A DNA stretch of 64,000 bases from Limnobacter sp. SAORIC-580 (GTDB taxonomy: Bacteria > Pseudomonadota > Gammaproteobacteria > Burkholderiales > Burkholderiaceae_B), in contig NZ_CP053084.1 in assembly GCF_013004065.1 (NCBI RefSeq), positions 3,224,001 through 3,288,000 of the forward strand, given 5' to 3'. This document shows, one piece after another, positions 1 through 64,000 of this stretch (positions are counted from its first letter, which is position 1; each line of letters opens with the position of its first letter). The notes beneath the pieces were generated by a model that had not been told where the DNA came from, made no database searches, and saw nothing but the letters and a program-made list of their open reading frames with translations. The translations under genes were made by a program, and so were the position numbers.

Positions 1-210
1 GCAGTGCTTGCGCAAAAGCTGCAAGATTCAGAGGAAGTGAGCACTGCACAACTGCTGGCCTTGGCCACACAACGCCAGCAATTGATAAGCACTGGGCTGA
101 CTTCAGCGGGTGTACCCGCCGAGCGCGTGAAAACCGACGCGCCCAAAGAAACCAAAGCCAATGACGACAAAACCGTGCCGATGGAACTGGGTATGGCCGT
201 GAACAAGTGA
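1..210 (+). CDS. C-terminal fragment of a DUF748-like protein (5' end outside window)
   Basis: An open frame runs from base 1 to the TGA ending at 210, giving 69 residues with no start in view, so this is the 3' end of a longer gene. The tail holds a segment of the type LLALATQRQQLI..GVPAERV, which resembles the C-terminal OmpA-like end of DUF748 (AsmA-related envelope) proteins, where an ALA..R...V...L...GV..ER pattern is usual. Family assignment is inference from this short tail only. The residues after it are polar and Lys/Asp rich. The convergent LysR gene begins 11 bases after the stop. Confidence 0.5.
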   Translation, partial: AVLAQKLQDSEEVSTAQLLALATQRQQLISTGLTSAGVPAERVKTDAPKETKANDDKTVPMELGMAVNK

Positions 211-221
211 GCAGCCAAAAA

Positions 222-1127
222 CTAAACAATAAACCCCGCTTTGCTGGCCAACACCTCGCGGGTTACGCGAATAAATTCGCGAGTCTTGGCGGGCATGGGG
301 TTGGCGTAGGGACACACGGCAAATATATCGGCCGGTGCACCCGCCCATTCAGGTAGCACCCGCACCAGCGCGCCGGTTTTCAGTTCCTGCTGAATGTCCC
401 ATTCTGAACGCAGCAGTACACCCTTGCCCTGCAAGGCCCATTGCACGGAAACATCACCATCGTTTGAACTCACAGGTCCATGCACTTTCACGGTGGTTTC
501 CTGCTTGCCGTTGCGCAACTGCCAATTGTTGAAAGTGTGGTTCTCTTGCCGAATCACCAGGCAGTCGTGCCGGGTTAAATCGCCCGGTGTGCTCAATTCA
601 CCCGCCGCAGCCAAATAGGAAGGCGCTGCACACAATATGCGCCGGTTACTGGCCAACTTTTGGGCAATCAGCCTTTGGTCAGGCGGCTCGCCAAAGCGCA
701 CCGACAAATCAAAACCACCCTCAATCAAATCAATGGGGTGGTCCGTCAATTCCAGAATCACTTCCACCGCCGGGAATTCCGCATGGTAGGCCGACACCAC
801 ATTGGCCACATGCTTGCGGCCAAAACCCAGGCTGGCGTTGACCCGAAGCAGACCACGCGGGGTGTCTTGCCCGGCACGCAAGGTGGCCTCCAACACATCG
901 ATTTGGCGAAGAATATTGGTGCCCTCGGCCAGGTAACGTTCACCTTCAGCACTTAAACCAACGCGCCGTGTGCTGCGGTGAAGCAAGCGAACGCCCAGCC
1001 TTTTTTCCAGTGCCGCCAGGCGGCGGCTAACGGCAGGCGGAGTGACATCAAAGGCCATGGCAGCGCTGGCCAGGCTTTCATGGCGCACCAGTTCGCTGAA
1101 AAAAGCGAGATCAGACAATTGCTTCAA
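222..1127 (-). CDS. LysR-family transcriptional regulator (TTG start)
   Basis: About 301 residues, the standard LysR length. An N-terminal winged HTH lies at about residues 18-37 (SLASAAMAFDVTPPAVSRRL), followed by the linker LEKRLGVRLLHRSTRR and a periplasmic-binding-like effector domain (RGLLRVNASLGFG onward). The open frame extends about 330 bases further upstream, but that part is unlike any LysR protein and overlaps the divergent gene. I place the start at TTG 1127, preceded by GGAG with a 6-base spacer, which gives the usual family N-terminus MKQLSDLAFF. It is divergent from a TauE/SafE exporter gene with a LysR-type box between them, so it probably controls that gene. The effector is unknown; the CrgA/DsdC-like subgroup is possible. 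Confidence 0.87.
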   Translation of the reverse strand: MKQLSDLAFFSELVRHESLASAAMAFDVTPPAVSRRLAALEKRLGVRLLHRSTRRVGLSAEGERYLAEGTNILRQIDVLEATLRAGQDTPRGLLRVNASLGFGRKHVANVVSAYHAEFPAVEVILELTDHPIDLIEGGFDLSVRFGEPPDQRLIAQKLASNRRILCAAPSYLAAAGELSTPGDLTRHDCLVIRQENHTFNNWQLRNGKQETTVKVHGPVSSNDGDVSVQWALQGKGVLLRSEWDIQQELKTGALVRVLPEWAGAPADIFAVCPYANPMPAKTREFIRVTREVLASKAGFIV

Positions 1128-1172
1128 AACTTGCTCCAACAAGGATTCGTGCGTATTTGTTAATAATATTTT

Positions 1173-1197
1173 AAATATCGAATCATTGTAGATATTT
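1173..1197. promoter_or_regulatory. Candidate LysR operator between the LysR gene and the TauE/SafE gene
   Basis: A perfect inverted repeat AAATATC - 11 bases - GATATTT lies in the AT-rich 117-bp divergent intergenic region. The ATC-N11-GAT form is the textbook T-N11-A LysR box. It sits about 45 bp from both start codons, as expected for autoregulation combined with activation of the divergent gene. Binding is inferred. Confidence 0.6.
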
Positions 1198-1244
1198 TTA
1201 TAACGAATACACTGAGCGCTTCCACATCTACGGCACACCACCCC

Positions 1245-2021
1245 ATGTCTTGGCTCGCTCTTCCTGATTTGCTCCTTGTTTTGTCCTTGGGCGCGGCTTT
1301 GGGTTTCTTCGGTGGGCTGTTTGGTATCGGGGGCGGCATTATCGCCGTCCCGCTTTTTATTATCGGGTTTGGCATGGACCAGGCCCTGGCCCAAGGCACC
1401 GCACTGGTGCTGATGGTGCCCAATTTGCTGATTGGCTGGTGGCGTTACAACCAGCATCACAAGCTGCCCTGGCTGGCCGTGGCTGCAATTGGCATTACTG
1501 CGACTGTAACCACCTGGTTAACAGCCAAGCTGGCCGTACGCCTTGATCAAGACATACTGCACTGGATATTCAACCTGTTCATTTTGATGGTGGGCCTGCG
1601 CATGTTGATGCTGCGAAAAAACCCCAGCGCCAATTCAAACAACAGCGATCAACCTCGCACTGCCACCATGCCCATCGTCGGCGTACTCGGTGGCACCAGC
1701 ATGGGCCTGCTGGGCATGGGGGGCGGCCTGGTGGCCACACCCATGTTAACCACCGTGTTCAAACACACCCAAACCACGGCGCAGGCTTTGTCGCTGGCTT
1801 TGGTGGCCCCCAGTTCGGTGATGGCACTGAGCACCTACGCCAATGCCCACCGCGTGAACTGGGAATTGGGCTTGCCTCTGGCTTTTGGCGGGCTGTTTAC
1901 CGTGTCGGCGGGTGTGGCCATCGCCCACTACCTGCCTGAAAAGGCCCTGCGCCGAAGTTTTGCGGCAGTCATGATCATTGCCGCTTTCTGGCTCATTTTG
2001 CAATCACTACACACGCACTAA
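1245..2021 (+). CDS. TauE/SafE (TSUP) family membrane exporter
   Basis: 258 residues with about eight hydrophobic segments. Both family signatures appear as an internal repeat: GFFGGLFGIGGGIIAVPL near the N-terminus and GVLGGTSMGLLGMGGGLVATPM near residue 150. TSUP proteins are inner-membrane carriers for sulfite, sulfonates, sulfoacetate or other organic anions; the substrate cannot be read from sequence. The gene is divergent from a LysR regulator with a shared LysR box, typical of inducible export. A second TSUP paralogue lies at 54.2 kb. The ATG at 1245 has only a weak ribosome site. Confidence 0.88.
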   Translation: MSWLALPDLLLVLSLGAALGFFGGLFGIGGGIIAVPLFIIGFGMDQALAQGTALVLMVPNLLIGWWRYNQHHKLPWLAVAAIGITATVTTWLTAKLAVRLDQDILHWIFNLFILMVGLRMLMLRKNPSANSNNSDQPRTATMPIVGVLGGTSMGLLGMGGGLVATPMLTTVFKHTQTTAQALSLALVAPSSVMALSTYANAHRVNWELGLPLAFGGLFTVSAGVAIAHYLPEKALRRSFAAVMIIAAFWLILQSLHTH

Positions 2022-2070
2022 GCTTTTCCGGTAAGAATAGGGGCTTGTCCACACTTGCCTTGTTTGCCTG

Positions 2071-4917
2071 ATGAAGCTGGCGGCCCTGTTTCGTTTCGTG
2101 TTGTTTGCCACTTTGCTCGGCCTGGCCTCCAATGTGTGGATGGGCGAGCGGGCAGACCAGTTGCAAACTTCGCAAACAGCGCTGCTCACCGCCCGCTTGA
2201 ATGCCATCAATGAATTGCGCTTGCTGCAATCCGAATTCGATGCACTGCAAACCCTGGTGGCCGCTTTTGTGGTCAGCAAAAACAGCCAGCACCTTGTGAA
2301 TTATTACGAGTTGCTGGACGCCCACGCAGGCGCGCGCAAATATGCCCAGCCTGTCGACAATGTGTACTGGAGCAAGCTGATTGCGGGCAACACCGAAGCC
2401 GTACCCCTGGTGCCCGCCAAAGGTGAAACCCTGGAAAGTCGCCTGTTCGCACCGCAAAATGTTGCGCCCAACCTGAGTGGCGATATAAAAGAATCGGTCG
2501 AGAACATTTTGAGCTTAAGCAAACGCTTGCGCGAACGCGAGCAAATTGTGTTTGCCTTGACCCAAGGCTTGTACGACCCGGATGCGAGCAAGTATGTGTC
2601 GGAAGCGCCTGTGCGTGACGACCTGGCCATTCAAATGCTGTTCTCCGAAGAATACCTGGGCTTGAGCAATGCCATTCGCGCTGAAATTCAAGGCCGAATT
2701 CGCGCAGTTGAACTGGGCTTTCAAACCGTGCTTGCTGCGCAGGCCGACAACATCAAAGCCACTGCGAATTTCGACCTTTACCTGGGCTTGCTGGTCACCT
2801 TGATGGCCCTTGTGGGCCTGGCGGTGTTGCAACGCTTCGTTGTGGCGCCACTGCGAGAACTGAACAAGGTGAGCAAACAAATTGCACAGGGCAATTACAA
2901 CATCAGTCTGCCCAACCCCCGCTTTGTGACCGAAATGAGCAACCTTGTGAAGGGCTTTGCCCTGATGATTGGTTCATTCAAGCGCGAACTGGAGCAGGGC
3001 GAAGCCGCAAGGTCAGCCGAATTGATTGCCCTGGAAGCCAAAATGGGCCGAGAGCGAGCCGAGGCGCAGGTAGAAGCACGCGGCATGTTGCTGGCCAATA
3101 TGAGCCATGAAATCCGAACACCCATGAATGCCATATTGGGCATGACCGCGCTCACCTTGAAGTCGGATTTGCCCGAGCAGGAACGCAACTACCTGCTAAA
3201 AGTACAGGATGCCGCGAAATCGCTGCTGGGTTTGCTCAACGACATTCTGGATTACTCCAAGGCCGAGGCTGGCATGGTGGAATTCGAGCACATTCCGTTC
3301 ACTCTGGATGAAGTACTGGCCAATTCATTTCTTGCGGTGCAAAGCCAGGCAGCCAGCCGCAAACTGATGCTGTTGAACGAGGTTGCGCCGGGCTATTCAA
3401 ACCAGTTGGGCCAGCGCTTGGTGGGCGACCCTTCACGACTGCGGCAGGTGCTGAGCAACCTGCTGAGCAATGCAGTGAAGTTTACGGAAAGCGGATCGGT
3501 GCGTGTGTTCTCGAAACTGCAAACCCGTTCAGACACCGGGCTTGATTTGCGAATTGAAGTGCACGACACCGGCTCAGGTTTGAGCAAATCGCAGGTCGAG
3601 CGAATTTTTGAGAAATTTGCACAGGGTGATTCAAGCGTAAGCCGTGTGTATGGCGGCACGGGCCTGGGTTTGAGCATTGCCCGCGAGCTGGTGATTCGAA
3701 TGGGCGGCCAAATTTCAGTCGAAAGCATTCCGGGTGTGGGCAGTTGTTTCTGGTTCTCTGTACCCGTGGTCTATGACAGCGATATTTTGATTGAACCCCT
3801 ACCCTTGGGTTACCAGAATGGTGTGTTGTTGCACCAGCCGGGGCCTGTGGCCGACTGCGTAATGTCGGTGTTGAATGCCACCGGCATGCAAGCCACACTG
3901 GTAAGTACCCTGGGGCAATGCATAAGGCACTTGGACGAAAACATTTGCGACTGGGTGTTTATTCAATCGGATTTACTCGACCCCAGCGAACCACTGCCCG
4001 CTGAACTGCTGGAACACTTGAGTAACCCGGCCTTGCGCGTGGTGGCCATTGACCGCGATCTACTGTCAGCCGACAGTGCCCTGCTGCAACTGTTGCCCGC
4101 CGACATCACCAAACAACTGATACACCTGGCGCACCCGGTGTTAATGCAAGACATTTGTGCAGCACCGCGACCCGACTTGCCCATCTTGCCGCGGCCCGAT
4201 GCAACCCGGGAGTATCCTGAGGCCTTGCACGGAAAAAGTGCCCTGGTGCTGGAAGACCACCCGGTGAATCAGGAACTGGTGTGTTCCTACCTGAAAGCGG
4301 CCGGCATGCACGTAACCCTGTGTGAACACGGCCAAGAGGCCGTTGAATTGCTGGACCCCGATGACGCGCCTCATTTTGATGTCATCATCACCGACCTTGA
4401 AATGCCAGTGATGGACGGCTATGAATTTACAGCTTGGTTGCGCGACCAGACTCGCTGGATGGACACCCCCCTGGTGGGCCTGACCGGCCATGCTTTTTCA
4501 GAAATACGCAACCGTTGTCTGGATTTGGGCATGGACGACTTTATTGCAAAGCCCGTGGAGGCCCGCGTGCTATACGCAACCCTGGCCGACCTCTTGCACA
4601 CTGAAATACCTTCGCCCTTGCCTTCGCCACCAGCCCTGCCCAATTTGTTCATGGAGCACTGTACCGACCTGCCGATCAAGCTGCGCGGCCACTTGGATCA
4701 ACTGGATGAAGGGGCGTTTGTGCGTGAAATACATTCCATGGTCAGCCTGCTGGCTTTGTTGGGTGAAAAGGCCTTGCACCTTGTGTTTCGGGATTTTGAG
4801 CAGGGCTTGAACAACCAAACCATTGACGCTAAGGAGGTGTTGGATCAAATTCGCACCGTGTGGCCTGCCTTGGTGAAGAAGTATTCCGAACTGGCCGAGA
4901 AAGCCACCCCCTCCTAG
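2071..4917 (+). CDS. Membrane hybrid sensor histidine kinase with receiver domain
   Basis: 948 residues. TM1 at about 8-25, a periplasmic helical sensor region of about 200 residues, TM2 at about 231-251, then HAMP. A short coiled coil precedes HisKA with phosphoacceptor His346 (MSHEIRTPMN), then HATPase_c with DTGSG and GGTGLGLSI boxes. A degenerate receiver-like stretch (about 590-690) precedes a canonical receiver with acidic pair E728/D729, phospho-Asp775 (TDLEMPVMDG) and a conserved Lys in FIAKP. The C-terminal 100 residues are helical and could be a decayed Hpt; no clear phospho-His is seen. The sensor region is paralogous to the truncated kinase at the right end of the window. No obvious response-regulator partner is adjacent. 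Confidence 0.9.
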   Translation: MKLAALFRFVLFATLLGLASNVWMGERADQLQTSQTALLTARLNAINELRLLQSEFDALQTLVAAFVVSKNSQHLVNYYELLDAHAGARKYAQPVDNVYWSKLIAGNTEAVPLVPAKGETLESRLFAPQNVAPNLSGDIKESVENILSLSKRLREREQIVFALTQGLYDPDASKYVSEAPVRDDLAIQMLFSEEYLGLSNAIRAEIQGRIRAVELGFQTVLAAQADNIKATANFDLYLGLLVTLMALVGLAVLQRFVVAPLRELNKVSKQIAQGNYNISLPNPRFVTEMSNLVKGFALMIGSFKRELEQGEAARSAELIALEAKMGRERAEAQVEARGMLLANMSHEIRTPMNAILGMTALTLKSDLPEQERNYLLKVQDAAKSLLGLLNDILDYSKAEAGMVEFEHIPFTLDEVLANSFLAVQSQAASRKLMLLNEVAPGYSNQLGQRLVGDPSRLRQVLSNLLSNAVKFTESGSVRVFSKLQTRSDTGLDLRIEVHDTGSGLSKSQVERIFEKFAQGDSSVSRVYGGTGLGLSIARELVIRMGGQISVESIPGVGSCFWFSVPVVYDSDILIEPLPLGYQNGVLLHQPGPVADCVMSVLNATGMQATLVSTLGQCIRHLDENICDWVFIQSDLLDPSEPLPAELLEHLSNPALRVVAIDRDLLSADSALLQLLPADITKQLIHLAHPVLMQDICAAPRPDLPILPRPDATREYPEALHGKSALVLEDHPVNQELVCSYLKAAGMHVTLCEHGQEAVELLDPDDAPHFDVIITDLEMPVMDGYEFTAWLRDQTRWMDTPLVGLTGHAFSEIRNRCLDLGMDDFIAKPVEARVLYATLADLLHTEIPSPLPSPPALPNLFMEHCTDLPIKLRGHLDQLDEGAFVREIHSMVSLLALLGEKALHLVFRDFEQGLNNQTIDAKEVLDQIRTVWPALVKKYSELAEKATPS

Positions 4918-4928
4918 GGGAAACCTAC

Positions 4929-4965
4929 CCCCTGAAATGGTGAACCTCCCCGTAAACGGTGAACC
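4929..4965. repeat. Tandem 18-bp imperfect direct repeat, 19-bp period
   Basis: Two copies, CCCCTGAAATGGTGAACC at 4929-4946 and CCCCGTAAACGGTGAACC at 4948-4965, match at 14 of 18 positions and share a GGTGAACC core. A weaker third copy overlaps the stop of the upstream kinase gene (CCTAGGGGAAACC). The 19-bp period puts the cores nearly on the same DNA face. This could be a regulator-binding array for the downstream unknown gene. Confidence 0.5.
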
Positions 4966-5042
4966 CTCACCTATGCGATGCCACGCCAAAGCAATGCAGT
5001 CGACAATACTTAAACGATGAACGGCAAGGCATTGGATTCAGC

Positions 5043-5609
5043 ATGACCATTCGAGCACCCTACCAAGTGCTGCACAGCAGCCCTTACAAAAAATACTCCT
5101 TCGAGCGCGAGGTGTTTTTTGAAACGCTGGGTGCCTGTTGGGCGTTGAGTTCTCGCAACGTCAGTGGCCTGTTCGCCATGCAACTGCAAATCGATTTGAG
5201 CCGTGTGCAGTTGCTGTACGGCGTGCCCAGCTCGCATTTGCCCGAGCCACTGCTGTTTCAATTTCTGAATGTGTTTCAAACCCGGCCACGCAATGGCGCC
5301 CATGCACAGCACATGCATGCCGAGCACAATGCGCTGGAGTTGATTGAGGACATGAACGAAGCAGACTTCCTGAATTTCACCACAGGTTTTCAGGATGCGG
5401 TGAATCAAATTCTGGAACCACTGGATTGCTGGACCAAAGAATGCCAGCAAGCACACCTGGCCTTGAAGTACTACGGCCTGAACCTCGTTGAAACAGGCAT
5501 GCGTGAATCCAAATTCAAACGCACCTATGCTGACCTGTTGGTGAACTACCTGCTCACCACGCAGCGCGTGTTTTTGCAGGAAAGCAAAACTTCCACATAC
5601 AACTTTTAA
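5043..5609 (+). CDS. Hypothetical protein, 188 residues
   Basis: I do not recognise the family. The predicted soluble protein begins MTIRAPYQVLHSSPYKKYSFERE and is helix-rich with no signal peptide. It contains a His-rich patch NGAHAQHMHAEHN near the middle. Frame continuity upstream would allow a GTG at 4959, but the upstream 28 residues lie over the direct repeats and look noncoding, so ATG 5043 is preferred. It lies 125 bases after the hybrid kinase in the same direction and could be cotranscribed. It converges on the lipase-like gene with a 15-base gap. Confidence 0.65.
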   Translation: MTIRAPYQVLHSSPYKKYSFEREVFFETLGACWALSSRNVSGLFAMQLQIDLSRVQLLYGVPSSHLPEPLLFQFLNVFQTRPRNGAHAQHMHAEHNALELIEDMNEADFLNFTTGFQDAVNQILEPLDCWTKECQQAHLALKYYGLNLVETGMRESKFKRTYADLLVNYLLTTQRVFLQESKTSTYNF

Positions 5610-5624
5610 TCGCGCCGCCAGGTT

Positions 5625-6908
5625 TCACACCAAGCGCGGGCGCAGGTGTTGGCGCAATACCATTTTCAATTCTAGAAACACATCGGGATCATTCAGCAAG
5701 GTCATGTGATGCTTTTGCGCGAAGGTCACCCGTTGCGCTTTGCCTGTGTCGTCCGCCAGTGCTGAATCAGGCGTGACCAAACCATCACCCACAGTGGTGT
5801 TCAGCCAGGATGAAGTATGGTCGCCAATCGTCGAACCGATCAGGTGAAACATCACTTCTTGCCCGTCGCGAGTTTGCAGCGCACCCAGGCCGTGGTCCAA
5901 ATCGCGAATGCCGCGTGAACGCACGCCCAGCACCCGGCCAATCGGCTTGGCCAATTCAAACTTGCTGAACAACTGCTCGCCTGCGGCGGCCAGGCGGGCC
6001 AGCGGGGCACCCGCATGGGGTGAACCCAAACACACCACATCGCGAATGGCGCGTTTCAAAATAATGTCGTCGTCAGTCAGTGCTTCAACCACTGCACGGC
6101 TAACCAAACCACCCATGCTGTGGCCCACCAAGGTAATGCCTTCAACAGCCACAGGCCAGTTTCGAACCAGCTTGTTCAGCATGCGCTTGAACTGGCGCGC
6201 ATTGGAATCAATGTTGCGGCCCGTGTTGTAGCGCAGGTAAAGCGCGGTAACGGGGAAGTCGTCTTGCAGCTTGTCGCCATACGGGCGAGTGGCTGGTTCG
6301 CTGGGGTTGTAGTACATCTGCCAGCTGTCTTCATTGCAGCACAGGCCGTGTACAAAAATAATGAGGTGGTTTTGTGCATCGGGAAACTGCGCCATCAGCG
6401 CAGCCTGATCGGCCTGCAAAGGCTGGCCATTGGCATACAGGTTCATGTGCACTTGCATGGGGTTGCGTGTGGCGGCCAAGTGGTCGCCAAACACACCGTT
6501 GATCGCGCTGGAAATGGCCGACACCCGCTTGTCCGTTTTTGCATTCGGCATGTTCGGTACGGGCAAGTGGTCCACATCGTCCATCAACTCCCCACCCATG
6601 GCCTGGTCTATCACTTGTGGCGAGGCCAGGCTTTGGTTGGCCTGCCGAACCACCCAGGCCGCACCAGAAAATACGCCTTTGCCCGCTTCGCGAACAGCGC
6701 CGTACACCAGGTCGGTAATTTCGTTGTGAACCGATTCAACAGGCTTGCTGGCATTGAGCGTGGCTGCACCCACCGCCTTGAATGGCATGTCGCTGATGGC
6801 GCGATGAAATTCATGCACCCGCGTGGTGGCTTGCGCAATGGTGTCGCCCACAAACATCAGGGTGCCTTCCAGTTTTTCGCTGGTGCTGGGTTCTTCTTTC
6901 TTGCTCAT
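5625..6908 (-). CDS. Alpha/beta-hydrolase (lipase/PGAP1-like) protein
   Basis: 427 residues. The oxyanion-hole motif FVHGLCCNEDSW is followed by the nucleophile elbow LVGHSMGGLVSRA with Ser at about 264, and the C-terminal HH of KHHMTLL is a candidate catalytic His. This is the arrangement of lipases and PGAP1-like esterases. There is no signal peptide; the first 150 residues are helical and lack homology I recognise. ATG 6908 is chosen because GGAG lies 7 bases upstream; an upstream ATG at 6959 would start inside the palindromic operator. Phasin-like or PHA-related roles are possible but not shown. Confidence 0.8.
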   Translation of the reverse strand: MSKKEEPSTSEKLEGTLMFVGDTIAQATTRVHEFHRAISDMPFKAVGAATLNASKPVESVHNEITDLVYGAVREAGKGVFSGAAWVVRQANQSLASPQVIDQAMGGELMDDVDHLPVPNMPNAKTDKRVSAISSAINGVFGDHLAATRNPMQVHMNLYANGQPLQADQAALMAQFPDAQNHLIIFVHGLCCNEDSWQMYYNPSEPATRPYGDKLQDDFPVTALYLRYNTGRNIDSNARQFKRMLNKLVRNWPVAVEGITLVGHSMGGLVSRAVVEALTDDDIILKRAIRDVVCLGSPHAGAPLARLAAAGEQLFSKFELAKPIGRVLGVRSRGIRDLDHGLGALQTRDGQEVMFHLIGSTIGDHTSSWLNTTVGDGLVTPDSALADDTGKAQRVTFAQKHHMTLLNDPDVFLELKMVLRQHLRPRLV

Positions 6909-6950
6909 GCGGTGTCTCCGAATCGGAATTCGACGGTGTATTTTCTTGTT

Positions 6951-6968
6951 AGTGTACAAATGTACACT
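6951..6968. promoter_or_regulatory. Palindromic operator upstream of the lipase-like gene
   Basis: A perfect inverted repeat AGTGTACA-AA-TGTACACT lies 42 bases upstream of the hydrolase start, in an AT-rich stretch that could hold its promoter (TACACT as -10 on the minus strand). The symmetry suggests a dimeric TetR- or GntR-type repressor site. No regulator gene is adjacent. Confidence 0.5.
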
Positions 6969-7019
6969 TAATTATTTTTCTGCGCTAGAAATTCAACTCT
7001 AAGAAGCGCCTGTTGATTT

Positions 7020-8018
7020 CTATTTGACCGTTTTCGACAAACCAAAGCAATAGGCCCAATACACCAGGCCAATGAACAAATAGCCTTCCAGGTAAAAGCT
7101 GCGCCATTGCACGTCCCCTGCCAAGGCCAGGCTTAGGGCACCAGTCAATTCAAACAAGGCCACAATGGTGACCAATGAGCATTCTTTGAACAAGGTCACG
7201 AAACTGTTGATCAAGCTGGGCAAACAGGCCCGAATGGCTTGGGGCAACACCACATGCACATTGCGTTGAACCCGATTCAGGCCCAGTGCCTTGGCGGCCT
7301 GCCCCTGACCGGCTGGCACAGCCTGCAAGCCACCGCGCAACACTTCGGCCAAATAGGCGGCGCTGAACAATGCGATGGTGAATAACACACGGGTGAACAG
7401 GTCCAGCCCCTCACCCGGCAACCACAAGGGCAACACAAAAGCGGCCAGAAACAGCACTGTGACCAATGGCAAGGCTCGCAACAATTCAATGTACGTAATA
7501 CAAAACCGGCGCAGTGGTGCAAATGCAGATTGTCGCCCCAAGGCCAGCAGCACGGCCAGCGGCAGGGCCAAGGCAAAACCCACAGTGCTTAGAATGAGGG
7601 TGAGTGGCAGGCCGCCCCACAGGTTAGTGGGTACTGTGGGCAGGGCGGCAACACCACCGTGCAGCAACACCGCACTGGCAGGCAACAACAAAGCCCAAAG
7701 CGAAAAAGCGGTTTTACTTTTAAACAACCGTGCTGCCGTTGCAAACAGCAACACCGACCACAACAACAACACGATACCCGCGCGCCATTGTTCAGCCACT
7801 GGGTAACGGCCAAACAAAATAACCCGCCACTTTTCAGCCACAACACCCCAGCAGGCACCCTGCCCGGCGGCCTGTTGGCACGCTTGTAAATCGGGGCGAA
7901 ATACGGCGCTAAACACAGCCCAGTCCGCCAGTGCCCAAGCCACTGGTGCCAAAAGCAATGGCAGCGCAAGCCACAGAAAACCATTGAAAAAGCGATGAAG
8001 CAACAGGTTGGTGTTCAC
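7020..8018 (-). CDS. Amino-acid ABC transporter permease, AapM/HisM-like
   Basis: About 332 residues. Hydrophobic segments precede a C-terminal MetI-like permease domain with the EAA-type loop GGLQAVPAGQGQAAKALGLN, which docks the ATPase. The usual polar amino-acid permease signature TYIELLRALPLVTVLF precedes it. The start is placed at GTG 8018, whose GTGA overlaps the stop of the preceding permease by 4 bases, so the two are translationally coupled. The second, longer permease of AapQM/BztBC-type systems has this layout. No cognate ATPase gene follows; the next gene is a hydrolase. Confidence 0.88.
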   Translation of the reverse strand: MNTNLLLHRFFNGFLWLALPLLLAPVAWALADWAVFSAVFRPDLQACQQAAGQGACWGVVAEKWRVILFGRYPVAEQWRAGIVLLLWSVLLFATAARLFKSKTAFSLWALLLPASAVLLHGGVAALPTVPTNLWGGLPLTLILSTVGFALALPLAVLLALGRQSAFAPLRRFCITYIELLRALPLVTVLFLAAFVLPLWLPGEGLDLFTRVLFTIALFSAAYLAEVLRGGLQAVPAGQGQAAKALGLNRVQRNVHVVLPQAIRACLPSLINSFVTLFKECSLVTIVALFELTGALSLALAGDVQWRSFYLEGYLFIGLVYWAYCFGLSKTVK

Positions 8019-8842
8019 AAAGCCCCCCTGTTGACACGCGTGTTCAGCGCATTCATCAAGCCAGCAGCCACGGCGCTGAGCAGTGCGTAAGTGACCAAGA
8101 TGATCAGCACGCATTCCACCGCCTTGCCGCTTTGATTGATGGCGGTGTTGGCCACCGACACCAGTTCCGGGTAACCCACAGCCACACCCAGCGAGGCATT
8201 TTTCAGCAAATTCAAATATTGGTTGGAAAGCGAGGGCACCACCACACGCAAGGCCAAGGGCAGCACCACGTACCGGGTGGTTTGAGCATTGCTCAAGCCC
8301 AAGGCCAGCGCGCCCTGGCGCATGCCTGGCCTCACGGCCTGTACGCCCGCGCGCACTATTTCGGCAACAAAGGCGGCAGTGTAAACCACCAGCGCCAGCA
8401 GCACGGCCAGGTATTCAGGGCTAAGTACCCAGCCCCCTTCAATTGAAAAACGCCCGGGCACCGGCGCTTCCGAAAACGAGGGAAAAGCCAAACCGCTTTT
8501 GCTTAAAAACATGCTGTCACCAAACGACCAGGCTTGGCTGGCGATGGGCAAAAACTGGGTAATGGCAAAGTAAATGGCCAGCAGTTGCAACAACAATGGC
8601 ACATTGCGAAACAGGTTGATATAGCCCTTGCACAGCCCTTTCAACAAGGGGTGGTGTGCCAGTTGCCCCAATCCAATCAACAAGCCCAGAAGCGTACTAA
8701 TCAGCAAGGCAGGTAGGCCCACTTTCAAGGTGTTCAACAAACCTGCCAACAGTATTTGCCAGTAGGGCGAACTGAAGGCCACCTGCAGCCAGCCTTCACT
8801 GAGTCCAAAACCAGCGGGGTCACTGAGAAATTCAAAGTTCAC
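8015..8842 (-). CDS. Amino-acid ABC transporter permease, AapQ/HisQ-like
   Basis: About 275 residues with the His/Glu/Gln/Arg/opine permease layout: GLLNTLKVGLPALLISTLLG near the N-terminus, INLFRNVPLLLQLLAIYF, then the cytoplasmic loop AGVQAVRPGMRQGALALGLS that contacts the ATP-binding subunit. GTG 8842 is preferred over TTG 8848 because GAAGGT lies at correct spacing before it. It follows the binding-protein gene by 12 bases and overlaps the next permease by 4 bases, so the three are one operon. Probable role is inner-membrane uptake of polar or broad-range L-amino acids. Confidence 0.89.
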   Translation of the reverse strand: MNFEFLSDPAGFGLSEGWLQVAFSSPYWQILLAGLLNTLKVGLPALLISTLLGLLIGLGQLAHHPLLKGLCKGYINLFRNVPLLLQLLAIYFAITQFLPIASQAWSFGDSMFLSKSGLAFPSFSEAPVPGRFSIEGGWVLSPEYLAVLLALVVYTAAFVAEIVRAGVQAVRPGMRQGALALGLSNAQTTRYVVLPLALRVVVPSLSNQYLNLLKNASLGVAVGYPELVSVANTAINQSGKAVECVLIILVTYALLSAVAAGLMNALNTRVNRGAL

Positions 8843-8854
8843 GGGCAAGCACCT

Positions 8855-9886
8855 TCAGCGCAAAGGTGGGGCGTACATCAGCCCGCCTTGGGTCCACAGC
8901 GCATTCAAGCCCCGTTCAAGTTTCAAGGGCGATTGCTTGCCCAAATTGGCATCGAACACTTCACCGTAATTGCCCACTTGCCGAAGAATTTGTACCACCC
9001 AGTCACGCGGCAAGCCCAGTGGTTTACCCAGGTTTTCTGCACCGCCCAACAGGCGCTGAACTGCCGGGTTGTTGTTACGCAAAGCTTGATCAAGATTCGC
9101 TTTTCCAACCCCCAGTTCTTCAGCCTCAATCATGGAAAACACCACCCATTTCACGATGGCAAAAAACTCGTCATCGCCACGCAGCACCGCAGGGCCCAAA
9201 GGTTCTTTGGAAAAAACTTCAGGCAGCACCACGTAATCATCAGGCCGACCGCTTTGGCTGCTTTTCAAGCCAATCAGTGCCGACACATCAGTTGAAAATG
9301 CTTGGCAACGGCCACTGAAAAAGGCTTTGTACGCAGCCTCAAAATTGTCATACACAATGGCTTTGGCTGTAATGCCTTGCGAGCCCAAATAAGTGCTTAG
9401 GTTTTTCTCATTGGTGGTGCCCGATTGAACGCAAATCTCGGCACCTTTCAATTCTTTGGCGCTTTTTACGCCGAAGCGTTTGTGCATCAAAATGCCCTGC
9501 CCATCGTAATAGGTAATGGCGGCGAAGTGCGCGTTTAGGCCAGCATCGCGACCCAAGGTCCAGGTGGTGTTGCGGGAAAGAATGTCGATTTGCCCAGCCT
9601 GCAAAGCAGCAAAGCGCTGCTGTGAACTTAATGGGGTGAACTGTACTTTTTGTGCATCACCCAACACAGCTGCGGCCACAGCACGGCACACGGCCACGTC
9701 CAGCCCACGCCATTGTCCGTCACTACCCAGGGCCGAAAAACCAGCCACGCCACTGCTCACCCCGCAACGCACGGCATCGCGTTTGTAAATAGCATCCAGC
9801 ACCGGGCCTGCATGCACGGTGTTGGCCACCAGCAGGCAAAACAAGGTGCCCAACAAGCGTGTTGCCCGAAGTTTGAGCAGCTTCAC
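8855..9886 (-). CDS. Amino-acid ABC transporter periplasmic binding protein, AapJ-like
   Basis: 343 residues starting with a clear Sec signal peptide (MKLLKLRATRLLGTLFCLLVANTVHA, cleavage after A-x-A). The mature part has the SBP family 3 pattern: VRCGVSSGVAGFS, LDVAVCRAVAAAVLG, RFAALQAGQIDILSRNTTWT, and AEICVQSGTTNEKNL. This is the pattern of general L-amino-acid binding proteins of the Aap/Bzt type. The GTG start overlaps the stop of the upstream YdcF-like gene by 4 bases (GTGA), so the operon continues upstream. Confidence 0.9.
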   Translation of the reverse strand: MKLLKLRATRLLGTLFCLLVANTVHAGPVLDAIYKRDAVRCGVSSGVAGFSALGSDGQWRGLDVAVCRAVAAAVLGDAQKVQFTPLSSQQRFAALQAGQIDILSRNTTWTLGRDAGLNAHFAAITYYDGQGILMHKRFGVKSAKELKGAEICVQSGTTNEKNLSTYLGSQGITAKAIVYDNFEAAYKAFFSGRCQAFSTDVSALIGLKSSQSGRPDDYVVLPEVFSKEPLGPAVLRGDDEFFAIVKWVVFSMIEAEELGVGKANLDQALRNNNPAVQRLLGGAENLGKPLGLPRDWVVQILRQVGNYGEVFDANLGKQSPLKLERGLNALWTQGGLMYAPPLR

Positions 9887-10707
9887 TGACTTCCCCCTGT
9901 TTCATAAGCACCGCTTACTTTCAACTGCAGCCGGCCCAGGTATTCTTTAATCGCAACGGTGCTTTCATCCAGTGCCTGTGGCTTGGGCAACCATTCCCAG
10001 AAGGCGCGGCTTTCATTCAGCACGCGAATGTCAGTGCGCACCGGGTACACGGTAAACCCTGCTTTTTCGAACCACAACACCGAGCGCCCCATGTGAAATG
10101 CAGACGTGACCAGCGCAATAGAACGTGCACGCTCGCCCAGCAATTCGCGGGTGCGTACGGCATTCTCAAAAGTAGTTCGGGAGTTGTCTTCAATCACCAA
10201 AGCGTCTTCAGGTACCCCCATGTCCAGCATGAACATTTTCATACCAGGGGCTTCGGCTTCCTTGCGGGGATCGGTTTGAAACTGCCCACCACTCAACACG
10301 ATTCGTGGGGCTATGCCTTGCTTGTACAGTCTTGCGCCTTGCCACACACGGTCGCCGGCATCGTTCAAATCGGGTAAGGCGCGTACACCATCAAACCGCC
10401 CCTCAAGTCCACCACCCAGCACCACAATGGCATCGACCTGTGCGGGCAAGGGTCGGTTGGCTTCCAGCACCAATGCCTCATCTTCAAGCCGGCCCAACAA
10501 GCTGTCGCCTACCCATGGAAGGCTGAACGCCAGCAATTGCAGTTGTGCCAACACCAACAGATGCACACGCCACTGCCCTCGGCCAAACAGGCCCAAGCCC
10601 GCAAACACAGTCAGGGCGATCCACAACCCCAGGGGGCTTAACAGCCAGATGGCGTACTTGGTCAGCTCGGCAGCCACAGTATTCTCCGCAAATGAATCAA
10701 GAGTCAT
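9883..10707 (-). CDS. YdcF/ElyC-like DUF218 membrane protein
   Basis: About 274 residues. Two hydrophobic segments near the N-terminus are followed by a DUF218 domain: AIVVLGGG near residue 90, then IVLSGG, EDNSRTTFENA and LVTSAFHMGRS, in the canonical order. Such proteins (ElyC, SanA, YdcF) act at the cell envelope, with roles in envelope maintenance and peptidoglycan or undecaprenyl carrier metabolism. The ATG at 10707 follows a weak ribosome site. The 3' end overlaps the amino-acid binding-protein gene by 4 bases; a functional link is not obvious. Confidence 0.83.
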   Translation of the reverse strand: MTLDSFAENTVAAELTKYAIWLLSPLGLWIALTVFAGLGLFGRGQWRVHLLVLAQLQLLAFSLPWVGDSLLGRLEDEALVLEANRPLPAQVDAIVVLGGGLEGRFDGVRALPDLNDAGDRVWQGARLYKQGIAPRIVLSGGQFQTDPRKEAEAPGMKMFMLDMGVPEDALVIEDNSRTTFENAVRTRELLGERARSIALVTSAFHMGRSVLWFEKAGFTVYPVRTDIRVLNESRAFWEWLPKPQALDESTVAIKEYLGRLQLKVSGAYETGGSQ

Positions 10708-10777
10708 TGTAGACGTGCTACCCCGCACACAAGCGCGCTACACTGCTTTCTTCGACCACTCATGCCTGCCAATTACC

Positions 10778-11251
10778 ATGCCATTTCCCAACCACCAGCT
10801 CAGCATGACCGTGCTGATGACCCCCGACATGGCCAACTTCAGCGGCAAGGTGCATGGGGGGCATATTCTGAAATTGCTCGATCAGGTGGCCTATGCCTGT
10901 GCAAGCCGGTATGCGGGCATGTATGTGGTTACGCTTTCAGTGGACAGGGTGTTGTTTCGCCAGCCCATTCGTGTGGGTGAACTGGTCACCTTTTTGGCCA
11001 GTGTCAATTACACCGGCAACACCTCCATGGAGGTGGGCATCAAAGTAGTGTCAGAAGACATTCACAAAGGCATTGCCACGCACACCAACAGTTGCTTTTT
11101 TACCATGGTGGCCATGAATGCCGATGGCACACCCGGCAAAGTGCCGCCTCTGGAGCCCCGCACCGACGAGGAAAAGAAGCGACATGCCAACGCTGAATTG
11201 CGCAAGGAATTGCGCAAAGAACATGAAGAGCGAATGAACAATTTGAAGTAG
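10778..11251 (+). CDS. Acyl-CoA thioesterase, YciA-type hotdog fold
   Basis: 157 residues, typical of single-hotdog acyl-CoA hydrolases. It carries MTPDMANFSGKVHGGHILKLLDQVA, where the Asn/His/Gly pattern and the Asp of LLDQ form the active-site helix, followed by DRVLFRQPIRVGELV. The C-terminus is a charged helix (EEKKRHANAELRKELRKEHEER). ATG 10778 is used; ATG 10805 is also possible and would trim nine residues. Cytosolic hydrolysis of medium or long acyl-CoA is expected. It is divergent from the DUF218 gene and is followed closely by the Hpt gene. Confidence 0.88.
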   Translation: MPFPNHQLSMTVLMTPDMANFSGKVHGGHILKLLDQVAYACASRYAGMYVVTLSVDRVLFRQPIRVGELVTFLASVNYTGNTSMEVGIKVVSEDIHKGIATHTNSCFFTMVAMNADGTPGKVPPLEPRTDEEKKRHANAELRKELRKEHEERMNNLK

Positions 11252-11260
11252 ACTTTGCCA

Positions 11261-11617
11261 ATGGACTTGAGCAATTTGTCGACTGAGATTGATTTGGAAA
11301 CCACGCTGGATCGCCTGTGTGGCGACTCGGCTTTGTTGCTTGAAATTCTTGATTTGTTTCTCGACGAATTCGCCACTGAACAAACCAACTTGTTGGGCCG
11401 GGTTCACGTGGGTGATTACGCAGGCTTGGCCAGCAAGGCGCACTACTTCAAGGGTGTTGCCCAAAACCTGGGCTTACTGAAATTTTTGCCTGAAGTTCAG
11501 TTGCTTGAGCAGGCAGCAAAACAAAACGATTCGACTAGCTGCGTTCAAGCACTGAATTCCCTGCATGAAATTGCATGCCGCATTTTGGCCATAAGAAAGA
11601 ACATGCAAGCTGCCTGA
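11261..11617 (+). CDS. Free-standing Hpt (histidine phosphotransfer) protein
   Basis: 118 residues, almost entirely an Hpt four-helix domain. The phosphoacceptor is His61 in KAHYFKGVAQNLG, matching the AH(x)LKG..xNLG motif of Hpt proteins. The first helices read TLDRLCGDSALLLEILDLFLDEF, also typical. It could shuttle phosphoryl groups between the hybrid kinases at 11.6-17.1 kb and a distant output regulator. It is convergent with the ethylene-receptor-like kinase, with only 7 bases between stops. TTG 11255 is an alternative start two codons upstream. Confidence 0.85.
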   Translation: MDLSNLSTEIDLETTLDRLCGDSALLLEILDLFLDEFATEQTNLLGRVHVGDYAGLASKAHYFKGVAQNLGLLKFLPEVQLLEQAAKQNDSTSCVQALNSLHEIACRILAIRKNMQAA

Positions 11618-11624
11618 AATTCGA

Positions 11625-13241
11625 TCAGGCTTTTTTCAGGTACTTGCCTAACACTTCAATCAGTTTGTCGCGGTCCAGTGGTTTGGTGAGGTAGTCATTC
11701 ATGCCAGCGTTCAGGCACTTTTTGTCCTCACCCACCATGGCATGTGCGGTCAGTGCTACCACCGGTATGTTCGGGTTCACACCTGGCACGCTACCACTCC
11801 GAATCAATGCAGTGGCCTCGTAACCGTCCATCACCGGCATTTGGCCGTCCATCAACACCAAATCAAATGGCTCTTGTGCAAGCAGGTCCACCGCTTCCTG
11901 GCCATTGTTGGTCACCTTGCTGAAAAGGCCGAGGCGCTCAAGCACTTTGCACACCACCATCTGGTTCATGGGTGCATCTTCCACCACCAGAATTTTTCCA
12001 TGAAATTGCTGCACGGGGGGTGGTATTTCAGTTTGTGTCGCGAGCGTGGGTTGGGTGGCTTGATCGGTCATGGTTTGAGCAGCCACGGTTTGCAAACCCA
12101 GTTTCAGGGAAAACACAATTTCAGTGCCACGGCCGGGCTCACTGTGCAAGCGCACTTTGCCGCCCATCAGTTCAACCATTTCCTTGACGATTGCCAAGCC
12201 AAGCCCGCTACCCTGGGCGCGGCGCGTGCTGGAGTTGTCGACCTGCGTGAATCGCTTGAACAAGTTTGTTTGATGCTCGGGTGCTATTCCAATGCCAGTG
12301 TCTTTCACAGAAAACTCAAGCACGGCTTGTTGCGCGGTTCGGGACACTTCCCGGCACACAACCTTCACATGGCCCACATCGGTAAACTTGATCGCATTGC
12401 CCACCAGATTCAACAAAATTTGACGCATGCGCACCGAATCGCCGAGGTAGGTGGTTTTGGGTAATGTCTCTGCGGGGCATTTCAGTTCAATGCCTTTGCT
12501 GTTGGCATCAAAAGCCAGTGCAGCCTCTACATCGGCGAGCACATCGGCAAGCTCGAGCGGGCTGTGCCGCAGGGTTAATTGCCCACTTTCCACTTTTGAA
12601 ATATCGAGAATGTCATTCAACAAGCTAAGCAAGGAGGCTGCGCTGCGTTTGGATGCGGCAGCAAGTTGAAGTTGTTCAGGTTTCAATTCCGTGTCGAGCA
12701 ACAGATCAAGCGTTCCCAGCACGCCGTTCATGGGGGTGCGAATTTCGTGGCTCATGTTTGCCAAAAAAGCAGCCTGCGTTTTTTGAGCCTGCAAGGCGAG
12801 TTCTTGGGACTGCCTTAGCGACGCTTCGCTTTGACGTCTCGACACAATTTCCTGTGCCAATGCGGTATTAATTTGCGTCAGTTTGCCCAGGTCAGGTAAG
12901 GCCATGATGTGTTTTAACTTGGGCAGTAAATAAATTGCAGTGGCCACTGAGACCAGAGCTGTCACAATTTTGGTAATGCCCTGTGTGTAATACAGCGGCA
13001 CCCACAAGGTGAGAATGCCCATGACATGCGTCACACCACAGGCCAGAATAAATGCAGCGAACAGATAGTAAATGGGCTGCAATTCAGCGTCGGGTCGCTT
13101 CTTGGCCACGTACACAATGCCGATTGGAATCGAGAAGTAGGCGATGGCAATCAAGAGGTCTGAAATGACGTGCATGGCCAGCAGTTGTGGATTCCACGCA
13201 ATACAAAAGCCGTGCGGCAGGTACTCGATCACATTGTTCAT
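11625..13241 (-). CDS. Hybrid histidine kinase with an ethylene-receptor-like N-terminal membrane domain
   Basis: 538 residues. Three N-terminal TM helices (about 22-45, 57-78, 84-106) match the ethylene-binding domain of plant ETR1 and cyanobacterial homologues at a constant offset of three: Asp28, Tyr35, Ile38, Pro39, Ile65, Cys68 and His72 correspond to ETR1 D25, Y32, I35, P36, I62, C65 and H69. Cys and His are the copper ligands in ETR1. There is no GAF domain; a coiled coil leads to HisKA with His165 (MSHEIRTPMN), HATPase_c, and a C-terminal receiver with Asp465 (MDGQMPVMDG). The upstream binding-protein gene ends 26 bases before it, so the two are probably an operon. The true ligand is unproven. 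Confidence 0.92.
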   Translation of the reverse strand: MNNVIEYLPHGFCIAWNPQLLAMHVISDLLIAIAYFSIPIGIVYVAKKRPDAELQPIYYLFAAFILACGVTHVMGILTLWVPLYYTQGITKIVTALVSVATAIYLLPKLKHIMALPDLGKLTQINTALAQEIVSRRQSEASLRQSQELALQAQKTQAAFLANMSHEIRTPMNGVLGTLDLLLDTELKPEQLQLAAASKRSAASLLSLLNDILDISKVESGQLTLRHSPLELADVLADVEAALAFDANSKGIELKCPAETLPKTTYLGDSVRMRQILLNLVGNAIKFTDVGHVKVVCREVSRTAQQAVLEFSVKDTGIGIAPEHQTNLFKRFTQVDNSSTRRAQGSGLGLAIVKEMVELMGGKVRLHSEPGRGTEIVFSLKLGLQTVAAQTMTDQATQPTLATQTEIPPPVQQFHGKILVVEDAPMNQMVVCKVLERLGLFSKVTNNGQEAVDLLAQEPFDLVLMDGQMPVMDGYEATALIRSGSVPGVNPNIPVVALTAHAMVGEDKKCLNAGMNDYLTKPLDRDKLIEVLGKYLKKA

Positions 13242-13267
13242 TGGCCAATCACTTGGATAAAAATCGT

Positions 13268-14260
13268 TTAGCGATACACAAAATCAACTTGATCCGATTT
13301 GTGTTCTCTCAGGAAGCTCGCATCAATATAGTTCAAATATTCGGGTTCTTTGGGCAAATTATTCTGAACGTGACCCTCGCGCATGGCCCACCTGGCTTGG
13401 CCTTGCAAGGTGCTCACCAGCGACTGTTGCAAAGTCATTCGAAAGGTGTAGTCATTCCAGTTTTTCTCGATGTGTTCCTGGCTGACCATTTTTTTTCTCA
13501 GCAGCAATGCCTGCGCCCTGGAGGGATAATCGCGAATGTAATCGACTGCCTCGCTCAAGGCTTTCATCACACCGCGCACTTGCGCCGCGTGTTTGTTTTT
13601 GAATTGGTTTCGCACACTGACATTGAAGGTTTGGGTATAAAGGCGTGGCGCATCCACTTGCACAATGTCACGGCCACCCAGTTGTAGGGCTTGTTCAGCC
13701 ATGGGTTCCCAAATCGAAATTGCATCCACCCGGCCTTGCTGCAAGGCTTGGGGAAGTTCAGATGCGGCCATGGGCACCTTAATTACCTGCTGAGGATCAA
13801 CCCCCTTGAACAACAAAAAGGTATCCATGTAATAGTGCGATGAAGATTTGGGTACATAGCCAATTCGCTTGCCAGCCAGACTCAAGCGACCGTTCTGGAG
13901 CAAGTTGCGTGACACCAGAAACTTCAGATCGTCCTTGTTGGTCACCAGGGTAGCCAGCACCGAAATCGGATTGTTGTCGTATGCAGCAAACATCACCGGC
14001 AATTCCGAAGAACTGGCAAGGTCAGCCTTTCCCTGCCCCAGAGCTTTGATGCAGTCCTGTCCACTGCTGCACTCAATCAGCACGGGATTCACTTGGTGTT
14101 TCTCGAAGAACTTTCTCTCCGTGGCCACGTACACCGGCAAAGACATGACAGTGGGCGGCACTGCAATTCGCACCACATCGGCAGCGTCTGCACTTTGAGC
14201 AGCCAAAAGCAAAGCCAGCAGCAGGGAGTAGATCCATGTGCTCAACTGAAATTGTTTCAT
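13268..14260 (-). CDS. Periplasmic substrate-binding protein paired with a histidine kinase (copy 1)
   Basis: About 330 residues with a signal peptide ending at ADA. The mature protein is a NitT/TauT/SsuA-type (NMT1-like) type II binding protein: RIAVPPTVMSLPVYVATERKFF, ADLASSSELPVMFA, GKRIGYVPKSSSHYYMD, DAISIWEP. No ABC permease or ATPase is nearby; instead it is followed 26 bases on by a hybrid kinase. It is a paralogue of the binding protein at 17.1-18.1 kb, sharing SSHYYMD.FLL..G.DP, LY.QTFN, LQQSL..T.QGQARWA and a final VDFVY. ATG 14260 is preferred over 14275. I infer a ligand-sensing rather than import role. Confidence 0.85.
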   Translation of the reverse strand: MKQFQLSTWIYSLLLALLLAAQSADAADVVRIAVPPTVMSLPVYVATERKFFEKHQVNPVLIECSSGQDCIKALGQGKADLASSSELPVMFAAYDNNPISVLATLVTNKDDLKFLVSRNLLQNGRLSLAGKRIGYVPKSSSHYYMDTFLLFKGVDPQQVIKVPMAASELPQALQQGRVDAISIWEPMAEQALQLGGRDIVQVDAPRLYTQTFNVSVRNQFKNKHAAQVRGVMKALSEAVDYIRDYPSRAQALLLRKKMVSQEHIEKNWNDYTFRMTLQQSLVSTLQGQARWAMREGHVQNNLPKEPEYLNYIDASFLREHKSDQVDFVYR

Positions 14261-14348
14261 AGCGCCTGCCCTCACGATTTAACAACTCCATGTTGCATCG
14301 ATGAGAACAACTCGCATGGGTGAATAAGGGTGATTTCAACCCCTTAGT

Positions 14349-14381
14349 TTGTTACTTTACACTAGTTCACAATTTAACATT
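14349..14381 (-). promoter_or_regulatory. Shared 33-bp upstream element, copy 1
   Basis: Plus-strand form TTGTTACTTTACACT - 7 bases - AATTTAACATT. It matches copy 2 (18174-18206) at 29 of 33 positions, the differences being confined to the 7-base centre. It ends at the stop codon of the upstream kinase gene and lies 89 bp before the start of binding-protein gene 1. A weak hairpin at 14325-14346 (TAAGGG/CCCTTA) follows it directly on the minus strand. Candidate promoter, operator or processing site common to both modules. Confidence 0.6.
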
Positions 14382-17098
14382 CAGTGTATTTGAGCTCTCA
14401 ACTTGATCTGCGCTCCCCAACGCTTTACAGCGTCCAGCACTTTGTCAATTTGCAAGGGCTTCACCAGCACTTCATCCATGCCCGCAGCCAGGGCCAACTG
14501 GTGGTCGGCCTCCATTACGCCCGCAGTTAAAGCCAGTATGGGCAGCTGCCGCAAGCCCATCTGGTCTCGCAGGTAGTGGCAGGTTTCCATGCCATCCATG
14601 TCTGGCATTTGCACATCCATCAAACACACATCCACATCGCTGTGATTAGGCTGACTAAGTACCTGAATGGCAATTTGCCCCGATTCAGCCAAAATAACTT
14701 TGGCCCCATGGGTTTCCAGAATTTTTTTCAGAATCATTAAATTCAGTTTGTGATCGTCCACTGCCAACACGGTTAAGCCAGCAAGAAACACCAACTCGTT
14801 TTGATTCAACAAACGGTTCACAGCGCTGGTCTTGCCCTGCGAATTGCCCGTGGCCTCTTGCAATACATTTTTCAAAGCCGAGAAAGAAACGGGTTTCATC
14901 AACACCGCATCAAGTTGGCCTGTGGAAAGCGGGTTTTGTACTTGCTTCACATCTTTGGGCCGCACCATCAGGGCAACCTTGGCAGATGCCGGGCTATGCG
15001 CGGCTTTCAGTTTGTCAGCCAATTCCAGCCCGCTGGTGTGGTTCAACTGGTTGTTAACCACGAACAATCGTGGCCGCTGCCCAGGGGGCAAGCTCAAAGC
15101 CTGCTCCGGGTTCAAAAAACGTTGGGGAACCACGCCGGTCCACTCCACCATTTGGGCCACACTTTCAAGTTGGGTTTGGAAACTGTCAATGACCACCACA
15201 TCGTAAGCAAACCCGGTGGCAACAGGCGCTGCGCTGGCCTGCGAATCCAGGTTCAACATCAGCGAGAATGCAAACAGGCTACCCTGCCCCGGTGCGCTCA
15301 CGGCCGATATAGTGCCGCCCATCAACTCCACCAGTTTTTGGCTCAAGGCCAAGCCAATGCCCGTGCCGCCGAAACGGCGAGAAATTGATGAATCTGCTTG
15401 GGAGAATGACTGGAATAAACGCTTCATGGCACCAGCATCCATGCCCAAACCTGTGTCTTGAACAATGAAACGCAACACGCAATGTTGGGTGTCCAGCTGA
15501 TCCAAAGTTATGCCCACCTTGACATAGCCATTCTCGGTGAACTTGATCGCATTGCCCGCCAAATTCACCAGTACCTGCCTTAGTTTGGTTTCATCACCCA
15601 CCAACTGGTCGGGCACATTGGGGGCTACAGCAACTACAAACTCGATGGGCTTGTCCGCCAGGGAACCCGTCATTAAATCAGCCAGCGAATCCATCAAGTG
15701 GCGGGCTGAGAATGGCCGGGTTTCCAACTCCATGGCACCAGCTTCAATCTTGGAAACATCCAGCACGCCACTGACCAAATCAATCAGGCCTCGGCCTGCA
15801 TTTTCAAGTTTTTCAACAAACTCCAGTTGAGATGAGTCCAGCTTGCTTTGCTTCAAAATGTAAGCCAGCCCAACCACCGCATTCAGCGGCGTGCGAATTT
15901 CATGGCTGATATTGGACAGAAATTCTCCCTTGGCCTTGCTGGCCGACTCGGCCACTTCTTTGGCTCGTCGAATTTCTTCCTCAACACAGCGACGCTCGGT
16001 GATGTTCTGGAAGGCCCCCCGAATCATCCAGGGTTTGCGCTTGGTGCCTTCACCTTGCCAAATCACTTCACCAAACACATGCACCCAAATCAAGTTGCCC
16101 TTGTAGGTGCGCAACTGCAATTCCATGTTCACATCACTGCCGGTGCGGGCAGCGTCATCCAACGCTTTGGAAAGCTTCGCAGCGGATTCCTCGGGATAAA
16201 GTGCAATCGCTTCTTCCAGCGTAGGCTGATGCGTGAAGTCTGCTTCAACAATGTCGTAAATTTGTTTTGACCAACTTAACGCATGGGTGTTGACATCCAG
16301 AGTCCATGCCCCGACACCACACATTCGGCCAGCCACCTCCAGCAAGTGCGTGGTCGATGTTAAATCGGCCAGTCTGTTGTTGAGTTCAAGGGCCAGTGAA
16401 TCGAGCGCTGCGGCCACATCACCAAGTTCATCGCCTTCCGGCAAATTGCAACGTGCATTCAAATTTCCCGCGCGCATTGCATTGGCCACATTTTCAATTT
16501 GCGCAAGCGGCCTAACCACCCGATAACGAATCAAAAGCAACAACAAGAAAGAATTCGCAGTAAACAACACAGCGAAAATGAACAGGATATTTCTGCGCTT
16601 CTGTGTCAGGGCCTCCTGCAGTGAAAACGCAGCATCTGAGACTTTGTAACTCAGTTCCGCAAGTTGCTCAGCCTCGGAAATCAAACGGTCGGTCAACACA
16701 CTGCTGCGCCTTTCGTCCAAATCAATTTCCTGAGAAGTCAGCATGTGCGAAAAACCACTGAACAGGGCTGCAAAGTCGCTAAGTCGCTCCTCCAGCCTGG
16801 TGGAAATTTCTCCGCTCTCATCCGAAAAATGAAGGTGATCAAGCTCATCGGCAATCGATTGATGCACCACCCACCACTGGCGAATATTGGTCTCGGTCAT
16901 GTAGGTCGATGCAGTGTGCGTCAACACCAGCATACGCGTGGACAAGCGGGAAATTTTGCGCGCAGCAACGCTTTGTTCCAGCACGTCATTGCGTTGCTGG
17001 TTAATGGAAACGACTGTGGCCGTTGCCACCAGGACAAGGCCAATTAGCAAAACCAAGGCGATGAATACGCCTTGTTTAAGTCGCAACAAAGGTTTCAT
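14381..17098 (-). CDS. Hybrid histidine kinase with periplasmic sensor, PAS and two receivers
   Basis: 905 residues. TM1 about 10-32, a helical periplasmic domain of about 135 residues, TM2 about 170-190, HAMP, then PAS/PAC (about 250-370, ending IRGAFQNITERR). HisKA has His399 (ISHEIRTPLN); HATPase_c shows DTGLGMDAG and GGTGIGLALS. A first receiver-like domain has lost the phospho-Asp site (RLFVVNNQLN) and is probably inactive; the second is canonical with Asp828 (MDVQMPDMDG) and LVKP. Its ATG overlaps the stop of binding-protein gene 2 by 4 bases, so sensor protein and kinase are translationally coupled. The periplasmic domain is the likely docking site for that protein. Confidence 0.92.
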   Translation of the reverse strand: MKPLLRLKQGVFIALVLLIGLVLVATATVVSINQQRNDVLEQSVAARKISRLSTRMLVLTHTASTYMTETNIRQWWVVHQSIADELDHLHFSDESGEISTRLEERLSDFAALFSGFSHMLTSQEIDLDERRSSVLTDRLISEAEQLAELSYKVSDAAFSLQEALTQKRRNILFIFAVLFTANSFLLLLLIRYRVVRPLAQIENVANAMRAGNLNARCNLPEGDELGDVAAALDSLALELNNRLADLTSTTHLLEVAGRMCGVGAWTLDVNTHALSWSKQIYDIVEADFTHQPTLEEAIALYPEESAAKLSKALDDAARTGSDVNMELQLRTYKGNLIWVHVFGEVIWQGEGTKRKPWMIRGAFQNITERRCVEEEIRRAKEVAESASKAKGEFLSNISHEIRTPLNAVVGLAYILKQSKLDSSQLEFVEKLENAGRGLIDLVSGVLDVSKIEAGAMELETRPFSARHLMDSLADLMTGSLADKPIEFVVAVAPNVPDQLVGDETKLRQVLVNLAGNAIKFTENGYVKVGITLDQLDTQHCVLRFIVQDTGLGMDAGAMKRLFQSFSQADSSISRRFGGTGIGLALSQKLVELMGGTISAVSAPGQGSLFAFSLMLNLDSQASAAPVATGFAYDVVVIDSFQTQLESVAQMVEWTGVVPQRFLNPEQALSLPPGQRPRLFVVNNQLNHTSGLELADKLKAAHSPASAKVALMVRPKDVKQVQNPLSTGQLDAVLMKPVSFSALKNVLQEATGNSQGKTSAVNRLLNQNELVFLAGLTVLAVDDHKLNLMILKKILETHGAKVILAESGQIAIQVLSQPNHSDVDVCLMDVQMPDMDGMETCHYLRDQMGLRQLPILALTAGVMEADHQLALAAGMDEVLVKPLQIDKVLDAVKRWGAQIKLRAQIH

Positions 17099-18084
17099 GG
17101 GTACACAAAATCAACGGCGTTGGGTTTTATTTTTCGCAATAGACTGGAATCAATGAAATTCAAGAACTCGGGTTCGGCCAAGGCTGAGCCAACATGCCCT
17201 TCACGCCGAGCCCATCGGGCCTGACCCTGCACGGTAGTCAACAAGGACTGCTGCAAGGTCAGCTCGAACTGATAGGTGGACCAGGCTGCTTTTACTGTGT
17301 CAAGATCAATACCCACATCACGTGCCAGTATTCGTTTGGCCTCGTCGGGATTCTTCTTGATAAATTGAATTGCCTCATCCAGCGCGCCTAACACGGCAAT
17401 CGATTTGCGGGTTTGTGCCAAGCGGTATTCGTTGCTAACCAGCAGGTTGAAGGTTTGGCTGTACAGTTTGGGCGTATCAATTACCGCAACATCTGCGCCG
17501 CCTAGCTCCAGTGCAATATGCCCCCAGGGTTCCCACACCGAAATTGCATCCACCTCGCCTTTGGCCAAGGCAGCCGCCAAGGCCTCTGGCCCCATGGGCA
17601 CCGGTACTGTGGTTTTAGGGTCAATGCCGTTGTACAACAAAAACAAATCCATGTAGTAATGGGAAGAGGCCTTTTCCACATAACCAATTCGCTTGCCAGT
17701 CAAACCCTTGGTGCCACCTTTCACCGCCGCCTTCCGAACCACGAATTTCATGTCGTCTTTGTTGGTGTTGAAAGTGGTCACCAGGCCAATTGGTTTGCCT
17801 TGAAAAACCGCAAACATGAATGGCAGTTCTGAAGAAGTGGCCATGTCGACCCGCCCCTCCGTCAGTTCCTTCACACACCGGTTGCCACCCAGGCATTCAA
17901 TCAACACCGGCTCAACCTTGTGCTTTGCAAACAGGTTTTTGTCTTTGGCCACAAAAAATGGCAAAGATAACGGCGATTTGGACACTGCAATGCGTGGCTC
18001 ACTGGCCCATCCCAAGGAAGACAAGCCCATGAATGCACAAAACATGACGGTGGAGAAACGCGCAAGACGCAGGCGACTGAACAT
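17095..18084 (-). CDS. Periplasmic substrate-binding protein coupled to a histidine kinase (copy 2)
   Basis: 329 residues with a signal peptide (cleavage near GWASE). Same NMT1/SsuA-type fold and same motifs as the copy at 13.3 kb: PRIAVSKSPLSLPFFVAKDKNLF, DMATSSELPFMFA, GKRIGYVEKASSHYYMD, DAISVWEPWG, and terminal NAVDFVYP. There is no transporter gene nearby. The stop overlaps the kinase start by 4 bases, a strong sign that the two proteins work together, as in LuxP/LuxQ or TorT/TorS. In family members an anionic or aromatic small molecule is bound; the ligand here is unknown. Confidence 0.87.
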   Translation of the reverse strand: MFSRLRLARFSTVMFCAFMGLSSLGWASEPRIAVSKSPLSLPFFVAKDKNLFAKHKVEPVLIECLGGNRCVKELTEGRVDMATSSELPFMFAVFQGKPIGLVTTFNTNKDDMKFVVRKAAVKGGTKGLTGKRIGYVEKASSHYYMDLFLLYNGIDPKTTVPVPMGPEALAAALAKGEVDAISVWEPWGHIALELGGADVAVIDTPKLYSQTFNLLVSNEYRLAQTRKSIAVLGALDEAIQFIKKNPDEAKRILARDVGIDLDTVKAAWSTYQFELTLQQSLLTTVQGQARWARREGHVGSALAEPEFLNFIDSSLLRKIKPNAVDFVYP

Positions 18085-18147
18085 GGGGGCTTGAAATCAA
18101 AGTGATAACTCACCCACAGTGCGCGTTTTGCAAGGAAGCAATCGAAG

Positions 18148-18172
18148 AAAAAGGGGGCTTTCGCCCCCTTTT
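18148..18172 (-). terminator. Rho-independent terminator downstream of the acylase gene
   Basis: Minus-strand stem AAAAGGGGGC / GCCCCCTTTT (10 bp) with a GAAA tetraloop and a T run. It lies 45 bases after the acylase stop and also between the 33-bp element and binding-protein gene 2, so it could instead act as an attenuator for that gene. Confidence 0.85.
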
Positions 18173-18173
18173 A

Positions 18174-18206
18174 TTGTTACTTTACACTTATTGTCAATTT
18201 AACATT
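18174..18206 (-). promoter_or_regulatory. Shared 33-bp upstream element, copy 2
   Basis: Plus-strand form TTGTTACTTTACACT - 7 bases - AATTTAACATT, 90 bp before the start of binding-protein gene 2 and immediately ahead of the terminator hairpin in the direction of transcription. On the minus strand it contains TTGACA and flanking TGTTAC/GTAACA arms. See copy 1 at 14349-14381. Confidence 0.6.
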
Positions 18207-18216
18207 TGTAACACGC

Positions 18217-20937
18217 TCAGTTTGACGCCCTTTGCTGGCGTAACACCTTGGTTTGACCCACTTTGGCCGCCTGAATTTGAGCATCGGTGTAAGGCAAACG
18301 AGCCCAGTTTTTCTGGGAATACGCCTTGGTGTAATCGTCAAAGTGCGGATTGGCTGGGTCAGTCGAGAGTGAATAGGTCAACATGGCGTCGGCCTGTGGT
18401 TTGCCATTCGCATCCCAGGTCACAGCCTGAATGTAGCTGTTGCCGTACGTAACTTTGTAGCCTTCAGAATTCAGACGGCTTGGTTCTGTACTCACAATCG
18501 TAAACGCACCTTCAGGGCTTGTACCCCCGAAAATTGGCGTGGCACTGGCCTGTACTCCAGATTTTTGAATATTGCCCAAAGGCTCGTCCAGCGCAAAACC
18601 AGCGGCTTGTACCGCCAAAATTGCATCGGCCAAAGCAGCTGAGGTAAACGGATTGGCAATGTTCAATGTGTTGGGTGTGTTCACCGGGTCAACCGCATTG
18701 AAGCCATTGGCCCACAAATTGGTTGGCAATGACAATGGCACTGGCACATCAAACGGCAAATGCAGTTGAGGCACGCCCACAGGCAAACCACCAGGGTTGG
18801 CAATCGCCCGGCTCCAAAACTCACGCCACAAGTGTGCACCTTTGCTATCCAGGTTGGCTTTGCCATCCCAAGCACCCAAAGCGGCACAAGCGTCCGCGGT
18901 TTGCACTGGCATCAAGCTGGTACTCAACAACACGGGTACTTGGCACAGCGCATCCACCACCGATTGCTTGGCCAAAGTAGCGGAATAAATTTCGCTGTTC
19001 AGCGCAATGTCTTTCAGGTTGTCTTGCGTAAAACGGTTGCCGGGCAGTCCATCAGCCCCGCCCAAACGGCGTTCCGCTTGCAGGGTGCACAAGCGGGTAC
19101 GCAAGGTACGCTCCGCATTTTCATCACCAATAATCCGGTTAAAACCAGTCAGCGGCTGACGTGGGTTGCTCAGCCAGTGGCTGTCGTTGCAGTTGGTTAC
19201 ATAATCGTCACGCTGAAGCGTGGGCAAGTTACCCGGGCCAAAAATGCCGGGCGCGGGTGCATCGGGGTCACTACCCCACTCGCAGGCTTCGCGTGAGCCA
19301 TTGAGCACAGGTAAACCTGGTGACAACTGACCCACCACCGTGTTGAAAGGTTCTGCTGCACAATCGGCAATTTTTTCATCGGTCACATGCGGCACCACAG
19401 TCACGTCACCATAGTAAGCAGGCCTGCCCGGGCCACTGGCCACGGTGTTTACCCAAGGCACACCCAGTTCACTACCGTGCAAGCCGATAAACTCTTCCAG
19501 GGATTTGGCAAGGTTCCACTTGGCAAACTGGTTGATTAGTCGGTCATTCTCCAGGTTTGCATCGCGAAGCGTAAATGCCATCAACTGGTTCCAGCCTAGC
19601 ACCGGCACTCCGCTGGCCTCCAGCACCAACATCGGCCCATAATGACTGCGATACATGGTGCGCTGCATTTTCGTAATGCTGCCATCGGCCTGCTTCACCT
19701 CAATTTCAGTGGGCAGGGCGATCATGTCGCGCATCTCACCCTCGTACATGTACTGAGTGGGGTTGGCCGGGTTGATTTGCAACTGGTAAAGCGTAAAGCG
19801 GAAAGCAGTTGAAACCGTGTGGCTCCAGGCCACGTGCTCGTTAAAACCAATCAACACCGCGGGCACGCCATAAAGGCCCACACCCATGATGTCCATGGCC
19901 TTTTCGCCATTCAGTTCAAGAATATTGTGGCTTAGGTACAAACGCTCTGTACCCTTCCATGGAAAGTGGGGGTTGCCGTACACCAGCGACTGGCCATTGG
20001 CGGTTGCGTCTTTGCCAAACGCGTACATATTGCTACCGAAGTGATCCTTGTTCTGCATGGCAGTGAAAGGGTTCGGGTTCGCCTTCAGCAAAGCCACTTG
20101 CTCGGCAACGCCGGGGGTTTTGGCTTTTTTACCCGCACTGGCTACAGGTAACGCAGGGGCTCCACCGCCCGCAGGCAAACCGGGCAACACACCCGGTGGC
20201 TGTGCATTGCCAATTTCAGTCACAAACACCGAGCTGCTGGCCAACACAGCCAGGCGCACAAAGCGGCGATACATGTCGTCTGTCGTAATTGGGGCCAGCC
20301 ATTCAGCATCAGCACAAGCGGCATGCGCGGGCACCTTGCTGCCATCGGGCTGTTCATACTCATGCTCGCCTGCTTTCAATTCTGTAATGTAGCGGTTCAC
20401 GCCATCGGCATAACCGGCCACTACGTTCTGAAAATCGGGAATGGTCTTGTCGCGGGTGCGCTGCCAGGCATTGCGGGTAATTCCATCAGCGCCTTCTTCT
20501 TCAAAGGCAAAAAGGCTTTTCCAGAAGAAGTCGCTGGCCACGTTGTTGGCCGTCGAGCCATTGGGCTCAATGGTGTAGGTGCCGTCGGGGCCAAAGAAGC
20601 GTGAACGCTCGCCTCGAATGGTCAACAGGTCCTCAAGAAATACGCAGAGGTTGTCTTGCGCAAAGGCGTAACCTTGCCCATAACCCAAGCTGCCGTAATC
20701 CTTGGCTCGAATGTGCGGCACACCGAAAGTGGTGCGGGTAATGCTCACATCGTATTTCAGGTTGGGATTCTCGTTGGGATTGGTTCGCCCATCGGTGCCA
20801 GCAATGTCGTTGTTGTTGCTGCCCAGGCAACCCGCCAACATCAACAGGGCAGCACTGGCTGCGCCCACCTGTAGACCACGCCGCAACGCGGCCTTGTTCG
20901 TCAAGCCTGTAATCACTGCTGTCTCCTCTGCTTTCAT
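18217..20937 (-). CDS. Penicillin-acylase-family (Ntn hydrolase) lipoprotein, possible AHL or aculeacin acylase
   Basis: 906 residues. After a hydrophobic stretch the lipobox LMLAGC (Cys37) predicts an outer-membrane or periplasmic lipoprotein. The family order is present: ITRTTFGVPHIRAKDYGSLGYGQGYAFAQDN for the alpha chain, then the autoprocessing site HFG/SNMYAFG with nucleophile Ser302, GNPHFPW, IGFNEHVAWSHT and YRSHYGPML in the beta chain. Relatives (PvdQ, QuiP, AAC) hydrolyse acyl-homoserine lactones, aculeacin or penicillins; the substrate here cannot be assigned. It is single-gene, with its own terminator, and divergent from mmsA with two palindromic operators between them. Confidence 0.87.
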   Translation of the reverse strand: MKAEETAVITGLTNKAALRRGLQVGAASAALLMLAGCLGSNNNDIAGTDGRTNPNENPNLKYDVSITRTTFGVPHIRAKDYGSLGYGQGYAFAQDNLCVFLEDLLTIRGERSRFFGPDGTYTIEPNGSTANNVASDFFWKSLFAFEEEGADGITRNAWQRTRDKTIPDFQNVVAGYADGVNRYITELKAGEHEYEQPDGSKVPAHAACADAEWLAPITTDDMYRRFVRLAVLASSSVFVTEIGNAQPPGVLPGLPAGGGAPALPVASAGKKAKTPGVAEQVALLKANPNPFTAMQNKDHFGSNMYAFGKDATANGQSLVYGNPHFPWKGTERLYLSHNILELNGEKAMDIMGVGLYGVPAVLIGFNEHVAWSHTVSTAFRFTLYQLQINPANPTQYMYEGEMRDMIALPTEIEVKQADGSITKMQRTMYRSHYGPMLVLEASGVPVLGWNQLMAFTLRDANLENDRLINQFAKWNLAKSLEEFIGLHGSELGVPWVNTVASGPGRPAYYGDVTVVPHVTDEKIADCAAEPFNTVVGQLSPGLPVLNGSREACEWGSDPDAPAPGIFGPGNLPTLQRDDYVTNCNDSHWLSNPRQPLTGFNRIIGDENAERTLRTRLCTLQAERRLGGADGLPGNRFTQDNLKDIALNSEIYSATLAKQSVVDALCQVPVLLSTSLMPVQTADACAALGAWDGKANLDSKGAHLWREFWSRAIANPGGLPVGVPQLHLPFDVPVPLSLPTNLWANGFNAVDPVNTPNTLNIANPFTSAALADAILAVQAAGFALDEPLGNIQKSGVQASATPIFGGTSPEGAFTIVSTEPSRLNSEGYKVTYGNSYIQAVTWDANGKPQADAMLTYSLSTDPANPHFDDYTKAYSQKNWARLPYTDAQIQAAKVGQTKVLRQQRASN

Positions 20938-20949
20938 TCTGGGCCCACC

Positions 20950-20974
20950 TTAGTGACAGGCCTTATGTCAGTAA
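20950..20974. promoter_or_regulatory. Palindromic operator 1 in the acylase-mmsA divergent region
   Basis: TTAGTGACA - 7 bases - TGTCAGTAA, arms matching at 8 of 9 positions. It lies 12 bp upstream of the acylase start and so would overlap its promoter or leader. It shares the TTACTGACA half-site with operator 2. Confidence 0.5.
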
Positions 20975-21011
20975 TACCTCCGACAATTACAATTGGATTA
21001 AAAATCAGGGC

Positions 21012-21033
21012 TTTACTGACAGGCTTCAGTAAA
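21012..21033. promoter_or_regulatory. Palindromic operator 2 in the acylase-mmsA divergent region
   Basis: TTTACTGA - 6 bases (CAGGCT) - TCAGTAAA is a perfect inverted repeat. Its TTACTGACA core matches the right arm of operator 1 in inverted orientation, and the two centres are about 60 bp apart, six helical turns. A shared dimeric repressor for both divergent genes is likely; no regulator gene is adjacent. Confidence 0.55.
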
Positions 21034-21155
21034 TTGCCAGTGCATGGTGCGCTCATCGAAAATTTCCGGAAGCTTGGTGTTAGCACCGATTCAATCCACC
21101 CCGTGCTTGCGCGACAATGTCAGTCTTTCCGAAGCAAACAAGCAGGCCCAGACAC

Positions 21156-22667
21156 ATGCAACCCTACAAAAACGATCAAACTGTCGCCCACTTCATCAAC
21201 GGCAATTCCGTGAGCGTGGCTGGCAGCAAAACAGCCAATGTATTCAACCCGTCGCTGGGCAGGGTCGCCCGCCAGGTTGAGCTGGCCGATGTAGCCACTG
21301 TGAACAAAGCCGTGGAAGCTGCCAAAGCAGCATTGCCAGCCTGGGCCAACAAGCCGCCGCTTCAGCGCGTGCGCATCATGAACAAATTTTTGGCCTTGAT
21401 GAACCAGCACCGCGACGAACTGGCCGCCATCATCACGGCCGAGCACGGCAAAGTATTCACCGATGCGCAGGGCGAGGTTAGCCGTGGCATCGACATCATT
21501 GAATTTGCCTGCGGCATTCCGCAATTGCTCAAGGGCGACTACACCGAACAGGTTTCCACCAACATCGACAACTGGACCCTGCGCCAGCCTGTGGGCGTGG
21601 TGGCCGGCATTACCCCGTTCAACTTCCCCTGCATGGTGCCGTGCTGGATGTTCCCCGTGGCGATTGCCTGCGGCAATACCTTCATTCTGAAACCCAGCGA
21701 ACGCGACCCCAGCGCTGGCAACTTCATGGCCAGGCTGCTGAAAGAAGCCGGCCTGCCCGATGGTGTATTCAACGTGGTACACGGCGACAAACTGGCTGTG
21801 GAAACCCTGCTGAATCACCCCGATGTGGCCGCACTCAGCTTTGTGGGCTCTACCCCCATTGCCAAATTCATTTACGAAACAGGTGCCCGCAACGGCAAAC
21901 GCGTGCAAGCCCTGGGCGGCGCGAAAAACCACCTGTTGGTGATGCCCGATGCAGATCTGGACCAGGTCACTGACGCACTCATCGGTGCCGCCTACGGCAG
22001 CGCGGGTGAACGTTGCATGGCCATTTCCGTGGCTGTGATGGTGGGCGATGTGGGCGACAAGCTGATCCCCAAACTGGCCGCCCGCCTGAAAACATTGAAG
22101 GTAACAGACGGCATGGATTTGTCAGCTGAGATGGGGCCAATCGTGACCGCCGAGGCATTGAAGCGCATTGAGGACTACGTCCAAATTGGCGTGGACGAAG
22201 GCGCCACACTGGTGGTGGATGGTCGCGGCCAAAAACCAGCCGGTTTCGAAACTGGCTTTTACACCGGCGGCACTTTGTTCGACCACGTCAAGCCCAACAT
22301 GCGCATTTATCTGGAAGAAATTTTCGGGCCCGTGCTCAGCTGCGTGCGCGTGGCCAACTTTGCAGAAGGCCTGGATTTGATCAACAGCCACCAATACGGC
22401 AACGGCGTAAGCTGCTACACCCGCGACGGCAATGTGGCCCGCGAATTTGGCCGTCAGGTGCAAGTGGGCATGGTAGGCATCAACGTGCCCATTCCTGTGC
22501 CAATGGCATGGCACGGCTTCGGCGGCTGGAAGGCAAGCCTGTTCGGCGACATGCATGCGTACGGCGAAGAAGGTGTTCGCTTCTACACCCGCCAGAAATC
22601 CATCATGCAGCGCTGGCCAGACAGCATCGAGAAAGGTGCTGAATTCGTCATGCCCACCTCGAAATAA
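21156..22667 (+). CDS. mmsA: Methylmalonate-semialdehyde dehydrogenase (CoA-acylating)
   Basis: About 503 residues, the family length. The N-terminus [28 protein letters not shown], the NAD site segment [23 protein letters not shown], and the catalytic motif [11 protein letters not shown] with Cys287 identify the MmsA/IolA family rather than ordinary aldehyde dehydrogenases. It converts (methyl)malonate semialdehyde to propionyl- or acetyl-CoA, using CoA and NAD+, in valine, beta-alanine or inositol breakdown. ATG 21156 is preferred to 21117 by comparison with usual N-termini. No other valine-pathway genes are adjacent. Confidence 0.9.
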
Positions 22668-22719
22668 AGCAATTCGCGTAGACTAAGTCCAACTCAACTT
22701 CGGCTGCGCGAACTCTTCC

Positions 22720-24909
22720 TTGAACACCGAATTCAAAGCGGGCGCACTGGTCGCATTCGGTGGATACGCTCAGGCAATTGTGTATGGCATGTTGGCCTTT
22801 GCCCCATTGGGTCAGGCCGGTCTGGCATATGGTATTTACGCAGGTTTGGCCAGCGCATTTCTGGGCGGCTTGCTGGGCGCTTTGTTTGGTAGAGCGCCTG
22901 TTCAATTCGGTGGACCACGTTCTTCAACCGCACTGATTGTCGCTGGTTCCTTGCTCGGTTTTCTGCAAATTACCAGCAACCACTCAGATCTCATGCTGTT
23001 GTTGATGCTTGAAATTGCACTTGCGGGCCTGTTGATCGCACTGGCCCAACAACAGGGTGTAGGCAAGTTGATGCAGTTTTTGCCAGCCCCGGTGCTCATT
23101 GGCATGAACACCACACTGGGTCTTTTCTCAGCCTACAAATTGCTGCCCGCCATGCTGGGCTTTGCTGTGTACACCACCGCCCTGCAAGCCGCCAGCACCC
23201 CTGCCTTGTTTTCACCCATGGCGCTCAGTGTGTCGGCAATTACAGTTGCCGTGCTGCTGTACTTCCGCGCCATACGCCCCAACCCTCTTGGCCTGGTGTA
23301 CGGCCTGGCCTGCGGCTTTGCGCTGCACGGCGTGCTGCTTTGGGCATGGCCCGGCACATTGCCCGTGCAAACTGTAGCCGCCATGCCCAACCACCCATTG
23401 TGGCAAAACCTGGATACAACCAGCCTTGTGGGCAGCGTTCAACAGGTGTCTGCCTTGTTGCTGGGTACACCTGGCCTGCTGCTTCAGGTGTTGGTGGGTG
23501 CGGCGGTGCTGGCCTTGCTGGTGGTGCTGGAAAGCATGCAATCGTTGTTGCAAGTCGACCAAACGCTCGGCACCCGGCACAACACCCGCCGAGAATTGAA
23601 CACCCTGGCACTGGCCAATGTTCTGTGCGGCCTGGCCTTGGCGCTGCCCAGCTCAAACTACTTTTCCAGAAGCAACGCTGCCTTGGGTGTGGGTGCCCAG
23701 CACCGCCAAAGCGAAGCCTGGTACGTGGGCCTGCTGGGCCTGCTTTTGCTGCTCACCTGGCCAATTCTGGCTCAGCTGCCCCTGCACATTCTTGCCACTG
23801 CGGTGGCAGTCAGCTCCCTGTTTCTGATTCAAGGCAACACACTGGACTTGATCAGGCGTTTCGCAGCGCGCAGCACGCGCCGCAAAATGGCACCCACAGA
23901 ACGCTTCACCGTGTGGGTGGTGCTCAGCATGGTATTTGTCACCGGGATCAGCAATTTGCTCATCGGCACCTTGGTCGGCGTGCTGTTTGTGGCAGCTTAC
24001 TTTCTGCAACAACAATCCGGCAGTGGTCTGCGCAGCATTGAATCCAAGCCCGCGGCGCGTTCACGCAGCATGCGCCCGCGCGCCCACCGCCAACAACTCG
24101 ACGCCGCCTTTGAACACTTGGCCTGGGTACGCTTTGAGGGCAATCTGTTTTTTGGCAATGCCCCTGCCATTGCAATACGACTACAAGACGAATTGGCACC
24201 GGCGCAATCCGCTGTGCTCGATTTCACCCACCTGCGCTACATTGACGACACCGCCTGCGACTGCCTTGAGCGGCTTTTCAAACAAGGGTTGCCACGCACC
24301 CAAACCGTGGCCGTGCTGCCCACACACGAACAAGCCATGGGCGGTGAACCCCTGTTGCACAGTTGCCTTGCGCGTCTGGGGATTGCCACACAAGGCCACA
24401 TTGACGACGCCTTTTGGCACATTGAAAACCTGTTGCTGGGTCAAATCGCTTTCGACAATATGGCATACAGCGCCGATAGCACCCTTGAAAACAGCCACCT
24501 GTGCGATCACATGAGCCCTGCACAAAAAAAGGCCTTTTGTGCACACTGGTTAACCAAGACCCTGCCCGCAGGCCAAGCCCTGTTCACCGAAGGCGCTGAG
24601 CCTTGCGGCTTGTATGTGTTGCGGCAAGGGCAATTGAGTGCGTGGCACCACACCGGCCACAGCAATGAAAGATTGATGCGGTTTTGCCCCGGCAGCATGG
24701 TTGGCGAAATGGCACTGATTGACCGCAAACCGCGTTCAGCCACAGTGCGCGCAGACACCGACTGCACACTGCTATTTCTGCCCATTGCACAATTTGACCA
24801 GTTGCAGGAATACCAGCCCGAATTAAGCCAGATTCTTCAGAATAACCTCGCCCGCGAACTGGCCCTGCGCATTCGCCTGGCCAACCAAAGCCTCGCGCTG
24901 CTGCAATAA
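22720..24909 (+). CDS. SulP-family anion transporter fused to STAS and cyclic-nucleotide-binding domains
   Basis: 729 residues in three parts: a membrane domain of about ten or more helices (1-430) with the SulP-type QFGGPRSSTALIVAG and SSNYFSRSNAALGVGAQ segments; a STAS domain (about 460-560; FEGNLFFGNAPAI, VLDFTHLRYIDDTA); and a C-terminal Crp-like cNMP domain (about 590-720; LFTEGAEPCGLYVLRQGQL, GEMALIDRKPRSATVRA). This predicts bicarbonate/sulfate-type transport gated by a nucleotide or a partner protein. TTG 22720 is the only standard start between the upstream in-frame stop (22684) and residue 24. Confidence 0.87.
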   Translation: MNTEFKAGALVAFGGYAQAIVYGMLAFAPLGQAGLAYGIYAGLASAFLGGLLGALFGRAPVQFGGPRSSTALIVAGSLLGFLQITSNHSDLMLLLMLEIALAGLLIALAQQQGVGKLMQFLPAPVLIGMNTTLGLFSAYKLLPAMLGFAVYTTALQAASTPALFSPMALSVSAITVAVLLYFRAIRPNPLGLVYGLACGFALHGVLLWAWPGTLPVQTVAAMPNHPLWQNLDTTSLVGSVQQVSALLLGTPGLLLQVLVGAAVLALLVVLESMQSLLQVDQTLGTRHNTRRELNTLALANVLCGLALALPSSNYFSRSNAALGVGAQHRQSEAWYVGLLGLLLLLTWPILAQLPLHILATAVAVSSLFLIQGNTLDLIRRFAARSTRRKMAPTERFTVWVVLSMVFVTGISNLLIGTLVGVLFVAAYFLQQQSGSGLRSIESKPAARSRSMRPRAHRQQLDAAFEHLAWVRFEGNLFFGNAPAIAIRLQDELAPAQSAVLDFTHLRYIDDTACDCLERLFKQGLPRTQTVAVLPTHEQAMGGEPLLHSCLARLGIATQGHIDDAFWHIENLLLGQIAFDNMAYSADSTLENSHLCDHMSPAQKKAFCAHWLTKTLPAGQALFTEGAEPCGLYVLRQGQLSAWHHTGHSNERLMRFCPGSMVGEMALIDRKPRSATVRADTDCTLLFLPIAQFDQLQEYQPELSQILQNNLARELALRIRLANQSLALLQ

Positions 24910-24994
24910 ACCGTGCACCACTAGAGGAATTCCTCTTTGTGTACAGCCCCGCCTTGCCGTATTTTCTCGGGTGTGCACAACCTTGTAACACCCC

Positions 24995-25720
24995 ATGAAC
25001 AAAGCAGAATTCCAGAAACGTTACGGCAATTCAATTGGCAAACCCAAACTCAGCCTGTTATTGGGCGAGGCCAAAACACCATTCGAAGCCGCCAAGCTGG
25101 CCGTGGGCTGGCGTTTTCTTGCCCGCAAGAATGTAGGCCAGGGCCAAACCGTGTTGTTGCTTCCGGGCTTTGGTGCCAGTTCCAGCAGCATGACCTTCAT
25201 CAAACGCTACCTGAATTCTTTGGGCTACAAGGCCGTGCACTGGTCTGCCGGTTTCAATCACGGTGAAGTGGGCAAACTGCTTCCACAGGTGATTGCCGAC
25301 ATCAAGGAACATTCCGAGCAGGCTCAAGCCCCGATCAAACTGCTGGGCTGGAGTCTGGGTGGCTACCTGGCTCGCGAGGCTGCACGTGAGGTGCAACAAA
25401 ACGTGAGCCGCATCGTCACCATTGGCAGCCCGGTCATTGGCGGGCCAAAATACACGGCAGTAAAAACGCTCTACGACATTCGAGGGCTGGATGTGGAATC
25501 CATTGAAAACAGCACGCTGAAACGGTTCGAGCATCCAATTGTTTGCCCCATCGTCGCGCTGTACTGCAAGAAAGACTCCATCGTAAGTTGGCAAGCCTGT
25601 ATCGACCGTTTCAGCCCCAATGTTGAGCACATCGAAATCGACACCCCCCACCTGGCCATGGGCGTCAGCAAGGAAGTCATGAACCTGCTGCCTTATGCCT
25701 TGGGTACACCGCTGAAATAG
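24995..25720 (+). CDS. Alpha/beta hydrolase
   Basis: 241 residues, cytosolic, with LLLPGFGASSSS as oxyanion loop, nucleophile elbow GWSLGGYLAREAA (Ser120), acid candidate Asp in YCKKDSIVSW and His in DTPHLAMG, giving a complete catalytic triad in canonical order. This fits a lipase/esterase of the type annotated as alpha/beta hydrolase; substrate unknown. ATG 24995 follows a short purine-poor leader. It stands alone between the SulP gene and the CBS-domain gene, all in the same direction. Confidence 0.83.
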   Translation: MNKAEFQKRYGNSIGKPKLSLLLGEAKTPFEAAKLAVGWRFLARKNVGQGQTVLLLPGFGASSSSMTFIKRYLNSLGYKAVHWSAGFNHGEVGKLLPQVIADIKEHSEQAQAPIKLLGWSLGGYLAREAAREVQQNVSRIVTIGSPVIGGPKYTAVKTLYDIRGLDVESIENSTLKRFEHPIVCPIVALYCKKDSIVSWQACIDRFSPNVEHIEIDTPHLAMGVSKEVMNLLPYALGTPLK

Positions 25721-25757
25721 ACGGGTATTCACCTGTGTCCTCCGGGCTTTTACTGAC

Positions 25758-25785
25758 TTGAAACTTTTTGCCAGCAGCGTAGACT
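25758..25785 (+). promoter_or_regulatory. Candidate sigma-70 promoter of the CBS-domain gene
   Basis: TTGAAA (25758-25763), 16-base spacer, TAGACT (25780-25785). It leaves a leader of about 145 nt before the CBS gene. The same GCGTAGACTAA string occurs upstream of the SulP gene at about 22676-22686, suggesting a common -10 style. Confidence 0.45.
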
Positions 25786-25938
25786 AAATTTCTAGTGGAC
25801 GGTGCTCGCACTGCCACGACACAAGGCAACAAACCCTTGTGCCTGTACCCCCTTTTGCATGCAGTCCGTCCTGCAAATTCGCCCGCCGGCCCCAAGTCGG
25901 CGGATGCATCAAGACTGTGCGTCAAAAAGGGTTTCAAC

Positions 25939-26535
25939 ATGATCAGACAACACTACCAAGCACTCGAACACATCAGCGCTGGCGCCACTGACACCATTAC
26001 GGTCAGCGACCCCAGTCGCCCTTTGAAGCTGACAGCCGATTCGCCAGCCTTCGACGCCATGACAGACCTTCGGCGTGTACACCCCGTGAGCATTTCGGGC
26101 TCTGAAACACTTGAGCAAGCCCGCACCACCATGATTGTGTGCGGCGTCAAACTGCTGTTCGTTCGCAATGAACAAGGCCATCTTCAAGGCCTGCTCACCG
26201 CCAACGACCTGGCCGGCGAGCGCGCAATCAAGGAGGCGTCATCCAGCAATCGCAATGTGCCCGAGCTAACCGTGAATGATGTGATGGTGAAACTGCCCGA
26301 CCTGGAGTTTCTGGAGTTTGGCGCAGTGTCGCGCGCCGAGGTGGGCCATATTATTGCCACACTGCGTGAACACAACCGGCAACACGCGCTGGTGGTGGAC
26401 AACCGCTCCGGCAAAATGCGCGTGGTGGGCCTGTTCTCCTCCACACAAATTGCGCGACAAATGGGTATCCCAGTGATGGACCCAGTGAAGGCCAGCACCT
26501 TCGCGGAAATTGAAGCCGCAGTGGCCGCCGCTTAA
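25939..26535 (+). CDS. CBS-domain pair protein
   Basis: 198 residues starting MIRQHYQALEHISAG. Two CBS repeats are visible: the first around FDAMTDLRRVHPVSISGSETLEQARTTMIVCGVKLLFV, the second from VNDVMVKLPDLEFLEFGAVSRAEVGHIIATLREHNRQHALVVD. CBS pairs bind adenosyl ligands and regulate partner proteins. ATG 25939 is chosen because AAAGGG precedes it; frame continuity further upstream lies over the promoter and leader. The stop overlaps that of convergent nhaR by 4 bases. Confidence 0.85.
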   Translation: MIRQHYQALEHISAGATDTITVSDPSRPLKLTADSPAFDAMTDLRRVHPVSISGSETLEQARTTMIVCGVKLLFVRNEQGHLQGLLTANDLAGERAIKEASSSNRNVPELTVNDVMVKLPDLEFLEFGAVSRAEVGHIIATLREHNRQHALVVDNRSGKMRVVGLFSSTQIARQMGIPVMDPVKASTFAEIEAAVAAA

Positions 26536-27401
26536 GCTTTCAACAATTCGACCACCAAAGGGTGGTCGATTCCCTTCAAATTCCACACGCCATGAATTTC
26601 CTCGTGCAAATCAGGGCATTGCCCCAGCAGACGCAAACCGCTTAAGGTACCCGCGTCGTACACACCCAAACGGCTCACTGGAAACACACCCAGGCCACGG
26701 GCTGCAAACACCGACATCAAGGCACTGTCTTCAAATTCGCCCACCACATGGGGCACAATTCCCTGCTGCTCAAACCAGTAATTCAAGTCTATCCGCAAGC
26801 GGGAATGTCCAGTGGGCAGTAACACCGGCAATTCAGCCAGGCATTGTGGAAAATTGTTCACACTGCTTTTTTTCACCCACCTCGAAGCGCCGAACCAATC
26901 CACCGTGGTTGTATTCAGCACCCGGCTTTGCATGCGCAAGTTGGGGTTGGCTGGCGGGGGCTGCCCGGCAAACACAAAATCAAGGTGGTGCAAAGCCAAC
27001 TCCGCCAGCAACTGCTCGGGTTCGCCTTCATGGCAAGTCAGGTGCAGGTCTTCCGTATCCAACACAGGCTTCAACAAGGCATGCACCGCCAGTTTCGAGA
27101 TGCCATCGCACAAACCCACCCGGAAACGCTTCACCGGTTTGCTGGCCACCGCCCGTACCAACTCCGGCAGGCTTTGGCCCAGTTGAAAAATTTCCTCGGC
27201 TTTGGCAAAGGCCACCTGCCCGGCTTCAGTCAATGCCACGCCACGCCCATCCGGCTTTAGCAACTGATGCCCCAAGTCTTTTTCAAGTTCGCGCACCTGC
27301 GCGCTGATGGTTTGAATGGCCATGTCCATTCGCTCGGCAGCACGTGCAAAACCACCTTCTTTGGCGACCATCCAGAAGTAATGCAAGTGGCGGTAGTTCA
27401 T
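26532..27401 (-). CDS. nhaR: NhaR-type LysR transcriptional activator
   Basis: About 289 residues. The N-terminus MNYRHLHYFWMVAKEGGFARAAERMDMAIQTISAQVRELE and LLKPDGRGVALTEAG are the hallmark of the NhaR subgroup, which activates Na+/H+ antiporter or stress genes in response to sodium. The effector domain is complete. ATG 27401 is used; 27404 is equivalent. It is divergent from the TerC-type gene with a symmetric AT-rich sequence between them. No nhaA gene lies in the window, so its target here may be the TerC gene. Confidence 0.87.
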   Translation of the reverse strand: MNYRHLHYFWMVAKEGGFARAAERMDMAIQTISAQVRELEKDLGHQLLKPDGRGVALTEAGQVAFAKAEEIFQLGQSLPELVRAVASKPVKRFRVGLCDGISKLAVHALLKPVLDTEDLHLTCHEGEPEQLLAELALHHLDFVFAGQPPPANPNLRMQSRVLNTTTVDWFGASRWVKKSSVNNFPQCLAELPVLLPTGHSRLRIDLNYWFEQQGIVPHVVGEFEDSALMSVFAARGLGVFPVSRLGVYDAGTLSGLRLLGQCPDLHEEIHGVWNLKGIDHPLVVELLKA

Positions 27402-27432
27402 CATCTGCGGCACCTCAACAATTTAACTGCGT

Positions 27433-27469
27433 AAAAACCGAAGTAATAGTTCATTAAATACTGGTTTTT
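27433..27469. promoter_or_regulatory. Nested inverted repeat between nhaR and terC-like gene
   Basis: AAAAACC at 27433-27439 and GGTTTTT at 27463-27469 flank AGTA/TACT and TAAT-AGTTC-ATTA arms, all centred near 27450. Candidate NhaR operator controlling both divergent genes; it could also be a chance AT-rich symmetry. Confidence 0.35.
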
Positions 27470-27530
27470 TCGAAATCACAACTGGTACACCATGGCGCCG
27501 TGTTCAATTCAACCCTCATGGAGTATCAAA

Positions 27531-28541
27531 GTGGACGTTTTAATGGAATTCATGCACACCGACTTTCTCGGCACAGCCGCATGGATTTGGCTGTTGTTTG
27601 TCGGTATTGTGGTTGCGCTGCTCGCCTTCGACCTCGGCGTGCTGCACAAAGATGACCACGAAATCGGGGTCAAGGAAAGTTTGCTGCTCTCGGGCGGTTA
27701 CATCACTGCAGCCTGTCTGTTCGGTGCCTGGGTGTGGTGGTACCTGGGTTCTGAGAGCGGTATGAACTACTTCACCGGTTTCGCGATTGAAAAATCACTG
27801 TCGATGGACAACGTGTTTGTCATCGCCATGATCTTCTCGTTCTTCGCCATTCCCCGCCAGTATCAGCACCGCGTGTTGTTCTGGGGTATTTTGGGTGTGA
27901 TCGTGTTGCGCGCCATCATGATTGGCCTGGGTGCCGCACTGGTAAAAGAATTCAGCTGGGTGCTTTACCTGTTCGGTGCCTTCCTGGTGATCACCGGTAT
28001 CAAAATGTGGTTCATGGCGGACAGCAAACCCGACATCGAGAACAACCCGATCCTGAAGTTTTTGCGCAAACGCATGCGTGTCACCGAAGGCCTGCGCGGC
28101 AATGCTTTTGTGGTGAACGAACCCGACCCAAAAACCGGCAAAGTGGTGCGTTTTGCAACCCCCCTGTTGTTGGCCTTGGTATTGATCGAGTTTGTGGACC
28201 TGATTTTCGCGGTTGATTCTGTGCCCGCAATTTTTGCGATCACCACCGACCCGTTCATTGTGTACACCAGCAATATTTTTGCGATCCTGGGTTTGCGTGC
28301 CCTGTACTTTGCACTGGCCGCAATGATCCATCGCTTCCACTACCTGAAGTACGCCTTGGCAATGGTACTGGTGTTCATTGGCAGCAAAATTTTCTTGGTG
28401 AACTTCATCGGCAAATTCCCCCCTGCCTTCTCGCTCAGCGTAACCTTGGGCCTGATCGCCGGTGGTGTGTTGTTCTCGCTGTGGAAAACACGCGGCGACA
28501 ACAAGCCTGAAAAACTGGAACACGCCACAGAAAGCAAGTAA
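27531..28541 (+). CDS. TerC/Alx-family integral membrane protein
   Basis: 336 residues with about nine TM helices. The family motifs are FDLGVLHKDDHEIGVKESLL, EKSLSMDNVFVIAMIF with acidic residues in the membrane, and FVDLIFAVDSVPAIFAIT. TerC-family proteins such as Alx and MntX are linked to manganese export and metalation of exoenzymes, and to tellurite or pH stress. GTG 27531 is favoured by GGAG 7 bases upstream; ATG 27543 is the alternative. It is divergent from nhaR and ends in a strong bidirectional terminator. Confidence 0.9.
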   Translation: MDVLMEFMHTDFLGTAAWIWLLFVGIVVALLAFDLGVLHKDDHEIGVKESLLLSGGYITAACLFGAWVWWYLGSESGMNYFTGFAIEKSLSMDNVFVIAMIFSFFAIPRQYQHRVLFWGILGVIVLRAIMIGLGAALVKEFSWVLYLFGAFLVITGIKMWFMADSKPDIENNPILKFLRKRMRVTEGLRGNAFVVNEPDPKTGKVVRFATPLLLALVLIEFVDLIFAVDSVPAIFAITTDPFIVYTSNIFAILGLRALYFALAAMIHRFHYLKYALAMVLVFIGSKIFLVNFIGKFPPAFSLSVTLGLIAGGVLFSLWKTRGDNKPEKLEHATESK

Positions 28542-28555
28542 AGTTCGCGGCAAAT

Positions 28556-28592
28556 AAAAAGGCCGGTGATTTTAAAGTCACCGGCCTTTTTT
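28556..28592. terminator. Bidirectional rho-independent terminator (terC-like / yceI)
   Basis: 14-bp perfect stem AAAAAGGCCGGTGA / TCACCGGCCTTTTT with an 8-base loop, flanked by T runs on both strands, between two convergent genes. Confidence 0.95.
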
Positions 28593-28605
28593 ATTACCTC
28601 ATCAT

Positions 28606-29208
28606 TTACTTGGGTTGCTTCACAGCTTCAATGGTGATCAGCACTTTCACCTCCGGGAAAAAACCACGGTCCACGGCGTAACCCAAGTCGAAGTCAGTGC
28701 GCTTGAATTCAGCCACTGCATCCGCACCGCACACCTCGGCTTTTTTCATGGGGTGCATAATGCACTTGAAGGTGTTGATCTTCAAAGGCACAGGCTTGGT
28801 AATCCCCTTCAAGGTCAAATCGCCCAGCACTTCAACAGGCTTGTCACCCTCAAAGCGCATTTTGCTGGCTTTGTAGGTAATCGTGGGGTGGGCTTCCACA
28901 TCAAACATGTCCACGTCTTTGGCGTGCTCGTTCATCTTGCCATGGCCAAAATCAAGGCTGGCCGCATCAATTTCAATGTCCACGGTGCCGGTTTTCTTCG
29001 CACGGTCCAAAGTCACCATGCCCTTGGTTTTTTCAAACTGGCCACGCCACAACGAAAGCCCACCCATGTGGTCCGCCTCAAATGACGGGAAAGTGTGGCT
29101 TGGATCGATGATGTAAGTGTCCACCGCCGCATTGGCTGCGCTCAAAGCACCGAACATACCCAGTGCAAGCGCACCGCCCAACATTGTTTTTGATACTTGC
29201 TTGAACAT
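28606..29208 (-). CDS. YceI-family periplasmic protein (copy 1)
   Basis: 200 residues with a signal peptide (ALSAANA). The lipocalin-like YceI pattern is clear: YIIDPSHTFPSFEADHMGG, MVTLDRAKKTGTVDIEIDAASLDFG, VLGDLTLKGITKPVPL and a final strand KVLITIEA. YceI proteins bind amphiphilic or isoprenoid-quinone-like ligands in the periplasm. It contains two Cys (KCIMHP and EVCGAD) that could form a disulfide. It follows the second yceI copy and cytochrome b561 gene, a common cluster. RBS AAGGAG lies before the ATG. Confidence 0.92.
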   Translation of the reverse strand: MFKQVSKTMLGGALALGMFGALSAANAAVDTYIIDPSHTFPSFEADHMGGLSLWRGQFEKTKGMVTLDRAKKTGTVDIEIDAASLDFGHGKMNEHAKDVDMFDVEAHPTITYKASKMRFEGDKPVEVLGDLTLKGITKPVPLKINTFKCIMHPMKKAEVCGADAVAEFKRTDFDLGYAVDRGFFPEVKVLITIEAVKQPK

Positions 29209-29251
29209 CCCTAACTCCTTGTTGTTGCTGTATATATCATGGCGTGCCTGC

Positions 29252-29809
29252 TCACTTGGCAGGCATCACCAATTTAAAATCGATCACCACTTCATCGGCT
29301 ACAAGGCTGGTGTCGCCCCACTCGCCATCGGCGCCCACTTTGTACTCCAGGCGCTTGATCTGGGTTTTGCCGGTGAAGGTGTGTTTGCCACCCGCTGTCT
29401 GAACTTTTACCGGAAACTTCAATGGTTTTTTGATGCCTCGAATGGTCAAATCGCCGGTGGCCTGCAAATTGTTGCCACTGCCGGTGACACCAGTAATCAC
29501 AAAGGTGGCCTTGGGGTGATTTTTTGAATCAAACCAGTCTTTCCCCGCAACCTCTTTGTTGTACTCGGGGTCGCCCAGATCATAACTGGCGGTGTCTACG
29601 CCAAGGGTGGCTTTGGTGTCAGCTGGCTTGGCTGGGTCATACTGCACGTCGCCTGTAAATTTCTTGAAATTGCCACTCACTGGCACATTGAACTGTTTGA
29701 ATGTGGCCTTGACTTCACTTTGTGTTACATCAATTGGCGCGGCCAGGGCGGACATGCTACAAACTGAGAATGCCAGGCCTGTCAACGCCTTGGCGAATGA
29801 GTAATTCAT
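29252..29809 (-). CDS. YceI-family periplasmic protein (copy 2)
   Basis: 185 residues. Signal peptide MNYSFAKALTGLAFSVCSMSALA, then the YceI barrel: VTQSEVKATFKQFNVPVSGNF, GVDTASYDLGDPEYNKEV, TGDLTIRGIKKPLKFPV, DEVVIDFKLVMPAK. ATG 29809 is selected because AGGA precedes it by five bases; an upstream start at 29842 would add a charged stretch before the signal peptide. It lies 45 bases after the cytochrome b561 gene and 43 bases before yceI copy 1. The three are probably one transcript, with roles in periplasmic lipid/quinone or redox stress. Confidence 0.91.
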   Translation of the reverse strand: MNYSFAKALTGLAFSVCSMSALAAPIDVTQSEVKATFKQFNVPVSGNFKKFTGDVQYDPAKPADTKATLGVDTASYDLGDPEYNKEVAGKDWFDSKNHPKATFVITGVTGSGNNLQATGDLTIRGIKKPLKFPVKVQTAGGKHTFTGKTQIKRLEYKVGADGEWGDTSLVADEVVIDFKLVMPAK

Positions 29810-29854
29810 ATGAATCCTGCGGGGCTTTAAAACAATCGGCAATTGATCGAAAAA

Positions 29855-30436
29855 TTAGTCGGCTCGCATTCCGGGGATCATGCGGCCTAAAATGCCGTCG
29901 CGATCCAGAACGTGATGCTTCAAGGCCATCAACACATGGCCCACCACCAACAAGACCAAGCCTTTGCCTGAAAGTTCATGCAAGGTTTTAAACAACTCTT
30001 TCAATTCCGCATTTTTTTCAATCAGCACCGGCAGCTCGATTACACCAAACCACACCACCGGATAACCCGAGGCCAAACTGTACAGGTAGCCAAACACCGG
30101 CACACCCAACATGAACAGGTACAAGGCCAAATGCCCCAATTTGGCCAGCAGCACCGTGTTGTGCCCCCAATGTGCCGGGTATTTGGGGGTTTTCGACAAC
30201 ATTCGAACCACCATGCGCAACAACACCAAGGCAAACAAGGTAACGCCCAGCCACTTGTGCCAGTTGAACAATTTCAACTTGAACGGCGTAATGCCGGGAA
30301 TGTCCACCATGTACAAACCCACGCCAAATGCCGTCAAAATGCCCACCGCCATTAACCAGTGAACCACCACCATGGGCAAACCGTAGCGATGGTTTTCGCT
30401 CAATGCACTTTTCAAAATCTCATCCCTTTGCAGCAC
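29855..30436 (-). CDS. Cytochrome b561 family membrane protein
   Basis: 193 residues, four TM helices. His residues in HRYGLPMVVVHWLMA, NWHKWLGVTLFALVLLR, LGHLALYLFMLGVPVFGY and LVVGHVLMALKHH are placed to hold two b-type hemes, as in CybB/YceJ. It moves electrons between the quinone pool and periplasm. The order cytochrome b561 - yceI - yceI repeats the yceJ-yceI arrangement of enterobacteria. The start is uncertain: GTG 30436 fits the frame, while TTG 30415 has AAGGG at good spacing. Confidence 0.88.
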   Translation of the reverse strand: MLQRDEILKSALSENHRYGLPMVVVHWLMAVGILTAFGVGLYMVDIPGITPFKLKLFNWHKWLGVTLFALVLLRMVVRMLSKTPKYPAHWGHNTVLLAKLGHLALYLFMLGVPVFGYLYSLASGYPVVWFGVIELPVLIEKNAELKELFKTLHELSGKGLVLLVVGHVLMALKHHVLDRDGILGRMIPGMRAD

Positions 30437-30639
30437 AGGCTTGCATTTTTCAGCAATAAATAGTTGGGTTTAAAGCCTTTTTCAAGATACAATTTACAGT
30501 TGTTTTGCAGCTGCGTACATGCCGCAAGGCTTAAACATCAATCGGGCACGCCCGCAGGCGCGTCCATCGGCGTTTGTCAGTCAGTATTGTGCAGCCCTAA
30601 TAATTACGTTTCAACCAGCGCTTTCAATCAGGACGTCGT

Positions 30640-31188
30640 ATGAGCGATTCAAACGAACACGAACTTCTAATCAAGACACCCAAGCAACTTATCTATGCAG
30701 TGGTTGCCGCGTTTGTCATTCCGATTTTCGTCATTATATTGCTGGCTTACTACGTCAGCAGCAGCGAAAAGCCCGCCGCTGGCAGCAATGCATTTTCCGA
30801 AGAATCCATCGCCGCGCGCCTGGCACCTGTGGGCACGGTTGACTTCGTCGATGCCAATGCACCCAAGGTATTGAAAACTGGCGAACAGGTTTATGCCGCG
30901 GCTTGCGCTGCCTGCCACACCGCTGGCGCAGCGGGTGCTCCCAAAACCGGCGATCAAGGCCAGTGGTCAGCCCGCTTGAGCAAAGGCTTCGACACCCTCT
31001 GGCAGAATGCGGTGAATGGCATTGGTGCCATGCCTGCCAAAGGCGGCAATTCCGACCTCGACGACATCGAGGTAGCCCGTGCAGTGGCCTACATGGGCAA
31101 GGAAGTGGGCGCAGATTTCAAAGCCCCTGAACCTGCTGCTCCCGCCGCTGAAGCAGCCACTGAGCCAGCTCCTGAAGCTGCAAAGTAA
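30640..31188 (+). CDS. Membrane-anchored c-type cytochrome (c5-like)
   Basis: 182 residues. An uncleaved TM anchor at about 17-39 is followed by a periplasmic c-type heme domain with CAACH (Cys89, Cys92, His93) and a distal Met in AMPAKGG, the c5/c-555 class pattern including ARAVAYM. The C-terminus is a low-complexity Ala/Pro/Glu tail (EPAAPAAEAATEPAPEAA), probably a flexible tether. It is an electron carrier for terminal oxidases or the adjacent b561 system. It is divergent from the b561/yceI genes and ends in a strong terminator. Confidence 0.92.
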   Translation: MSDSNEHELLIKTPKQLIYAVVAAFVIPIFVIILLAYYVSSSEKPAAGSNAFSEESIAARLAPVGTVDFVDANAPKVLKTGEQVYAAACAACHTAGAAGAPKTGDQGQWSARLSKGFDTLWQNAVNGIGAMPAKGGNSDLDDIEVARAVAYMGKEVGADFKAPEPAAPAAEAATEPAPEAAK

Positions 31189-31225
31189 CTCGCGAAACAA
31201 TTGGCAAGGCAAATAAGCCAGCTGT

Positions 31226-31255
31226 AAAAAAACCCGCCTGATGGCGGGTTTTTTT
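31226..31255. terminator. Bidirectional rho-independent terminator (cytochrome c / TetR)
   Basis: Stem AAAAAAACCCGCC / GGCGGGTTTTTTT (13 bp) with a TGAT loop. It abuts the stop of the convergent TetR gene and serves both strands. Confidence 0.95.
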
Positions 31256-31922
31256 ATTCTGTCAGCAGCATGCCAACGCCACGAAATATCAGCATGGCGT
31301 TTTCCACCACATCTTCTACAGGTTTTTTGCAGCCGTCCAAGCTCCAACGGGCGGCCATATAAAGCACGGACCCCACCAGGCCCGAGGCCAACAAAGTGGA
31401 ATCCAGGCCTTTCACTGCCCCGTCCTTTCGCTGTTCAATCAGGGGTTTGGCCAGTGTTTCCAGCATTTCCACAAAGCTGTACAAAGTTTTCAAGCTCAAT
31501 TCTTCCAGGTGCCGGTTTACCGTCAACACCTCGACCAACAAAATTCGGGCGGCCTGCGGGCTTTCCTTGAACTGGCTAAAAAACACCATCAAACCTGTGC
31601 GGGTGGCCTGCTCCAGGTTGTCGTCTTCCATACCCAACAACACCTTCTGCAGTTTCTCGCGCAAGGTGTCTGTAATGTGCAGGTAGCAGGCGGTGAACAA
31701 AGCCTCTGCATTGCTGAAACTTTCGTAAAAGTATCGCTCAGTTAGCCCCGCCTCCTGACACAAACCTTTCACCGTGGCCGCATGGTAGCCGGTCGACCCG
31801 AACACCTTGATGCCGGCTTCAATCAACTTGAGTCGCCGCTCGGCCTTGCGGGTTTCATTGGACACCCCACGGTAACGACGCCCTGCGGCTTTGGCAATTT
31901 GCTCCGGTGCTTTCGCATTCAT
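31254..31922 (-). CDS. TetR-family transcriptional regulator
   Basis: 222 residues. N-terminal HTH: ERRLKLIEAGIKVFGSTGYHAATVKGLCQEAGLTERYFYESFSNAEALF, a very clear TetR signature. The C-terminal ligand-binding domain is all-helical. It is divergent from an SDR gene, with a perfect inverted repeat in the intergenic region, so it very probably represses itself and the SDR gene. The regulated ligand may be an acyl or steroid-like compound, as for many TetR/SDR pairs (inference). Confidence 0.9.
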   Translation of the reverse strand: MNAKAPEQIAKAAGRRYRGVSNETRKAERRLKLIEAGIKVFGSTGYHAATVKGLCQEAGLTERYFYESFSNAEALFTACYLHITDTLREKLQKVLLGMEDDNLEQATRTGLMVFFSQFKESPQAARILLVEVLTVNRHLEELSLKTLYSFVEMLETLAKPLIEQRKDGAVKGLDSTLLASGLVGSVLYMAARWSLDGCKKPVEDVVENAMLIFRGVGMLLTE

Positions 31923-31978
31923 AATTGGAAGATATACTCAAAAAATAGGCATTGACAGTATGCAGGCCCAACATTAAA

Positions 31979-31998
31979 TTGACAACCACGATTGTCAA
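31979..31998. promoter_or_regulatory. TetR operator between TetR and SDR genes
   Basis: Perfect inverted repeat TTGACAA - 6 bases (CCACGA) - TTGTCAA, extendable to 9 of 10 matches per arm. It sits 36 bp upstream of the SDR start and 56 bp from the TetR start. An extra TTGACA half-site is at 31952-31957. Confidence 0.7.
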
Positions 31999-32034
31999 AT
32001 TACAGCTATAACACAGCACATTGGAGACCGACAC

Positions 32035-32931
32035 ATGAAATCATTCAACGGCAAGGTTGCCGCAATCACTGGCGCCGCATCTGGCATGGGCCGCACCCTG
32101 GCGCTTCAACTGGCCAAAGAAGGCTGCCACGTGTCCATCTCCGATGTCGACACCAAAGGCCTGGCCGAAACCGTGAAACTGGTGAAAGCAACGGCACCCA
32201 ATGTCAAGGTCACCAGCCAGCAACTGGACGTATCCAACCGCGAAGCCATGTACGCTTGGGCCGATCAAACCACCAAAGACCACGGCAAGGTTAACCTGAT
32301 TTTCAACAATGCAGGCGTGGCCTATGCAACCCCGGTTGAACACATCGACTATGACAAGTTTGAATGGATCATGGGCATTAACTTCTGGGGCGTGGTTTAC
32401 GGCACCAAGGCATTCTTGCCACACCTGAAAGCCTCGGGCGAAGGCCACATCATCAACACCAGCAGCTTGTTTGGCCTGTGTGCACAACCTACACAAAGCA
32501 CGTACAACGCCACCAAGTTTGCCGTGCGCGGTTTCACGGAAAGCCTGCGCCAGGAACTGGACATGATGAACTGCGGCGTATCTGCCACCAGCGTTCACCC
32601 CGGCGGCATTAAAACAGCGATTGCCCGCAAAAGCGTGGCCTCTCCTGAAATTGAAGAGTTCACAGGTGCCGACTCTGAACAGGGCAAAGAATTCTTCGAG
32701 AAGTTCTTCATTACCAGCGCCGAAAAAGCAGCCGACATTATTTTGAAGGCCGTGAAGGGCAACAAGCGCCGCGTGCTGGTTGGCCCAGACGCTGTCGCCA
32801 TGGATGCCATGGTGCGTACCCTGCCTGAAACCTACCAAGCCATCATCGTGGGTCAAATGAAAAAAATGCGCGACAAGCAAATTGCCCGCAAAAAGCGCAA
32901 AGCTGCAGAAAAGCAAACACAGAGCGCATAA
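32035..32931 (+). CDS. Short-chain dehydrogenase/reductase
   Basis: 298 residues, classical SDR fold: cofactor motif TGAASGMGRTLA, NNAG in LIFNNAGVA, Ser in INTSSLFG and the catalytic YNATK with Tyr157 and Lys161. The C-terminal 40 residues are Lys/Arg-rich and longer than usual. Asp in ISDVDTKG after beta-2 suggests NAD(H) preference. RBS GGAGA precedes ATG 32035. It is regulated by the divergent TetR protein. The substrate may be an acyl-chain alcohol or ketone, unproven. Confidence 0.9.
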   Translation: MKSFNGKVAAITGAASGMGRTLALQLAKEGCHVSISDVDTKGLAETVKLVKATAPNVKVTSQQLDVSNREAMYAWADQTTKDHGKVNLIFNNAGVAYATPVEHIDYDKFEWIMGINFWGVVYGTKAFLPHLKASGEGHIINTSSLFGLCAQPTQSTYNATKFAVRGFTESLRQELDMMNCGVSATSVHPGGIKTAIARKSVASPEIEEFTGADSEQGKEFFEKFFITSAEKAADIILKAVKGNKRRVLVGPDAVAMDAMVRTLPETYQAIIVGQMKKMRDKQIARKKRKAAEKQTQSA

Positions 32932-32955
32932 CAACGCCTTTGGACTTTGACAGCG

Positions 32956-32990
32956 AAACGCGGTTAGTCTTAAGACTGCCGCGTTTTTTT
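32956..32990 (+). terminator. Rho-independent terminator after the SDR gene
   Basis: Stem AAACGCGG...CCGCGTTT with inner AGTC/GACT arms around TTAA, followed by a run of seven T on the plus strand, 25 bases past the SDR stop. Confidence 0.85.
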
Positions 32991-33004
32991 ATTGGGGACT
33001 TGAT

Positions 33005-33655
33005 TTGAGTTCAACGAACATTCAAAAAACCTTGCTGCTAGTTGGCGCTACCGGTGTGGTGGGTCACCATGTGTTGGCACAAGCCTTGGCGCATCCGCAA
33101 GTGGGCAAGGTGGTCGCACTTACCCGCAAGCCACTGACACCTCACCCGAAATTGCTCAACCAGCTAATTGACTTCAACGCCATCCCGGGAGAGGCACCGT
33201 GGTGGCAAGCCGATGCGGTCATTTGCACCCTGGGCACCACCATCAAGGTGGCAAAAACAGCCGAACAGTTCCGCTTTGTCGATTACACACTGGTGGCTCA
33301 GTTTGCGGCACTCGCGGCACAGCATTCAGTGCCTTGCTTCGTGCTCAATTCGGCCATGATGGCGAACGCCAAAGCGAAAGGTCTGTACTTGCGCACCAAA
33401 GGCGAGGCTGAACAAGCTGTTAAAAATTCCGGCATTCCGAGCGTGGTCATTGCACGCCCTGGTTTGCTCGACGGCCAGCGTGAAGAATTTCGCCTTGGCG
33501 AAGAAATCGGCCTGGTGGCCAGCCGCTTGTTCAACCCGCTTTTACCCAAGCGTTTGCGCAGTGTAAAGGTTGAAAAACTGGCGCGCATCATGTTGCAAGA
33601 GGCATTGAAAGCCGAACCCGGTGTGAAAGTTCTGGAGTCAGAAAACTTTCAGTAA
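33005..33655 (+). CDS. NAD(P)H-binding oxidoreductase (atypical SDR, HTATIP2/YbjT-like)
   Basis: 216 residues. The N-terminal Rossmann motif is LLLVGATGVVGHHVL, followed by DAVICTLGTTIKVAKTAEQFRFVDYTL, FVLNSAMMANAKAKGLYLRTKGEAEQAV and VIARPGLLDGQREEFRLGE, the pattern of HTATIP2-like atypical SDRs that act as nucleoside-diphosphate-sugar-epimerase-like proteins. The TTG start has GGGGA 6 bases upstream; no ATG is available nearby. It follows the SDR terminator directly, so it has its own promoter or depends on readthrough. Confidence 0.84.
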   Translation: MSSTNIQKTLLLVGATGVVGHHVLAQALAHPQVGKVVALTRKPLTPHPKLLNQLIDFNAIPGEAPWWQADAVICTLGTTIKVAKTAEQFRFVDYTLVAQFAALAAQHSVPCFVLNSAMMANAKAKGLYLRTKGEAEQAVKNSGIPSVVIARPGLLDGQREEFRLGEEIGLVASRLFNPLLPKRLRSVKVEKLARIMLQEALKAEPGVKVLESENFQ

Positions 33656-33686
33656 GCAGATTTCGTAGAACGGCCTAAAATTGCAA

Positions 33687-35687
33687 TCAGGTTCCCACTT
33701 TGGTGAGCATGCCTTTCAACGCACTTAAGCGGTCTTTTGGGCTCATTTTGGGCGTGTCGTCGGGCAGGTCTTTGTCGGTTTCCAGCTGAAGTTCTTTGAT
33801 AAAACGCGATGGAAAACAGCTCACCAACTCACGCGCTTTCTTGCGCTTCCTGCACCAGGTAATGTTCAGGCTACGTTGCGCACGGGTAACACCCACGTAC
33901 ATCAGGCGGCGTTCTTCTTCCAGCCTGTCATCGGTCAGCTCGCGCCCTTCCCCGTCGCCAAAACTTGGCAAAATACTTTCCTCGCAACCAATCAAAAATA
34001 CATGCGGAAACTCCAGCCCCTTGGCGGCGTGCAGCGTGCTTAGCTGCACAGCATCAGGCCGGGTGCCGTCGTCTTGCCGATCCAGCATGGTCATCAACGC
34101 CACCTTCTGGGTCAGGTCCAGCAGGGTTGAACCTTCCTCCTCGCCTTTGTCGCCCATCCACTTCACAAAGTCGAGTACGTTTTGCCACTTGGCTTGTGCA
34201 CCGCGCTCGTCTTGCTGCTCGTAAAGCCACTCCTCGTACTTGATGGTGCTCAACAATTCATTAAGCAAATCACGCGCAGGTTCTCGTTGTGCCCGGTATT
34301 CCAGTTTGTTGATGAACGTACCGAAAGTGCGAAGCGCATCGACCATACCTGCATTCAAGTGGCTTTCAGCACCGGTTTCAAACAGTGCTTCAAACAATGA
34401 AACACCACGCGTTCCAGCGTAAGTGCCCAAAGCCTCGAGTGTTTTCTGACCAATGCCACGCTTGGGCGTGGTCACAGCGCGAATGAATGCGGGGTCATCG
34501 TCCTGATTCACGAGCAAGCGCAGATAGGCAATCACATCCTTGATTTCAGCGCGTTCAAAAAAACTTTGCCCGCCGCTCAAAATGTACGGAATTTTCTGGC
34601 GGCGCAAAGCCTGCTCCAGAATACGCGCCTGAAAGTTGCTGCGGTACAAAATAGCGTAGTCACCGTACTTGGCTCGCCGCTCGAACCGGTGGCCGCTCAG
34701 CATCATGGCCACTTGCTCAGCCTCATGTTCATCATCGGCCATGGGGCTGATCACAATCGGCTCGCCCGGACCATGGTCGCTCCACAACGTTTTTGGAAAC
34801 AATTTGGGGTTGTTCTCGATCAAGCGGTTGGCGGCTTGCAAAATTCGCAAGGTCGACCGGTAATTCTGCTCCAGCTTGATCACCTTCAACTGCGGGTAAT
34901 CTTCAGTCAACTGGCGCAGGTTTTCAATGGTGGCGCCGCGCCAGGCATAAATGGCCTGATCATCATCACCCACCGCAGTGAACATGGCGCGTGGCCCTGC
35001 AATCAAGCGCAACAAATCGTACTGGCAAGCATTGGTGTCTTGCACCTCATCCACCAGCAAATAACGCAAACGGTTTTGCCACCGGCTGCGCACTTCTTCG
35101 TTGCTGGCCAACAGGCGGGTGGGTTTCAAAATCAAGTCATCAAAATCCACAGCCTGGTAAGCCGCCAAGGTGGCCTCGTAGCTTTTGTACAGGCGTGCAA
35201 TATCACCTTCTTCTTCGGTAGTGGCCTGCGCCAAAGCAGCGTCTGGGTCCACAAGGCCGTTTTTCCACAGTGAAATGACACTTTGCGCCTTGCGTATCAA
35301 CTGCTTGTCGGTGGTGCTGTACAGCTGTTGTACCAAACCGTAAGTATCGGTCGCGTCCAGAATCGAGAAACGTGCCTTCAGCCCGGCATGCTTGTGTTCT
35401 TCCCGCAAAATTCGAATGCCCAAGCTATGAAATGTACACACCAACAAGCCCTTGCCCTCATTGCCGTGCAACAGCTTGGCCGCGCGTTCTTCCATTTCCT
35501 TGGCGGCTTTGTTCGTGAAAGTAACCGCTGCAATATTCTTGGCGCTCACGCCTTTGTTTTGAATCAGGTGCGCAATTTTTTGGGTGATCACCCGTGTTTT
35601 ACCCGAGCCCGCACCCGCCAGTACCAGGCAGGGGCCGTCGACATAATTCACAGCTTCGCTTTGGGCTTTGTTCAGGCCAACAGACAT
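33687..35687 (-). CDS. rep: ATP-dependent DNA helicase Rep (UvrD/REP superfamily 1)
   Basis: 666 residues, the expected length of Rep. Motif I LAGAGSGKT (24-31), Ia AVTFTNKAAKEMEERA, II LLVDEVQDTN, III AVGDDDQAIYAWRGA, IV KLEQNYRS, V STLHAAKGLEFPHVFLIGCEE and VI EERRLMYVGVTRAQ are all visible. It is a 3'-5' helicase that restarts replication and clears roadblocks; it belongs to Rep rather than UvrD by length and the missing long C-terminal tail. It is followed upstream by priA on the same strand 46 bases away, both replication-restart genes. Confidence 0.92.
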   Translation of the reverse strand: MSVGLNKAQSEAVNYVDGPCLVLAGAGSGKTRVITQKIAHLIQNKGVSAKNIAAVTFTNKAAKEMEERAAKLLHGNEGKGLLVCTFHSLGIRILREEHKHAGLKARFSILDATDTYGLVQQLYSTTDKQLIRKAQSVISLWKNGLVDPDAALAQATTEEEGDIARLYKSYEATLAAYQAVDFDDLILKPTRLLASNEEVRSRWQNRLRYLLVDEVQDTNACQYDLLRLIAGPRAMFTAVGDDDQAIYAWRGATIENLRQLTEDYPQLKVIKLEQNYRSTLRILQAANRLIENNPKLFPKTLWSDHGPGEPIVISPMADDEHEAEQVAMMLSGHRFERRAKYGDYAILYRSNFQARILEQALRRQKIPYILSGGQSFFERAEIKDVIAYLRLLVNQDDDPAFIRAVTTPKRGIGQKTLEALGTYAGTRGVSLFEALFETGAESHLNAGMVDALRTFGTFINKLEYRAQREPARDLLNELLSTIKYEEWLYEQQDERGAQAKWQNVLDFVKWMGDKGEEEGSTLLDLTQKVALMTMLDRQDDGTRPDAVQLSTLHAAKGLEFPHVFLIGCEESILPSFGDGEGRELTDDRLEEERRLMYVGVTRAQRSLNITWCRKRKKARELVSCFPSRFIKELQLETDKDLPDDTPKMSPKDRLSALKGMLTKVGT

Positions 35688-35733
35688 ACAGGGGGGAAAC
35701 TCCAGGGGAAGGCATTACTGTACCAGAGGGCAC

Positions 35734-37836
35734 TTACAAATCGACCGGGTCCACTTCCAAAAACCAGCGCACACTGCCTGGTAGCTCGTGCAATTGCGCC
35801 AGCCACTGGGTTAAAAACCGGTGAAGCGCAGGTCTCGATTCGCTTTCAATCAGCATTTGCGCCCGCTCAATACCGCCTACCCGAACCACAGTCAACGGCA
35901 CCGGGTCGCACATAAAAACAGGGCTGTCTGCATCCACCAAAGGTTCACCCAGCTCCCTCGCCGTGCTTAAAAACTGAAGGCAGTTGGCCAGCTTTTTGTG
36001 GTCGGCCCGAATGGTGGCCTGGTGGGAAAACGGCGGCATGCGTGCATCCTTACGGGCCTGCATTTCGTGACTGGCAAAGCTTTCGTAATTGTGTGCTTTC
36101 AATGCATCGAACAAAGGGTGCTGGGGGTAACGGGTTTGCACCACCATGCGGGCATCGCCTGCGCGGCGCCCCGCCCGGCCGGCCACTTGCATCAACTGGG
36201 CGAAAAGGCGTTCAGGGGCACGGTAGGCATGCGAATACAGCGAGGCATCCACATTCAAGGCCAACACCAGGGCCACATTGGCAAAATCGTGGCCCTTGGC
36301 AATCATCTGTGTGCCCACCAATACATCGGCTTCTCCACTGTGCGCCTGTTGCAGCAACGCTTCCATTTGCCCTTTGTTGCGGGTGCTGTCGGCGTCAATT
36401 CTCAAAATATTTGCAGTGGGCAGCAAGCCGGCCAGTGTTTCCTCAATGCGCTGGGTTCCGCGGCCAAACCCGGTCAAGTCCTGATTGCCGCAGGTGGGGC
36501 AATGCGTGGGCACCCGCTGACCAGCGCCGCAATGGTGGCAACGCAGCATGCGTTCATTCTTGTGCCACACCATATGAGCTGTGCAATGGTCGCAATTGGC
36601 CACCCAACCGCAGGCATTGCACACCATTTGTGGCGCATACCCCCGGCGGTTCAAAAACACAATGCTTTGTTTGCCGGCCTCGAAGTTTTGCACCAGCGCC
36701 TGCATGGCTGGCTCGCTCAATCCTTCTTTGGCCGGAAAGTTGGCCGTGTTGATCAGTTCCACTTTTGGCAAACTGGCACCCAGCACCGCCCGGTTTTTCA
36801 AACACAAGCGCTTGTACGCCCCAAGGTCGGCCTTCAACCAGCTTTCCAGGGCAGGGGTTGCCGAACCCAGCACAATCGGCACCTCGCGCTGTTTGGCCAG
36901 CATCAGCGCCAAATCGCGGGCATGGTAACGCATGCCGTCTTGCTGCTTGTATGAAGGGTCGTGTTCTTCGTCCACCACAATCATGCCAAGTCGGGGCAGT
37001 GGGGTCAGCACGCCCAGGCGTGTGGCAATAATCACATCGGCAGCGCCCGTAGCGGCCTCGAACCAGGCCTTGGTACGGGTCAACTCAGCCAGGTTGCTGT
37101 GCATCACCACGACGCGGTGAGGCGCAAGGCGTTCCTTGTAAAGTGCTTGCGCAGCCGGGGTCAGATTGATTTCGGGCAACAGCACCAACACCTGCTCGCC
37201 GCGCTTTAATCGTTCTTCCACCGTGTGCAGGTACACCTCAGTTTTGCCACTGCCAGTTACTCCATAGAGCAGAAAGGGGTTAAAGCCTTTGGCATTGGCC
37301 AGCTGCGCCACAGCGTCCAGTTGCTCGGCATTCAGCTCCGGCTTTTCAAGTTTGTCGATTTTGGTTTTGTTGGCTTTGACACTGGTGTCCGGATCGGTAC
37401 GCTCTGCCAGCAACTTCATGGCATGTTCTCGGGATTTGGCCACCATCACCGGCTCCTCTCCACGGGCATTCAGAACCCGCAAGGCCTTGGGCAAGGCTTC
37501 AAGCGCGATCATGCCCAAAGGATGGTGGTAGTACTTGGCGGCAAATTCAATCAAGGCCTGCCACTGGGCGCTCAGGCATTCACCTTGGTCCAACACCGAG
37601 TGCACGGGTTTGATGTTCTCGGCCAATTGCTGATCAGGAGCAACACCCTGAACCAGACCAATTCGATGCTGACGCCCCCACGGCACAATGACACGCATTC
37701 CAAATCGGGGCATGTGTTCACTGTGCCATTGGTAAGTGAAAGCTTTGGGAAGCGGTGCAGCAACCAACACATTCACCAGCAAAGTATGTCCCTTGATCGG
37801 GTTAGATGACGTGTTTTTGTTTGGGTCTGTCTTCAC
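35734..37836 (-). CDS. priA: Primosomal protein N' (PriA) replication-restart helicase
   Basis: 700 residues. The N-terminal 3'BD is followed by helicase motif I GVTGSGKTE, motif II VVDEEHD, and the two zinc-binding modules built from eight Cys: CNACGWVANCDHC and CHHCGAGQ...CPTCG. Motif V/VI segments GTQMIAKGHDFANVALV and MQVAGRAGRRAG are present. It reloads DnaB at stalled forks. Its upstream region (37837-38108) carries a perfect DnaA box. Transcription runs into rep, 46 bases downstream. Confidence 0.94.
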   Translation of the reverse strand: MKTDPNKNTSSNPIKGHTLLVNVLVAAPLPKAFTYQWHSEHMPRFGMRVIVPWGRQHRIGLVQGVAPDQQLAENIKPVHSVLDQGECLSAQWQALIEFAAKYYHHPLGMIALEALPKALRVLNARGEEPVMVAKSREHAMKLLAERTDPDTSVKANKTKIDKLEKPELNAEQLDAVAQLANAKGFNPFLLYGVTGSGKTEVYLHTVEERLKRGEQVLVLLPEINLTPAAQALYKERLAPHRVVVMHSNLAELTRTKAWFEAATGAADVIIATRLGVLTPLPRLGMIVVDEEHDPSYKQQDGMRYHARDLALMLAKQREVPIVLGSATPALESWLKADLGAYKRLCLKNRAVLGASLPKVELINTANFPAKEGLSEPAMQALVQNFEAGKQSIVFLNRRGYAPQMVCNACGWVANCDHCTAHMVWHKNERMLRCHHCGAGQRVPTHCPTCGNQDLTGFGRGTQRIEETLAGLLPTANILRIDADSTRNKGQMEALLQQAHSGEADVLVGTQMIAKGHDFANVALVLALNVDASLYSHAYRAPERLFAQLMQVAGRAGRRAGDARMVVQTRYPQHPLFDALKAHNYESFASHEMQARKDARMPPFSHQATIRADHKKLANCLQFLSTARELGEPLVDADSPVFMCDPVPLTVVRVGGIERAQMLIESESRPALHRFLTQWLAQLHELPGSVRWFLEVDPVDL

Positions 37837-37902
37837 AGCTTACTTTAAGTTCATGGACTAGCTGGCTTGAATTAAACGGAATACAAATTTTTTAACAGTC
37901 AA

Positions 37903-37942
37903 TGTGGATAACTTTGTGGACATCCGTGGAAATAATCCACGG
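37903..37942. promoter_or_regulatory. DnaA-box cluster upstream of priA
   Basis: TGTGGATAA at 37903-37911 is a perfect DnaA box (TTATCCACA on the other strand). Next to it are TGTGGACAT and the inverted repeat CCGTGGA-AATAA-TCCACGG (37924-37942), which contains a further degenerate box, TAATCCACG. The 272-bp gap between priA and hemE is AT-rich and also has a TACAAA-T-TTTGTA palindrome near 37975. DnaA control of priA, or a DnaA titration site, is possible. Confidence 0.5.
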
Positions 37943-38108
37943 GTGTGCTACAGGATGTGAGCATTCATGTAAAGTACAAATTTTGTAAAATGCTTTTTTA
38001 CTGTTTTAAAACAATAACTTAACTGATCTGCCTGCTTTTCCATTCGTCGTGCAATGCAAAAAAACGTTTCTTCTGCCTTGCGCCAAAAATGTGCATAAGT
38101 CCAAGTTT

Positions 38109-39203
38109 TTACTGCCTTTGTTTGCGGCTATAGGCATGAACGGCATTCACCATCACCTCCACACTGTCCGGGTTGGTGAACTGCGAAATGCCGTGCCCAA
38201 GGTTAAAGACATGGCCAGCACCAGCCTGCGGCACGCCGAAACTTTCCAAAGCCTTGGCCACCTCGGCTTCAATCTGGGCTGGCTCTGCAAACAACACATT
38301 GGGGTCGAGGTTACCCTGAATGGCACAACGGTCGCCGATTCGTGCACGGGCCTGGCCCAGGTTCACGGTCCAGTCCACCCCCACGGCGCTGGCACCACTC
38401 GATGCAATGTCTTCCAGCCACAAACCACCACCCTTCGTGAAAACGATGGAGGGAATGTTTTCCGTGAAGCTGCCGCGATTCGCCTGCAAAGGCAAACTGG
38501 CTACGATTTTCTTGATGTAATTCAGGCTGAACTTCTGGAATGCGCCATCAGCCAAGGCACCACCCCAGCTGTCAAAAATCATCACTGCCTGGGCACCTGC
38601 GTCAATTTGCGCACGCAGGTATTGGCTCACAGCTTCCGTGGTCACTTCGAGAATACGGTGCATCAGATCTGGCCGCTTGTACAGCATGGTTTTCACTTTG
38701 CGGAAATCGCTGCTGCCACCGCCTTCAACCATGTAACAAGCCAAAGTCCAAGGGCTGCCTGAAAAACCAATCAGCGGCACACGCCCACCCAAGGCACCCC
38801 GAATGGTGCTGACTGCATCTGTTACATAGCGCAGGCTGGTGCCAATGTCAGGCACCGCCAGTTTGGCCACATCGGCCTCAGTGACCAGCGGGCGCTCAAA
38901 CTTGGGGCCTTCGCCTTCTGCAAAGTAAAGGCCCAAACCCATGGCGTCAGGCACGGTCAGAATGTCCGAGAACAAAATGGCAGCGTCCAGCTTGTAGCGC
39001 TCCAGCGGCTGCAAAGTCACCTCACAAGCTGCTTCGGGGTTGGTGCACAAACCCATGAAGTTGCCCGCTTTCGCGCGTGTTGCCCGGTACTCTGGCAAAT
39101 AGCGGCCTGCTTGGCGCATCAGCCAGACAGGGGTGTACTCAGTGGCTTCGCGGCGCAATGCACGCAGAAAGGTGTCGTTCTTGACGGGCTGAAAACTGCT
39201 CAT
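38109..39203 (-). CDS. hemE: Uroporphyrinogen decarboxylase
   Basis: 364 residues. Signature 1 [19 protein letters not shown], the Asp in [33 protein letters not shown] and signature 2-like segments [10 protein letters not shown] are all complete. HemE removes four carboxylates from uroporphyrinogen III to make coproporphyrinogen III for heme. Single gene here, separated from priA by the DnaA-box region and from the CoA-binding gene by 25 bases, so possible cotranscription with it and hyi is open. Confidence 0.95.
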
Positions 39204-39228
39204 GTTCGTAAGTGCTTCTTGTATAAAT

Positions 39229-39657
39229 TCAAACTAAAAACAGACGCTGGTGTTCGGTTTTCAAACAACGGTCCATCACAAAGGGCAAACCCGCCGCGCG
39301 GGCTTTGGCTTCCACCAGGTCGTTGCGAATACCCTGCTGCAACCACACTGCGCCGGCACCCACATTCATGGCCTGGGCCAATACATCGGGGGTGTGTTCA
39401 GCACGGCGAAACACATCCACCACATCAATCTTCAAACCGGTTTCCGCGATCGCTGTTTTCAAATCGGGGTAACAGGTTTCGCCCATCAAGCCACTGGGCC
39501 GCCCTTGCAAAGCCGGGTTAATTGGCAAAATTCGATAACCCTGCGATTGCAGGTACTTGGCCACGAAAAAACTGGGCTTGTGGGCCTGCGAGGAGAAACC
39601 CACCACGGCGATCGTTTTGGTGTTTTCGAGCAGTTGCTTCAGTTCAGCGTCTTGCAT
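39229..39657 (-). CDS. CoA-binding domain protein (YccU-like)
   Basis: 142 residues. A Rossmann-type CoA-binding domain: [70 protein letters not shown], and the terminal [11 protein letters not shown]. Such proteins resemble the N-terminal domain of succinyl-CoA synthetase alpha, but the exact role is unknown. The start at 39657 is favoured by GGAAG at 7 bases; 39663 is two codons earlier and badly spaced. It follows hyi by 31 bases. Confidence 0.85.
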
Positions 39658-39688
39658 GCGCATTCTTCCGGCGGTTGCCCGCCCAAGC

Positions 39689-40498
39689 TCAAGTTTCGAA
39701 GGTCTCCATTGTGCCTGAAAAACCGGTACTTCGGATCCAGCCAAGGCCATCACGGGTGCCTGCCTTGGGCCGATACTCGCAACCCATGTGCCCGTTGTAG
39801 CCCAACATTTTCAAATGGGCATACACCGGCGCGTACTCACTGGCCCCTGGCTCGTCGCGATTGGGTACACCAGCAAGTTGCATGTGCTTCACCCGCCCAG
39901 AAGGTAAGTATTCGCTCAGCGCATTCAGCACCTCACCTTCGGTGCGCAGGCAATGATACAAGTCCATTTGCACACCCAGGTTGGGCTGGTTCAAGCGAAT
40001 CAACAGTTCATGGGCGTCGGCCTGGCGGTTCAACAGGTAACCAGGCACGTCAAACCGGTTAATTGGTTCAATCAACCAGTCAATTGCCTCAGTTTTCATG
40101 GTGCTGGCCAACCACAACAAGTTTTTCTCGTAACAGTTCCAAGCTGCCCGCATGCTTTGTTCATCGTTTGAATTCACAACGCCCGCCAACACATGCACTT
40201 TGCGCACACCCAACGCCGTGGCGTAATTCACTGCCTGTTCTGTTGAACGCTTGAATTCGTCGCGCCGCGAAGGCGAACTGGCCAACCCGCGATCGCCTTT
40301 GCCCCAATCACCTGCTGGTGCGTTAATCAACACCCATTGCACGCCAGCCTCGAGCGCCTTGTCGCGCAACAGTTCAGCAGGATAATCGTAAGGAAACATG
40401 CACTCTGCATGCCTGAACCCGTCCTGTGCACAAGCATCCAATCGGTCCTTGAAATCGAACTCGATGTAAAGCCAACTCAGGTTGGCCGTCAACTTCAT
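39689..40498 (-). CDS. hyi: Hydroxypyruvate isomerase (Hyi-like TIM barrel)
   Basis: 269 residues of xylose-isomerase-like TIM-barrel type. Metal and substrate motifs expected in Hyi are visible: IEPINRFDVPGYLLNR (metal Glu), QMDLYHCLRTEGEV (Asp, His), VKHMQLAGVPNRDEPGASE and MGCEYRPK (metal Glu). It interconverts hydroxypyruvate and tartronate semialdehyde in glyoxylate metabolism; OtnI-type isomerases are a close alternative. The start ATG overlaps the stop of the metallophosphoesterase gene by 4 bases. No gcl or glxR genes are adjacent. Confidence 0.83.
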   Translation of the reverse strand: MKLTANLSWLYIEFDFKDRLDACAQDGFRHAECMFPYDYPAELLRDKALEAGVQWVLINAPAGDWGKGDRGLASSPSRRDEFKRSTEQAVNYATALGVRKVHVLAGVVNSNDEQSMRAAWNCYEKNLLWLASTMKTEAIDWLIEPINRFDVPGYLLNRQADAHELLIRLNQPNLGVQMDLYHCLRTEGEVLNALSEYLPSGRVKHMQLAGVPNRDEPGASEYAPVYAHLKMLGYNGHMGCEYRPKAGTRDGLGWIRSTGFSGTMETFET

Positions 40499-41319
40499 AT
40501 TTCGAACACCAGGTGCGGGTTGAAGAAAGGATTCTCAAAAGCCTGCGGCGTCACCTGCACTTGCCCACGCTCCATTTTTCGCGCTTTGCCTTTTTTGCGA
40601 ACATAACCACGTGGATTCACCAACACGCGGGTTTGACCACCGTTGTTGTGAACGGTGTAATCGAAGGAATCATGCATGTGCCCGTGCACCCACACATCGG
40701 CTTTGCCCATCAAACGACTCAGGTCAGATACAAACGCCGCGTTGATCGGGCTTAAGTTAAAGCGTGGGTGAATACTTTGCGGGTGGGGCGCATGGTGAGT
40801 AATCACCACGGTTTTTCCATCAAACGGTGAAGACAGTGCAGACTCCAGCCAATCGATATTCTGGTAGTGCAAATCGATGCCCATGCTTGGGGAAAACTGT
40901 TTGCCGCGCATGCGGATTAACTTGTAATCCGGCAAAAACGCCTTGGCCACAAGCTCGGCACCAAACCGCCAACCGGGCTGAATATTGAAATCGGTCCACA
41001 AGGTACAACCCAAAAAACGCACACCCTGAATCACCACGCTGGTGCGCTGCAGGTAATTCAACTGCTTCTTCGCGGCCAGTTCAAACAAATGGTCGTCAAG
41101 AATTTCAATGTCGTGGTTGTAATACTCGTGATTGCCTGCCACGTAGATGTGCTGTTTCTCTCCCAAGTCTGCCAGGGCATTCAAGCCCTGAGTGCCTTGG
41201 TGAATGTCACCGGCAAGGATCATCAGGTCCACGTCCTCAGCAGGTTGTGGAACAGCCGCCAAAGCGGGAAAGTGGCGCATCGTTTCAAGATGCAGGTCAG
41301 AATACAAGGCGATTTTCAT
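40495..41319 (-). CDS. Calcineurin-like metallophosphoesterase
   Basis: 274 residues. All five dimetal motifs are present in order: YSDLHLE, LAGDIHQG, GNHEYYNHD, VITHHAPH and GHMHDSFDY. Cytosolic phosphodiesterase or phosphatase; the substrate is unknown. The C-terminal tail (RGYVRKKGKARKMERG) is basic. It overlaps hyi by 4 bases, so the two are translated as a unit with the CoA-binding gene further on. Confidence 0.88.
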   Translation of the reverse strand: MKIALYSDLHLETMRHFPALAAVPQPAEDVDLMILAGDIHQGTQGLNALADLGEKQHIYVAGNHEYYNHDIEILDDHLFELAAKKQLNYLQRTSVVIQGVRFLGCTLWTDFNIQPGWRFGAELVAKAFLPDYKLIRMRGKQFSPSMGIDLHYQNIDWLESALSSPFDGKTVVITHHAPHPQSIHPRFNLSPINAAFVSDLSRLMGKADVWVHGHMHDSFDYTVHNNGGQTRVLVNPRGYVRKKGKARKMERGQVQVTPQAFENPFFNPHLVFEI

Positions 41320-41354
41320 GCCTTTATTCTAACCTGTAGAAAATTCAAAGCGGA

Positions 41355-41744
41355 TTACACACCCTCAGTAGCCAACGCACTTCCCATTTGTTCAATGCAC
41401 CGCAAAATATGGTCTTCCAGAATTTTGCAGGTGATATGCCGCCAGTCCAGGCGATTGATGAATACCAGGCAATCATTTTTGGGATCAACTGCAAACCAGG
41501 AGGGAATGGGTGTCGATGCGCCCATTTCGCGATTGGCTTGCAACACCTTCTTGGCAGCGGCCAGGCTGTCCACGCGAAAACGTTTCAATTCAATGTGAAT
41601 ATCAACCCAAGTGATGCCTTCCATCTCCCCGTGCTGCAGCAATACGGCTTGGTCGCTGAAAAAGAACACGCGACCCAGAGGGGTCATGTTGCTTGGGCGA
41701 CTCTGTTGAAGGTCTTTCAACAAATCATCGAATTTCTGATACAT
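41355..41744 (-). CDS. Hypothetical protein, 129 residues, with hairpin-occluded start
   Basis: Unrecognised soluble protein MYQKFDDLLKDLQQSRPSN. It has an alpha/beta pattern with WFAVDPKNDCLVFINRLDW near residue 90, faintly reminiscent of type III secretion chaperones, which I cannot support. ATG 41744 has AGGAG six bases upstream. The ribosome site lies in the loop, and the ATG in the arm, of a perfect 10-bp inverted repeat (41742-41770). Upstream lies the atp operon terminator, so the gene is separately transcribed. Confidence 0.7.
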   Translation of the reverse strand: MYQKFDDLLKDLQQSRPSNMTPLGRVFFFSDQAVLLQHGEMEGITWVDIHIELKRFRVDSLAAAKKVLQANREMGASTPIPSWFAVDPKNDCLVFINRLDWRHITCKILEDHILRCIEQMGSALATEGV

Positions 41745-41770
41745 AAATGGCTCCTTGATTGCCATTTATG
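41742..41770 (-). promoter_or_regulatory. Perfect 10-bp inverted repeat enclosing the RBS and start codon
   Basis: CATAAATGGC (41742-41751) and GCCATTTATG (41761-41770) are exact inverted repeats separated by 9 bases. In the mRNA the ribosome site AAGGAG spans the loop and the ATG start codon is in the 3' arm. This could be an RNA hairpin limiting translation or a DNA operator. Confidence 0.65.
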
Positions 41771-41823
41771 TTGCGAATCCCCGCACGTAGGTTCCACAGG
41801 GTTTCACAATGGTTCCGCTCAAG

Positions 41824-41853
41824 AAAAAAGCCACGGTTTTCACCGTGGCTTTT
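41824..41853 (-). terminator. Rho-independent terminator of the atp operon
   Basis: 12-bp perfect stem AAAAGCCACGGT / ACCGTGGCTTTT with a GAAA tetraloop on the minus strand, followed by T residues, 26 bases after atpC. Confidence 0.95.
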
Positions 41854-41878
41854 CACTGGCTTTTCAACCTTGTACTGC

Positions 41879-42298
41879 TTAGCGTACTTTTCTCAAGCGC
41901 TTGATGGCCTGCAACTGTGCAATCGCGGAAGCCAATTCAGCCTGTGCTTGAGCATAGTCAATGTCCGCACTGCGATTGGCCAATGCCTCTTCAGCCAAAC
42001 GCTTGGCTTCCGTTGCTTTGGCTTCATCCAGGTCGCTGCCGCGAAGGGCTGTGTCTGCAAGAACAGTCACTGCGTTGGGTTGTACTTCCAACACGCCACC
42101 GTTTACAAACACCACTTCTTCCTCAGCTTGACCCGCAATCTTGATGCGAACTGTACCGGGCTTGATGCGTGTAATCAGCGGGGTGTGGCGTGGGTAAATA
42201 CCCAGCTCACCCTGCTCTCCGGGCAAAGCAACAAACTCTGCTTCACCTTCGAAGATTGATTCTTCTGCACTCACCACGTCCACGCGGATTGTCGACAT
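41879..42298 (-). CDS. atpC: ATP synthase F1 subunit epsilon
   Basis: 139 residues with the family N-terminus [43 protein letters not shown] and a C-terminal helical hairpin that inhibits hydrolysis. Start ATG 42298 is preceded by AAGGAA at 6 bases; earlier in-frame starts have no ribosome site. Last gene of the atpIBEFHAGDC operon, followed by a terminator. Confidence 0.95.
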
Positions 42299-42367
42299 AC
42301 TCATTTCCTTTGTGATGGGCACCGGCTTGGGTTTTCACCTTGGCCGGTGCACGACACACCAATCGGA

Positions 42368-43774
<1,407 letters not shown>

Positions 43775-43797
43775 TCAAAATCGTTCCGAACATCCGC

Positions 43798-44667
43798 TTA
43801 CACAGCCGCTGCGCCGCCGACGATCTCTGCCAATTCTTTCGTAATGGCAGCCTGGCGGGCTTTGTTGTAGGTAAGTTGCAGTTCACTGATCACATTCTTG
43901 GCGTTGTCTGACGCTGCCTTCATCGCAACCATACGTGCTGATTGTTCTGAAGCCATGTTCTCTGCCACTGCTTGATACACCAATGCTTCGATGTAGCGCA
44001 GCAACAAATCGTCAATCACGGCCTTCGCATCCGGCTCATAGATGTAGTCCCACGACGTGGAACCCTCATCGGCTTGCAGCCTGTCGCCACCCAAGGGCAG
44101 CAATTGCTCGAACACGGCTTCTTGCTTCATGGTGTTTACAAAGCGGGTGTATGCCAAATAAACAGCATCCACTTCGCCTGCAACGTACGCATCAAGTTGA
44201 ACCTTGATCGCGCCGATCAGTGCTTCAAGGTGGGGCTTGTCGCCAAGACCCGTTACCTTGGAAGTCACATCAACACCAATGCGGTTAAAGAAGCCAGCGC
44301 CCTTTGTACCGATTGCGGTTGCTCGTACCTTTGCGCCCTTGGCACCAAACTCCTGAAATTTGCTGGTCACCAAACGCAGAATGTTGGTGTTCAAGCCACC
44401 ACACAGACCTTTGTCAGTTGTCACAACAATCGCAGCCACGTTTTTGATCTCGTCGCGCGCCACCATGTATTCATGGCGGTATTCAGGGTTTGCCTTGGCC
44501 AGGTTGGCGCAAATATTCCGAACTTTGTCCGCGTAGGGACGAGCCGAACGCATACGGTCCTGGGCTTTGCGCATTTTGGACGCAGCCACCATTTCCATCG
44601 CCTTCGTGATCTTTCGCGTGTTTTGCACGCTCTTGATCTTGGTCCGGATTTCCTTCATTCCTGACAT
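43798..44667 (-). CDS. atpG: ATP synthase F1 subunit gamma
   Basis: 289 residues. N-terminal coiled-coil helix [33 protein letters not shown] and C-terminal helix [36 protein letters not shown] form the rotor shaft. A strong GGAGG ribosome site precedes ATG 44667. Confidence 0.97.
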
Positions 44668-44740
44668 CGTATTTCCTCCAATGACCGGGAAGGTACGAGA
44701 CCTTCCGAGTTATGCGGTGGGTACAATCAGATCGCTCTGA

Positions 44741-46282
44741 TTAATACGCGCCAGTTTTCTTGAATGATTTCACGGCCTCGTGCAGCTTTGGCTCATCGTC
44801 TTTCGACAACTCGTAAGTCTGCTCGATACGATCGATCAGGTCCTTGTGGCTTGTCTGCATGAATTGACGCAGAGAAACCTCAAAAGGAAGAACGTTCGAT
44901 ACCTCGACATCATCCAAATAACCATTGTTGATTGCGAACAGGGCCAGTGCCATTTCCCATGTTTTCAATGGGGCGTACTGGGGCTGCTTCAACAACTCAA
45001 CCACACGGCGACCACGTTCCAGCTGGCGGCGGGTTGCTTCGTCAAGATCAGAAGCAAACTGCGCAAACGCAGCCAATTCACGGTACTGGGCCAAGTCGGT
45101 ACGAATACCGCCTGACAGCTTCTTGACCACCTTCGTTTGCGCTGCTCCACCCACGCGAGACACGGAAATACCCGCGTTAATCGCTGGACGGATACCGGCG
45201 TTGAACAAGTCGGTTTCCAGGAAGATTTGACCGTCAGTAATCGAAATCACGTTGGTTGGAACGAACGCTGTTACGTCACCAGCCTGGGTTTCGATGATTG
45301 GCAGTGCGGTCAATGAACCGGTTTTGCCTTTCACTTCACCCTTGGTGAACTTTTCAACATATTCGGCGTTCACGCGTGATGCGCGCTCGAGCAAACGGCT
45401 GTGTAGATAGAACACGTCACCTGGGTAAGCTTCGCGGCCGGGTGGGCGACGCAGCAACAGGGAAATTTGACGGTAGGCTACAGCTTGCTTGGACAGGTCG
45501 TCGTACACGATCAGGGCGTCTTCACCGCGGTCGCGGAAATATTCACCCATGGTGCAGCCAGAGTAAGGAGCCAGGTATTGCATGGCTGCTGATTCTGAAG
45601 CGGAAGCCACCACAACAATGGTGTATTCCAGTGCGCCGTGTTCTTCCAGCTTGCGCAACACGTTCACGATGGAGGAGGCTTTCTGGCCCACAGCCACGTA
45701 CACGCAAGTTACGCCAGTGCCTTTCTGGTTGATGATCGCGTCGATCGCCACAGCTGTTTTACCAGTCTGGCGGTCACCAATGATCAATTCACGCTGGCCT
45801 CGGCCAACTGGAACCATGGCGTCAATCGCCTTTACACCGGTTTGCAGTGGCTGGTCTACTGACTTACGCTCGATAACACCAGGTGCCACTTTTTCGATCA
45901 CGTCAGTCATCTTGGCATTCACTGGGCCCTTGCCATCAATAGGCACACCCAATGCGTTTACCACGCGACCACGCAGCTCGGGACCAACAGGCACTTCCAG
46001 AATACGGCCGGTACACTTGACCATGTCGCCTTCAGAAATGTGCTCGTAAGAACCCAAAATAACGACACCCACGGAATCACGTTCCAGGTTGAGCGCCAAA
46101 CCAAAGGTGTTGCCTGGGAATTCCAGCATTTCACCTTGCATAACATCTGACAAACCATGAACGCGGCAAATACCGTCGCTCACGGACACTACAGTACCTT
46201 GTGTCCGGATGTCGGCCGATGATCCGAGGCCTTCGATCCGGCTCTTGATCAGTTCACTGATCTCAGAGGGATTAATCTGCAT
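44741..46282 (-). CDS. atpA: ATP synthase F1 subunit alpha
   Basis: 513 residues. N-terminus [18 protein letters not shown], Walker [30 protein letters not shown] and the Arg-finger region [10 protein letters not shown] are typical. Non-catalytic nucleotide-binding subunit of F1. GGAG precedes the ATG. A 73-base gap separates it from atpG. Confidence 0.97.
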
Positions 46283-46314
46283 ATTGATTGCTCCAATTAC
46301 GTTTGAGGGCCAAG

Positions 46315-46848
46315 TTAGGCTGTTAAAGCCGCCTTCATCGCGTTAAGTTTGCCGCGCACCGAACTATCCAAAATTTGATCGCCCACAGTGACGCAAACGC
46401 CACCAATCAGCGACTCGTCCACCTGAACTGTCACGTTCAGTTTGGAACCAAATTTCTTTTCCAATGCACCACGTACGTTTTGAACTTCAGCATCAGACAT
46501 GGGGAATGCAGAGGCGATGATCGCGTCTGCAGAGCCTTCATGGCTGTTCTTCAATTCTTCGAACTGTCGAGCGATTTCTGGCAAGGCCAGCAAACGGCCA
46601 TTTTCCACAAGCGCACCCAAAAAATTCATTGCTTGCGCTTCCGCCGGTGTCTTGGTCAGTTCAACAAACACTTTCAACACTTGCTCGTCAGTCAACTTTG
46701 GGTTGCTGACCAGCAATTTAATGTCTTCGTTGCTTGCGACTGCCGACCACGACTGTAGCCAATCACTCCACTGGTTCAGGTTTGAGGTTTTTGCAACATC
46801 AAACGCTGCCTCAGCGTAAGGACGGGCGATGGTGGATAGTTCGACCAT
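46315..46848 (-). CDS. atpH: ATP synthase F1 subunit delta
   Basis: 177 residues, delta/OSCP family: N-terminal [15 protein letters not shown], helical domain, C-terminal [35 protein letters not shown]. It links F1 to the peripheral stalk. It lies between atpF and atpA with short gaps. Confidence 0.95.
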
Positions 46849-46872
46849 GTTGTGTTTCCTTAAGCTTTAGGC

Positions 46873-47343
46873 TTACAGTTCCGCTTTCAGTTGATTCAGC
46901 AAATCTGCGTGGGCCTGGGCGTTCACTTCCTTCTTCAGGATTTGTTCAGCGCCTTTCACCACGAGAGTTGCCAACTGATCGCGCAACTGGTCACGGGCAC
47001 GTTGTGCTTCGTTCGCAGCTTCCGCTTCAGCCTGCGCAAGAATTCGCTTGCGTTCAACTTCGGCTTGTTGTTTTGCCTCTTCAATAATCTGCTGGGCACG
47101 CTTTTCTGCTTCGGCCAGGCGCTGCTGATTCTCAGACCGGCTTACAGCCAGTTCCTGTTCAGCTTTACGACCGGCTTCTGCCAAAGCCTGCTTACCACGT
47201 TCTGCAGCGGCCAGGCCGTCTGCGATTTTCTTTGCACGCTCATCGATGCTCTTGATCAGCGGGGGCCATACGAATTTCATCGTAAAGACCGCCAAGATGA
47301 AGAAAACGACGAGCTGAGCAAACAGCGTTGCGTTTAAGTTCAC
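46873..47343 (-). CDS. atpF: ATP synthase Fo subunit b
   Basis: 156 residues. One N-terminal TM helix ([23 protein letters not shown]) followed by a long charged coiled coil rich in Ala, Glu, Lys and Arg, the peripheral stator. The start is GTG 47343, with AGAGGAAA upstream. A single b gene implies a homodimer. Confidence 0.95.
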
Positions 47344-47418
47344 GGCATGTTTCCTCTAAAACGCACGAATTGGACTTAAAACATTCGTGCGGTGTTGTTC
47401 GAAGGAAGTGGCTGTAAA

Positions 47419-47670
<252 letters not shown>

Positions 47671-47719
47671 TTAAATTGAAAAATGAAAAATTAAAAAAAC
47701 CAAAAAAACTAAAAATCGA

Positions 47720-48580
47720 TCAGTGGCCCTGATGCGCCTGGCCAATGTAGATCAAGGTCAACATCATGAAAATGAAGCCCTGAAGCAACACGATCAGAAT
47801 GTGGAAAATCGCCCAGATTGTTCCGGCCAACACGTGACCCAAGAAGGCAAATGCTCCACCCAAGGACAACGCAGCAGCGCCACCCAGCAAGGCGATCAGC
47901 ATAAATACCAATTCGCCTGCGTACATGTTGCCGAACAGTCGCATGCCCAGGGACACGGTCTTCGCGGCAAATTCAATGAGGTTCAATACAAAGTTGGGAA
48001 TCCACAGCAGTGGGTTGGCACCAAAAGGCGCGCAGAACAATTCATGAACGAAACCACCCGCGCCCTTGATTTTGACTGAGTAGTACAGCATGAGTACCAA
48101 CACACCCAGAGACATGCCCAAGGCACCATTCAGGTCGGCTGTAGCCACCACACGCATGTAGGGATCACCTGGGCTGGCTGCGAAGCCGAGTGCGTACAAC
48201 AATTCACCCCAAGCCATGGGGATCAGATCAACTGGAACCAAGTCGAAAGCGTTCATAACCACGATCCAGAGGAACACGGTCAGTGCCAGGGGCGCGATAA
48301 AACTGCGGTCGCCATGAACGATGGCTTTGGACTGGTTCTCGACCATTTCCACCATCATTTCGACGAAACCCTGAAAACGACCGGGTACGCCAGAAGTGGC
48401 TTTGGAAGCTGCTTTGCGCAGCATGAGAATCACAATTAGACCAGACAGGATGGAGAAAAACATCGTGTCCAGGTTGATCACTGAGAAATCGACGATAAAT
48501 TTTTGCTTATCGGTAGCGAAATGCTGCAAGTGATGGACGATGTACTCTGAGGGGGTTAGCCCATTCGGTGAAGATGCCAT
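47720..48580 (-). CDS. atpB: ATP synthase Fo subunit a
   Basis: About 286 residues with five to six TM helices. The half-channel helix contains the essential Arg in [15 protein letters not shown], and downstream [21 protein letters not shown] is typical. ATG 48580 ([18 protein letters not shown]) is chosen; a start at 48652 would run into atpI. The TM segment [19 protein letters not shown] comes first. Confidence 0.96.
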
Positions 48581-48582
48581 AC

Positions 48583-48915
48583 TTATCTCAAGAAAAATGC
48601 CAAAAAATAGCTTTTGAGGGTGACGACCGCTGTGAGGATCAAGGACCACCAAACAATGTTCGGATCAACTTGACTCGCTACAAACATGATTGCGATTGTT
48701 GCGCCAACCTTCAGGAATTCTCCGGTCAAAAACACAAAAGTTCCGCCCATGGGCGTTTTGCTACCCAAGGCCAAACGCGCGGCGAACAACGTGCTCGGCA
48801 ACGCAACGGCGACGAAACCCCAAGCGGCAGACTGCGCGTGAATTGGGGACACCAACAACATGAGGAGGCAAACTGCCACCCCGACGACCCATTGGAGCCC
48901 GACTATTTTCCACAT
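48583..48915 (-). CDS. atpI: ATP synthase assembly protein I
   Basis: About 110 residues, four hydrophobic segments, first gene of the operon. AtpI assists c-ring assembly or Mg2+ supply. ATG 48915 ([15 protein letters not shown]) is preferred, since the longer frame starts before the promoter. It stops 2 bases before the atpB start. Confidence 0.85.
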
Positions 48916-48993
48916 ATTTGCTGCGCTGCCACATTTAACCTTGATCGGATACGTGTTTTCCGCAGGGTTCACGTGTTTTTGACAAACCGCCAG

Positions 48994-49023
48994 ATTATAG
49001 GGGTTTGTACGCCCCCTAGTCAA
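48994..49023 (-). promoter_or_regulatory. Sigma-70 promoter of the atp operon
   Basis: On the minus strand TTGACT (49023-49018), 18-base spacer, perfect TATAAT (48999-48994), about 80 bases upstream of atpI and 40 bases after parB. A promoter for the nine-gene operon is expected exactly here. Confidence 0.7.
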
Positions 49024-49063
49024 ACGAAAACGGCTTATTTTTCACACCGATTTGGTGCAAAAG

Positions 49064-49945
49064 TTAAAGCTCTTCTTTGGGAAAGCCAATGCGCTCGAGC
49101 ACGCCGTCCAGCTCATCCAAATTATTGAATTTAATAGTAACACTGCCCTTGCCATTTGCATTGGCTTTTAACTGAACGGCGCTGGCCAACCAGTCGGCCA
49201 AACCTTCTTCAAGCCGGCGTACGTCCGCGGTTTGTTTGGGTTTGGCCGCTTGGCGGTCGCCGTCGCTGGCCCAGTCATTGACCAGCTTTTCAGTTTCACG
49301 CACCGACAAACGCTTGTTGACTACTTCATTGGCACAGGCAATTTGCTCGGCTGCCGTCAAAGCAAGCAAGGCGCGAGCATGACCCATTTCAATGTCGCCA
49401 GCCAGCAACATGGTCTGAACAGGTTCAGCCAGGTTGAGCAGACGCAACATGTTGCTTGTTGCACTGCGGGATCGACCGATGGCACGGGCAGCATCTTCAT
49501 GGGTCAAATTGAATTCGCGAATGAGGCGCTGAACGCCCAAGGCCTCTTCAAGCGGGTTCAGGTCTTCACGCTGAATGTTTTCAATCAACGCCATGGCCAA
49601 AGCGGATTCGTCGGGCACCGCACGCACCAACACCGGCACTTCTTCCAGGCCCGCCAGTTTCGACGCACGGAAACGACGCTCGCCTGCAATAATTTCGTAT
49701 TTACCAGAACCGATCGGGCGAACCAGAATGGGTTGCATGATGCCCTGGCTTTTGATGGACTCAGCCAGCTCCATCAGGGATGACTCATCCATGCGGGAGC
49801 GCGGCTGGTACTTACCGGCCTGAAGCTTGCCCAAAGGCAGCGTCATCACCTGCTCACCCATGTCTTTGTTGGCATCGTCGCCAGAAGGGCCTAATAGCGC
49901 TTCCAGGCCCCGGCCCAGACCTTTGGTGCGTTTGATTGCGTTCAT
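49064..49945 (-). CDS. parB: Chromosome partitioning protein ParB
   Basis: 293 residues. N-terminal tail GLGRGLEALLG, CTP-binding motif in YEIIAGERRFRASKLAG, DNA-binding HTH FNLTHEDAARAIGRSRSATSNMLRLLNL and C-terminal dimer domain. ParB binds parS, loads as a CTP-dependent clamp and guides origin segregation. It lies 21 bases after parA. Two parS sites at 53.5 and 54.1 kb are its likely targets. Confidence 0.96.
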   Translation of the reverse strand: MNAIKRTKGLGRGLEALLGPSGDDANKDMGEQVMTLPLGKLQAGKYQPRSRMDESSLMELAESIKSQGIMQPILVRPIGSGKYEIIAGERRFRASKLAGLEEVPVLVRAVPDESALAMALIENIQREDLNPLEEALGVQRLIREFNLTHEDAARAIGRSRSATSNMLRLLNLAEPVQTMLLAGDIEMGHARALLALTAAEQIACANEVVNKRLSVRETEKLVNDWASDGDRQAAKPKQTADVRRLEEGLADWLASAVQLKANANGKGSVTIKFNNLDELDGVLERIGFPKEEL

Positions 49946-49966
49946 GGCTTCTTGTTGGTTATTAAG

Positions 49967-50743
49967 TTATGCGGCGATGGGAAGACCCAGTCGGTCGACC
50001 ATTTCGTTGGCGAAGTCCAAATAGGCCTTTGCACCCTTGCTGGTTTTATCGAACAACACACCGGGCACCCCGTAGCTTGGTGCTTCAGCCAAGCGCACAT
50101 TGCGGGGAATAATGGTTTTAAATACTTTGTTGCCAAAATGCTTTTCCAGCTGAGCGGAAACCTGCTGAGCAAGCGTCATTCGCGGATCGTACATCACGCG
50201 CAGCAGACCGATAATGGTCAGGTTCGGGTTCAAGTTCTTGCACACTTGCTTGATGGTATTGACCAAATCACTTAAACCTTCCAGTGCGTAATACTCGCAC
50301 TGCATGGGAATGACCACGCCATTGGCGCAACACAAGGCGTTCAGGGTGAGCAGAGACAGTGCAGGTGGGCAATCGATCAAAATGAAATCGTATTGGTCAT
50401 CCACTTCAGAGATGGCTTCACGCAGCTTGATTTCACGGTCTTCAAACTCGACCATTTCAACTTCAGCGCCAGCAAGTTCGCGGTTGGCTGCCAAAACATC
50501 AAACTCGCCTTCTGCGCGAACGGTCGCCTCGGCCACGCCCACCATGCCCACCAGCACCTGATAAACCGTGTGTTTTACGCTGCGTTTGTCGATGCCACAG
50601 CCCATGGTGGCGTTGCCTTGGGGGTCAAGATCAACCAGTAGCACGCGCTGTTTTGCCATGGCCAAACCGGCAGCCAGATTCACTGCTGTGGTGGTTTTTC
50701 CCACGCCACCTTTCTGGTTGGCTATGCAGAAAACTTTCGCCAT
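49967..50743 (-). CDS. parA: Chromosome partitioning ATPase ParA
   Basis: 258 residues, the short chromosomal type lacking an extra DNA-binding N-terminus. Deviant Walker A CIANQKGGVGKTTTAVNLA at the very start, A' LLVDLDPQGNATMGCG, and Walker B FILIDCPPALSLLTLNAL. It forms nucleoid-bound gradients that move ParB-parS. It lies between rsmG and parB. Confidence 0.97.
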   Translation of the reverse strand: MAKVFCIANQKGGVGKTTTAVNLAAGLAMAKQRVLLVDLDPQGNATMGCGIDKRSVKHTVYQVLVGMVGVAEATVRAEGEFDVLAANRELAGAEVEMVEFEDREIKLREAISEVDDQYDFILIDCPPALSLLTLNALCCANGVVIPMQCEYYALEGLSDLVNTIKQVCKNLNPNLTIIGLLRVMYDPRMTLAQQVSAQLEKHFGNKVFKTIIPRNVRLAEAPSYGVPGVLFDKTSKGAKAYLDFANEMVDRLGLPIAA

Positions 50744-50773
50744 CTTCTTGTCCTGTGAATGAATGATTTGATT

Positions 50774-51451
50774 TTAGCGTTTAATCATGAACAAGTGCCT
50801 TGCCTCGTCCAAGAATGGCACATCAATTGGATGAAGCGCATTAATTTGCCAACCAGCAGGAACTTCGCTGTCCACCTCAACCCTCCCTTTCAGGGCGGCA
50901 AACTGGCCATGCTCAGCCAACACATGCTGACTAAGTGCAATGAAATTACCAATACTGGAAAAAGCGCGGGAACAAATCAGATCAAACGGGGCGTCGACCT
51001 GGAATTCCTCCACCCGCCCGTGCACAGCCTGCGCATTCTTCAAACCCAGGCTGGCAATGGCCTGCTGCATGAAAGCGACTTTTTTTTGAACCGTGTCAAT
51101 CAGTGTGATTTGCCAGCTGGGCTGCGCAATCGCCAACACCAAACCGGGCAGGCCCGCGCCTGCACCCACATCCAGAATTCTTGGATTGGTCGTAGCCTGC
51201 AAAGCAAATGAGATTTCAGGCAACACAGCCAAGGAGTCCAGCAAATGGTGTGTGATCAACTCCCGATTGTTACGAATGGCAGTGAGGTTATAAACCCGGT
51301 TCCACTTCTGAATCAGTTGGCCATACTTGAAAAGCTGCGCATGCTGGTCTGAATTCAACCCCAAACGTAAAGTGGCGACCCCCTCTTCCAACAGTGCATG
51401 GTCTGAAATCCCCAGGATTTCAGACTTTGGTTTTCGGTGCAGTGAATTCAA
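50774..51451 (-). CDS. rsmG: 16S rRNA (guanine-N7) methyltransferase RsmG
   Basis: 225 residues. SAM-binding motif [18 protein letters not shown], then [21 protein letters not shown], and [11 protein letters not shown] of the GidB family. It methylates G527 of 16S rRNA; loss gives low-level streptomycin resistance in relatives. The ATG overlaps the stop of mnmG by 4 bases, so the two are coupled. Confidence 0.95.
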
Positions 51452-53400
51452 GCCACTTGCTCCGTGGTTCCATCGGAAGATTTGCCGGGATTGGCACTTC
51501 GATTCAACAAATCACGTTTCTTTAGATGAACAAGCAACAAGGAAATAGCTGCGGGTGTAATACCTTGAATACGACCAGCCTGACCAATGGTTTCAGGCTT
51601 GTGGGTATTCAGCTTTTGCTGCACCTCTTTGCTCAAACCGTTTACGCCCGAATAATCAAAGTCCGCTGGGAGTCGGATTGATTCATTGCCCGCACCACGC
51701 TCTACTTCAGCCTGTTGGCGCAGCACATAACCGGCATACTTCACCTCGATTTCCAACTGAGAAACCAAATCACTTTGTTGCAAAGGATTGCTTAACGCCA
51801 TTTCGCCATTCTCTTTACTCAGCGTGCTGAGATCTTGATAACTGACATCCGGGCGTTTAAGCAAGTCGTACAAGTTGTACTCGCGATCAATTCCTTTGTG
51901 CAGCACTCGCTCTGCTTCGGCCTGGGCCACAATTTTTGGATTGATCCACGTGGAACGTAAACGCTGCTTTTCCTGCTCCACTGATTCCCGCTTTTCCGAA
52001 AAAGCCTTCCAGCGGATGTCATCGACCAAGCCCAACTTGCGGCCAATTGGCGTGAGACGCTGATCCGCATTGTCCTCCCGCAGGCTTAAACGATACTCTG
52101 CACGACTTGTGAACATGCGGTATGGCTCTGCCACACCCTTGCTGCTCAAATCGTCTACCAGCACGCCCAGATAGGCCTCATCACGGCGGGGAGTCCATTG
52201 CTCTCTGCCGTGCACCATCAGTGCCGCATTCACGCCCGCCAACAAACCTTGGGCGGCTGCCTCTTCGTAACCCGTGGTGCCATTGATTTGGCCTGCGAAG
52301 AACAAACCTTCGATGGCTTTGGTTTCAAGCGTGGTTTTCAACGCACGCGGGTCGAAATAATCGTATTCGATCGCATACCCTGGCCGCATGATGTACGCAT
52401 TCTCCAAACCTTTGATGGAGTGAAGCAGTTTCAACTGAACATCGAATGGCAAAGACGTAGAAACACCATTCGGGTAATACTCATTGGTGCTCAAGCCCTC
52501 GGGTTCCAGGAAAATTTGGTGCGACTCCTTGTCCGCGAAACGATGGATTTTATCCTCGATCGATGGGCAGTAACGGGGCCCCACACCTTCGATCACACCG
52601 GTGTACATTGGGCTTCTGTCCAGTCCACCGCGAATAATGTCGTGGGTTTCCTGGTTGGTGTGCGTGATCCAGCACGGCAGCTGCTTCGGGTGCATGGCTG
52701 CGTTGCCCAGATAGGAAAACACGGGCACGGGATCGAGATCACCTGGCTGCTCCTGCATCACTGAGAAATCAATACTGCGACCATCAATGCGTGGCGGCGT
52801 ACCGGTTTTCAGGCGACCTTGCGGCAACTTCATTTCTTGCAGACGCATGCCCAAACCAATCGAGGGAGGATCCCCTGCCCGACCAGCGGAGTAATTTTGC
52901 AAACCCACATGGATTTTGCCATTCAAAAAAGTACCCGCCGTCAGCACCACAGCTCTGGCCTTAAACTTCAAGCCGATCTGCGTAACCGCACCGCACACTC
53001 GATCACCTTCCAACAACAGATCTTCAACAGACTGCTGGAAAATACTCAAATTGGTTTGGTTCTCGAGACGCGTTCGAATGGCCTGGCGGTACAGAACACG
53101 GTCTGCTTGCGCACGGGTAGCCCGCACAGCCGGGCCTTTGGAACTGTTCAGAATACGGAACTGAATCCCAGCTTCGTCGGTAGCGATGGCCATTGCACCG
53201 CCCAAGGCGTCCACCTCTTTGACCAAATGGCCCTTACCAATACCACCAATCGACGGGTTACACGACATTTGCCCAAGTGTTTCGATGTTGTGGGTCAGCA
53301 GCAGGGTTTTGCTTCCAGCGCGCGCGGCTGCAAGTGCAGCCTCGGTACCTGCATGACCACCGCCCACAACAATGACATCAAACTCTTCGGGATAAAACAT
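51448..53400 (-). CDS. mnmG: tRNA uridine-5-carboxymethylaminomethyl modification enzyme MnmG (GidA)
   Basis: 650 residues. FAD motif [21 protein letters not shown] at the N-terminus, [22 protein letters not shown], and [14 protein letters not shown] are diagnostic. With MnmE it makes the cmnm5U34 wobble modification. It heads the mnmG-rsmG-parA-parB cluster. Its promoter candidate lies 94-122 bases upstream and abuts a parS site. Confidence 0.97.
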
Positions 53401-53493
53401 GATTCACTCCTGGCACTGGGTGCCGGAATCCGACATGGGATTCAACATTCAAATGCCGAAATCAAACACACTTGATTCGGCGACAATGGCGCA

Positions 53494-53522
53494 ATTATAT
53501 GCTTCGGCATGATTTTGCCCAA
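53494..53522 (-). promoter_or_regulatory. Candidate promoter of mnmG-rsmG-parAB
   Basis: Minus strand TTGGGC (53522-53517), 17-base spacer, perfect TATAAT (53499-53494), leaving a leader of about 90 nt before mnmG. parS site 1 begins only 7 bp upstream of the -35. Confidence 0.5.
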
Positions 53523-53529
53523 GTGAACA

Positions 53530-53545
53530 TGTTTCACGTGGAACA
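53530..53545. promoter_or_regulatory. parS centromere site 1
   Basis: TGTTTCACGTGGAACA matches the universal chromosomal parS consensus TGTTNCACGTGNAACA. It lies 130 bp upstream of mnmG, next to its promoter, and 3.6 kb from parB. It is the expected ParB loading site. Confidence 0.95.
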
Positions 53546-53642
53546 GAAAACAGACAAGGTTGCTCAATCGCATACTTTCCTGATTGATCGACTGCTTTGG
53601 TACACACCTGCTCGCGCGCCCATTTGTCTCACTCGACTCCTT

Positions 53643-53663
53643 ACCTCGCACCTCGCACCTCGC
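53643..53663 (+). repeat. Triplicated 7-bp tandem repeat
   Basis: ACCTCGC occurs three times in a row (53643-53649, 53650-53656, 53657-53663) between the two parS sites. Copy number may vary between strains by slippage. Confidence 0.8.
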
Positions 53664-53739
53664 TTACGTCGCTTGCTCAGACGCATACCCTCTTTCGCCA
53701 GAAAACCTGACAACCCCCTTGTTGTTGATTAACCGCCCT

Positions 53740-54080
53740 AAGCGCACCCGCTAAACAGCGGGCGGGCTGCGCTTTCGGCCTTGCCGAACGGACGGTGAAT
53801 TCAACACCAAGGGCAGGTTTTCTTGATCGGCGCTGCGAGGGCATTGCAGCCTGAGTGCGCTGGCAAACAGACTTGTAACGCACTTGCGACACATAGCCGT
53901 TGTGTGCGCGCAAGGTGAGGTTTGGGTGCTGCACGGGCTGGTCGGCTTTGCAAGGCTTCCCGGCGACTTCGCAGCGCGGGGCGACCTGAAAGGTCGATGC
54001 GAAGACGCGTTCGCGTTTCGCATGCCCCAAGCCAGAGGCATCAAGCCGGAATCAGAAGACTTGCTTAGGCCAGCTGGTGC
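53740..54080. other. Hairpin-rich block between parS sites, possible structured RNA or repeat element
   Basis: Several tight perfect hairpins occur in about 340 bases: CCCGCT-AAAC-AGCGGG (53747-53762), TTCGGC-CTT-GCCGAA (53774-53788), CGACCT-GAA-AGGTCG (53982-53996) and a larger ATGCGAA..ACGCG/CGCGT..TTCGCAT stem (53997-54023). The small loops and density suggest a folded RNA or a dispersed repeat element. I checked for RNase P, tmRNA and SRP RNA hallmarks and found none. Confidence 0.35.
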
Positions 54081-54145
54081 AGCACACAAGCCTCAGATCA
54101 TTCATATAGCATCCCGTATATTGCGCCAAACCCGACTTCCCCACA

Positions 54146-54161
54146 TGTTCCACGTGGAACA
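54146..54161. promoter_or_regulatory. parS centromere site 2
   Basis: TGTTCCACGTGGAACA is a perfect 16-bp palindrome of the parS consensus, 616 bp from site 1 and directly after the stop of the TauE/SafE gene. Confidence 0.95.
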
Positions 54162-54162
54162 A

Positions 54163-54963
54163 TCACGCAAACCACGCTTTCAAGTATGGCCAATAACTGT
54201 CGTAACTGGTGCGCAGTATCAATAAAAACACAACCGTCAACAGCGCTTTACGCACAAAGCCGGCACCCTTGCGAATGGCCAAACTGGCACCCACCCTTGC
54301 ACCGGCCAGGTTAAACACAGCCATCAACAAACCCAAAGCAACAATCACATGCCCTGCGGGCGCAAACCAGGCAAGCGAAGCCAGGTTGCAGGCAATGTTC
54401 ACCATTTTTGCGCCTGCGGTGGCGGCCAAAAAATCAAAGCCGAAGAACACAACAAAAGCCACCATCAAAAACGAACCGGTGCCCGGGCCGAAAAACCCGT
54501 CATAAAAACCAATTGCCAACCCCACGCAAGCACCGAAGAATCGTTCACGATTCTTGTCTAACTTGGGTGCATGTACACTGCCCAGGTCTTTGCGCAAAAA
54601 GGTGTAAATGGCCACAGCGATCAACAGCAAGGGCAACATCAAACGCAGCACCTCGGTCGAAATTTGCGTCACGATGTATGCGCCGCAGTAGGCGCCTATC
54701 AGCGCCATCGCCGTGGCTGGCACAACTGCATTCCATGGAACCTGAATGGCCTTGGCGTATTTGTAAGCCGCGAATGTGGTACCCACCACGCTGGATATTT
54801 TGTTGGTGCCCAGCAAGGTGGCATGACCCTGGGAAGGCATTAACCCGAACAGGGCCGGAATCTGGATCAACCCCCCACCACCTACCATGGCATCGATCAG
54901 CCCCGCACCAAATGCAGCGACGCACAAGGCGAGCAACACCCACAACTCAATGTTTTCAAACAT
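54163..54963 (-). CDS. TauE/SafE (TSUP, YfcA-type) membrane transporter
   Basis: 266 residues, about eight TM helices. N-terminal repeat AFGAGLIDAMVGGGGLIQIPALFGL and second repeat GFYDGFFGPGTGSFLMVAFV are the YfcA subgroup signatures. Anion or organosulfur export is the family role; the substrate is unknown. It stands alone between parS site 2 and the pckG terminator. It is only distantly similar to the TSUP gene at 1.2 kb. Confidence 0.9.
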   Translation of the reverse strand: MFENIELWVLLALCVAAFGAGLIDAMVGGGGLIQIPALFGLMPSQGHATLLGTNKISSVVGTTFAAYKYAKAIQVPWNAVVPATAMALIGAYCGAYIVTQISTEVLRLMLPLLLIAVAIYTFLRKDLGSVHAPKLDKNRERFFGACVGLAIGFYDGFFGPGTGSFLMVAFVVFFGFDFLAATAGAKMVNIACNLASLAWFAPAGHVIVALGLLMAVFNLAGARVGASLAIRKGAGFVRKALLTVVFLLILRTSYDSYWPYLKAWFA

Positions 54964-54984
54964 GAAGAAATTCCGCAGAAAAGA

Positions 54985-55007
54985 AAACGGGCGCCTTGTG
55001 GGCGCCC
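54985..55007 (-). terminator. Rho-independent terminator of pckG
   Basis: Arms GGGCGCC (54989-54995) and GGCGCCC (55001-55007), loop of five, followed on the minus strand by TTTTCTTTTC. It is 53 bases past the pckG stop. Confidence 0.88.
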
Positions 55008-55060
55008 GCCATAGGACTAATTCCGGAGTATCAGAAAAAAGTCAAAACGTTCAAGCCAAA

Positions 55061-56902
55061 TCAGGCCGCCAAGCGGCTTGCGATTTGTGCTTTGGTTTCT
55101 TCCAGTTGAGCTGGCAGGTTGTACTTCAGTTTCTCGAACAATTCAGCGTGCAGATTCAACTCTTCAAGCCAAGCCGCTTTATCAATCGCGGTGATAGAGT
55201 CGAACTGCTCTTTACTGAACTCCAGACCATCCCAAGAAATGTCGTCGTAGCTCGGTGAGGTGCCAAATACATGGTCAACGCCCTTGCCTTTGCCCTCAAC
55301 TCGCTCCAAGGCCCATGCCAGTACTCGCATGTTCTCGCCAAAACCAGGCCAAATGAATTTGCCATCTGCATCGGTACGGAACCAGTTTACGCAGAAAATG
55401 CTGGGCAACTTGGCACCAGACGACTCCAGCTTCTTGCCCAAATCGAGCCAGTGCTGGAAGTAGTCAGACATGTTGTAACCACAGAATGGCAGCATGGCGA
55501 ACGGATCGCGACGAACCACACCTTGCTGACCGAAAGCCGCCGCTGTGGTTTCTGAACCCATGGTGGCTGCCATGTAAACACCTTCAACCCAATTGCGGGC
55601 TTCGGTAACCAGCGGAACGGTGGTTGAACGACGACCACCAAAAATGAAAGCGTCGATTTCAACACCTGCTGGGTTGTCCCAGTTGTTGTCGATCACAGGG
55701 TTTTGTTCTGCGGCCACGGTAAAGCGGGCGTTGGGGTGAGAGGCCTTGCGACCACAATCCGGTGTCCAGTCCTGACCAGTCCAGTCGACCAAGTGCGCAG
55801 GCGCTTCTTTGGACAAGCCTTCCCACCACACATCGCCATCATCTGTCAGAGCGACGTTGGTGAAAATCACATTGGCGTTCAGTGAAGCCATGCAGTTGGA
55901 GTTGGTTTTGGTGTTGGTGCCGGGGGCCACGCCAAAATAACCCGCTTCCGGGTTAATGGCGCGAAGCTTACCGTTTGCATCGGGCTTGATCCAGGCAATG
56001 TCGTCACCAATGGTGGTAACAGTCCAGCCCTTCATGGATGCGGGTGGAATTAACATGGCGAAGTTGGTTTTGCCGCAAGCCGAGGGAAAGGCTGCAGCCA
56101 CATGGTACTTCTTGCCCTCTGGGTTGGTAACACCCAGAATCAGCATGTGCTCGGCCAACCAGCCTTGATCGCGACCCATGGTAGAGGCAATACGCAAAGC
56201 CAGGCATTTCTTGCCCAGCAAGGCGTTACCGCCGTAACCGGAACCATAAGACCAGATTTCACGAGTTTCAGGGTAGTGAACAATGTACTTGGTAGTTGGG
56301 TTGCAAGGCCAGGCAACGTCTTTCTGGCCAGCTTCCAAGGGCGCGCCCACTGTGTGTACGCAAGGCACAAATTCGCCGTTTTCGCCCAGCACGTCATACA
56401 CAGCTTTGCCCATGCGCGTCATCATGCGCATGTTCACAACCACGTAGGCGGAATCAGACAATTCAACACCAATGTGCGCAATTGGACTGCCCAATGGGCC
56501 CATGGAGAACGGAACCACATACAAAGTGCGACCACGCATGGAGCCCTTGAACAAACCGTTCAAGGTAGCTCGCATTTTTGCGGGATCTTCCCAGTTGTTG
56601 GTGGGGCCTGCATCTTCTTTCTTTTCAGAGCAGATGTAGGTACGGTCTTCCACGCGGGCCACGTCTGAAGGATCAGACCAGGCCAGGTAAGAGTTGGGGC
56701 GCTTTTCAGGGTTGAGTTTGCGCAGTGTTCCTGCTTCAACCATTTCTGCGCAAAGGCGATCGTACTCTTCTTGTGAACCATCGCACCACACAATATTCTT
56801 GGGCTCGGTAAGGGCAGCAATTTCTTGCACCCAGGCCACAAGTTTCTTGTGCTTGACATACGATGGCACGGTCTGGCTGACCATAGACAGCACTGCACTC
56901 AT
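55061..56902 (-). CDS. pckG: Phosphoenolpyruvate carboxykinase (GTP)
   Basis: 613 residues, GTP-type length. The P-loop with the reactive Cys, [18 protein letters not shown], the Mn/substrate region [32 protein letters not shown] and [14 protein letters not shown] are diagnostic of the GTP class. It converts oxaloacetate to PEP for gluconeogenesis. A strong GGAGG site precedes the ATG by 7 bases. Monocistronic, with its own terminator. Confidence 0.97.
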
Positions 56903-57160
56903 GCTAAAACCTCCAGATAGACAAATGTAATTCTTTTGTGCGGGGGCTTTGGCGTTGCTCTACAGTGTGACCGGAACATGACACCAAGCACACGGGCGAT
57001 CGATTTGTCGCTTATCCGCAAACTTAGCCCTCGAGTTTAACATGTTGTAAGCAAACGGAAATAAGTTTTTCCTATAGGCATTATCGCCTAATCGCATACG
57101 GTGTTTGCTTTCCGACACAGGCCATGTAAAGTGGCGAAACTGCACGACTACGGAAACCTC

Positions 57161-57766
57161 ATGAAGCTGATTGCAATTTGCACGGGCCTGGTTGCCCCAC
57201 TTGTCTATCGAACGGCATCGGGTGACATCAAAACCGAGGCAAGCGGGATCAAAAAACAGGCTGTAAGCACTGAACAAAACCCGATCCCCATTGAACTGAA
57301 AAAGCTGGGTCTGGAAGGCGATGAGCAATGCAATTTGTCAGTGCATGGTGGATTGGACAAGGCCGTGTACATGATGCCCGCTGAGCACTATGAGTTTTGG
57401 AAAGCGCGCCGCCAGGAGAAAAACCTGGACACCGATTTGCCCTGGGGATTTTTGGGCGAAAACCTGGTGGTGGAGGGTCTGGATGAAACCCAGGTGAGAA
57501 TTGGAGATGAGTTTGAATTGGGAGAGGTTCGGCTGCGGGTCACCGACCCACGCGAGCCATGTCACAAGTTTGCCATTCGCATGGGTTTTGGCGCAGCCCC
57601 AAAACAAATGATTCAGCAGGGCAATTGCGGCTGGTATTTGCGCGTGGTGCAGGCAGGGCAGTTGCATGCGGGCATCGAATTAAAACACTTTGTCAACCCG
57701 CAGGGCAAGACTGTGCTTGAATCGTTCCGCTATAAAACCCGCAAGGGGCAAATGGATTTGTTGTAA
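57161..57766 (+). CDS. MOSC-domain protein (YiiM-like)
   Basis: 201 residues. MOSC core: NLSVHGGLDKAVYMMPAEHYEFW, WGFLGENLVVEGLDETQVRIGDEFELGEVRLRVTDPREPCHKFA with the conserved Cys of the MOSC family. YiiM-like proteins handle molybdenum-cofactor-linked hydroxylamine or N-hydroxyl reduction. ATG 57161 is preceded by GGAA; a longer frame from 57101 adds unlikely sequence. The 258-bp gap to pckG contains a TAGGC-N6-GCCTA inverted repeat (57075-57090). Confidence 0.86.
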   Translation: MKLIAICTGLVAPLVYRTASGDIKTEASGIKKQAVSTEQNPIPIELKKLGLEGDEQCNLSVHGGLDKAVYMMPAEHYEFWKARRQEKNLDTDLPWGFLGENLVVEGLDETQVRIGDEFELGEVRLRVTDPREPCHKFAIRMGFGAAPKQMIQQGNCGWYLRVVQAGQLHAGIELKHFVNPQGKTVLESFRYKTRKGQMDLL

Positions 57767-57772
57767 CACCGC

Positions 57773-58801
57773 CTAGGCAGCCAGCTGTTTTTTCCAAACT
57801 TTGGCTTGCGCTTTGGCTGCGGGCAACACCAGTCGCCCCAAACGCTCAATCCACACGGGGTTGGGGTCGTAACCGTGGTGGGTCACAGCCAATGCCAAGG
57901 CCTCTTCATCCCAGCCGTCCTCGCAATACAAATCGAACAGCGCTTCAGCCAACACCGGGCTTCTGGGCAAAGCACGCAGCCACTGCTCGGCCTGCACAAT
58001 CGCATCTCGCGAGCGACCGGCATCGCGCAACATGCGAACTGCCACCACGGCTTCAAAATCATCAACGGCCGACTTCCTGAGCAGCTCGGCCAACAGGCGC
58101 TTTTCACCAAGATACTCAAGAAGTGCGCGAACGCGCAGCCTTCTCCACCGCTTGTCGAAAGAACGCCAACTTACATTGCTGGTGGGCTGCATTTCATTCA
58201 TTTCATTGATTTCAAGTTCCAGCAAACCCAGCACGGTGTGGCGATCACACAAAGCGATTTGCTTCCACCACCAGGAAGGGTCTACCAGACCGGCCTGATC
58301 CAACATGGCCACCGGATACACCAGGTGCGCACGCTCAATGGGGTTTTCAATTCGCGCTGAGACAATGCTCAACCAGTCGCGCGTGAATTCGCGCACTGCC
58401 TTGAGCAACAAGCCATGCTTGTCATCGGCACCCTCGCAAATGGCCAGCAACTTTTGCAGCCCATGCGCGCCCAGTTCAACCAACAAATTGGGGTCGTGTT
58501 GGCGCTGCAATTCCGATTGCAGCCAGCCATCAAGAACCTGGGTGCGAATTGCTATTCGCTCGCAGGATTGCGCAGAGGGGCAACGCGCCTGACCAACAAA
58601 ACGGTTAATCAGTTGTTTCAGCTTTCGTGGCCTGGACTTCAAGTCGGCTTCATCATTTGAGTCGAGAAGCTCACAACTGCTCTCCAAAAACTGGAATGCG
58701 CGGTGAAGATCGGGCAGATGCTGCGAAGCCCGCCCGAACCAGAGCATCCATTCCTGCCCACTGCGCGCTGCCAATGGGGAGTTGTGCTGTTCTTTTAGCA
58801 A
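57773..58801 (-). CDS. Hypothetical protein, 342 residues, helical-repeat type
   Basis: I do not recognise the family. The product is almost wholly helical and rich in Trp and Leu, with no signal peptide. The C-terminal third resembles TPR-like repeats: DDFEAVVAVRMLRDAGRSRDAIVQAEQWLRALPRSPVLAEALFDLYCEDGWDEEALAL. The N-terminal region has a basic patch SRPRKLKQLINRFVGQARC. SWIM-adjacent repeat proteins are similar in look, but no SWIM motif (CxCxnCxH) is present. It converges with the MOSC gene, 6 bases apart. Confidence 0.75.
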   Translation of the reverse strand: MLKEQHNSPLAARSGQEWMLWFGRASQHLPDLHRAFQFLESSCELLDSNDEADLKSRPRKLKQLINRFVGQARCPSAQSCERIAIRTQVLDGWLQSELQRQHDPNLLVELGAHGLQKLLAICEGADDKHGLLLKAVREFTRDWLSIVSARIENPIERAHLVYPVAMLDQAGLVDPSWWWKQIALCDRHTVLGLLELEINEMNEMQPTSNVSWRSFDKRWRRLRVRALLEYLGEKRLLAELLRKSAVDDFEAVVAVRMLRDAGRSRDAIVQAEQWLRALPRSPVLAEALFDLYCEDGWDEEALALAVTHHGYDPNPVWIERLGRLVLPAAKAQAKVWKKQLAA

Positions 58802-58853
58802 TTAAAACCTCCCTGTTCAAGCAGGTGCCTGGTTACTCAGTGAACGAACTCCA

Positions 58854-59123
58854 TCAGCGAATTTTGTAATGCCCCGGCGCATAGGCTTTGGTGCGAACAA
58901 AGCCACGCAACTTCAGGTGCTTGGTTTTGCGACCAGTGACACGCTCGCGCCACATTTTGAAGCTGCTGGCTTTCATGCTTGCGCGCATGAGTTCAATGGT
59001 TTGAGATTCATTCAAACCAAATTGAAGTTCTATCGCTTCAAATGGTGTTCGATCTTCCCAGGCCATTTCTACAATGCGGGAAACATCTTCCTCGGACAAC
59101 TTAAACTGCAAAGGCTTGGACAT
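58854..59123 (-). CDS. TIGR03643/DUF2805 family small protein
   Basis: 89 residues. FKLSEEDVSRIVEMAWEDRTPFEAIELQFGLNESQTIELMRASMKASSFKMWRERVTGRKTKHLKLRG matches the TIGR03643 (DUF2805) pattern, an HTH-like small basic protein of unknown function. It is widely found as an orphan next to varied genes. It lies 52 bases upstream of the 342-residue unknown gene on the same strand and divergent from the DUF1499 gene. Confidence 0.85.
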   Translation of the reverse strand: MSKPLQFKLSEEDVSRIVEMAWEDRTPFEAIELQFGLNESQTIELMRASMKASSFKMWRERVTGRKTKHLKLRGFVRTKAYAPGHYKIR

Positions 59124-59189
59124 CTGATCTCACTGACCGCTAAACTGGAGAAAATTCAACAATCAGTATATGACAGAAGGGGCTTTTAC

Positions 59190-59651
59190 GTGAAAAGAGC
59201 ATTGCTCAGCTTGATCGTGTTGATCACATTGGTAATCATCGTTTTCTTTGGCCTTGGCCTGTACTCAGAAACCGGTGCGCCCCCCGGACTGGCCAATGGG
59301 CAGTTGGCACCCTGCCCAAACAAACCCAACTGTGTAAGCAGCGAGAGTTCTCCGTCGGATGATCACTCCATCGCCGCCTTGCCGATCACGCCAGGCATGG
59401 GAGAAGAACCTTTGCTGAAGGTGAAAGAAGTCATCGAACTCTTGGGCGGCGATGTAAACTTTTCCAATGATCAATACATGGCCAGCACTTTCACAAGCGA
59501 TCTTTTCGGCTTTGTGGACGATGTGGAATTTCGCATAGACCAGGGCAGTGGATTACTTCATGTTCGTTCGGCCTCGCGGGTTGGATACAGCGACCTGGAC
59601 GCAAACCGCAAACGTGTAGAGCAAATACGGGTGCTTTTAAGCACGAACTAG
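59190..59651 (+). CDS. DUF1499-family membrane-anchored protein
   Basis: 153 residues. An N-terminal TM or signal anchor (LLSLIVLITLVIIVFFGLGLY) is followed by the DUF1499 pattern LAPCPNKPNCVSSESSPSDDHSIAALPI and TFTSDLFGFVDDVEFRI..GLLHVRSASRVGYSDLDANRKRVEQIR. GTG 59190 is selected because AAGGGG lies 7 bases upstream; longer upstream frames overlap the TIGR03643 gene. Function unknown, envelope-located. Confidence 0.88.
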   Translation: MKRALLSLIVLITLVIIVFFGLGLYSETGAPPGLANGQLAPCPNKPNCVSSESSPSDDHSIAALPITPGMGEEPLLKVKEVIELLGGDVNFSNDQYMASTFTSDLFGFVDDVEFRIDQGSGLLHVRSASRVGYSDLDANRKRVEQIRVLLSTN

Positions 59652-59770
59652 GGTAATTACCCACGAAACTTTCCTATTTTTTATTGGGTAGTTCAAAAGT
59701 GTGGTCCCTCGTACGGGTGACAAAGTGTAAAGTGGTTACCGAGAGGAAAAGGGACGGAGACACTTCCACA

Positions 59771-62149
59771 ATGAGCAGTCCAAAAGAAATCAACGAGGCG
59801 GTCAGGCTCACCGAGCTTTACCAACTTGATATTCTGGACACGGAAAAAGAAGAGTACTTTGAAGCGCTAGTGGACCTGGGTTTGTCAGCGTTCAATTGCG
59901 CATTCTGCTTCATTGCATTTGTAGATTCTGATCGACTTTGGTTTAAAGCAAAACGCGGTTTCGAAGTCAAGGAAGTTCCACGCGACCTTTCCATTTGTTC
60001 TCACACCATTCAACATGATCAACCGCATGTCATCAACGACTGCCTTGAACACCCAGTGTTCCAGACCAACCCCCTGGTACTTGGCAGCCCCTGGATTCGC
60101 GCTTATTTGGGAATCCCCATTCGCTCGGTGAACAGCAACAACATTGGCACATTTTGCCTGCTCGACAACACTGCGAGAACCTGGACAAAATCTGAAGTGT
60201 CCGTTGCAATTGCCTTGGCCAAATTGGTTGAACACAGTCTTGTTGAGCGTGCACTGAAAGCCAAAGAATCAAACGAATTGAATTCCAAACAACAACACAA
60301 CTACAACAATCAAGGTTTGGGTAGCTGGAAGAACACAGATCACGGTGGGCTGATCGAACTGTCGCCCTCCATGGAAAAATGGCTCAACCTTTCGCAAACC
60401 CGTGTGGTACAGGCCAGCTGGTTCCATAACTTACCAATCGACGAAGACCGGGAAATGGTCGAGAAAGCGCGACTTAAACGCGATGGAAATGCGTTTGTGT
60501 ATCGCGTCCGTTTGCCCAGCGGCGACATTGTGCGCTTTGAAGAACAGGTTTATGACAGCGGCAACGCAGGTGACACACGCTTGTTTGGTTTGGTGAAAAA
60601 AATTAGCGAACCTGCGCTGGAAGCCCTTCACCAAGAAGTGTCAAACGATTCCGACAGTTTGTCGCGCATGGAGCCCCATCTGGACCTGAAAAAGTTTCCC
60701 AAGTCTTTTTTGAGGGAAACCGTGAAAGGCCGGCTCGCACTCGATCACCAGGGATTAATCACCGGCCTGGCCAGCGCAGGTGATGAAGAGTTCACAAAAA
60801 TAAAACTCAAGGAAAGTTTTATTGATTTGCTTTACGGCGAAGACCAAGAAACGTTCTCGAAAATCCTGAATCAATGCCTGAAAAGCAATTTGCCCTCGGA
60901 AGCTTGGGTGCGCCTGAACTTTCAGGATGAAAACAGCACTTGGCTGCGCATGGAGCTTTGCCCGAAAAAGGGATTCACTGCATTCAAAAAACCATCGGTG
61001 ATCGCCAATTTTACGGCGATGATCAACAAATCGTCTTCGGTTCAAAAATCTATTTTTGATGAAAGTCTTTTGAATTTGACCGGTACTCTGGCCAAAGTGG
61101 GCGGCTGGTATTACCACCTCGAAAGTGGATCGCTTAAAACCACTGAAATGCTGCGCGAGGTATTGGGCTCCAACAAAGACTCGCTCAATTCGATTTTTCA
61201 CCTCAGCTCCATTCTCTCCAGGTTGTCTGGCCGCAATATCGCGGTGCTTTTTATTGAATGCATCAACAACCGTAAACCGGCCAGCCTTGAGTTTGAAGCA
61301 CTCGGGCAACACGAGAAAAAGAAATGGTTTCGCATGATGATTCGCCCCTCCATCAGCGACGAGGGCGTACCGATGGGACTGTACGGCTCAATTGTCGACA
61401 TCTCTGAGACGCGCCGAGTGGAGCAATCACTTGAAAAGAATCTGCTGACCTACAACCTGATTGTCGACAACCTTACCGATGGTCTTGTTGAAATCGACTC
61501 TAGCCTGAATGTCAGCTTTGTGAACCGAAATGCAAAAAGCCTGCTGCAAAAAGACAAAGAACTTTTTGTCCATGCAATGCCCTTGAATGAATTGATTCCG
61601 GACCTGGACAAAAACCAGTTTGCATCTTTGCTGGAGACAGTCAACCAAGTGGGCTTCTCCAAATCTGTTGAACAGTTTGTGGGATTCATCAAACGCTGGA
61701 TTTCATTGCGTGTCTTCAAATCGGGCACTGGTTATACCATCCTGATCAAAGACATCACCAAGCGCAAAAATCAAAGCAGCGATTTGTACATGCTGAATTC
61801 AGCGATTGAACAGATACGCGAAGTCATCATGGTGACCAACGACATTCGCAACACCAAAGATCCATTTGGTTTGTTGTATGTGAATTCGGCATTCGAGACA
61901 TTTGTGGGCCAGGGGCGAGACAAGTGGTTGGGGCGCAATCCATATCACCTCATCCACGGTCGCATCCCGACAAGGCACTATCGCCAGTTGCTTGTCGGGT
62001 TTCTAAGTCACCAAAAAATTCTTGTAAAAACAGAATACGAGATCAACCCGGACAACAAAGTACCTTGCGACATTCTGATTTCACCATTTCTGGACACTGC
62101 GCGAAACGCGCCTTGTTTCCTGATTGTGTTCCGGGTTTTTGAGAACTGA
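59771..62149 (+). CDS. GAF-multiPAS sensory protein without output domain
   Basis: 792 residues, soluble. An N-terminal GAF domain (about 1-165; RLTELYQLDILDTEKEEYFEALVDLG, LSICSHTI, YLGIPIRS) is followed by a chain of about five PAS-like domains, the last with VNSAFETFVGQGRDKWLGRNP. No HisKA, HATPase, GGDEF, EAL, HTH or phosphatase domain follows; the protein ends inside the last PAS. It could signal by protein contact, or be a decayed kinase. ATG 59771 (GGAGA upstream) is preferred over a start at 59684. It lies next to a lone receiver and a NarL-type regulator. Confidence 0.82.
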   Translation: MSSPKEINEAVRLTELYQLDILDTEKEEYFEALVDLGLSAFNCAFCFIAFVDSDRLWFKAKRGFEVKEVPRDLSICSHTIQHDQPHVINDCLEHPVFQTNPLVLGSPWIRAYLGIPIRSVNSNNIGTFCLLDNTARTWTKSEVSVAIALAKLVEHSLVERALKAKESNELNSKQQHNYNNQGLGSWKNTDHGGLIELSPSMEKWLNLSQTRVVQASWFHNLPIDEDREMVEKARLKRDGNAFVYRVRLPSGDIVRFEEQVYDSGNAGDTRLFGLVKKISEPALEALHQEVSNDSDSLSRMEPHLDLKKFPKSFLRETVKGRLALDHQGLITGLASAGDEEFTKIKLKESFIDLLYGEDQETFSKILNQCLKSNLPSEAWVRLNFQDENSTWLRMELCPKKGFTAFKKPSVIANFTAMINKSSSVQKSIFDESLLNLTGTLAKVGGWYYHLESGSLKTTEMLREVLGSNKDSLNSIFHLSSILSRLSGRNIAVLFIECINNRKPASLEFEALGQHEKKKWFRMMIRPSISDEGVPMGLYGSIVDISETRRVEQSLEKNLLTYNLIVDNLTDGLVEIDSSLNVSFVNRNAKSLLQKDKELFVHAMPLNELIPDLDKNQFASLLETVNQVGFSKSVEQFVGFIKRWISLRVFKSGTGYTILIKDITKRKNQSSDLYMLNSAIEQIREVIMVTNDIRNTKDPFGLLYVNSAFETFVGQGRDKWLGRNPYHLIHGRIPTRHYRQLLVGFLSHQKILVKTEYEINPDNKVPCDILISPFLDTARNAPCFLIVFRVFEN

Positions 62150-62162
62150 GTGAAAGCCGGGC

Positions 62163-62675
62163 TTAGGCCAGCGTAGCACCAAGGCTTGAATGCTGAGTGC
62201 GTGGCGCAAACACCATCGCATGAATGGTTTTGACCAGATTGGTCATTGTCTCTGCGGTGTCTTTGCGCAAAAACCGCGCTGGCTGTATAGCGTCTGAGCG
62301 GTGCTCCGCAAGGCTTTCAGCAAGCTCCAGGCTTTCCAGATTACAAGACATGTAAGACACTGGCACAGCATGCACATACCTGCTGTAGAACACCAGAATG
62401 TCTTGCAAATCGTCATGGGCATTGTCGGGAAAATGGAGATCTGACAACACGGCAGAAGGCAAAGGCCGCAAGCCCCGTTCAGCTTGATTGAACGCTGCAC
62501 GGATATCACCGAAGCGCTCAAACACCGTCAGCGAAATGGACAGATAAGTCACCTTGGCAATTTCTTCAATGGCCTCTTCCACCACAAGCCGGTAGAACGG
62601 TGAATCTTCAGCGACCCAGACTTCCAGTGGTTTTGATTCCGACTCACTCACAACATTCACCTGGCCAAACGGCAT
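62163..62675 (-). CDS. Single-domain receiver protein
   Basis: 170 residues. Receiver features: VWVAEDSPFYRLVVEEAI with the Glu-Asp pair, phospho-Asp in LSDLHFPDN, and Lys in RFLRKDTA. No effector domain follows; a C-terminal helix continues to FAPRTQH. It is convergent with the GAF-PAS gene (13 bases between stops) and divergent from the NarL-type regulator. It may act as a phosphate sink or switch in the local circuit. Confidence 0.72.
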   Translation of the reverse strand: MPFGQVNVVSESESKPLEVWVAEDSPFYRLVVEEAIEEIAKVTYLSISLTVFERFGDIRAAFNQAERGLRPLPSAVLSDLHFPDNAHDDLQDILVFYSRYVHAVPVSYMSCNLESLELAESLAEHRSDAIQPARFLRKDTAETMTNLVKTIHAMVFAPRTQHSSLGATLA

Positions 62676-62896
62676 TTAGACTCAATACCGTTAGGTTAGT
62701 GGATGGCAGGTTTGGCACCATCAACACAAAGAGACCCCCCCCTATTTGAGGGAGAAATCATTTCGTACCCGCACGCTTCAAATGAAGCCATCCTCCAAAT
62801 GAAGGGGCATCGCTTCGAGGGTTCACACGTAAGATTATTCAAACATATCGGTAATACCGGTTTTTATTTTTGGCAAACAAATTGGGAGGTTGCCGA

Positions 62897-63571
62897 ATGA
62901 ACCCCAACGCTGTACTTTTGATTGAAGATCATCCACTGGTGTCCATGATGCTGGCTGACATGCTGACCGAGCATGCACCAGACCTGAGTGTGCTCAAAGT
63001 GCCCACCATTCAGGCCAGTGAACAGCACATTCATGAGAATCCGCGCCTCGTCATCTTTGATCTGAACTTGCCCGACTGCGAAGGCGTCGCCTCTGCCAGA
63101 CGCGTACGCGACCTGTTCCCGTTCTCGCAACTGCTGGCATTTACGGGCACCACACACGACGACATCCTCCAGGAACTGGACGAAATGGAAATTCCTTGTG
63201 TGCGAAAATCTGCCGATTACCATGAACTGTTGGATGCAGTCATGAAAGGGTTGATGGCCACAGGCGTGAGTTGCCAGGAAGGAATGAGTGCGGACAAAAT
63301 GAAGTCCAAAAACGAGTTTCAATCCAACATCATTGCGCCAGGCTCCAAAAAACCACTGACTTGGCGACAAGTTGAAATCATGCGTCGCATTGCTGTGGGA
63401 ATGACCGCAAAAGAGGCTGCCCGCGACATGAACTTGAGTCCTGAGACTGTTCGCGCCCACATGCGTGAAGTCCTTGTTAGACTAGGCGCTCAGAATCGAG
63501 CCCATGCAGTGTCTATTTTCACCAAGGCAGAACGACAATCGCGGTTACTTGAAGAAGCGCAAAGTCACTGA
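62897..63571 (+). CDS. NarL/LuxR-type response regulator
   Basis: 224 residues. Receiver: LLIEDHPLVSMML (Glu10, Asp11), phospho-Asp55 in VIFDLNLPD, FTGT, CVRKSA. A linker leads to the LuxR-type HTH: TWRQVEIMRRIAVGMTAKEAARDMNLSPETVRAHMREVLVRLGAQNRAHAV. ATG 62897 has an ideal GGGAGG 7 bases upstream. It is followed 38 bases on by a sensor-kinase gene, probably its cognate kinase. A CGGTA-A-TACCG palindrome lies 40 bases upstream of the start. Confidence 0.92.
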   Translation: MNPNAVLLIEDHPLVSMMLADMLTEHAPDLSVLKVPTIQASEQHIHENPRLVIFDLNLPDCEGVASARRVRDLFPFSQLLAFTGTTHDDILQELDEMEIPCVRKSADYHELLDAVMKGLMATGVSCQEGMSADKMKSKNEFQSNIIAPGSKKPLTWRQVEIMRRIAVGMTAKEAARDMNLSPETVRAHMREVLVRLGAQNRAHAVSIFTKAERQSRLLEEAQSH

Positions 63572-63609
63572 ACCTGGGCCGAACAATACCAATAACAAGG
63601 CTGGCCCAT

Positions 63610-64000
63610 GAAACTGACCCTGCTGATTCGAATATTTGGTTTACTCATTCTGGTGTTCTCGGTATTCGGCATCGGTGTGAAGAGCATTTCGATTCACCAG
63701 CAAACCGTTCAGGAAGATTATTACCAGGCCTGGGCCTCCGATGAAGCCATTTTGACCCGCACGCTGGCCGAGTTTGAAGCCATGCGAAAGCTGGTGCTAC
63801 TTTACGCAGCCAGCCGCAACCCAGAGTACATTAATCACTACCTCGATATTGTGGGCCTGCACAACGGCAGCCGTATTTACACCACCGAGGTGGAAGCAGA
63901 CTACTGGGTCGATGTAATTACGGGTCAAAACAAAGATTCTGCAGTGTCTTGGGGTATCGGGCAAAACCTCAGTGAAAGGCTTTACTCGCTGAGATTCATC
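63610..64000 (+). CDS. Sensor kinase N-terminus, truncated by window end
   Basis: ATG 63610 opens a frame without stop through 64000 (130 residues): MKLTLLIRIFGLLILVFSVFGIGV is an N-terminal TM helix, followed by a helical periplasmic sensor. Segments EFEAMRKLVLLYAASRNPEYINHYLDI, YWVDVITG and NLSERLY align with EFDALQTLVAAFVVSKNSQHLVNYYELL, YWSKLIAG and TLESRLF of the hybrid kinase at 2.07 kb. It is expected to continue as a HAMP/histidine kinase. Partner of the NarL-type regulator by position. Confidence 0.8.

Follow-up and report, generated by a model that had tools for sequence, protein, structure and literature searches.

NMT1/SsuA-like binding proteins that probably sense a solute adjoin an ethylene-receptor-like kinase in a conserved Limnobacter locus

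A locus of five genes in Limnobacter sp. SAORIC-580, coding for two solute-binding proteins (SBP1 and SBP2), two hybrid histidine kinases (HK1 and HK2) and a stand-alone Hpt protein, is real and conserved. We consider it likely that the locus comprises two independent signalling modules lying side by side, one a solute sensor in which SBP1 and SBP2 act on HK2 and the other an ethylene-receptor-like relay made of HK1 and Hpt. The sequence itself shows the domain architecture, the conservation of catalytic residues, the neighbouring genes and the patterns of co-loss; we infer docking, the action of both binding proteins on HK2, a response of HK1 to ethylene or copper, and every phosphotransfer step. 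The idea that the binding proteins serve sensing is well supported, and the idea of two equal binding protein-kinase pairs is not.

Results

Gene layout

The stretch of DNA analysed, here called the window, is 64,000 nucleotides long. All five reading frames are open at the coordinates of the first-pass annotation (Table 1), and the layout, strands and overlaps that it described were confirmed. The genes for SBP2 and HK2 overlap by 4 bases and a gap of 26 bases separates SBP1 from HK1; an alternative in-frame ATG lies 15 bases downstream of the GTG start of SBP1. Hpt begins 3 bases past the stop of the upstream plus-strand gene (end 11251), or 9 bases past it from the internal ATG, and because it starts after a plus-strand gene and converges on HK1, it is outside the kinase operon. 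A promoter scan of the minus strand between 11000 and 18400 gave no sigma-70-like promoter, and no Rfam family matched in 9500-21500. Searches of plasmids with the whole locus and of phages with kinase 1 returned no match. An SBP_bac_3 protein encoded with two permeases at 7020-9886 belongs to a family different from that of SBP1 and SBP2.

Table 1. Coordinates of the locus and associated features in the window
Feature	Position	Strand	Description
Hpt protein	11255..11617	+	stand-alone; in-frame ATG at 11261
HK1 (kinase 1)	11625..13241	-	538 aa hybrid kinase
ETR1_N domain of HK1	12900..13184	-	residues 20-114; PF25487, 114.5 bits, E 2.8e-33, cut-off 27
SBP1 (binding protein 1)	13268..14275	-	NMT1/SsuA-like, 335 aa from GTG
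Weak hairpin before SBP1	about 14320-14346		-7.2 kcal/mol, z -0.6
31-bp element, second copy	14349..14379	-	between HK2 stop and SBP1
HK2 (kinase 2)	14381..17098	-	905 aa hybrid kinase
SBP2 (binding protein 2)	17095..18084	-	NMT1/SsuA-like, 329 aa; N-terminal hydrophobic signal-like stretch
Strong hairpin + T-run	18149..18172	-	between PvdQ-like gene and SBP2; -18.1 kcal/mol, z -4.2
31-bp element, copy upstream of SBP2	18174..18204	-	TGTTAAATTG..AA..AGTGTAAAGTAACAA
Penicillin-amidase family neighbour	18217..20937	-	PvdQ-like, score below the PvdQ cut-off; outside the system

The binding proteins are paralogues whose relatives adjoin signalling genes

The two binding proteins score 72 and 79 bits as NMT1/THI5-like proteins, and 110 and 101 bits against SsuA_fam, below the model cut-off of 163.5, as is also the case for most of the listed control SsuA_fam matches. 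The binding-protein fold expected of an NMT1/SsuA-like member of the SsuA/TauA group is present, and the closest solved folds are the importer proteins TauA and SsuA. SBP1 and SBP2 are about 48% identical and fall into sister clades (support 95/95; SBP1 clade 100/100, SBP2 clade 98/97), and their proposed status as NMT1/SsuA-type paralogues holds. SBP1 also equals P0062, a sequence of the SBP2 type, at 46/46 near-invariant columns of the family. As had been claimed, the 3.5 kb on either side of SBP1 and of SBP2 yielded neither an ABC ATPase nor an SsuC-type permease.

SBP2 was searched against genomes of the order (399), the genus (16) and the phylum (398); for the two larger sets, no more than five candidates per genome were scored and the E limits were 1e-40 and 1e-38. 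The surroundings of every match were read, and 50 SBP genes were tallied at a radius of 3.5 kb. The control set contained one SsuA_fam match per genome, taken from 20 of the 22 genomes outside Limnobacter that had such a match. Neighbouring genes were tagged by tblastn, with 7 control loci as the source of the ABC queries, L063 and L150 as that of the GGDEF queries and the window as that of the kinase query, so that each side supplied queries of its own; an earlier motif-based ABC tagging was too strict (5/20 controls tagged) and was replaced.

Among the 50 relatives, 40 lie near a histidine kinase gene and 8 near a gene for a GGDEF protein (diguanylate cyclase), whereas a single relative (L071) is near an ABC ATPase and permease and another (L068) is near none of these; 31 of these rows are Limnobacter matches and are not independent. 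The other 19 rows, which come from 17 genomes and include two second tandem SBPs in fetched loci, divide into 9 with a kinase, 8 with a cyclase, 1 with ABC genes and 1 with none, L020 carrying a weak GGDEF match besides its kinase. In contrast, ABC ATPase and permease genes accompany 17 of the 20 control genes (1 kinase, 2 none), or 10/13 when the 7 loci that supplied the queries are removed. The adjacency of SBP and kinase genes is thus conserved across the SBP2 relatives, while the partner type changes from kinase to cyclase with the SBP staying constant.

Kinases or cyclases at 48/50 relatives support the earlier proposal of sensing rather than import, and the regular linkage to SsuB/SsuC-type transport genes that would have refuted it was not seen. 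With a sensor kinase and no transporter encoded next to them, the two proteins are probably detectors of a dissolved compound and not part of its uptake. It is very improbable that they are orphan subunits of an ABC importer encoded elsewhere with kinases that merely regulate uptake: one binding protein can serve both sensing and uptake, the nearest solved folds are those of importer proteins and L071 does adjoin ABC genes, but the neighbourhood counts and the change of partner around a constant SBP both speak against this reading. Where these SBPs are named in databases, they are called ABC transporter substrate-binding proteins. Natural fusions of a kinase with an SBP related to SBP2 were absent at E<=0.001 among 7994 candidates scored.

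HK2 is the probable partner of both binding proteins

The input region of HK2 consists of two transmembrane helices flanking a periplasmic helical bundle of about 140 aa and is followed by HAMP, a weak PAS, HisKA (H399) and HATPase. A first receiver-like stretch seems to lack the phospho-acceptor aspartate (FVVN at 679), the C-terminal receiver is intact (D828) and HK2 gave no match to an Hpt domain. The periplasmic bundle is common to most partner kinases of the SBP relatives and is probably carried by the partner cyclases as well. A model of HK2 aligns to the helical bundles of LytSN and TorS, a type of structure that matches widely.

We read the interval from the PvdQ-like gene to the thioesterase/DUF218 genes in 11 Limnobacter genomes. 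All five genes are present in G000, G402, G403, G408 and G399, and SBP1 is missing from G401 and G412. In G406, kinase 1 is cut to 38 codons and Hpt is gone; G407 has SBP2-HK2 only, and G411 and G409 have HK1-Hpt only, the latter keeping 51 codons of HK2. SBP2 co-occurs with HK2 in 9/9 genomes and HK1 with Hpt (orthologues called at E<1e-20) in 9/9, a co-loss pattern to be read with caution as the tree places the G406 loss recently. SBP1 occurs only where SBP2-HK2 is present (6/6) and never with HK1-Hpt alone (0/2). Five other Limnobacter genomes fall outside this reading: G404 and G405 are less than 90% complete, and G003, G400 and G410 carry a more distant ETR1_N kinase elsewhere and lack the close orthologue of Hpt, a weak one being present on a different contig of G003.

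Because SBP1 and SBP2 are sister clades, the missing SBP1 genes are read as losses. Two other genomes of the order (L021 and L022) also have a tandem SBP pair before one kinase, which according to the tree arose by a duplication separate from that of SBP1 and SBP2. The co-loss pattern, the SBP tree and these tandem pairs before one kinase together argue that SBP1 works with HK2.

HK1 resembles ethylene receptors and keeps company with Hpt

HK1 contains an ETR1_N domain followed by HisKA (H165), HATPase and a receiver (D465), with no match to an Hpt domain. The first-pass annotation had overlooked both this ETR1_N domain and the apparent loss of the aspartate from the first receiver of HK2. Its membrane part shows three hydropathy peaks joined by short loops only, with no periplasmic domain. 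The putative copper-site residues D28, C68 and H72 are present, as are Y35 and K91. Across 31 ETR1_N sequences (12 Limnobacter, 19 others) the cysteine is conserved in 31, the histidine in 30, the aspartate in 26 and the lysine in 25, and the D/C/H/K spacing of HK1 is that of D35, C75, H79 and K98 in AzoEtr1. D35 and C75 of AzoEtr1 correspond in alignment to residues of plant ETR1 that cannot be mutated without loss of ethylene binding (PMC11819568). The membrane domain of HK1 is presumably copper-binding. Given that 22/300 genomes of the order match ETR1_N at E<=0.001 (20 above the cut-off) and 12/16 Limnobacter genomes searched have an ETR1_N kinase, the domain is widespread and not itself new.

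These features disagree with the first-pass annotation, in which SBP1-HK1 was another pair of the SBP2-HK2 type and both pairs ended on a shared Hpt. Gene order, the short gap between SBP1 and HK1 and the absence of an Hpt match from either kinase would fit two such parallel pairs, but HK1 has no periplasmic domain and persists without SBP1 in 2 genomes (G401, G412) and without the whole SBP block in 2 more (G409, G411). Moreover, no SBP relative (tblastn E<=0.01) was found near ETR1_N at 19 loci outside Limnobacter, each read over 8-14 kb; these were 19 of the 21 non-Limnobacter matches, the two below the cut-off being left out. In the Limnobacter genome G003, an ETR1_N kinase and an SBP-kinase pair are separated by 4-6 kb. 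With HK2 also retained in 2 genomes that lack this Hpt, parallel pairs are quite improbable.

A motif search found the ATPase boxes and phosphorelay residues of both kinases intact (H165/D465 and H399/D828), and also the histidine of Hpt, whose presumed phospho-acceptor is H63 in HYFKG. The close Hpt orthologue adjoins kinase 1 in 9/9 genomes that possess it, and HK2 is retained without Hpt in two (G406 and G407), which weakens the claim of an end-point shared by both kinases. As the genome has 7 Hpt matches and HK2 persists where Hpt is missing, we assign Hpt to HK1. Convergence of both kinases on this one Hpt, with integration of solute and ethylene-like signals, is rather unlikely: each kinase ends in a receiver, has no Hpt match of its own and lies beside the stand-alone Hpt, and 7 of the 11 intervals read contain both modules and the Hpt, but HK2 persists without this Hpt in G406 and G407, Hpt tracks HK1 and the genome has other Hpt matches. 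This alternative differs from two independent modules in the Hpt step only, and the probabilities of the two overlap.

A 31-bp element precedes both SBP genes

The two SBP genes of the window are each preceded by a copy of a 31-bp element. A search pattern written from these copies had no further match in the genome when up to 3 mismatches were allowed, and the reversed control was likewise absent. With up to 5 mismatches, it is kept before SBP2 in 8/9 genomes and before SBP1 in 6/6, and only a degenerate form is left in G407; scanning upstream of other Limnobacter SBP genes did not reveal it. The element has outlasted a duplication since which the encoded proteins have diverged to 48% identity, and this points to a function. 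A regulon was not supported, as a 13-bp core with one mismatch gave 4 extra sites against 5 for the control, which is chance level, and a reading as an RNA stem was rejected because the arms, compared by eye, are not complementary in relatives. Each copy is followed by a hairpin, strong after the SBP2 copy and weak at the equivalent place before SBP1. The strong hairpin is a probable terminator, which the scan that also covered promoters lists on the other strand only.

Discussion

We favour a locus of two modules. In the first, SBP2 and its paralogue SBP1, with their TauA/SsuA-like fold, would capture a small solute and then engage the helical bundle that HK2 exposes to the periplasm, altering kinase activity, and phosphoryl groups would pass from H399 to the kinase's own C-terminal receiver and on to an Hpt protein probably encoded elsewhere. 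In the second, the ethylene-receptor-like and presumably copper-binding membrane domain would drive HK1, with transfer from H165 to the HK1 receiver, from there to H63 of Hpt and finally to some response regulator.

Limnobacter is an aquatic genus, and most of the genomes searched carry ethylene-receptor-like kinases. A branch of the nitrate/sulfonate/taurine binding proteins has apparently moved from transport to signalling, and pairs with kinases or diguanylate cyclases according to lineage while the sensor domain is seemingly kept, so that both the ligand and the rule of docking can be tested directly. The naming of these SBPs after ABC transporters would mislead metabolic models. A speculative and unlikely extension would join an NMT1-type SBP family devoted to signalling, in which two paralogues compete for a single kinase, to an ethylene-receptor-like kinase, with both kinases charging one Hpt; if this were true, the bacterium would respond jointly to a dissolved solute and to a gas or copper.

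Our literature search found no NMT1-type SBP-kinase pair and no ethylene receptor in Limnobacter among the titles covered, and an earlier description of such a pair may exist. The action of SBPs through kinases, chemoreceptors and c-di-GMP enzymes is established (PMC9602780, PMC11113362), and a 2022 review gives SBP_bac_3 as the only family of the PBP clan studied in c-di-GMP networks (PMC8846402).

SBP1 and SBP2 differ from the importer proteins TauA and SsuA in having no adjoining ABC genes and scores below the SsuA_fam cut-off. LuxP-LuxQ is similar in having an SBP and a hybrid kinase that feed a separate Hpt, although the LuxQ sensor is PAS-like rather than a helical bundle, and the ligand and SBP family differ. 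NspS-MbaA has an SBP acting via a membrane c-di-GMP enzyme, the mode expected of the SBP-GGDEF pairs found here; NspS senses polyamines and belongs to another SBP family, whereas the window itself uses a kinase. AzoEtr1 and SynEtr1 share with HK1 the N-terminal three-helix domain and copper-site residues and signal by a kinase to a response regulator; AzoEtr1 is a PAS and kinase protein with an adjacent single-domain regulator, whereas in HK1, a hybrid kinase, the receiver is part of the protein and a separate, convergent gene encodes the Hpt. XylFII-LytS and TorT-TorS come close to the first module, each combining a periplasmic SBP and a kinase with a periplasmic helical bundle, but here the SBP is of the NMT1/SsuA family, there are probably two paralogues per kinase, and relatives switch partner to diguanylate cyclases.

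Sequence features of the binding-protein genes and kinase 2

The two copies of a 31-bp element, common to both binding-protein genes, are conserved within Limnobacter, and no further copy was found anywhere else in the genome at ≤3 mismatches. In kinase 2, the hybrid kinase whose gene overlaps SBP2, the phospho-acceptor Asp is apparently absent from the first receiver-like stretch (residues about 632–750), which carries FVVN at 679; this stretch is likely a pseudo-receiver. SBP2 itself has a C-x5-C pair (ECLGGNRC, residues about 64–70) that recurs in many members of the alignment, including those from Vibrio, and could possibly form a disulfide.

Features in the window and at related loci
Feature	Location	Strand	Remark
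SBP_bac_3 protein and two BPD permeases	window 7020–9886	-	
31-bp element, copy before SBP1	window 14349–14379	-	
Kinase 2	window 14381–17098		
31-bp element, copy before SBP2	window 18174–18204	-	
PvdQ-like penicillin-amidase family protein	window 18217–20937	-	upstream of locus
Third SBP-kinase pair	L010 7783–11028		same genome as window locus
ETR1_N hybrid kinase of G003	L017 13149–15134	-	two receiver matches

Gene neighborhoods in the window and at other loci

The SBP_bac_3 protein and its two permeases constitute an amino-acid-type ABC system that has no relation to the SBP/kinase finding. The gene for the PvdQ-like protein occupied the same upstream position in all 11 Limnobacter genomes read. 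A fatty-acid desaturase gene lies close to the third SBP-kinase pair. In the Limnobacter genome G003, the ETR1_N hybrid kinase has an SBP-kinase pair 4–6 kb away, and a close orthologue of the stand-alone Hpt gene was not found beside this kinase. Two genomes from another family of Burkholderiales (L021 and L022) display a tandem pair of SBP genes followed by a single hybrid kinase.

Outside this order and within Gammaproteobacteria, 8 genomes (loci L061–L067 and L069) carry an SBP2 relative whose gene either overlaps a GGDEF gene or is adjacent to it; for one of these GGDEF genes (L063) a HAMP domain was shown. Vibrio and Shewanella proteins were also among the database matches to SBP2.
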